26,978 nucleotides of DNA, taken from positions 1 through 26,978 of the IMG/VR virus record IMGVR_UViG_3300042197_002783. One strand, 5' to 3'. The stretch is from a virus. Below are positions 1-26,978 of the stretch, piece by piece. Each line of letters starts with the position of its first letter. Within the stretch, counting starts at the first letter, position 1. Position numbers and translations under genes: made by a program. Below the pieces are notes generated by a model that saw only the letters and a program-made list of their open reading frames with translations, was not told where the DNA came from and did no database searches.

Positions 1-14
1 CAAATTTCATAAGA

Positions 15-35
15 GGGAAGATGGCCAGTCTTCCC
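15..35 (-). terminator. Hairpin after the lysozyme-domain gene, possible terminator
   Basis: A 7-bp perfect stem (GGGAAGA with TCTTCCC) lies just past the stop codon of the lysozyme-domain gene. On the minus strand it is followed by TCTTATG, so the U-tract is poor. It could be a weak terminator or an RNA 3'-end stabiliser. Confidence 0.4.
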
Positions 36-43
36 ATATTTAG

Positions 44-739
44 TTAACTATCAAGTACCATCCTGTTAGCATAACGATAGGCATAATCAGTGCGAGCACC
101 ATGATGGCCCCAACGAATCCATCTTGATGCAAGACCCATATAACTGTCAATGGATCTTCCAGGGGTCTTCATTCCCCTCTCAATCATCTTCCAGTCACTC
201 TCATTCAACATATAGTTGAGTTGAGTATCAAGTGAAGATGCACTACCACCAAGTTTGGCAGCATGATTTCCTAAACCATTATATCTTGAAGAGTCTGTCC
301 ACTGAATTAATCCATAACCACCTGATCTACAAGACTCATATTTAACTCTAGCCCCACCCTCACAGATATTAGGAACAAAATCTGATTCCTGTTTGATGTT
401 ACCCATGATGGTTGCTAGAGCATTCTTATCTTTGATTCCTTGTTTTTGCAAGTAATCTAAAGCATAAGTTTCTGTTTGATTGCACCCTTTACATTTCCAA
501 ACCTTTTCGACCTTTGTTTCTGTTGGTTTGGTGTCTACCTGTTTTTGAAAATCTTGAACTGATAATTCTAAACTTTCTTTTTCAGGAACTGGTGGATCAC
601 TCACTGGCAAGAGTAGTGGTGAGCTAAAAGCAGTTAAGACTGAAAGGAGTGTAATTGTTGAAAATAGCATTAATTTTAATAGAATTCTACATCCGTATAG
701 AAGAGGGGTACACCACATCTCTCGAAGGGCATCTTCCAC
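44..739 (-). CDS. Membrane-anchored lysozyme-domain protein (phage tail lysozyme family)
   Basis: Probable peptidoglycan hydrolase. Residues about 90-185 resemble the phage tail lysozyme family (PF18013 type): GNIKQESDF carries the likely catalytic Glu and GGYGLIQWT is the conserved Gly-rich segment. The N-terminus holds a hydrophobic stretch (about residues 18-46, Leu/Ser/Thr-rich) after Arg and Lys, then a Pro/Glu-rich linker and a CxxC (CKGC, about 83-86). That is a signal or signal-anchor layout, unusual for a tail hub enzyme and closer to an exported or signal-arrest-release endolysin. Start is uncertain: GTG at 739 has AGAG upstream, ATG at 718 keeps the membrane segment, and ATG at 670 has no visible ribosome site. 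It follows a terminator, so it should have its own promoter, but I could not identify one. Fold call fairly sure; role inferred. Confidence 0.72.
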   Translation of the reverse strand: MEDALREMWCTPLLYGCRILLKLMLFSTITLLSVLTAFSSPLLLPVSDPPVPEKESLELSVQDFQKQVDTKPTETKVEKVWKCKGCNQTETYALDYLQKQGIKDKNALATIMGNIKQESDFVPNICEGGARVKYESCRSGGYGLIQWTDSSRYNGLGNHAAKLGGSASSLDTQLNYMLNESDWKMIERGMKTPGRSIDSYMGLASRWIRWGHHGARTDYAYRYANRMVLDS

Positions 740-770
740 GGCTCTAGGTTGTCACGTCAAAATCTCATAA

Positions 771-799
771 TAAAAAAGCAATCTTATTAAGGATTGCTT
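771..799 (-). terminator. Rho-independent terminator after the small ORF at 829-1026
   Basis: Minus-strand hairpin with an 8-bp stem (AAGCAATC with GATTGCTT), 8-nt loop, then TTTTTTATT. It separates the nuclease and small-ORF transcript from the lysozyme-domain gene. Confidence 0.8.
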
Positions 800-828
800 A
801 AACATTATATAAAATTATTTAGGATTTG

Positions 829-1026
829 TCAAGAATCATCTAAAATGGATTCCAAGTAATCTAAAGACAGTACTTCAATGTCATTTTTTTTAACAACCCA
901 GTCTCTAATTTCATTGTATAATGCTTGAGCATCTTTAGATCTTCCTTCTGCACAAAGTATATGCATTCTGTCTATTGTACTATCAACTTCTTTTTTACAA
1001 AAATTTTGCATTTCAATTGAATTCAT
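829..1026 (-). CDS. Small hypothetical protein, 65 aa
   Basis: Not recognised. The protein is mostly predicted helix, acidic at its end (terminal LDDS), with two Cys and a central EGRSKDAQALYNEIRDW segment that looks like a small helical-hairpin domain. I chose the ATG at 1026 over the longer reading to 1101 because the longer reading overlaps the upstream nuclease far more. From 1026 the overlap is only 14 nt, as expected of translationally coupled genes. The gene is followed at once by the terminator at 771-799, so it is the last gene of its transcript. Whether it works with the nuclease upstream cannot be told. Confidence 0.55.
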   Translation of the reverse strand: MNSIEMQNFCKKEVDSTIDRMHILCAEGRSKDAQALYNEIRDWVVKKNDIEVLSLDYLESILDDS

Positions 1027-1444
1027 AATAATCTTTTCTGAAATATCTTCCAAGAATATTTGAATTATAATACTTTGGAGTATTTGTGTCAAGAGATTCA
1101 ATCAAAACATTATTTAAAAATAACTGTTTAGTTTCTTCATAATTAGTTTTCCCTACTGTCTTATGAAGACTTACAATCTTTCGTTCAAACTTATCTTTTC
1201 CAAATATCTTTATATCTTCTTTGAGTTCTGGACAGCTTCCATAATAATTTTTCCAATCACTTTCCTTTTTACTTTTTCTTTTCTTTCCTTTATCCTTTGT
1301 AAAAGACCAAAAGTACTTTCTTCCAATATAACACCGAGTATTACAAGTGTTTCGTATATGATATACAAACCCATACCAATCTTGGATGTCATTTGTCTCA
1401 AAAGGTTCTTCATTATATAACCAAGGGTTTGAGTAAGTTGCCAA
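1013..1444 (-). CDS. GIY-YIG-type nuclease, Seg-like homing endonuclease candidate
   Basis: Likely a small DNA nuclease of the kind that spreads between T4-like phages. The GIY-YIG signature is present as GFVY (residues 25-28) and CYIGRK (38-43), followed by a basic stretch (residues 50-62) and SDWKNYYGS, an arrangement recurrent in phage Seg-like proteins; NYEE (about 101-104) may supply the acidic residue. Length 143 aa fits a lone catalytic domain without a clear separate DNA-binding domain. No in-frame ATG precedes the domain. The only usable start is TTG at 1444, with a weak AGAG ribosome site buried in a hairpin (1450-1475). It sits between a late gene and a small ORF, an intergenic position typical of free-standing homing endonucleases. 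Family call fairly sure; homing activity inferred. Confidence 0.72.
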   Translation of the reverse strand: MATYSNPWLYNEEPFETNDIQDWYGFVYHIRNTCNTRCYIGRKYFWSFTKDKGKKRKSKKESDWKNYYGSCPELKEDIKIFGKDKFERKIVSLHKTVGKTNYEETKQLFLNNVLIESLDTNTPKYYNSNILGRYFRKDYYEFN

Positions 1445-1449
1445 GAGGT

Positions 1450-1475
1450 CTCTAGAATACTTAAAGTATTTAGAG
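1450..1475 (-). promoter_or_regulatory. Hairpin covering the ribosome site of the GIY-YIG gene
   Basis: On the minus strand, CTCTA-AATAC pairs with GTATT-TAGAG around the loop TTTAA, with one bulged C. The AGAG that would serve as ribosome site lies in the 3' arm, ending 5 nt before the TTG start. In T4, hairpins hide the ribosome sites of homing endonuclease genes such as I-TevI in long transcripts; the same function is an inference here. Confidence 0.45.
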
Positions 1476-1538
1476 TTACAATTTATCCTTCAAACCCAAC
1501 AGAGTGATTCTAATGTCCTTTGGTTATCTTGTCAATTA

Positions 1539-2609
1539 TTATTTTTTCTTACCTTTCATATAATCCAAGTAATATTGTACATGTGGTGTATCTTTTTGAT
1601 CTCCTGCCTTGATTGCTGCTGCTGCAGGACCACCTTTATTGCCAAGCATAGCATCAGCAGTAGCAGCAGAATACTCCCTCTTCATGCCCCCCTTCTGCCC
1701 TCTATGTGGAGGTAATCCAGCTTCTTTTGCTTGTGCTTCTAATCTTTTTCTCAATGTAGTACTGCCAGGTGGTTTTTCACCTTTCTTGTGAGTATATCTT
1801 GCTTGATTTAACATATCTCCTGAGTTTGCAACTCCTCCCAGTTTATCAATAGCTTTTTTACTAACTGTTTTCCATTCTTCTTCTACACCATATCTGCGAT
1901 CAGATTTTCCTGTATTCATAGAATCTTTTGCTTTTTTAGTAGCAGTTGCATACATGACTTCCTTCCACTTATCTCCATATCTTTTTTTGAAGTCAGATGC
2001 AGACTTCTTCATTCCAGTAACAATTCTTTCCTTTTCTTTTGTTTCTGTAGAATCCAATGCCTCATTTACATGATCTGCTGCTTTATATGCAGGATTTCCT
2101 TTTTTATATTTTTGCCATGCTAAAGTATTTGCTTTTCTATCAGCAGCAGTAACTGTCATTCTAGAATCTTTTTTTTCTGCAGATTTACGCTTAGCATAAT
2201 CCATATAAGACTCTTCTGTCTGAACCTCTTCAAAGTGCTTTCTAGCTGCTTTGACCATATCAGCATGTGCTTTGGTCTTCTTCATTCCCTCAATTGCTTT
2301 TTCATTATTCTTCTGACGCTTCTTCATGTCAGTCTCAAGATATGAATCGTCTTTTGCTTCATCTACAAGACCACCATCAATTTCATAGGAATCTGCCATT
2401 CCATGAATGTGCTTACCCTTAGATTTTTTATTTTCTCTTTCTGCAGATTTTCCTTCTGAATCAGCATACTTCTTAGCAACCTTAGGATCCATTCTGCTTG
2501 CTTTTTTATCAGCAATCTCTGCCCTTCTCAATGCTCTTTCTTCTGGATCTAATGCTTCATCAAATTGAAATTGATATACTTTTTGATATGCTTCTAGTAA
2601 ATTCTTCAT
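1539..2609 (-). CDS. Late Lys/Ala-rich protein, candidate internal head or virion protein
   Basis: Function unknown. The 356-aa protein is very rich in Lys, Ala, Glu and Asp, with no hydrophobic core segment or recognised catalytic motif. It resembles the highly charged virion-associated proteins of T4-like cyanophages, including the segment TVTAADRKANTLAWQKYKKG (about residues 152-171). The N-terminus reads MKNLLEAYQKVY; LLE followed by A fits the (L/I)xE rule for T4 prohead protease gp21, so the segment could be a cleaved capsid-targeting tag. An exact TATAAATA late promoter lies 21 nt upstream, giving a leader of about 14 nt with an AGAAG ribosome site. The gene stands alone behind the nrdB terminator. 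The late timing is well supported; the head location is inferred. Confidence 0.75.
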   Translation of the reverse strand: MKNLLEAYQKVYQFQFDEALDPEERALRRAEIADKKASRMDPKVAKKYADSEGKSAERENKKSKGKHIHGMADSYEIDGGLVDEAKDDSYLETDMKKRQKNNEKAIEGMKKTKAHADMVKAARKHFEEVQTEESYMDYAKRKSAEKKDSRMTVTAADRKANTLAWQKYKKGNPAYKAADHVNEALDSTETKEKERIVTGMKKSASDFKKRYGDKWKEVMYATATKKAKDSMNTGKSDRRYGVEEEWKTVSKKAIDKLGGVANSGDMLNQARYTHKKGEKPPGSTTLRKRLEAQAKEAGLPPHRGQKGGMKREYSAATADAMLGNKGGPAAAAIKAGDQKDTPHVQYYLDYMKGKKK

Positions 2610-2629
2610 GAATCAAAACTTCTTTCAAT

Positions 2630-2637
2630 TATTTATA
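2630..2637 (-). promoter_or_regulatory. T4-type late promoter for the Lys-rich protein gene
   Basis: Minus strand reads TATAAATAAT, the exact T4 late -10 element recognised by the gp55 sigma factor. Expected start of RNA lies about 14 nt before the ATG at 2609. The promoter begins directly at the end of the T-tract of the nrdB terminator. Confidence 0.75.
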
Positions 2638-2662
2638 AAAAAAGAGGGGCATGTGCCCCTCT
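2637..2662 (-). terminator. Strong terminator after nrdB
   Basis: An 8-bp stem (AGAGGGGC with GCCCCTCT), 4-nt loop, then seven T residues on the minus strand. The T-tract runs straight into the late promoter TATAAATA, so one element ends nrdB transcription and the next starts the late gene. Confidence 0.88.
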
Positions 2663-2667
2663 CAATC

Positions 2668-3810
2668 TTATAACTTAAATCCAGTAAAACTATCGGTTTT
2701 CATATCTTGTTTAATTCCACCAACCAAATAACTTGAAATCTCAGTTTCTTGTGGAGCAACTTGTACTGATTTAGAATTAATCCAATGTTCAGTCCAAGGA
2801 AGTGGATTGTTCTTTGATGCAACATCATATTCGGGTTTTAATCCAACTGCTTTCATTCTACGATTTGCAATCCACTCAACATATTTTTGAAGAAGTTTAT
2901 CATTAAGACCAATCATAGACCCATCTTTGAACAGATAATCTGCCCACTTCTTTTCTTCATTTACACAAGTTTTAAATGCTTGTCTTACCCATTCTTGTTC
3001 CTCCTTAGCAATCTTCTGCATCTCTGGATCATCTCCTTCATTCCATTTGTTGAGGATGTTTTGAGTGATGACAAGATGCTGATTTTCGTCTCTTGCGATA
3101 AGAGAGATAATTTTGGCAGATCCCTCCATGAGTTTAAGTTCCCCAAATGCAAAAGAACACGCAAACGAGACATAAAATCTAATCCCCTCTAAAATGTTTA
3201 CATTAGCAACTGCACGATATAGTTTTCGTTTTAATTCAATTCTTGCATCAGTTCCATAAGGAACACCTTCATTTGCAAACTCCCAATCATTAGAAGTTCC
3301 ATAAGAATGTGCAGAATTAATAAAGTCATCATAAGCACCAGTAACTGATGATGCTCTTTCTAATATCTTTTCATTATTTAGAATAGTATCAAAAACTTCT
3401 GATGGATCTGAATAAACATTCTTAATAATATAGGTATATGATCTAGAGTGTATCATTTCCATAAATTCCCATACTGTCATACAAGCTTCCAATTCTGGAA
3501 GTGAGCAGTAAGGTGTAAATGCCATTCCAGGTCCACGACCCTGAATAGAATCTAACATAATTTGATACTTCAAGTTAGAAGTAAAAATATGTTTCTGTTC
3601 TGGTCTTAATGTTTGATAATCTCCACGATCTTTTTGTAACGAGATTTCTTCTGGTCTCCAAAAGAAACCAAGTTGTTGTTGAGTTAACTTATCAAAAATT
3701 GGATACTTATAAGAATCGTATCTTTGAATTCCCAGAGGTTTTCCAAAAAACATTGGTTGCTTTTTGAAATCAACGTCATTAGTGTTAAAGACGGTTATTC
3801 CTTCAAGCAT
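2668..3810 (-). CDS. nrdB: Ribonucleotide reductase small subunit (class Ia, beta)
   Basis: Holds the diiron-tyrosyl radical that NrdA uses to make deoxynucleotides. Counted from ATG 3810 (380 aa), the expected ligands and radical are all present: D87 (LDSIQGR), E118 and H121 (EMIH), radical Y125 (SRSY), E208 (LEGIRF), E242 and H245 (ARDENQH). The numbering runs 3-4 residues above E. coli NrdB (D84, E115, H118, Y122), which supports the ATG at 3810. A GTG at 3852 would add 14 residues; it has an AGGAG-like site 9 nt upstream but lies inside nrdA, where the same bases encode Gly-Glu-Glu. The C-terminal tail needed to bind NrdA is present. Third gene of the primase-nrdA-nrdB run, ending at a strong terminator. 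Confidence 0.96.
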   Translation of the reverse strand: MLEGITVFNTNDVDFKKQPMFFGKPLGIQRYDSYKYPIFDKLTQQQLGFFWRPEEISLQKDRGDYQTLRPEQKHIFTSNLKYQIMLDSIQGRGPGMAFTPYCSLPELEACMTVWEFMEMIHSRSYTYIIKNVYSDPSEVFDTILNNEKILERASSVTGAYDDFINSAHSYGTSNDWEFANEGVPYGTDARIELKRKLYRAVANVNILEGIRFYVSFACSFAFGELKLMEGSAKIISLIARDENQHLVITQNILNKWNEGDDPEMQKIAKEEQEWVRQAFKTCVNEEKKWADYLFKDGSMIGLNDKLLQKYVEWIANRRMKAVGLKPEYDVASKNNPLPWTEHWINSKSVQVAPQETEISSYLVGGIKQDMKTDSFTGFKL

Positions 3811-3832
3811 TTTTGGTGTTTGCGAGTGAACT

Positions 3833-6133
3833 CTAAATTTTGCAACTTTCACAATCTTCTTCTCCTGAACTTAAAATTTCATTTATCATGTCACTAATAT
3901 TATTTACCTTTTCGTCTTTTGCATCATCAGTCTTTCCATCATAAGTGTTTTGATAATAAGAGGTCTTCCATCCCAATTTATATGTAGTCAGGAAATCATT
4001 TGCCATTACCGAAACTGGGACTTCATTGTCTGGATAATTCTCTGGGTTATAAGACCAATTCCCAGAAATTGCCTGATCAAAGAACTTTTGCATAACTGCA
4101 ACAATATTGATATACCCAGTATTGGATTTCATATCCCAAAGCAATGTATAATTATTTTTCAAAGTTGCATATTGTGGAACAATCTGTTTGAGTGGTCCCT
4201 TTTTAGATTGCTTCACAGACAAATATCCACGAGGAGGTTCAATTCCATTAGTTGCATTTGAAACTACAGAACTGCTCTCAGATGGCATTTGTGCAGATAA
4301 AGTAGAGTGTCTTAATCCATATTGCATGATCAACTTACGAAGTTTTTCCCAATCATGTTGATATGGAATAGATGAAATTTCATCTACATCTTTTTTATAA
4401 GTATCTATAGGTAAAATTCCATCAGCGTATTTGGTATTTGCAAATAGAGAACAGGCACCTTTTTCTTGAGCAATCTTATTTGATGCCTTGAGAAGAAAAT
4501 ATTGAAAGGATTCTGAAAGTCCATGAACTGCATCACATGCTTCCTGAGAATCATATTTGAACCCCAGTTTGGCAAGATAGTGTGCCAAACCAATATAACC
4601 TACTCCAAGAGATCTACGTGCCTTTGTAGAACGTTCTGCAGCAACCACAGGATAATCTTGATAGTCTATCAGTTCTTCAAGACTTCTCACAGACAACTCA
4701 CAGAGTTCTTCAAATTCTTCATCAGATTTTACTTTACCTACATTAACAGCAGAAAGAATGCAAAGTGCAATTTCTCCACTTTGGTCATCAATATGTTGAA
4801 CTGGTTTTGTTGGAAGAGTAATTTCTTGACAAAGATTACTCATCTCAATCTTATCGATAAAAGAACTGTGAGTATTACAGTGATCTATATTCATAATATA
4901 GATTCTTCCTGTTTCTGCTCTTTCTTTGAGAAGATTGAGAATAAGTTCCTGTGCCTTAACGGTTTTCTTTGGAATAGCTGGATTTTTCTCAAATTCAAGG
5001 TAGAGACAGTCAAACTCAACTGTTCCGAAAGAATCATATAATCCAGGTACATCATGTGGGGAGAAAAGCGTGATCTCACCATCCTGAATAAATCTTTCAT
5101 AAAATATTTTACTAATCTGAATTGAATAATCTAACTTACGAACACGATTGTCTTCTGTTCCTTTGTTGTTCTTGAGAACAATAATATCCTCTATTTCTTT
5201 GTGCCAGATTGGAAAGTGGACAGTAGCACTTCCACCACGAATCCCATTCTGTGTACAACACCTAACAGTTGCTTCAAACTTTTTGAGGAATGGGATAACA
5301 CCTGTATGAGAAACTTCTCCCCCTCTGATCTTACTGTTGATTCCACGAATTCTGCCTGCATTAATACCGATTCCTGCACGTTGAGCAACATAACGCATAA
5401 TAGCCAGGTCACTGCTACCGATGCTATCGAGGGTGTCATCAACATCAACAAGAACACAGCTAGCAAACTGTTTAAGGGGTGTTCTGACACCTGCCATGAC
5501 TGGCGTTGGGATGTTGATTTTGTGCTTTGAGATTGCATCATAGTATTTCTTTATGTATGAAATTCTAGTCTCTTTAGGATACTGAGCAAAAATTGTTGCA
5601 GCAATCATCATGTACATAAATTGAGGAGGTTCATAAACTTGCCCAGAACTCCTATCCTGCACAAGATATTTATCAACCACTTGCCTTAGTCCAGCATAGG
5701 TAAACAAATAATCACGACCATGATTAATATAACTATCTAATTTATTAAGTTCATCTTCGCTATAATTAATCAATATACTTGGATCATAAACTCCCAAATT
5801 TACACAATTTTTAATGTGTTCTAAAAATAAGGGAGGGTCTTGAGATCTACCATACAAAGACTTTCTTATAGTAAATAAAAGAAGTCTTGCTGCTACAAAT
5901 TGATAATTAGGATTATCAAGATCAATAAGATCAGAGGCAGACTTAATAAGAATTTCTTGAATCTCTGCTGTAGTAATACCACTATAAAATTGAATTCCAG
6001 ATTGCATTTCTACCTGTGAAGCAGAAACACCAGAAAGATCCTTACAAGATTCTTCTACCATTAAATGTAGTTTATTTAAATCTAACTCTTCAATAGACCC
6101 ATTTCTTTTAACTACTGTTGTTTCTTTACTCAT
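3833..6133 (-). CDS. nrdA: Ribonucleotide reductase large subunit (class Ia, alpha)
   Basis: Reduces ribonucleoside diphosphates to deoxy forms together with NrdB, feeding phage DNA synthesis. From ATG 6133 (766 aa) the key residues are visible: C226 (FASCVLV) and C458 (IALCIL) as the redox pair, N433, C435 and E437 in NLCQE at the active site, the YYQNT pair for radical transfer, and a C-terminal CESC that re-reduces the active site. An N-terminal ATP-cone (VVKRNGSIEELDL onward) is retained, so dATP control may still operate. A TTG at 6145 would add MEKS, but GGAAAAGAG precedes the ATG and the start overlaps the primase stop as ATGA. The spacing suggests co-translation with gp61. Confidence 0.97.
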   Translation of the reverse strand: MSKETTVVKRNGSIEELDLNKLHLMVEESCKDLSGVSASQVEMQSGIQFYSGITTAEIQEILIKSASDLIDLDNPNYQFVAARLLLFTIRKSLYGRSQDPPLFLEHIKNCVNLGVYDPSILINYSEDELNKLDSYINHGRDYLFTYAGLRQVVDKYLVQDRSSGQVYEPPQFMYMMIAATIFAQYPKETRISYIKKYYDAISKHKINIPTPVMAGVRTPLKQFASCVLVDVDDTLDSIGSSDLAIMRYVAQRAGIGINAGRIRGINSKIRGGEVSHTGVIPFLKKFEATVRCCTQNGIRGGSATVHFPIWHKEIEDIIVLKNNKGTEDNRVRKLDYSIQISKIFYERFIQDGEITLFSPHDVPGLYDSFGTVEFDCLYLEFEKNPAIPKKTVKAQELILNLLKERAETGRIYIMNIDHCNTHSSFIDKIEMSNLCQEITLPTKPVQHIDDQSGEIALCILSAVNVGKVKSDEEFEELCELSVRSLEELIDYQDYPVVAAERSTKARRSLGVGYIGLAHYLAKLGFKYDSQEACDAVHGLSESFQYFLLKASNKIAQEKGACSLFANTKYADGILPIDTYKKDVDEISSIPYQHDWEKLRKLIMQYGLRHSTLSAQMPSESSSVVSNATNGIEPPRGYLSVKQSKKGPLKQIVPQYATLKNNYTLLWDMKSNTGYINIVAVMQKFFDQAISGNWSYNPENYPDNEVPVSVMANDFLTTYKLGWKTSYYQNTYDGKTDDAKDEKVNNISDMINEILSSGEEDCESCKI

Positions 6134-7143
6134 ACTCTTTTCCAACTAATAAGTTTTGTTTTTGCTTCTAAACCAGAATAAGTATTAGATTCTAACACGC
6201 AATTCACATCATGTCCAGACAATACCATATCATTAATATCCTTTTCTTTTAGATCTTGAGGCCAAATAACCACAGGAAAATGTGACCCAATAGCACTTTC
6301 TATTCTTTCTACTATTTGTTTGTTTCTCTTTTCATTATCATAAACCATAACAAAGTCTACATCATAATTAGATAGAAAAAACATTTTATCAAGGTCTGCT
6401 CCAACCATTGCAATAGCGTTTTCTACAAACATACTATCAAATGGTCCTTCCACAACATAGACTTTTTTATCCCAATCAATTCTATCTAATCCATAAATTT
6501 TAGGATTAGTTTCATCTAAAATAATAGTAATGTATTTTACTTTAGAGTTTTTATCCAGACTACGACCTTGAAATCCAAAAAAAATTCCTTTATTGATAAG
6601 TGGAATTATAATTCTAGATTCTTCATATTCAGTTGAATTAAATGTATGTTTTTGTTGATTGGTCCATTCTTTAAATTTTTCACAGTAATACAACTCACTA
6701 AGAAACTTTTTTGGAATTTTCCTACCTTCAACATATTTTCTTGCTGGATGTTCTATATTTAGTTCTGCTAAAGTTGGCAGGTCTATATTAACTTTTTCAA
6801 GTTTTTTGCAAAACTTTGGTTCCTGAAAATTGAAGTCTGGATTAGCAGTATTAGATCCTTTACCAGTTAAACCTTCTTTATATCTTTCCATTACATATTG
6901 ATCATAAAGAGTAGTATCAAAGTCCTTTAAGAAGTGAGTGAAAGACTTTGATACTCCACAATTATGACATTTAAAGTTATGATCGTTTTTATATCTGTAA
7001 ATATATCCTCTTGCTTTATTCTTATGCTTTTCTGAATCTCCACAATAAGGACATCTGAAGTTATACAATCCTGTCTTTTTTTGAGAAAACTTCTGCAACC
7101 TGGAAGAAACTAATCCAATATATTTGGAATCAATAAAACTCAT
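6130..7143 (-). CDS. 61: DNA primase, T4 gp61 type
   Basis: Makes the RNA primers for lagging-strand synthesis, working with helicase gp41. An N-terminal zinc finger uses C31, C34, C59 and C62 (CPYC and CHNC). A TOPRIM domain follows in the second half: Glu in VVEGPFDS (about 232), then VYDNE (about 268-271) and KDINDMV near the end. Length 337 aa is close to T4 gp61 (342 aa). The start at 7143 has no clear ribosome site; the gene lies 15 nt after the membrane coiled-coil gene and couples into nrdA by an ATGA overlap. Unlike T4, primase is separated from gp41 by about 8 kb of mainly late genes. Confidence 0.95.
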   Translation of the reverse strand: MSFIDSKYIGLVSSRLQKFSQKKTGLYNFRCPYCGDSEKHKNKARGYIYRYKNDHNFKCHNCGVSKSFTHFLKDFDTTLYDQYVMERYKEGLTGKGSNTANPDFNFQEPKFCKKLEKVNIDLPTLAELNIEHPARKYVEGRKIPKKFLSELYYCEKFKEWTNQQKHTFNSTEYEESRIIIPLINKGIFFGFQGRSLDKNSKVKYITIILDETNPKIYGLDRIDWDKKVYVVEGPFDSMFVENAIAMVGADLDKMFFLSNYDVDFVMVYDNEKRNKQIVERIESAIGSHFPVVIWPQDLKEKDINDMVLSGHDVNCVLESNTYSGLEAKTKLISWKRV

Positions 7144-7158
7144 TACAAAAGAAAGATT

Positions 7159-7515
7159 CTACTTTACTCTTTCTATAGTAGTAGACTCAATGTTTTCTGT
7201 CAACATACTTGGACCAAATGCATTGATAATTCCTACTAATGCAATAATTACGGCAAGAACACCACCAGCTTGCCATCTAAATTTATATAAACTGTCTATC
7301 TTTAATTCAATACCATTAACCTTTTTAGTAATTTCATCATCTACTTTTGCTTGCACATTTATTTTTTCTTCATGAATGGCAAGCATTTTACAAATATTTT
7401 GATTAGTTTCACTTAAGGTTTCTATTGCGGTATCAACTTTGTCCATGATTTGTTCATGTGACTTGAATTTTTCTTGTAGTACTGCTAGTTGTATCCTACT
7501 TTCTTGACCGAACAT
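7159..7515 (-). CDS. Coiled-coil protein with a C-terminal membrane segment, XhlA-like
   Basis: The 118-aa protein begins with a heptad-rich helical region (about residues 5-80) and has one membrane segment near the C-terminus (about 83-101, AGGVLAVIIALVGIINAFG), leaving a short tail. This is the layout of XhlA-type haemolysin and holin-accessory proteins of other phages, but I claim only similar architecture. Start ATG 7515 has a good AGGAA ribosome site. The gene overlaps the preceding small gene by 20 nt and is followed 15 nt later by the primase, so it may be co-expressed with replication genes, an odd place for a lysis factor. Alternative: a membrane anchor for replication or nucleotide enzymes. 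Confidence 0.7.
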   Translation of the reverse strand: MFGQESRIQLAVLQEKFKSHEQIMDKVDTAIETLSETNQNICKMLAIHEEKINVQAKVDDEITKKVNGIELKIDSLYKFRWQAGGVLAVIIALVGIINAFGPSMLTENIESTTIERVK

Positions 7516-7684
7516 TGTTTTTTCCTTTTATAAGGTCTCTAAAGAAGTAAGGAATTTTTTTAAATTTTTTCAATCTCAAGTCTACAGGTGGTTCATCTGG
7601 AGGCAATCCTGCAAATCCACCTCCACCCACTGTCATGTTTTCTCTAATATTATTTATTATTTTGTTTAGTTTTAGATCTTTCAT
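7496..7684 (-). CDS. Small hypothetical protein with Gly-rich and Pro-rich centre, 62 aa
   Basis: Not recognised. From ATG 7684 the protein has a Lys/Asn-rich helical start, a central TVGGGGFAGLPPDEPPVDLR segment and a strongly basic tail. Similar Gly-rich plus PPDxPPV segments occur near the ends of T4-like cyanophage proteins in my recollection, but I cannot assign a function. A TTG at 7714 would give ten more residues inside the preceding gene; I prefer the ATG because it follows that gene's stop by two bases. It overlaps the membrane coiled-coil gene by 20 nt. Translation is probably by coupling, since no clear ribosome site is visible. Confidence 0.55.
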   Translation of the reverse strand: MKDLKLNKIINNIRENMTVGGGGFAGLPPDEPPVDLRLKKFKKIPYFFRDLIKGKNNVRSRK

Positions 7685-7686
7685 AT

Positions 7687-8058
7687 TTAAAGTGATCCCA
7701 ATATTTGTAGACAATTTTCGTCAATTGGAATTTCATTAACAAAAGATTTTGGAAAATCAGGAACTCTATTTAGAAAAACCAAAAAGGTCTTCATAGAAGA
7801 CCACAATTCTTTTTCTATTTTAAAAAATAAAAGAGGTAAAGCAGCTTCATTGAAAATATTAAACACTATAATAAAGTGATTAATAAGGAGACTTGTTTTC
7901 AAATCTCCTGTTTTCACATATTTTCTTAGTAACTTTTTAATGTATTTGAATCTGTTTAGATCATCAAAAAAATCATCCTGTGTTACTGCTTGTGGATTGT
8001 CATAATATTTTATTGCAAATAAAATATAATTATCATCATTCAACTCATCAAATTTCAT
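7687..8058 (-). CDS. Conserved phage protein of unknown function, 123 aa
   Basis: A mostly helical protein with a pattern I recognise as recurrent in T4-like cyanophages: MKFDELNDDNYILFAIKYYD at the start, then LNRFKYIKKLLRKY, LINHFIIVFNIFNE and LFFKIEKELW, and a C-terminal IPIDENCLQILGSL. No catalytic motif is evident. The moderately hydrophobic middle reads as a buried helix, not a membrane span. It starts 6 nt after the virion-type protein gene without a terminator between them, so it can be made from that late transcript, and it is followed at 2 nt by the next small gene. Start ATG 8058 is the first in-frame codon; no good ribosome site is visible. Confidence 0.7.
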   Translation of the reverse strand: MKFDELNDDNYILFAIKYYDNPQAVTQDDFFDDLNRFKYIKKLLRKYVKTGDLKTSLLINHFIIVFNIFNEAALPLLFFKIEKELWSSMKTFLVFLNRVPDFPKSFVNEIPIDENCLQILGSL

Positions 8059-8064
8059 ATGTTA

Positions 8065-8940
8065 TCAAACTGTAGAATATCCCACAGTAACTGTATTAGA
8101 AGTTACAGGTGTTGCTCCACCAGAACCAGTGACAATAGCTCTGAAACTATATCCATCAGGTCTGGAAGATGTAATGTCTGTTGATGCAATTCCAAGAACT
8201 GGTCCAGCCACATTGCTGTAGATGGAGTTGTTTGTAAGTGCTGTAAATCCTGCTCCAATTGGATATGCAAAATACCATTGTGTTGAGAGTCCAACAAGTG
8301 GTGTGGATATTGCAAATACACTCAAGGTTGTTGCAGTTGTAGTTCCAATACCAGCAACAGCAGTTGGTTGAGTAGTAATTGTAATGTAATTGTCAGCTAG
8401 AACTGCATCATCATTAGCATCTCCAAATGTACCATAATCAGTATCTAAAGGAGGAAGATTGGTGCTAATTCCAGACAGGGCAACTAAAGTCTCAGATTTA
8501 ACTCTAAGATTTCCATGCATATCTGTATAAGTATGAACACCTACCCATCCAGCATGTGCCACTGCATATTTAGAACCAGTTTCTCTTGCAGCAACTGTTT
8601 CATATACATCAACGCCCCTAATCTTATTATCTACACTAGTTGCTTGCAAATCATAGTTGCTATCTTGAATCACATACTTAGGTTGTTGTGAACAAGTATA
8701 TGCTAGTCCAGCTACTGCAACACCACTTAGAAACTGAGTAGTAGCAATAGACACTGTAGTAGCATTAGTTACGGCAGTGATGACTGCTTCACCAACAGTA
8801 TTGCCAGCACCAACATAAATTACTGATCCAACATATGCAGAAGAAAATGAAGTTCCTGATCCAGTAATAACTTTAGTAGCATAAACAAGACTAATCGTCC
8901 CTGGTGAGTAAATACTATCTGCCGTTCCCCAAAGAGCCAT
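8065..8940 (-). CDS. Late virion structural protein, Ig-like C-terminal part
   Basis: Probably a particle component. From ATG 8940 (291 aa) the protein begins MALWGTADSIYSPG, a start I associate with structural proteins of T4-like cyanophages, then runs as Gly/Ser/Thr/Ala-rich beta-type sequence. The last 90 residues (ITTQPTAVAGIGTTTATTLS through TVGYSTV) look like an Ig-like fold as found in decoration and fibre proteins. Reading from 9015 would add residues encoded by the terminator and promoter, so it is rejected. An exact TATAAATA promoter at 8976-8983 gives a leader of about 29 nt with an AGGG site about 10 nt before the ATG. Late expression is well supported; decoration versus neck or tail role is open. 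Confidence 0.75.
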   Translation of the reverse strand: MALWGTADSIYSPGTISLVYATKVITGSGTSFSSAYVGSVIYVGAGNTVGEAVITAVTNATTVSIATTQFLSGVAVAGLAYTCSQQPKYVIQDSNYDLQATSVDNKIRGVDVYETVAARETGSKYAVAHAGWVGVHTYTDMHGNLRVKSETLVALSGISTNLPPLDTDYGTFGDANDDAVLADNYITITTQPTAVAGIGTTTATTLSVFAISTPLVGLSTQWYFAYPIGAGFTALTNNSIYSNVAGPVLGIASTDITSSRPDGYSFRAIVTGSGGATPVTSNTVTVGYSTV

Positions 8941-8975
8941 GTGTCTTACCCTGAATAAAATTTCTGTTCTTATGT

Positions 8976-8983
8976 TATTTATA
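8976..8983 (-). promoter_or_regulatory. T4-type late promoter for the virion-type protein
   Basis: Exact TATAAATA on the minus strand, 36 nt before the ATG at 8940. It overlaps the end of the T-tract of the upstream terminator (TTTTTATAAATAAC). Confidence 0.75.
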
Positions 8984-9012
8984 AAAATGGGAGACCTCCA
9001 TAAAGGTCTCCC
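8984..9012 (-). terminator. Strong terminator after the 59-aa membrane protein gene
   Basis: A 9-bp perfect stem (GGGAGACCT with AGGTCTCCC), 6-nt loop, then ATTTTTAT. It is joined directly to the late promoter at 8976-8983. Confidence 0.88.
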
Positions 9013-9035
9013 CAAATAATTCTTTAATTTACTTA

Positions 9036-9215
9036 CTATGGAGTAAGATCTTTACCACCCTTTGCTTTAAGTTGTCCTTGCACTTGTACAAGAATAAGTG
9101 AAAGAAGACCGTTTGCTTTGACTTTTGGGTTTGCTCCAAGTGCTTCCGAGACTGCAAAAAGTACAGTTGCGATAAGTGCTTGATTAGCAATACACCATGC
9201 GATGACTACTGACAT
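9036..9215 (-). CDS. Small membrane protein, 59 aa, holin-like candidate
   Basis: One clear hydrophobic helix (about residues 2-26, VVIAWCIANQALIATVLF and on), then a second short hydrophobic stretch GLLSLILVQV and a Lys-rich tail. Size, single span and basic tail fit small phage holins, but no family motif decides it. I chose ATG 9215 over TTG 9227 because GAGG sits 6 nt before the ATG. It is a one-gene unit: an AATAAATA late-type element lies about 30 nt upstream, overlapping the stop codon of the previous gene, and a strong terminator follows. A late, isolated unit suits either a lysis factor or a minor virion membrane-contact protein. Confidence 0.65.
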   Translation of the reverse strand: MSVVIAWCIANQALIATVLFAVSEALGANPKVKANGLLSLILVQVQGQLKAKGGKDLTP

Positions 9216-9242
9216 AATAAACCTCAAGTATAGGATACTTTC

Positions 9243-9250
9243 TATTTATT
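9243..9250 (-). promoter_or_regulatory. Late-type promoter for the 59-aa membrane protein
   Basis: AATAAATA on the minus strand, one base from TATAAATA and within the NATAAATA form reported for cyanophage late promoters. It overlaps the stop codon of the upstream gene and would give a leader of about 20 nt. Confidence 0.5.
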
Positions 9251-10301
9251 TTTTAATATCCTTAAGAATTTTTTCAGCAGCTGCTGCAAGTTTATCTTCT
9301 TTACCCTTTACTGTCCTATTTGCTTCTGGTGGTTTTGATTTGGGTGTAGGAGTAGTTTTAACCTTACCAACACTCCCAGAAGATCTCATTCCAGTGAGAG
9401 CTGTTTCTCCTTTACTGTGAATAGTAGCAACTCTTTCATCTTCTTTTTTTGCCTTTCTTCTATCTGCATCAGTTATTGGATTCTTAGTTCTTTCTGATGC
9501 AGGTCTAAGTTTTGTTTTCTTAGGATCAAATACTCCTTCATAAAATGGAGTTCTGCCAGAAACATAAGAAACAACTGCTTCTGTAGTTGAGACTTTCATC
9601 CTTTGTGCTTGTTGGGCAATTTGAAAATCTGCTCTCTCTTTAGAAACTTTTGCCTTTGCTGCTTTTGCCTTTGCTGCAGCTAGTGGATCTGGTTTTTCTC
9701 TTTCTGCATCACCTTTAGGTGGCATACCATAGGTATCTTCTTCGTTAATATCAACTGACTCATAGATGTCAATAACTTCATCTAAACTAAACATAGAAAG
9801 ATCATATCCTTCAGAAATAAGTTCATCAATCCATGCTTCTAATTCTTCTGTTACTGTTGGTTTAGTATTAATTTTGTTCTTGATTCCTGATTTCACATCA
9901 AGTTTTTCATTCTTAGAATTCTTACTATAAAGATCTCTTTCTTCTTTCTTCATAGAACCATAAGATTTTACATTATACTCCTTTCCATCAGGTCCAATAT
10001 CAGCAACTGTATATCCAAGTTTTTCCTTGGGAACAGAAACCTTTATCATTGGTTTTTTCTTTGCTTCACCAACAAACTCTTCTTTCTTTATTTTTTTCTT
10101 AAAGGAACCTTTTACTTCACCCTCTTCGTATCCTTTCCCATCTCCATCATCATCCCACCATCTTTTTTCAGATGATTGATCTTCATCATCATCATCATCT
10201 TCTCCTTTCTTTTTGGTTTCTTTTTTTTCTTCTTTTTCTTTCTTTTCTTGAAGAGAAAGTTCTCTAATATCAGAGAAAGGGTCTGCCCAAATGTTGGTCA
10301 T
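9246..10301 (-). CDS. Late Lys/Glu-rich protein with an EF-hand-like Asp loop
   Basis: Function unknown; 351 aa, highly charged. After a short N-terminus (residues 1-17, ending SLQE) comes a low-complexity Lys/Glu/Asp run (18-45), then KRWWDDDGDGKGYEEGEV (about 46-63), whose DxDxDG pattern resembles calcium-binding EF-hand or excalibur loops. A helical module ELEAWIDELISEGYDLS follows near 153-170, then an Ala/Lys-rich stretch and a basic, Pro-rich tail. I have seen KRWWDDDGDG-type segments in cyanophage late proteins. SLQE before Lys fits the gp21 (L/I)xE cleavage rule. An exact TATAAATA promoter sits 24 nt upstream. Probably an internal head, scaffold or other virion protein; calcium binding is inferred from the loop alone. 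Confidence 0.72.
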   Translation of the reverse strand: MTNIWADPFSDIRELSLQEKKEKEEKKETKKKGEDDDDDEDQSSEKRWWDDDGDGKGYEEGEVKGSFKKKIKKEEFVGEAKKKPMIKVSVPKEKLGYTVADIGPDGKEYNVKSYGSMKKEERDLYSKNSKNEKLDVKSGIKNKINTKPTVTEELEAWIDELISEGYDLSMFSLDEVIDIYESVDINEEDTYGMPPKGDAEREKPDPLAAAKAKAAKAKVSKERADFQIAQQAQRMKVSTTEAVVSYVSGRTPFYEGVFDPKKTKLRPASERTKNPITDADRRKAKKEDERVATIHSKGETALTGMRSSGSVGKVKTTPTPKSKPPEANRTVKGKEDKLAAAAEKILKDIKK

Positions 10302-10324
10302 TTATCTTACTTAAGGTTTATTCT

Positions 10325-10332
10325 TATTTATA
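10325..10332 (-). promoter_or_regulatory. T4-type late promoter for the Lys/Glu-rich protein
   Basis: Exact TATAAATA on the minus strand, overlapping the end of the nucleotidyltransferase-like gene and giving a leader of about 17 nt before ATG 10301. No hairpin separates it from that gene. Confidence 0.7.
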
Positions 10333-11440
10333 CTGGAGAAACATCTTTAATCCAAGATTTAAACATTATACCTTCTTCAGTAACACAAATAAGATGATTT
10401 GCTCCAGATCTAATAATCTCTCCTCTAAGTCCTGTATTACAACTTTCTACAATATCACCAACATTAAAAAGATTTCCAAACACATAATTTTCCCTAAGAC
10501 CCTTTGCATCTAAATCTGGTGCAATCTGCCAAGTTTCTTTTACTTCTAATGAACCACCAAGTTCACCAAATAATTGTTTAAGTAATTTTGGTTGTATTCC
10601 AGTTGGCATTGCTTTTTTGAATGTTTCAAAGTCTCCAGATGCTGCTGCTTTTCTTGCTGAGGAAGAATTTTCTTCTGCATCTGGATCCTTTGGTCCAGAA
10701 GAAACTACATTGATTGAACTAAATTGATATAATTCTCCATTGTATTTCTTAACAAGATTGTCAATTTCTGAACATCTTTCTGACCCACATACTATATTAA
10801 TAGAAGTATATCCTTCTTCATTTAAGAAAGACAATACATCAAAGATAGTTTTAAATTCATCACTATCAATAATTCTTTCTGCATACTCAGGGAACATTGC
10901 TTTCATGAAATCAATCTTTACATCAGGAGGTAATGGATTCTTTTTACCATCCTGAGTTCTTGATGGGAAAATATAAAAGTTTCCACCAGATGCTGCTTGC
11001 TTCAAAGCATTTAAAAGATTTTTGTGTGCTTTGGTTGGAGGATTAAACTTACCAAAAGCAATAGTTACAACATCACCATTAAGTCCTTTTTGTTGTGATT
11101 GAGATCCTTTTGCTCTTGTCCCAGATGTTTGAGGTTTTTTGGATTTATTTGATGTGGATGATGACTTTACCCCAACTCTTTTTGGTGCTGGTTTTGCTTT
11201 TGTTAATTTCTTACCTTTTACATCATCTGGAGTTTGATCATTAGATGCTTCTTCTTCTTCTCTTTTTTTATTTTTGTTTTGTTGTATAAATTCTAATCTA
11301 CCCTTTAAAGTTCTTGCTTTTTTTACACCTTCTCTGTCTATCCAAAAACCATGCCCGTCTCCAACTAACCCAAGTTTCTTTGCTTGCTGTGCTGCTTGGG
11401 AAGTTCTTGCTTCTGATATAAACTCTAGGAATCTTTTCAT
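10328..11440 (-). CDS. Nucleotidyltransferase-like protein with a capsid-targeting-type N-terminus
   Basis: Three parts are visible. Residues 1-11, MKRFLEFISEA, closely match the T4 capsid-targeting sequence MKTYQEFIAEA, and ISE before Ala fits the gp21 cleavage rule. Residues 12-120 contain AAQQAKKLGLVGDGHGFWID and a Lys/Ser-rich linker. Residues 124-280 look like a cytidylyltransferase/NMN adenylyltransferase domain: AFGKFNPPTKAHKNLL (128-143) is the HxGH-type loop, here TKAH, and SSSARK (259-264) sits where an ISSTxxR-type motif is expected. The end (320-368) is an SH3/KOW-like segment, GDIVE through FKSWIKD. Substrate cannot be told; NMN, CTP-linked sugars or other nucleotides are possible. 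It overlaps the 74-aa gene by ATGA and ends the methyltransferase operon. Family call fairly sure; packaging inferred. Confidence 0.78.
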   Translation of the reverse strand: MKRFLEFISEARTSQAAQQAKKLGLVGDGHGFWIDREGVKKARTLKGRLEFIQQNKNKKREEEEASNDQTPDDVKGKKLTKAKPAPKRVGVKSSSTSNKSKKPQTSGTRAKGSQSQQKGLNGDVVTIAFGKFNPPTKAHKNLLNALKQAASGGNFYIFPSRTQDGKKNPLPPDVKIDFMKAMFPEYAERIIDSDEFKTIFDVLSFLNEEGYTSINIVCGSERCSEIDNLVKKYNGELYQFSSINVVSSGPKDPDAEENSSSARKAAASGDFETFKKAMPTGIQPKLLKQLFGELGGSLEVKETWQIAPDLDAKGLRENYVFGNLFNVGDIVESCNTGLRGEIIRSGANHLICVTEEGIMFKSWIKDVSPV

Positions 11441-11661
11441 TTATTAATTTCTGAATATATCAAGTCCTGATTGTCTAGAATGTACTGCAATCCTATGCTT
11501 TTGGCATGTAAGTATTTATCCTTCTTATCTTTTGGATCTTTATATTGATCCATAAAAGAAGAATAAAACCTAGAAAAATTTTCTATGGTTTTTTTCTTCA
11601 ATTGTTTAATTTTTACATGTTTTTTATATAATGGAATTAATTCTTTAAAAAATTCTTTCAT
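11437..11661 (-). CDS. Small basic hypothetical protein, 74 aa
   Basis: Not recognised. A Lys-rich, all-helical protein: an amphipathic start (MKEFFKELIPLYKKHVKIKQ), an aromatic segment FSRFYSSFMDQY, a charged KDPKDKKDKY turn and a final helix. No Cys and no metal or nucleotide motif. It is tightly coupled on both sides: its ATG shares one base with the methyltransferase stop (TAATG) and its stop overlaps the next ATG (ATGA). That places it between a DNA methyltransferase and a nucleotidyltransferase-like protein and suggests a fixed expression ratio. A helper of either enzyme is possible but unsupported. Confidence 0.6.
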   Translation of the reverse strand: MKEFFKELIPLYKKHVKIKQLKKKTIENFSRFYSSFMDQYKDPKDKKDKYLHAKSIGLQYILDNQDLIYSEINK

Positions 11662-12431
11662 TATGAATCTAATAGATTAAATAAACCTCTTTCTATATTT
11701 ACCTCAACTCCACACTCTTCAGTAAACTTCTCAAGATCTTTTCTAGATGGATTTGCAATTCTTTCTCTTGCCATAGCATGATAATCATCAGACAAATCAA
11801 ATCCAATATAGTCATGACCAAGAAGAGTAGCAGCAAGACCAGTTGTACCTGAACCACTATAAGGATCAAGAACCACCCCAGGAGTTTCCATTACTGCTTG
11901 GATGCAACGAAGTGGAAGCACAATAGGAAATGGTGCAGGATGAGGATTCTTCATCTCAGGACCAAACTTCCAAACACTAGCATAGTTAACAGACCTTCTA
12001 GGAAGTTTGGGACGCTTTGCTCCCTTACACAACCAATAGATTCTTTCATCAATCTGCGTGAATCTGTATCCAGAAATCTCAGGACCACTACCCCTGTTCC
12101 AGATAATTTCTTCTCTAATGTGCCACTTAGTTTTAGGTAACCATGCCCAAGGAGACGTAGCATTACCCTGAAGATATCTAACCTTATGATTGTAAAACAA
12201 GGAACCACCTTCTTTAGTTTTGTCAAAGAGAACATTCAAAAGTTCTACTTGTTGTTCTTGATAGACATCTTCTGGAAGTGAATCATCAAACTTATCATAT
12301 TCAATTTTACGAAACAATCCACCCCCAATCTTCTGTTTGTTATATGGTGGTGAAGTTACAGTACAATCAATAGAGTTGTCATCAAGTTGCTTTGCTAACT
12401 CAAGACAGTCTCCAGTTCTCAGGTCAATCAT
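11661..12431 (-). CDS. Beta-class DNA methyltransferase (N4-cytosine or N6-adenine)
   Basis: Transfers a methyl group from S-adenosylmethionine to a base in DNA. The catalytic motif TSPPY (residues 26-30) comes first and the SAM-binding DPYSGSGTTG (189-198) near the end; this order defines the beta class. SPPY is common in N4-cytosine enzymes but also occurs in N6-adenine ones, so the target base is open. Length 256 aa means a compact enzyme with a short recognition region (about 80-160), and no restriction partner is nearby, so it is probably a solitary protective or regulatory methylase. It lies 5 nt after the 335-aa gene and overlaps the 74-aa gene by one base. Specificity cannot be read from sequence. 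Confidence 0.9.
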   Translation of the reverse strand: MIDLRTGDCLELAKQLDDNSIDCTVTSPPYNKQKIGGGLFRKIEYDKFDDSLPEDVYQEQQVELLNVLFDKTKEGGSLFYNHKVRYLQGNATSPWAWLPKTKWHIREEIIWNRGSGPEISGYRFTQIDERIYWLCKGAKRPKLPRRSVNYASVWKFGPEMKNPHPAPFPIVLPLRCIQAVMETPGVVLDPYSGSGTTGLAATLLGHDYIGFDLSDDYHAMARERIANPSRKDLEKFTEECGVEVNIERGLFNLLDS

Positions 12432-12436
12432 AGTAA

Positions 12437-13444
12437 TTAAAATGTCATTTGAATACCCATTTTTTCAGGCTTAACTCTCGTTTGATTAAGAGTCATTTCA
12501 CCTGTAGAATCAGATCCAAAAGGACCAGCTCTACCTTTTCCAACTATTGATGCTCCAACAACTGCATCAGAAAACTTTGGTTTGCCATTTCCATTATTTT
12601 CAATTTTGTAACTAAAAGCAAATAACTGCTTTGTATTATAGTACAAGTTTGTAAATTCTACAAGAGATGAACTAATTGTTCTTGACTTTGACCAAAGTTC
12701 AATTTGTTTTTCTAATGCATTAGCATACATTGAAATAAGTTGTTCTGGAATAGGAGTTCCATTTCCAGGTTTTAATACAGTATCTTGTTCTGCTTTTTTA
12801 CCTACTAATTCACTTAGTATTCCATTACCACGACCATTATCTCCATAAATGGCGACATAAGGACCAAGTTTTGCTGAATTACCATTTAAAACTTCCATCA
12901 AATCAAGGATTTTAGTAAGAGTTGCATCACGTCTTTTATTGATTAATGAAACAAATTTTCTATCTCCTGTAATATCTCCTGGTTTAAGAGTGTTTGTTTT
13001 GCCTGTTGGCATTTTTACTGTAACTTCAGTTCCATCTACTGAGAAATCGTATCCACTTTGACTTACACTATTGGGGACACCAACAGATGATGTTGAAGTA
13101 AAATTAGTTTTTTGACTAACTCTACTATCTTCAACTAAAGCAATTGGTCCAATTACTTCAGCAAAATACTTTTCAATTTCTTTAAGTGAATCGTTACTAT
13201 CACCAGTAGGTGTTGATTGTAAAACTTTTTTAAGAGATGTGTATCCAGAAAAAGATCTACTTGATCCTGCATTATTAATTAAGTGTTTTAAGTATGGTGC
13301 ATAATTAGGATCAACCATATTGAAGTAATTAATTTTTTCATCAATTGCAGATAACACAGCTCTTTTATAAGCTGTTACAGATGAATAATTTCCACCCAAA
13401 CCCAACTCAGTTGGTTTTAAACTTGGTCCTTTAATGTTAAGCAT
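12437..13444 (-). CDS. Hypothetical protein, 335 aa, first gene of the methyltransferase operon
   Basis: Not recognised. The protein mixes helices and beta-type segments: a Gly/Ser-rich start, a helical region about 25-95, a central SVDGTEVTVKMPTGKTNTLK beta segment (about 136-155), helices with a repeated Gly/Asn-rich loop YGDNGRGNG (about 199-207), and a C-terminus ending TRVKPEKMGIQMTF. TGKTN is not in a P-loop context, so I do not call an ATPase. The composition could suit a virion protein. Start ATG 13444 has only AAAGAAA upstream. A degenerate late element (TATAGATA, 13461-13468) follows the previous terminator, so the four-gene operon 13444-10328 may be late. Confidence 0.7.
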   Translation of the reverse strand: MLNIKGPSLKPTELGLGGNYSSVTAYKRAVLSAIDEKINYFNMVDPNYAPYLKHLINNAGSSRSFSGYTSLKKVLQSTPTGDSNDSLKEIEKYFAEVIGPIALVEDSRVSQKTNFTSTSSVGVPNSVSQSGYDFSVDGTEVTVKMPTGKTNTLKPGDITGDRKFVSLINKRRDATLTKILDLMEVLNGNSAKLGPYVAIYGDNGRGNGILSELVGKKAEQDTVLKPGNGTPIPEQLISMYANALEKQIELWSKSRTISSSLVEFTNLYYNTKQLFAFSYKIENNGNGKPKFSDAVVGASIVGKGRAGPFGSDSTGEMTLNQTRVKPEKMGIQMTF

Positions 13445-13460
13445 TTATTTTCTTTATAAT

Positions 13461-13468
13461 TATCTATA
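13461..13468 (-). promoter_or_regulatory. Degenerate late promoter candidate for the methyltransferase operon
   Basis: TATAGATA on the minus strand, one mismatch from TATAAATA, right after the T-tract of the terminator at 13471-13496 and 17 nt before ATG 13444. The spacing matches the exact late promoters in the window, which is the main reason to list it. Confidence 0.35.
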
Positions 13469-13470
13469 AA

Positions 13471-13496
13471 ATAAAAAAGAGACCTGTGACGGTCTC
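13471..13496 (-). terminator. Terminator after the late protein gene at 13529
   Basis: GAGACC pairs with GGTCTC around GTCACA, followed by TTTTTTATTTT on the minus strand; G-U and A-U pairs extend the stem. The stem core is the same as in the terminator at 8984-9012. Confidence 0.85.
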
Positions 13497-13528
13497 CTTA
13501 TTATAGCACCATTTGAGATTTATATCAA

Positions 13529-14215
13529 TCATCTACCGTGATACCAACCCTTCCCAGCATCTTGTTGAGAACCACCAGTTTTTTCTGCTTCCTTTGCTCT
13601 ACGCTTAGCCATTCCCATCTTTACTGCACGATCAAAACTTTTTCCATCTTTACCAAGATTTGGTCTCAGAGATGCTTGTTTCTTATCAACTTTTTGATAT
13701 GGGAATGGTTTTTCACCTTCAGTAATGACTTCATCAACAATACTCTCTCTCCACTCTTCACCCATATTCACCATAATGCGTTCTGCTGCTTCTGGTGTAT
13801 CAGCATATCCTTCATCAAGTAAGTGTGAGAGGATGATGTCGTAGAGGTCTGCTTGTTCTCTTCTCATACCAATTGTTAATGTATTACCTTTTCTTTTAAT
13901 TGGAGATCTATTTGATGCTTCTTTTGCTTTTGCTACTTCTGGATTATGAGATTTTAGAGTATTTGTAATATTTTCAGATCTCTTTAACTTTTTGACTCCT
14001 CTTTCAATTGCAACTCTGGTTTCTGTTGAATCTGCACCTGAGTTTCTAGCAGCATTTTTTACATCTCTTTCCGATTCTCCCCTCAATTTGATTGCTTTAC
14101 CAGTCATTCTAAGTTTTTTACCTAAATCTAGATTTTTATATCCTTCATCAAGTCTCTCAGGATTATACATATCAAAATATGATTCTTGTAAATTGCGTAA
14201 TTCTTTACCAGTCAT
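13529..14215 (-). CDS. Late charged protein, candidate internal head or virion protein
   Basis: Function unknown; 228 aa, basic and Lys/Arg/Glu-rich. The N-terminus NLQESYFDMY repeats the pattern seen as NLLEAYQKVY in the protein at 1539-2609 (LxExYxxxY), and LQE before Ser fits the gp21 cleavage rule. Residues about 122-160, EQADLYDIILSHLLDEGYAD then EAAERIMVNMGEEWRESI, form a helical module I recognise from T4-like cyanophage late proteins. The tail is Lys/Gly-rich and ends GKGWYHGR. A TATAAATA promoter lies 23 nt upstream and a terminator follows, so it is a one-gene late unit. The ATG follows nine A residues with no ribosome site. Late timing well supported; location in the virion inferred. 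Confidence 0.72.
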   Translation of the reverse strand: MTGKELRNLQESYFDMYNPERLDEGYKNLDLGKKLRMTGKAIKLRGESERDVKNAARNSGADSTETRVAIERGVKKLKRSENITNTLKSHNPEVAKAKEASNRSPIKRKGNTLTIGMRREQADLYDIILSHLLDEGYADTPEAAERIMVNMGEEWRESIVDEVITEGEKPFPYQKVDKKQASLRPNLGKDGKSFDRAVKMGMAKRRAKEAEKTGGSQQDAGKGWYHGR

Positions 14216-14237
14216 TTTTTTTTTGATTTTATAATTT

Positions 14238-14245
14238 TATTTATA
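14238..14245 (-). promoter_or_regulatory. T4-type late promoter inside an AT-rich inverted repeat
   Basis: Exact TATAAATA on the minus strand, 23 nt before ATG 14215, giving a leader of about 15 nt. It overlaps one arm of a 9-bp inverted repeat (GATTTTATA with TATAAAATC, 14225-14250). Confidence 0.7.
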
Positions 14246-14267
14246 AAATCTTATTTACAGTTTATTA

Positions 14268-14678
14268 TTATCTATCGTCTTCTGAACGATTTTCTGAATA
14301 GAATACATCAAAGTTTCCTCTAGGATAACGTTTCATAAGTTTATCTACATTACCAGAAATTACTTCATCCAATGAAACCCCAAGTGCAATACAAGCCTGT
14401 GTAATATACCACATTACATCACCAAGTTCTATTACAAGATGTTCCTTATTATCTTGGTTCCAGGGTTTTCCCTGAAATAGCATTTTCTTAATTATTTCAA
14501 GAAACTCACCTGCTTCTGCATTCATTCCAACACCAGCAGTTAAAATCCTTTCAATGTTTGCTCCCTTTTGGTCTAGTTCAACCATTCTTTCTGTTAAAGA
14601 TAGAAAGTCTTTGGATGCATCACTAGTGACTGCATCTACAAATTCTTGATACTTTTTAAAGTCAATTTTTTTAGTCAT
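14268..14678 (-). CDS. mazG: MazG-like nucleotide pyrophosphohydrolase
   Basis: Hydrolyses nucleoside triphosphates or related nucleotides to monophosphates, so it can shape the nucleotide pool or alarmone level in the infected cell. The metal-binding helix pair of the MazG fold is visible: EAGEFLE (residues 55-61) and ELGDVMWY (84-91), separated by the usual short loop (KKMLFQGK). At 136 aa it is a single-domain, phage-type MazG. It lies downstream of gp41 with a 75-aa ORF between, at the end of the replication run. No terminator separates it from the late gene at 14215, so early transcripts may continue. The start ATG at 14678 is 18 nt after the previous stop. The natural substrate in phages is debated. 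Confidence 0.9.
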   Translation of the reverse strand: MTKKIDFKKYQEFVDAVTSDASKDFLSLTERMVELDQKGANIERILTAGVGMNAEAGEFLEIIKKMLFQGKPWNQDNKEHLVIELGDVMWYITQACIALGVSLDEVISGNVDKLMKRYPRGNFDVFYSENRSEDDR

Positions 14679-14696
14679 AGTTTTATTCAGTAATAA

Positions 14697-14924
14697 TTAT
14701 ACAATGAAAGGTTCTAATTCTGATTGGGGTAGGATTTTTTGTTCTGAAAGTTGTAAATCATCTTCTAATTTTACACAAGAGACATTTACTGTTTCAGGAT
14801 TAATATTTTTAATTTGACGATATGTTCTGTTTTCTCCAAGTTCAACTAACATTATAGCATCTTTTATACTTGCACAATCAGAAATCTTTTTACCATTTTT
14901 ATCAAATACAGAATAATAATTCAA
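14697..14924 (-). CDS. Small hypothetical protein, 75 aa, TTG start
   Basis: Not recognised. The start MNYYSVFDKNGKKISDCASI looks like a beta hairpin followed by a helix (KDAIMLVELG), a layout common in small phage proteins that read as one short alpha/beta domain. The end is acidic and carries no motif. The only start that keeps this N-terminus is TTG at 14924, overlapping the gp41 stop as TTGA, analogous to the ATGA couplings elsewhere here; the first internal ATG would remove a third of the protein. It lies between helicase gp41 and MazG, so it is made with replication proteins. No function can be assigned. Confidence 0.55.
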   Translation of the reverse strand: MNYYSVFDKNGKKISDCASIKDAIMLVELGENRTYRQIKNINPETVNVSCVKLEDDLQLSEQKILPQSELEPFIV

Positions 14925-16300
14925 AACTTAAATCCCTCAAATGATTTTTTAGATTTGTGTTCTTCTTTATCATTATACTCTTCTTCTTTACCAGAGTCAA
15001 GAATATCATCCTGTGCTTTTTGCTCACAATCATAAAGTCTCATCTTTGCCCTATCAATACCAACAATGAACCTTTTGTTGATAGTGGGATCATTGTATCT
15101 ATTCTTAAGTTGTTTCACCATAAGTTGTCCCAATTGCTCCAACTCTTCTGTACTAATAAGGGCAAACATAAGATCAGCAGTAGCAGGGAGACCAAAGGAC
15201 TCACTAGTATCAGTAAGTTCAACATCAGAGTTGCCATAACCACTACGAGTAGTTTGGGTAGCAGAGACAATGGGAACATTAAATTCCACTGCCAATCCTC
15301 TAAGTTCCTCTGCAATTGCTTTAACATAAGAATAAGAATTGACAGAAAAGTTTGACTTATACCTCGATGACCCACAAATATTAAGGTAATCAACAAAAAT
15401 AATATCAGGTCTAAATGACTTCTTAAGAGATAATTCATTTAACAAAGACTTGAAGTGTCCTACATGTGCAGAAGCAGTTGGATACTCTTTAATGATAAAA
15501 GTTCCTTGAGTTTTCTTAGCAATATTATTTACCTTAGTATCAAACATTTGCTTAGATAACTCAGTAATATCTTTGATATTTACATTCAAGAGGTTCGCAT
15601 CAATTCTTTCAGCAATCCTGTCCTCAGCCATTTCAAGTGTAATGTAGAGAACATTTTTCCCTTGCAAGAGGATGGAGCTAGCCATGTGGCACATGAATAA
15701 ACTTTTCCCGACACCTGTGCCAGCAAGAGCGATATTGAGAGTCTTGTTAGGCAGACCACCTTTTGTAATTTTGTTGAAGTATTCAAGATCAAATGGGATT
15801 TTGTTTTCTTTTTTGTGATAGGATTCATATCTTTGTTCATAGTCATTTAGATAATCATGTCCAATGTGATTGTCAAAACTTACTGAAAGTGCACTCTGTA
15901 AAATAGAAGGAATAGAATCCCTAGATTTTTTTTCATCTTGACCATCAGCAATCTTAATAGATTCCATAAGAGCAAGATAAATTGCACGATCTCTACACCA
16001 CTTTTCTGTAGTATCAACCATCCAATTCATTTCTACTGGTGAATTATCAAGTTTTGAAATATAATCACAAATTGTACCATAAGTATCTTCACTAATATCA
16101 GTTCTTTTTTCTGTTTCAATTAATAAAACTTCCTTTGTTGCAAGATTATCATAAGCAAGAATAAAATTACAAATTTCCTCAAAAACTACTTTTTCGTGAA
16201 AATTCTCAAAGTATTCATTTTTAAGAAAAGGTAAAACTTTTCTACAATAATCATTATTAAAAAGTAGATTTCTAAGAATTGTAGTTTCTATTTTTTCCAT
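14921..16300 (-). CDS. 41: Replicative DNA helicase, T4 gp41 type
   Basis: Hexameric DnaB-family helicase that unwinds DNA at the fork and partners with primase gp61. Walker A is AGTGVGKS (residues 193-200), Walker B is IIFVDYLN (about 300-307), and the arginine-rich C-terminal region (KNRYNDPTINKRFIVGIDR) matches the RecA-like core. The N-terminal 150 residues form the helical collar. Length 459 aa is near T4 gp41 (475 aa). ATG 16300 is preferred to TTG 16303: AGGAG lies 7 nt upstream, one of the best ribosome sites in the window. The acidic/Lys-rich tail (SGKEEEYNDKEEHKSKK) is probably the contact region for partners. It starts 9 nt after the 2OG oxygenase. Confidence 0.96.
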   Translation of the reverse strand: MEKIETTILRNLLFNNDYCRKVLPFLKNEYFENFHEKVVFEEICNFILAYDNLATKEVLLIETEKRTDISEDTYGTICDYISKLDNSPVEMNWMVDTTEKWCRDRAIYLALMESIKIADGQDEKKSRDSIPSILQSALSVSFDNHIGHDYLNDYEQRYESYHKKENKIPFDLEYFNKITKGGLPNKTLNIALAGTGVGKSLFMCHMASSILLQGKNVLYITLEMAEDRIAERIDANLLNVNIKDITELSKQMFDTKVNNIAKKTQGTFIIKEYPTASAHVGHFKSLLNELSLKKSFRPDIIFVDYLNICGSSRYKSNFSVNSYSYVKAIAEELRGLAVEFNVPIVSATQTTRSGYGNSDVELTDTSESFGLPATADLMFALISTEELEQLGQLMVKQLKNRYNDPTINKRFIVGIDRAKMRLYDCEQKAQDDILDSGKEEEYNDKEEHKSKKSFEGFKF

Positions 16301-16309
16301 CAATTACTC

Positions 16310-16855
16310 CTAAGGATTTTTTTTATGTTGAGGAACATCAAACACAAAAGTAATTCTTGAATCATCTCCTATATTCACTGCACTATGTGGTTTTTTATTA
16401 TTAAACCAAAATAGTGTTCCAGGTTCAACTATAACAGATTCATGCTCCACTGTATACTTATACCTCCCCTGAATTGAAAGGTGATATCTATCTTTACTTA
16501 GATAGTAAGTTCCTTCATCTATGTGAAATCCAACTTCTTCTCCTACAGGTAAAGACAAAAAAGCACATCTACGATATTTTTTAAAATACTTATTTAAGAT
16601 TTTAAAAATCTCAGTATGATTATCATATGCTGGAGTCTTAATGCACAATTCAGAATTAAATGCCAAATCTCCTGGAGTTTTTACTGCACCCATTATCAAT
16701 TGAAGAACATCAACTGTTGTTTTATATTTTGCTGAGTCTACTTGTTCAGTTTTAGATAATGACTTTTGAGAACCCCAATCTTCAGAATGTTTTTGTAATT
16801 GTTCAATGACTTTAGAAACATCAATATGAGTTTGAATAATTCTAATATTATCCAT
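16310..16855 (-). CDS. 2OG-Fe(II) oxygenase, aspartyl/asparaginyl hydroxylase type
   Basis: Probable iron and 2-oxoglutarate dependent hydroxylase. The 181-aa protein from ATG 16855 shows the HxD pair as H111 and D113 (GFHIDEG), a distal H157 (KPHSAVN) as third iron ligand and R167 (DSRITFVFD) to hold 2-oxoglutarate; the fold between them, [12 protein letters not shown] then [10 protein letters not shown], is the usual jelly-roll. Such enzymes are frequent in marine T4-like phages, with substrates mostly unknown. I rejected the longer start at 16885, which lies inside uvsX; the ATG gives an 8-nt overlap with uvsX. The position between UvsX and gp41 suggests action on a replication protein, a nucleic acid or a host protein early in infection. 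Confidence 0.82.
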
Positions 16856-17849
16856 AACTGAATTCTTTTTGTGCTGTTTCATCAAGTGCCTGCATTACTT
16901 CAGCATTAAAATATTTTTCTGGGTCTTTGAGAATTTCTTTGGCATAAAGTTTTTTACCACCAATCTCATAACGCCCTGCTACATTTTTCCAAAGTCCACC
17001 AAGTTCACCAAGCTCAAGAAGACCATAATACTTATCAAGGCCACGCTCATCATAAAATAAACGAATTTCAACATCTTTATTTTCTTTGCTTAATCTTGAT
17101 TTATGTGTTTTTGCTTTAATGATATTACCAATAACTTCTGTTCCATCCTTTTCCTTCTTTTTACTAAGATAGATGATAGATGATGCAGCATATTTCAGAC
17201 CACTGCCCCCACCCATATCCTTTGTAGGAACATAAGCACCAATCACATCATATGTGTGATTTGTAACTAACATTGGTATTTTTGCTTGACCCAACTTAAG
17301 AGTCAACATTCTAAAAGCACCCTTGATGAGTTGAGATTTAGTCATATCTCGAACTTCCTTATCATTTAAAGCATCATTAATCTCCTTACTAGTAGAAAGC
17401 ATTCCCAAAGAATCTAATACAAATATACAAGGATTCCTTTCTTCTTCCTTTTTCTTCAAGTAGATATCAACTGCCTTGAGTGTTTTAGTGCGAAACTCTT
17501 CTACAGTAACTACATTGATAACCACCAGACGAGTTGTGTCAATTCCCCTGCTTTCCAAAAGGGATTTTGTGATTGCTGCTTCAGTATCAAAATACAAACA
17601 ATATCCATCAGGATGACTATCAAGAAAATTCTTAACGACTGCCAAACTGAAGAAAGTTTTTCCTGTGCTGCTTTCACCTGCAATTGCAGTAATTTTGTTA
17701 CCAGAAACCCCACCAAAGATAGAACCAGATACAAGAGCATTAAAAATGTATGAACCAGTATCCACATATGTTTCAGTCTCATCAATGTCTGCCGCAATAG
17801 AGGCATATTCCCCTCCTACTTCTTTTACAATATCTTTTAAAAAATCCAT
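16848..17849 (-). CDS. uvsX: RecA-like recombinase UvsX
   Basis: Forms filaments on single-stranded DNA and drives strand exchange for T4-type recombination-dependent replication and repair. Walker A is GESSTGKT (residues 58-65), Walker [10 protein letters not shown] (141-149, Asp146); the segment [20 protein letters not shown] matches the DNA-binding loop and core strands of UvsX. Length 333 aa is shorter than T4 UvsX (391 aa), as in marine relatives. It starts 3 nt after the gp43 stop region and overlaps the next gene by 8 nt. The start reads ATAATTATGG with no ribosome site, shared with gp44 and gp62, and could be a RegA-type target. Confidence 0.96.
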
Positions 17850-17851
17850 AA

Positions 17852-20347
17852 TTATACAAAAAATGATGATAGGGTATTTGTTTTTTCAGTTTTCCATCCA
17901 ATACATTGAAGAATAGTTTTTAGAGGTTCAAGAAAACTTTTATCAAATTGAAGTTCATAATCAATATATTTACTAAGATTTAATTCTTTGGGAAATTGTT
18001 GAATAAATGAAATTACATTTTCATGTAGTGGATTTGCTTTTTTCAAATAACAGAACTTAATTTTTTCCCCATTATTAATCATTGGGTATTTATTGTCCAG
18101 TTTATTATTTTTGATATAGTAATTATACAGCAAAACTCCTCTTATGTGAATAGGAGTACCCTTTCCATAGATAGCATTTACTGATTTATACTTATTAATA
18201 TTATTAGCAGTTCTTGGGAATGAAATTTCTTCTGGAGGAAGATTATAAAACTTACTTCTACTAGTATTAATAAACTCAATCATATCCTCTTCTGTTTTAG
18301 TCATAATAATTTTGAATGCTTCTTTAATCATAGTCCTACATGGAGAAGGAGTAGAAGACTTAACTGCTTCAAGTCCCATAATTTTAAGTTTAGGTTCAGA
18401 ATACCTAACACCTTCAGAGTCCCAAACATTAAGAATATATCTTTTCTTAGCTGTCCAAATTCCTCTTTCTGCAATATTCTCTCGCTTCATCTGCATCTTT
18501 TGGGCATAGGCATTTACATAGTCTGCCAATTCTTGGTAAGAACTTTCAATATAAGGTTCAAGTTCCATTTGACAGATCTTGTCAAGGAACCCCACAATTT
18601 TCTCAGCAGTTTTCTCTCTTCCCTGGTATACAGTTTCAACCAAAGGACCCATGTTAATGTAAATAGAATCAGTATCAGAAGCAATAACATAATCAACATC
18701 CTCAGTTTTAAGAAGTTTATTTAAATACTTATTTACTTTACATTCAATCCAACGAATTGAAACTTGACCAGACAGAGTTACTGCCTCTGCATTTTCTATA
18801 CGAAAATATCTAAAATATTCATTACCAACTGCACCATAAGCAGAGTTGAGAGAAATCTTCTTTGCCATCTGAATATTATTACATCTTGCAATTTCTTTCA
18901 TAAGTTCTACAGTAGGAGTTTTCTCATACTGCTGCTTTGCTTCAAGCATTTTCTGCTTATAGATGACACGATCCATATACATCTTTTCCATCAATTCTGG
19001 AAGAAATCCTCTGATGTCTTTTTTATACTGGGCACCATTTGAACATACAGTATAAGGATAATTTTCTGGGATTTTGATTGATTTATTCAATAACTTATCC
19101 ACGGAAACACCGGGAAATTTTCCATCAACAAGTGTTTCTGGTGAGATATTGTACTGCATGATCAGATGTGGGTATAGGGAGTTTAAGTCAAAACTTACAA
19201 CCCATTCATGCTTACCCACAATGGGATCCTTTACATAAGCACCTTCAAATCTTTGATCCTTCTTTGTATCCTTTTTAAAAGGAATCACAATGTTTTTAGA
19301 TCTCAAATAGTTATAGATGATAGAGTCCCACATTCTAACTTGAAAAAAGACATCACTAAAATTACCTTTAGCATCAAATGCCATAGTAATTGCAAGTTCA
19401 ATGAGGCGCATTTTATCCTCAAGTCTATCTACCAATTCTACGTCAACAATATTATACTCTACGAACTTTTGCCAATTTTTTGTATAAAACTCTTTAAATG
19501 TATCATACTCTGAGTGATCTAATTTCTTTTGACCAAGTTCTACTTCTGCAATATAATCCAATTTATAGGATTCTTGTGTTTTATATGTAAACTTTTTATA
19601 TAATTCAAGATAATCAAGAATTGTAATACCAGCAATATCAACTTTTTTTTGCAGTCTCCCTGCAATTACCAATTCAGATTCAGTAACTATTCCCCAGGGA
19701 GAAAGTTTCTTTATTGTTTTTTCTCCAAATATTTTAGAAATTCTTCCACAAAGATATGGAACATCATAAAGATCACAGTTCCATCCAGTGATAACATCTG
19801 GAGGATTAGAATCCCAATAAAAAAGAAACTTATCAATTAAATCAGTTTCATTTTTACATAAGATATAATTAACGTTTTTTTGAGTATTACTAAAGGGTTT
19901 TACACCCCAAGTAATAATATTTTTTGTATTGTAATCTTGAATAGAAATTGTAAGCAATTCTTCTTCACAGTTTTGTACATCTGGAAATCCATTTTCAGAT
20001 GCAACCTCAATATCAATTGTAATTAACTGAATCTTACTAATATCAAATTTTATTGATTCTTCTGGATAATTATCAGAAATATATTGATTAATATATCTTG
20101 TATTACCATACAAAATAAAATTTTCTATATTTTTATGTCTATCTATAAATTCCCTAGTTTCACGAATGGTTCCAGGTTTCAATTCACCTACATAATTGCC
20201 ATCTAAAGTTTTAAAATTTGTTTTTTTATTTGTACTAACATAGAGTGTAGGATAAAAAGGTTCCCTATTCTTAAAATGATTTTTCCCATCAAATCCCCTA
20301 GTAAGAATTTCATTTCCTACTAAAACGACATTAGTATAAAACTTCAT
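17852..20347 (-). CDS. 43: DNA polymerase, T4 gp43 type (family B)
   Basis: Replicative polymerase with a proofreading exonuclease. Exonuclease residues are intact: D112 and E114 (TIDIEVAS), the Exo II segment [11 protein letters not shown] (185-195), and Exo III YNIVD (298-302). Polymerase motif A is SFDLNSLYP (385-393, Asp387), motif [15 protein letters not shown] (496-509), motif [10 protein letters not shown] (555-563). Length 831 aa against about 900 for T4. The C-terminus ends in a hydrophobic FFV, fitting the clamp-binding tail of T4-like polymerases. Its ATG overlaps the preceding small gene's stop (ATGA), so its translation is probably coupled to the two small proteins upstream. No intron or split is seen. 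Confidence 0.98.
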
Positions 20348-20610
20348 TTAATAGCCTTCAAATAAAGTTCAATAATATCTAGTTTGGGATCAACTATGGT
20401 AAAAATAGAATCTGAATGAATTTTAAATTCCCTCTGGTCAGTAAAGGAAGGCCATTTTTCAAAATATTGTTCACCATCAACATTTTGCTTTAAAATACAT
20501 GAATTGACTAATTTACAATCTGGTTCCCCAACATCTGCCTCAGGAACTTCATGTACTTCTGTTACTAGAACAGCATCATTCTTCAGAATTAAGACTTTTA
20601 GATTTGTCAT
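20344..20610 (-). CDS. Small beta-rich protein, second of a tandem paralogue pair, 88 aa
   Basis: Function unknown. The N-terminus LKVLILKNDAVLVTEVHEV and the end DSIFTIVDPKLDIIELYLKAI line up with those of its upstream neighbour (20576-20881): VKLLVLKSYEDVIADVKEM and DWVVSILEPFDEVKESYLEHV. This suggests a tandem duplication. The pattern of short strands in a protein of this size suggests a small beta-barrel, possibly Sm-like, but no signature residue proves it. This copy has lost the NPF and YYP segments of the neighbour and gained two Cys. It overlaps the neighbour by 35 nt and gp43 by ATGA, so it may affect polymerase translation or work with the polymerase. I put the paralogy as likely and the fold as tentative. 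Confidence 0.65.
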   Translation of the reverse strand: MTNLKVLILKNDAVLVTEVHEVPEADVGEPDCKLVNSCILKQNVDGEQYFEKWPSFTDQREFKIHSDSIFTIVDPKLDIIELYLKAIK

Positions 20611-20881
20611 TTACATGCTCCAAATAAGATTCTTTTACTTCATCAAAGGGTTCTAAAATAGAAACTACCCAATCACAAGGAATTGGAATTTCTTTTTGTT
20701 TAGATAGAGGAACATATGGATAATAAGTTACACTACTAGCGTTTCCATTTTCACCTTCATTAACTCTAGTCACGAATGGATTGGTAAGGAGATATCCAAT
20801 TACCTTTTCCCCAGACATCATTTCTTTTACATCGGCAATCACATCTTCATATGATTTAAGAACCAAAAGTTTAACTGACAT
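20576..20881 (-). CDS. Small beta-rich protein, first of a tandem paralogue pair, 101 aa
   Basis: Function unknown, though the pattern is one I recall from T4-like cyanophages: VKLLVLKSYEDVIADVKEM, GYLLTNPFV, VTYYPYVPLSKQKEIPIPCD, then WVVSILEP and a C-terminal helix. Strands of this length with Gly/Pro turns suggest an Sm-like or other small beta-barrel that could bind RNA, DNA or a partner protein. It is the first gene of the gp43 operon, with an extended -10 promoter (20905-20913) just behind the hsp20 terminator and AGGA 9 nt before ATG 20881. A 35-nt overlap leads into the second copy. A role linked to polymerase expression or replication is inferred from position only. Confidence 0.7.
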   Translation of the reverse strand: MSVKLLVLKSYEDVIADVKEMMSGEKVIGYLLTNPFVTRVNEGENGNASSVTYYPYVPLSKQKEIPIPCDWVVSILEPFDEVKESYLEHVNDKSKSLNSEE

Positions 20882-20904
20882 AATTTATAATCCTAAGCAA
20901 ATAC

Positions 20905-20913
20905 AGTATAGCA
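20905..20913 (-). promoter_or_regulatory. Extended -10 promoter for the gp43 operon
   Basis: TGCTATACT on the minus strand fits TGn-TATAAT with one change. No good -35 is present. It sits between the hsp20 terminator and ATG 20881, giving a leader of about 17 nt. Confidence 0.45.
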
Positions 20914-20914
20914 A

Positions 20915-20958
20915 TAAAAATGGGAGGTGTCAATCTGGGTTTTGCCAGATTACCTCCC
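20915..20958 (-). terminator. Terminator after hsp20
   Basis: Long hairpin on the minus strand: GGGAGGTAATCTGG pairs with CCAGATT-ACCTCCC with a 3-nt bulge (GAC), then ATTTTTATT. This is the longest stem in the window. Confidence 0.88.
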
Positions 20959-20999
20959 TTATAGGCAACAATAGTTAATGGGTAGCCCCGCAATATTAT

Positions 21000-21434
21000 T
21001 TAGAACCAGACTTTCTTTTTCTGATGCTCTGGAATAATGCGTGTGAGTTTAATCACAAGTAGTCCATCATCAAACTCAACTTTGGTGACTTCTACATCAT
21101 CAGAAATCGTCCATACTCTGGTGAATGACCTTTTTGCAAGTCCCTGATGCAGATATTCACCATCTTCTGTGGAGTCTTTTTGCCCATCCACAAATAACTT
21201 ATTGTTTTCTGTATAAACGGAGATTTCTTTTTTATTGAATCCTGCAAGAGCAATCTCAACTCTTGTGGCAGTATTACTTTCTTTAACTACATTATATGGT
21301 GGATAGTTTGACTCTGTTTGATGTAGAGAGTTAAACCGATGAATCCATTCATCCATACCAATAGAATATTTGTCAATATCATTGAGAAACTTCTCAATGT
21401 TTCCAGCATTATATTTTGCGAGTGTTGGGTACAT
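21000..21434 (-). CDS. hsp20: Small heat shock protein, Hsp20/alpha-crystallin family
   Basis: ATP-independent chaperone that holds unfolding proteins; common in T4-like cyanophages. The alpha-crystallin domain spans about residues 43-130: VEIALAGFNKKEISVYTENN, then LFVDGQKD, YLHQGLAKRSFTRVW and the family's signature region as FDDGLLVIKL (normally AxxxnGvL). The end IIPEHQKK holds the IxI/V-like contact. From ATG 21434 the protein has 144 aa, preceded by a strong AAGGAG 7 nt upstream; the reading to 21488 is rejected because its extra residues lie in the leader. It forms its own unit between terminators with an extended -10 promoter, so it may be expressed apart from the replication genes around it. 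Confidence 0.95.
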   Translation of the reverse strand: MYPTLAKYNAGNIEKFLNDIDKYSIGMDEWIHRFNSLHQTESNYPPYNVVKESNTATRVEIALAGFNKKEISVYTENNKLFVDGQKDSTEDGEYLHQGLAKRSFTRVWTISDDVEVTKVEFDDGLLVIKLTRIIPEHQKKKVWF

Positions 21435-21493
21435 AATCTTTCTCCTTTTTAAGCGAGTTTGTATTTTGTGGATCCCTAAGGCATCCATTAGTA

Positions 21494-21502
21494 ATTATAA
21501 CA
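21494..21502 (-). promoter_or_regulatory. Extended -10 promoter for hsp20
   Basis: TGTTATAAT on the minus strand is an exact TGn-TATAAT element, about 60 nt before ATG 21434 and just behind the regA terminator. A recognisable -35 is absent, as tolerated by extended -10 promoters. Confidence 0.55.
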
Positions 21503-21510
21503 GATCTAAT

Positions 21511-21533
21511 AAAAAAGGGGATGTGGAATCCCC
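21511..21533 (-). terminator. Terminator after regA
   Basis: GGGGAT pairs with ATCCCC around TCCAC, followed by six T on the minus strand. It starts 8 nt after the regA stop codon. Confidence 0.92.
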
Positions 21534-21540
21534 TACAGAA

Positions 21541-21981
21541 TTATTCAGTTTCCTCTACTTTTTTCTTTTTAGATCCAATATTATATTTTGTCTCCAAAGT
21601 CCAATCATTTTTTTCTTTATATGAAAGAACTTTAATTTGATTGAGAGGTGCAACATCAGAAATTTTGCTCACATCTACAATGCTAATTAATTCCCAATCA
21701 GCAAGCAATTGAGCAATTCTATTTCTTCTTTGAATATCATTGATAGTAAGATTTGCATGTTTACCATCAAGAGCAAATAATTCTTTGAAGTGAACCAAGT
21801 AATATCTACCCTGCTTGTGAAGAATATGGCAGGACTGATAGATCTTCTTTTCTTTCCTAGATGCTACTCCAATTCTAGTAAGTGTCTCACGAACCTTTAA
21901 AAAATCATCAGGCTCACTAAGAATAACTTCTACCATTTGGTCCTGAGACCAATTCACTTCGGGTTCTTGGATGACACTCAT
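21541..21981 (-). CDS. regA: Translational repressor RegA
   Basis: Binds AU-rich start regions of early phage mRNAs and blocks ribosomes; in T4 it represses gene 44, gene 45 and itself. The protein (146 aa) is longer than T4 RegA (122 aa) owing to N- and C-terminal extensions, the latter Lys/Glu-rich. Conserved features include VEVILSEPDDFLKVRETLTRIG, SCHILHKQGRYYLVHFKELFALDG and NLTINDIQRRNRIAQLLADW. It occupies the T4 position (45-44-62-regA), overlaps gp62 by ATGA and is followed by a terminator. Its probable targets in this window are SD-less AATTATG starts of gp44, gp62 and uvsX (inference). Confidence 0.94.
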   Translation of the reverse strand: MSVIQEPEVNWSQDQMVEVILSEPDDFLKVRETLTRIGVASRKEKKIYQSCHILHKQGRYYLVHFKELFALDGKHANLTINDIQRRNRIAQLLADWELISIVDVSKISDVAPLNQIKVLSYKEKNDWTLETKYNIGSKKKKVEETE

Positions 21982-22364
21982 TTTATTCCTCCAATTTCAA
22001 GTTTCTGTTTAATAAAATTAATTTGATCATGTGTCAGAATTTTCAAAGCTTGTTCTGCCTTTTCATTATTATATTTATAGTATAATTTGACTACATCGAG
22101 ATCTTTAATTTTATCTCTACGAAGCCAAGGAGAAAATCTTTTTTTAGTTCTAAGAATATTTATAAAAAAATCATACTGCAATTTTTTGTCTAATGAGTTA
22201 TTAATGTTCATCTCATTAACATACATCAAACAATCAATATGTCCAGAAAGACATTTGTTTATAATATAAGGTGCATAGTCAGTTTTAGATGATGGATCTT
22301 CATCTATGATATTATTCTTGGTTTGATTGATTGAATTCAACCAATCCTTTAGTTCGTATTTCAT
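21978..22364 (-). CDS. 62: Clamp loader small subunit, T4 gp62 type
   Basis: Forms the clamp loader with gp44 (4:1 in T4) and opens clamp gp45. At 128 aa it is shorter than T4 gp62 (187 aa), as in cyanophage relatives; diagnostic parts are MKYELKDWLNSINQTKNNI, YAPYIINKCLSGHIDCLMYVNEMN and FSPWLRRDKI. There is no ATPase motif, as expected. The first 53 nt lie inside the end of the Dam methylase gene in another frame, yet the family's N-terminus begins exactly at ATG 22364, so I trust the start. The start reads AAATTATGAA without a ribosome site. It overlaps regA by ATGA. Its separation from gp44 is discussed under findings. Confidence 0.93.
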   Translation of the reverse strand: MKYELKDWLNSINQTKNNIIDEDPSSKTDYAPYIINKCLSGHIDCLMYVNEMNINNSLDKKLQYDFFINILRTKKRFSPWLRRDKIKDLDVVKLYYKYNNEKAEQALKILTHDQINFIKQKLEIGGIK

Positions 22365-23205
22365 AATTTAATAACAAAAGTTCTTTTCGTTCATGCTGAT
22401 CTTTCATATAATCCCCAACAGAACGCATGGTGTAAGTATGAGCAAATTCATATGGAGTCCATTGATTTTGAGTAAAACGATCTTTTACAAGTTGATCAGA
22501 ATTATAACTAATCATCATATCAATATTTGTATTATTACAAATTTCAGCAAACTTATCATGATCGAATATTTTATGCATTTCTCCTTTTTTGCCATATAAA
22601 TTATCCTTAATATCATAAGGAGGATCCATGTAAACAAAGGAACCAGTATAATCATCAGAAAGTAATTCTTCATAAGAAGTATTTGTAATTCTCCAATTTT
22701 GAATAATCTTAGAATATTCTGGGAGAAATCCAATTCCTCTTTCTGTAAAGTTATTATCAGATGCCTGTGCAGAAAAACTTGATGATTCAGTGAGTCCACT
22801 GAAAGAACATTTATTTAAAATATAAAAAGATATTGCCCTATCAAAATTAAAATCACAGTTAGTTGATTTTTTATGAGATAGATATTCTTTTGATTCAAGA
22901 AAAATAAATTTTGCTTTATCTGGAGTATTATATTTTAGTTTAATACGAAGGAGTTCTTCTGATAATTCAGAACCCCTAGTTTGAAGAATTTTCCAAAAAT
23001 TAATTAAAGGTTCATATAGATCATTTACCCAAATAGATAAATAGGGATAAAGTTGAGTTATATCAAGAGCAACTGAACCTCCACCTAAAAATGGTTCGCG
23101 AAATTCAATATAATCTACAAAATCAGGAAAATATTGTTGCATCTTACTAATTGCTCTACTCTTGCCCCCTGGGTATCGAAGAGGTGTTTTCAAATTTCTC
23201 ATCAT
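22312..23205 (-). CDS. dam: DNA adenine methyltransferase, Dam (D12) class
   Basis: Methylates adenine at N6 in DNA with S-adenosylmethionine. Motif I region is TPLRYPGGKSRA (residues 7-18) and FREPFLGGGSVALD (35-48); the catalytic motif is DPPY (194-197); order and spacing are those of alpha-class D12 enzymes such as E. coli and T4 Dam. Length 297 aa. GATC is the usual target of the class, but the specificity cannot be read here. The family normally ends near LLLLNYE; the last 17 codons run into gp62 in another frame, so the C-terminal tail is probably acquired. It interrupts the gp44-gp62 pair. GATC remains frequent in this window, so there is no sign of avoidance. Confidence 0.93.
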   Translation of the reverse strand: MMRNLKTPLRYPGGKSRAISKMQQYFPDFVDYIEFREPFLGGGSVALDITQLYPYLSIWVNDLYEPLINFWKILQTRGSELSEELLRIKLKYNTPDKAKFIFLESKEYLSHKKSTNCDFNFDRAISFYILNKCSFSGLTESSSFSAQASDNNFTERGIGFLPEYSKIIQNWRITNTSYEELLSDDYTGSFVYMDPPYDIKDNLYGKKGEMHKIFDHDKFAEICNNTNIDMMISYNSDQLVKDRFTQNQWTPYEFAHTYTMRSVGDYMKDQHERKELLLLNYEIRTKGLVEFNQSNQE

Positions 23206-23335
23206 GTAATATTTGCAAAAGAATGGTTTTAATTAAGTCAATGTCATTTTTAATTTCACTAAGTTCTTCATGTATATCTTGGTGATGAAATCTTAGTGGT
23301 CCTTGTATCAATTTACTAAATGTTTTCTTTTTCAT
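23156..23335 (-). CDS. Small ORF between gp44 and dam, 59 aa
   Basis: Not recognised. The protein starts MKKKTFSKLIQGPLRFHHQD, then runs as an amphipathic helix with a Leu/Ile heptad pattern (IHEELSEIKNDIDLIKTILL), so it may form a coiled coil. Its ATG overlaps the gp44 stop exactly (ATGA), which makes translation likely, and its last 50 nt overlap the start of dam in another frame. It fills the only gap between the two genes. With dam it forms an insert inside the clamp-loader operon. Expression is plausible from the coupling; function is open. Confidence 0.6.
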   Translation of the reverse strand: MKKKTFSKLIQGPLRFHHQDIHEELSEIKNDIDLIKTILLQILHDEKFENTSSIPRGQE

Positions 23336-24276
23336 TTAAATTTACACTCACACATAATTTCTGTTAATGCTGCTAGAAGATTGATTTCATGATCTGCTAC
23401 AAATGCCGATTGGTATTGATATTTTGCCACAATAAGAACGCAAGCAGCAATACTGGGACCATCCAGATGTTCATATAGAGCATCATACACCATACGAAGA
23501 ATACTACTGGCATCATTATCAAGATTGGCAACAATCCATTTACGAACTTCCGGAAAGTTCTTTTCTTTGAGATGTTTAATGAGATCATTTACTTTAATGT
23601 CAGAGAAAGTGGCAAGAATTGCGGAGTCTATTTTACCAGATACAGAATACCTTTGGCATTCATTTAAAACTCTCCTCCAATCAGGAAAGTGTTTGTTGAT
23701 TAACTGAATAAGAACTTTATCATCTGCTTCAACTTTTTCTTGATCCAGGATCTTTTTGAGTCTCTCAAAGAACTTTGCTGCGATTTTTGGTCTGTCTTTG
23801 GACTTAATACCAAACTCAACAACTGCACATCTGGAGTGAAGGGGTTCAATGATTTTGTTTTTGTAATTACAGGTAAAGATGAATCTGCAGTTGCTATAAA
23901 ATGCCTCAATATTTGCCCGTAAGAGGAGTTGTACATCGTTTCCTGTGTTATCACACTCATCAATGATGATAACTTTATGTTTGTCAGTTGCTTGAAGTGA
24001 TACGGTCGAAGCAAAGTTCTTTGCCTGGTTTCGTACTGTGTCGAGAAATCTTCCCTCATCAGATCCATTAATGACATAAAAATCAACTCCTAATTCATTA
24101 CATAGTGCTTTTGCTACTGTTGTCTTACCAACTCCAGGAGGTCCAGCAAGTAACAGGTTTGGTATTTGTCCTTGATTTACAAAATCCTGAAATGTTTTTT
24201 TAATACTTTCAGGAAGAATACAATCTTCAATTTTCTTTGGGGCGTATTTTTCTACCCACAAGAAATCATTTCTCAT
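23332..24276 (-). CDS. 44: Clamp loader ATPase subunit, T4 gp44 type
   Basis: AAA+ ATPase that loads clamp gp45 on primed DNA. Walker A GPPGVGKT (residues 45-52), Walker B IIIDECDN (103-110), sensor 1 region FIFTCNY (132-138) and the SRC motif (148-150) that supplies the arginine finger are all intact. Length 314 aa is close to T4 gp44 (319 aa). The last 80 residues form the helical collar. Its start reads TAAATTATGAG directly after the preceding stop and has no ribosome site, similar to the T4 gene 44 start that RegA represses. It overlaps the 59-aa ORF by ATGA. Confidence 0.97.
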   Translation of the reverse strand: MRNDFLWVEKYAPKKIEDCILPESIKKTFQDFVNQGQIPNLLLAGPPGVGKTTVAKALCNELGVDFYVINGSDEGRFLDTVRNQAKNFASTVSLQATDKHKVIIIDECDNTGNDVQLLLRANIEAFYSNCRFIFTCNYKNKIIEPLHSRCAVVEFGIKSKDRPKIAAKFFERLKKILDQEKVEADDKVLIQLINKHFPDWRRVLNECQRYSVSGKIDSAILATFSDIKVNDLIKHLKEKNFPEVRKWIVANLDNDASSILRMVYDALYEHLDGPSIAACVLIVAKYQYQSAFVADHEINLLAALTEIMCECKFK

Positions 24277-24279
24277 AAT

Positions 24280-24789
24280 TTAAATCCACGAAGGTTTTCG
24301 TTCTGGCATACGAAGATAATTAGATGCAACCCAAGGTTTAGATGCAATGTACATCTTATAAGCAGTAAAGGTATCAATGCTTTCATCAAGTTTATATTCA
24401 TCTGGCATTGCTCTTACAAAAGGAGTAGTTTCAAAATTAGCAGTAGGAAATAAATCCTTCGCCACTACTAGTGTACTTTGACATGAATGGACTTTACCAT
24501 ATCTAGAAGTATATTCCCAACACAACTCTAGTCCATGAATTATCAACCACCATGCATTGTTTATATGCTCTGAAGTCCATTGAGTACAAGGGTGATTGCG
24601 AAATGCTCCCTTGTCTGTCTTGTAGGGAGTTCCGTCTACTTTTGGCAGAGTTCCATATCCATGTCCCCATTTTTCTGATGCCACAATGGAGAGCATTTGA
24701 CAGCACTCCAATGGCATTTTTACTATATGTTTGTCAGGAAGTACAACAGCACTTTCTTTAGGATGCTCAGATGTTACAAAGATGTTCAT
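24280..24789 (-). CDS. Conserved phage protein of unknown function, 169 aa
   Basis: The pattern is one I know from many phages without an assigned function: an N-terminal MNIFVTSEHPKESA, LPDKHIVKMPLECCQMLS, then NHPCTQWTSEHINNAWWL, LELCWEYTSRYGKVH, FVRAMPDEYK and WVASNYLR..PSWI. Conserved His, Lys, Cys, Trp and Tyr positions suggest an enzyme or a nucleic-acid binding protein. I considered a DNA glycosylase or endonuclease V type activity, but the sequence lacks the signature, so I do not claim it. It sits between gp45 and gp44, overlapping gp45 by ATGA and ending 3 nt before gp44, a constant place in T4-like cyanophages, which implies a role linked to replication. Confidence 0.75.
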   Translation of the reverse strand: MNIFVTSEHPKESAVVLPDKHIVKMPLECCQMLSIVASEKWGHGYGTLPKVDGTPYKTDKGAFRNHPCTQWTSEHINNAWWLIIHGLELCWEYTSRYGKVHSCQSTLVVAKDLFPTANFETTPFVRAMPDEYKLDESIDTFTAYKMYIASKPWVASNYLRMPERKPSWI

Positions 24790-25451
24790 TCGAAAATAGA
24801 ATCAGGTTCAAGTGCAATAAAATAGTTAAGATTATATTTCTCATTAGTAAATTTAGAAATACATTTTTTAGAAATTACAACATCATAAGATCCTGGAATA
24901 ATTTTAATATTCTCAACCTTAAAATTAAAAGTAAATGTGGCATCAGTCTCACCAACAACAATTGAATACTCATTAGTAGTATCATTCTTCTTATCACGAA
25001 CAACAAGACTAATTACTCCATTTGCACCAATAGCAGATAAATCTGGAAGTTGATATACTGCAGATGCTTTAATTAGATTATTAAGATGAGAATTATCTAA
25101 CTGGAAACATACATCTTGACTTGGAAGGGAAATGCCTTTCTCTGGAGGAGATATAATTACTTCAGGATCAGCAAAGAAATATTTTACTTTTCTTTTACCT
25201 TCTCTAATAACAAGATAAGAGTCTTCTGCGAAATCAAGATCAGGATCTTGATGTAAACCAATACCATTTAGAAATTGGTTAAGATCATAGATTGCAAAAT
25301 CTTTTGGAAAATTTTCTTCTACATCTGCTTCAGCAAGAATATTTTGCATTACTGAGATAGTACGAAGCTTAGTTCCTTGCTTCACCAAAATAGACTGATT
25401 AATAGAAGAAAAGTTTTTAAGAATGTTGAGAGTAGATTCAGAAAGTTTCAT
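24786..25451 (-). CDS. 45: Sliding clamp, T4 gp45 type
   Basis: Forms the trimeric ring that tethers polymerase gp43 and, in T4, also switches on late transcription with gp33 and gp55. The 221-aa length matches T4 gp45 (228 aa). The start LNILKNFSSINQSILVKQG, the linker LNQFLNGIGLH and the two-fold repeated domain pattern fit the PCNA-like fold; the hydrophobic end resembles gp45. The start is ATG 25451, in the sequence TTAAAACTATGAAA with no ribosome site. It follows the DUF3310-like gene by 11 nt. The clamp should be relevant to the TATAAATA late promoters in the same window. Confidence 0.93.
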   Translation of the reverse strand: MKLSESTLNILKNFSSINQSILVKQGTKLRTISVMQNILAEADVEENFPKDFAIYDLNQFLNGIGLHQDPDLDFAEDSYLVIREGKRKVKYFFADPEVIISPPEKGISLPSQDVCFQLDNSHLNNLIKASAVYQLPDLSAIGANGVISLVVRDKKNDTTNEYSIVVGETDATFTFNFKVENIKIIPGSYDVVISKKCISKFTNEKYNLNYFIALEPDSIFE

Positions 25452-25462
25452 AGTTTTAAATT

Positions 25463-25840
25463 TTATTTTTTCTCAACAAGATTGAGATGATTAATTAATA
25501 AGATAGTATAATGCAACACCTTAAATAAGTCAGCACGAGGAGTTCCTTTAGTGTCATACCTATCAATGTATTTTGTAACATTACCTGCACAAAATCCTTC
25601 TCTTCTATTGTGCTTAATCTTATCCAAAGTTTGTTCAGTACCACCACCAGTTCTATCTACATAATGTTGATTATAAGTTCCTGCGATATATTCTTGCAGT
25701 TGTTTTAGAATTTTATCCTCACTATATTTCCAAAAATGATTTTTATTTGAATCATCTATTGGATCTTTTATTAGAGAAAGGACATTATAGTCTTCAATGT
25801 TAGTTTTTTCATCATCAGGACCAAACATAACAAAAATCAT
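25463..25840 (-). CDS. DUF3310-like phage protein, 125 aa
   Basis: The C-terminal half matches the DUF3310 pattern of phage proteins: HYVDRTGGGTEQTLDKI, REGFCAGNVTKYIDRYDTKG, then DLFKVLHYTILLINHL (residues about 59-121). The family is common beside nucleotide or replication genes and is sometimes labelled as nucleotide-kinase-like, but an enzyme activity is not established, so I give only the domain. The N-terminal part (MFGPDDEKTNIEDYNVLSL) is specific to this protein. Start ATG 25840 has AAGAAG 6 nt upstream. It lies 30 nt after gp46 and 11 nt before gp45, so it is part of the replication operon. Confidence 0.75.
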   Translation of the reverse strand: MIFVMFGPDDEKTNIEDYNVLSLIKDPIDDSNKNHFWKYSEDKILKQLQEYIAGTYNQHYVDRTGGGTEQTLDKIKHNRREGFCAGNVTKYIDRYDTKGTPRADLFKVLHYTILLINHLNLVEKK

Positions 25841-25870
25841 AGGTTACTTCTTAAGATGATAGCAGTAAAT

Positions 25871-26978
25871 TCAATCAACGTCAAGCATAACACTAAATCC
25901 TTTTCTTTTCTCAAACTTAATTGTTTGATCAAATTTTTCTAAAAGGTCTTCTACTTTATGAGATATTACAAAAGTATTAGAATCTTTAACTACACATTTA
26001 ATAATTTTTGTAAAATAATCAGTTCCTGCTTCATCTAAGGAACTGTCAAAAACTTCATCAAGAATTAATAAATTAGTATTAATTGAATTCTTTACTTTAG
26101 CAACTTCTCTCCAAGTAAACAGAAGAGCAAGATCTATTCTCATTTTTTCACCTTCAGAAAATGACGAATACGAAAAATCTTCATAAATTGGATTTAAAGC
26201 TTTCTCATTAAATTCTTCATCTAAAGTAAAGTTTACTGGGAAGTCTAAAATCTCCAGATATTTATTTAAATTGCTATTAATAACTGGTAAATATTTTTTA
26301 ATAACTTTAGATTTTGCTCCATCATCTTTAAGAAGTAAACTAATAAATTCGTAGTTTTGCAACTCTTCTTTTTTAGTTGAAGTATTTTCTAAAATTAAAT
26401 CTAAAGATTCTTTTAAAGACTTTAACTTTGCATGTTCAATATTTGCATCTTTATTTGAGGATGTAAGTGTTTGAATTTCTGATTCAAATTCTTCGATTTG
26501 ATTTCTAAGTCCAGAAATTTTAACGTTGTTAAAATTAATTTCATTGTTTAAATTTGATACCTCTTTACTGAATGTTATAAAATTTTGTTGTTTTTGAGAT
26601 TCAATTTCAATTGATTGGTGAAGATCTTTTTGAGCTTGTTGAATTTCCTTTGCTTTGTCTTCAATAACAGCAACTTTATTTAACCTAAATTCTTCTTCAA
26701 TAGTTTGTGTGCAGGTAGGGCAAACCCTATTATCTTTAAAAAACTTATGATCTTCTATCAGATTAGATAATTTTTGCTCTATCTTGGCATTAAATTTTTC
26801 CAACTTAATTAATATAGAATCAGAATAAGCAAGTTCTTCTAAGGAATTTGTTTTGTCAAGAACCTTTACTTGAATATTTTGATTTTCTAATGCAAGTTGA
26901 TCTACTTGTTCTACAATAGATATAATTTTTTCCTTTTTATTATCAACATCTTGAGTTCTTCTTTTATTAATTTTTTCT
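25871..26978 (-). CDS. 46: Recombination endonuclease subunit gp46, 5' end outside the window
   Basis: SbcC/Rad50-like ATPase that with gp47 resects DNA ends for recombination-dependent replication. The reading frame stays open to the right edge, so the visible 368 codons are the C-terminal two thirds; the TTG at 26803 is an internal Leu and not the start. Visible parts: long coiled coil, zinc hook CPTC (about residues 86-89 of the visible part), second coiled coil, ABC signature FSEGEKMRIDLALLF, Walker B LLILDEVFDSSLD with the catalytic Glu, and the H-loop VISHK. Walker A must lie beyond the edge. The stop is followed 30 nt later by the DUF3310-like gene. Base use matches the neighbours. Confidence 0.95.
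   Translation of the reverse strand, partial: EKINKRRTQDVDNKKEKIISIVEQVDQLALENQNIQVKVLDKTNSLEELAYSDSILIKLEKFNAKIEQKLSNLIEDHKFFKDNRVCPTCTQTIEEEFRLNKVAVIEDKAKEIQQAQKDLHQSIEIESQKQQNFITFSKEVSNLNNEINFNNVKISGLRNQIEEFESEIQTLTSSNKDANIEHAKLKSLKESLDLILENTSTKKEELQNYEFISLLLKDDGAKSKVIKKYLPVINSNLNKYLEILDFPVNFTLDEEFNEKALNPIYEDFSYSSFSEGEKMRIDLALLFTWREVAKVKNSINTNLLILDEVFDSSLDEAGTDYFTKIIKCVVKDSNTFVISHKVEDLLEKFDQTIKFEKRKGFSVMLDVD

Follow-up and report, generated by a model that had tools for sequence, protein, structure and literature searches.

The DNA analyzed here, referred to below as the window, is a 26,978-nt (27-kb) fragment of a T4-like cyanophage whose head genes lie outside the fragment. It is 73–76% identical in DNA to Synechococcus myoviruses over the matching parts, and it carries the nrdA/B, primase, helicase gp41, uvsX, DNA polymerase and clamp genes, all on the minus strand. 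An earlier note on this DNA had singled out an open reading frame at positions 10328–11440 as a nucleotidyltransferase-like enzyme that may be packaged in the head. The frame exists and encodes 370 amino acids, but its strand had to be corrected: it starts with the ATG at 11440 and runs for 370 codons on the minus strand, while a plus-strand reading of the same positions was ruled out by its many stops. The product belongs to the T4-GC190/phrog_395 ‘cytidyltransferase’ family (phrog_395 profile match over residues 125–368, E 2.2e-74), a core gene of T4-like cyanophages (PMC3037559). A tblastn search with the enzyme matched 535 phage records, 369 of them at a coverage of at least 80%.

The enzyme begins with a short tag, MKRFLEFISEA (residues 1–11; 11408–11440, minus strand), with a predicted cut between E10 and A11. 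The tag is followed by a small module, which we call the GHG-W module (residues 12–55, SQAAQQAKKLGLVGDGHGFWIDREG to KARTLKGRLEF; 11276–11407, minus strand), a variable linker that is predicted to be disordered (residues 56–121; 11078–11275, minus strand; pLDDT about 40–45), a nucleotidyltransferase domain (residues 122–299; 10544–11077, minus strand) and a small C-terminal beta domain (residues 315–370; 10331–10498, minus strand). Pairwise identities among 44 homologues average 0.69 in the tag, 0.61 in the module, 0.59 in the catalytic domain and 0.19 in the linker; the C-terminal domain, at 0.73, is the best conserved part, and it forms a separate ORF in S-RIM44. In S-SKS1 (HQ633071; L277:870–2130), where no gene is annotated, the tag and module lie in a different frame from the nucleotidyltransferase domain, owing to a frameshift or a sequencing error.

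The genes around the enzyme resemble, in part, those of virion proteins detected by mass spectrometry (MS) in S-SCSM1. The gene at 8065–9015 (minus strand) encodes a homologue of the MS-detected gp277 with 41% identity, and those at 1539–2609 and 13529–14215 (both minus strand) encode partial homologues of the MS-detected gp089. The low-complexity neighbor gene at 9246–10301 (minus strand) is placed like the MS-detected gp280, to which it has no sequence match, and its neighborhood is probably a cluster of virion genes. The T4 late-promoter core, TATAAATA, occurs on the minus strand at 2630, 10325 and 14238, that is, 21, 24 and 23 nt upstream of the genes at 1539–2609, 9246–10301 and 13529–14215, respectively. 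A putative late-promoter-like sequence, GATAAATA, is located 73 nt upstream of the enzyme start (11513–11520, minus strand). The late-promoter motif is no more frequent than by chance, and its placement alone carries information: 5 of its 12 occurrences precede a start by at most 80 nt (P = 0.004). The two gp089-like proteins and S-SCSM1 gp089 itself have N-termini of the form L/F-x-x-L-x-E-A-Y..VY (MKNLLEAYQKVY, MDSKTFNSLSEAYAAVY), possibly another prohead-protease or targeting motif of an MS-detected family. The region 1013–1444 encodes a 69% homologue of an S-SCSM1 homing endonuclease, which is near nrdB there too.

The first residues of the enzyme had been likened to the capsid targeting sequence (CTS) of T4, with 7 of 11 positions identical. 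This count is correct: T4 IPII and IPIII (NC_000866) both start with MKTYQEFIAEA. The reading of ISE before Ala as a cleavage site also stands, since it fits L/I-x-E, the published rule for the T4 prohead protease gp21 (PMC9026906). As CTS cargo requires, the tag occupies the first ~10 residues of the protein. No N-terminus and no internal 11-mer of the 501 annotated S-CREM2 and S-SCSM1 proteins reached 7 of 11 matches to the T4 tag (the maximum was 5), and none of the neighbors in the window went beyond 3 of 11. Suppressor analysis of the T4 tag assigned residues 4 and 7 to targeting and residues 8 and 10 to processing (PMC9026906). In the 44 homologues, F4 is kept in 42 (Leu in the other 2), F7 in 44, L/I8 in 43, E10 in 44 and A11 in 44, while positions 3, 5, 6 and 9 vary; T4 has Y4 and F7 at the targeting positions. 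By alignment, the conserved positions are exactly those named by T4 genetics, and an N-terminal extension without use would be expected to drift as the linker does. Furthermore, the tag was kept in all 80 homologues from viral contigs, which had been fetched with patterns from outside the tag; in 3 of them it begins a few codons ahead of the aligned segment.

The predicted cut site has counterparts in the major capsid protein gp23, which carries FLTE/A in T4 and LLTE/A, FLAE/A or ILTE/A in the aligned cyanophage sequences. The tag site thus resembles one that the cyanophage protease must already read. Of 17 records with the tag, 13 encode an S77 prohead protease, among them every one longer than 110 kb, compared with 2 of 13 control records; the tag-bearing records were picked by length and not randomly. 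As a separate observation, the MS-detected S-CREM2 gp160 (L003:28343–29236) has near its N-terminus the segment GFTGAAAPEGPVAGYDPLMG, which nearly equals the gp23 segment just past the predicted cut site (GFTGAAAPGGPNAGFDPVMIG) and, going by this similarity, is possibly a mimic of the N-terminal segment of the major capsid protein.

That members of this enzyme family associate with virions is already published. Orthologues were detected by MS in purified virions of S-SM1 (T4-GC190; PMC3037559), S-SZBM1 (S-SZBM1_140; PMC9146016), S-SCSM1 (ORF91; PMC9602691) and S-CREM2 (ORF154; PMC10665884). All four are tagged, starting with MKKFSAFLNEA (S-SM1), MRFRQFIIEA (S-SZBM1), MKSFLQFLKEA (S-SCSM1) and MKNFSSFLTEA (S-CREM2), and the S-SCSM1 orthologue lies within five consecutive genes flagged as virion proteins. 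The S-PM2 orthologue (L280:592–1764), an untagged fusion in which the C-terminal part of a DUF6267-like protein replaces the tag and module, is absent from the MS list of the S-PM2 virion (PMC3037559). This non-detection carries little weight, as the same analysis also missed homologues of seven true structural proteins. Untagged homologues also occur in P-HM2, S-RIM44, Caulobacter phage Cr30 and a Klebsiella jumbo phage, indicating that the tag is dispensable for the enzyme as such. In the parts available, the S-SCSM1 and S-CREM2 papers make no mention of a targeting signal (PMC9602691, PMC10665884), and we found no paper naming such a tag in cyanophages within the open-licence literature, outside of which most subscription journals lie. 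Within the literature searched, three points appear to be new: the tag as the explanation of virion association, the way it coincides with T4 genetics, and its occurrence on further virion enzymes.

The tag is also found on other proteins detected in virions. In S-CREM2, 5 of the 219 annotated proteins start with a relaxed form of the tag. MS detected 52 proteins of this phage, and the five are all among them (Fisher P = 6.5e-4): the SAM hydrolase (MKDFDSFLEE), a small protein (MKDLHSFLTE), the kinase (MKRFDAFLTE), a hypothetical protein (MQTFSMFFSE) and the NMNAT-like enzyme (MKNFSSFLTE). An HNH nuclease of the same phage, annotated as Cas9, has FASFMAEA from residue 19, so that its tag lies slightly inward. 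In S-SCSM1, the relaxed tag is on 2 of 282 proteins, namely the MS-detected NMNAT-like enzyme and a 106-residue protein (MKTFKQFMSES) absent from the MS-detected set, and the enrichment among MS-detected proteins is not significant in this phage alone. Over both proteomes, the relaxed tag stands at 7 N-termini, and the internal rate predicts 0.28 (P = 2e-8). Because the S-CREM2 N-termini had been seen before this pattern was written, a strict pattern, defined by residues 4, 7, 8 and 10 of T4, gives the cleaner count. It found 5 of the 501 proteins against 0.03 expected from the internal rate, and all five are MS-detected: the NMNAT-like enzyme (twice), the kinase, the SAM hydrolase and one small protein, with four of the five coming from S-CREM2. 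The S-CRM01 kinase, which according to PMC10665884 was reported in virions, starts with MISFDQFLSEKKS.

In IMG/VR, a DNA pattern for the tag matched at least 120 viral stretches, and 78 of the 83 matches that we read start an ORF of at least 80 amino acids whose start closely follows a stop. When the specified bases of the pattern were scrambled, 56 stretches of the whole collection matched; 17 of these matches were at ORF starts of this kind, and most of the 17 are real tags that fit both patterns. Among the matches listed, clustering by sequence sorted the tagged ORFs into 28 groups, including NMNAT-like enzymes (34 ORFs), DUF6267, DUF5661, GNAT acetyltransferase, glucosaminidase, DPBB/RlpA-like and WYL_2 proteins. 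Two small tagged ORFs (L115:3736–4149 and L151:1211–1858) have N-terminal halves that look ADP-ribosyltransferase-like by eye; neither gave a Pfam match, and the resemblance is only an impression.

The GHG-W module nearly always adjoins a tag. Besides the enzyme, the kinases of S-CREM2 and S-H34 contain it (two copies), as do HNH nucleases and one S-CRM01 and one ACG-2014f protein, and two small proteins consist of the tag, the module and the C-terminal domain with no catalytic domain (L105:1670–2224, minus strand; L127:3797–4228, plus strand). The S-SZBM1 enzyme has a tag without the module and was still detected in virions, indicating that the tag, and not the module, tracks with packaging. 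AlphaFold2 predicted the module with a pLDDT of about 91 in the full model and 72–86 when predicted alone. A Pfam search with the module of the window enzyme gave no match, nor did a search of solved folds (PDB) with the tag and module, from which a novel fold does not follow. That the module binds DNA or core proteins is a guess.

The assignment of the cargo to the nucleotidyltransferases rested in the earlier note on the GKFNPPTKAH and SSSARK motifs, which are present at residues 130–139 and 259–264, and a structure prediction bears it out. AlphaFold2 gave a confident domain at residues 122–299, for which the top Foldseek match was the bifunctional NMNAT 2qjo (E 3e-6), followed by NadD and NadM structures. 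In VIA, whose ranking speaks to the families on the VIA list alone, PPATs came first (Z up to 14.6) and NadD/NadM structures reached Z 13–14, tied within error; examples are the archaeal NMNAT 1m8j (Z 13.2, 153 residues, rmsd 2.7) and the NadD-like 3h05 (Z 13.9). Searches of the PDB by sequence alone, made with profiles of the family and of the domain, found nothing significant, only weak NMNAT fragments. The 44 homologues gave weak matches to nadR_NMN_Atrans (33 homologues, best E 5e-5), nadD (31) and coaD (8), and 41 of them matched PF01467 (CTP_transf_like) at E up to 0.1 (best 6.9e-8). The window enzyme itself scored 16.4 bits with PF01467, under the gathering cut-off of 21 bits, and stayed under every curated NMNAT cut-off (TIGR01526, TIGR00482), with 14.2 bits for TIGR00482 against a cut-off of 112.45. 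G130, F132, N133, P134, P135, H139 and R263 are invariant in the 44 homologues. The loop T136-K-A-H139 of the window enzyme has Ala for the Gly of (H/T)xGH, which is kept in 34 of the 44, and the clade of the window (17 of 44) has a shorter second motif and often another residue in place of this Gly. Activity in this clade is thus not assured.

The domain shares with NadM, NadR, NadD and CoaD (PPAT) the fold over residues 122–299 and, in variant form, the (H/T)xGH and S-x-x-x-R motifs; it differs from them in staying under the profile cut-offs, in having no Nudix or kinase partner domain, and in its extra N- and C-terminal modules. By its modeled fold, the enzyme would be of the adenylyltransferase type (NMNAT, NaMNAT or PPAT), with NMNAT activity itself unproven. 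The name cytidylyltransferase, which is given to phrog_395 and used in most GenBank records, is a very improbable description: the structural and the profile searches both have adenylyltransferases as their best matches, and the C-terminal motif, SSSARK or SASKMR, is like the S-x-x-x-R of that group. We rejected it as the best guess on the Foldseek ranking and the profile matches. The motifs and best profile matches favor an adenylyl transfer of the NMN/NaMN type over the use of CTP, and NMN or NaMN is our first choice of substrate, at a little short of even odds.

A further step of the earlier note, that the cargo acts as a stand-alone NMNAT refilling the NAD that host defences destroy, fared less well. 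Its attractions are the 2qjo match and the nadR_NMN_Atrans profile matches, and the authors of the S-SCSM1 and S-CREM2 studies also propose a role in NAD metabolism (PMC9602691, PMC10665884). However, the profile score of the window enzyme is far under the NMNAT cut-off, and PPATs fit the predicted fold equally well. NAD-degrading defences yield nicotinamide and ADP-ribose species, and the enzyme alone could not recycle them. Every phage NadM is said to be accompanied by NadV (PMC9503650), whereas NadV (PF04095) is missing in 13 of 14 searched records that carry relatives of the enzyme or the tag, the sole NadV-like phosphoribosyltransferase being on L273 (G006), a 184-kb IMG/VR contig. Given this rule, the refilling of NAD is not well supported and we consider it unlikely.

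Taken together, we propose that the gene encodes a virion-packaged adenylyltransferase-like enzyme of T4-like cyanophages that carries a T4-type tag, and we give this mechanism as a whole a probability of roughly 0.74. Late in infection, the tag (M-K-x-F-x-x-F-[L/I]-x-E/A) would direct the enzyme into the prohead's scaffold core, the route shown for T4 internal proteins. The S77 prohead protease would then cut after Glu10 and free the enzyme inside the head, and the enzyme would be ejected with the DNA and be active from the first moments of infection. The cargo is predicted to be a nucleotidyltransferase of the HIGH superfamily, most likely an ATP-dependent adenylyltransferase acting on NMN, NaMN or a similar phosphomonoester. 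In related phages, the same tag may bring in protein kinases, an HNH nuclease, a protein annotated as a SAM hydrolase and small proteins. The packaging proposed in the earlier note is well supported by the conservation of the T4-defined positions, the four MS-detected homologues and the same tag on other MS-detected enzymes.

The virion detections would have a different meaning if the enzyme were an abundant soluble auxiliary metabolic enzyme that co-purifies with the particles, and the motif an unrelated helix, used for example in oligomerization. The authors of two of the MS studies themselves consider co-purification of abundant proteins possible (PMC9602691, PMC10665884), and the untagged homologues in other cyanophages and the low peptide counts of the enzyme (2 in S-SZBM1, 3 in S-CREM2) would fit. 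However, the four T4-defined positions of the motif are conserved, the motif is also on unrelated MS-detected proteins, the strict-tag proteins of two proteomes were found in virions without exception, and the replication proteins of S-CREM2 are absent from its MS-detected set; we regard co-purification as rather improbable. Alternatively, the tag-packaged enzyme may act inside the prohead as a component of the scaffold or core, with its ejection or later catalysis irrelevant. Such a role was suggested for T4 IPIII, whose mutants slow T4 head assembly (PMC9026906), and it would agree with the degenerate Gly in the catalytic loop of the window’s clade and with the enzyme-free proteins made of the tag, the module and the C-terminal domain. 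Against it, the peptide counts are too low for a major core component, and the invariant catalytic-loop residues and R263 argue for retained catalysis. A purely internal role is unlikely, if less so than co-purification.

NMNAT-like enzymes, kinases and a nuclease have turned up repeatedly in proteomes of cyanophage virions, and the authors leave undecided whether these are cargo or contamination. A 10-residue tag matching the genetically defined signal of T4 explains these detections and makes the cargo question testable. The tag also offers a means of telling from sequence which proteins these abundant viruses probably deliver to Synechococcus and Prochlorococcus as infection begins. In a wider reading, to which we give an even chance, one short cleavable tag, often together with the GHG-W module, would form a general head-delivery system of T4-like phages of cyanobacteria and other hosts, by which about two dozen unrelated families are delivered at infection, including the NMNAT-like enzymes, protein kinase, HNH nuclease, SAM hydrolase, GNAT, glucosaminidase, RlpA-like, DUF6267, DUF5661 and other proteins. 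If this is true, the tag predicts the set of injected proteins of a phage from sequence alone.

The closest relatives of the proposed cargo are the NMNAT-like virion proteins of S-SM1, S-SCSM1, S-SZBM1 and S-CREM2, which belong to the same orthologous family and have a similar neighborhood beside virion proteins; the window enzyme is at most about 46% identical to them, and its clade has the loop GKFNPPTKAH where the isolates have GRFNPPTxGH. With T4 IPII and IPIII (PMC9026906), the enzyme shares the N-terminal 10-residue tag with an aromatic residue 4, Phe7, L/I8, Glu10 and Ala11, a phage group with an S77 prohead protease, and a cut-site motif as in gp23. The T4 internal proteins are small and poorly conserved, whereas the cyanophage cargo, a conserved enzyme of several domains, is present in most T4-like cyanophages and, unlike IPII and IPIII, has a second module (GHG-W) behind the tag. 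T4 Alt, an ADP-ribosyltransferase, is likewise an enzyme carried in the head, but it is a different enzyme and is not known to have an IP-type N-terminus. The polyvalent effectors and head-packaged NAD/ADPr enzymes of myoviruses share the idea of enzymes delivered with the DNA at infection; those proteins are large fusions (PMC9503650), whereas the cyanophage cargo would consist of separate proteins with a short common tag that is probably cleavable.
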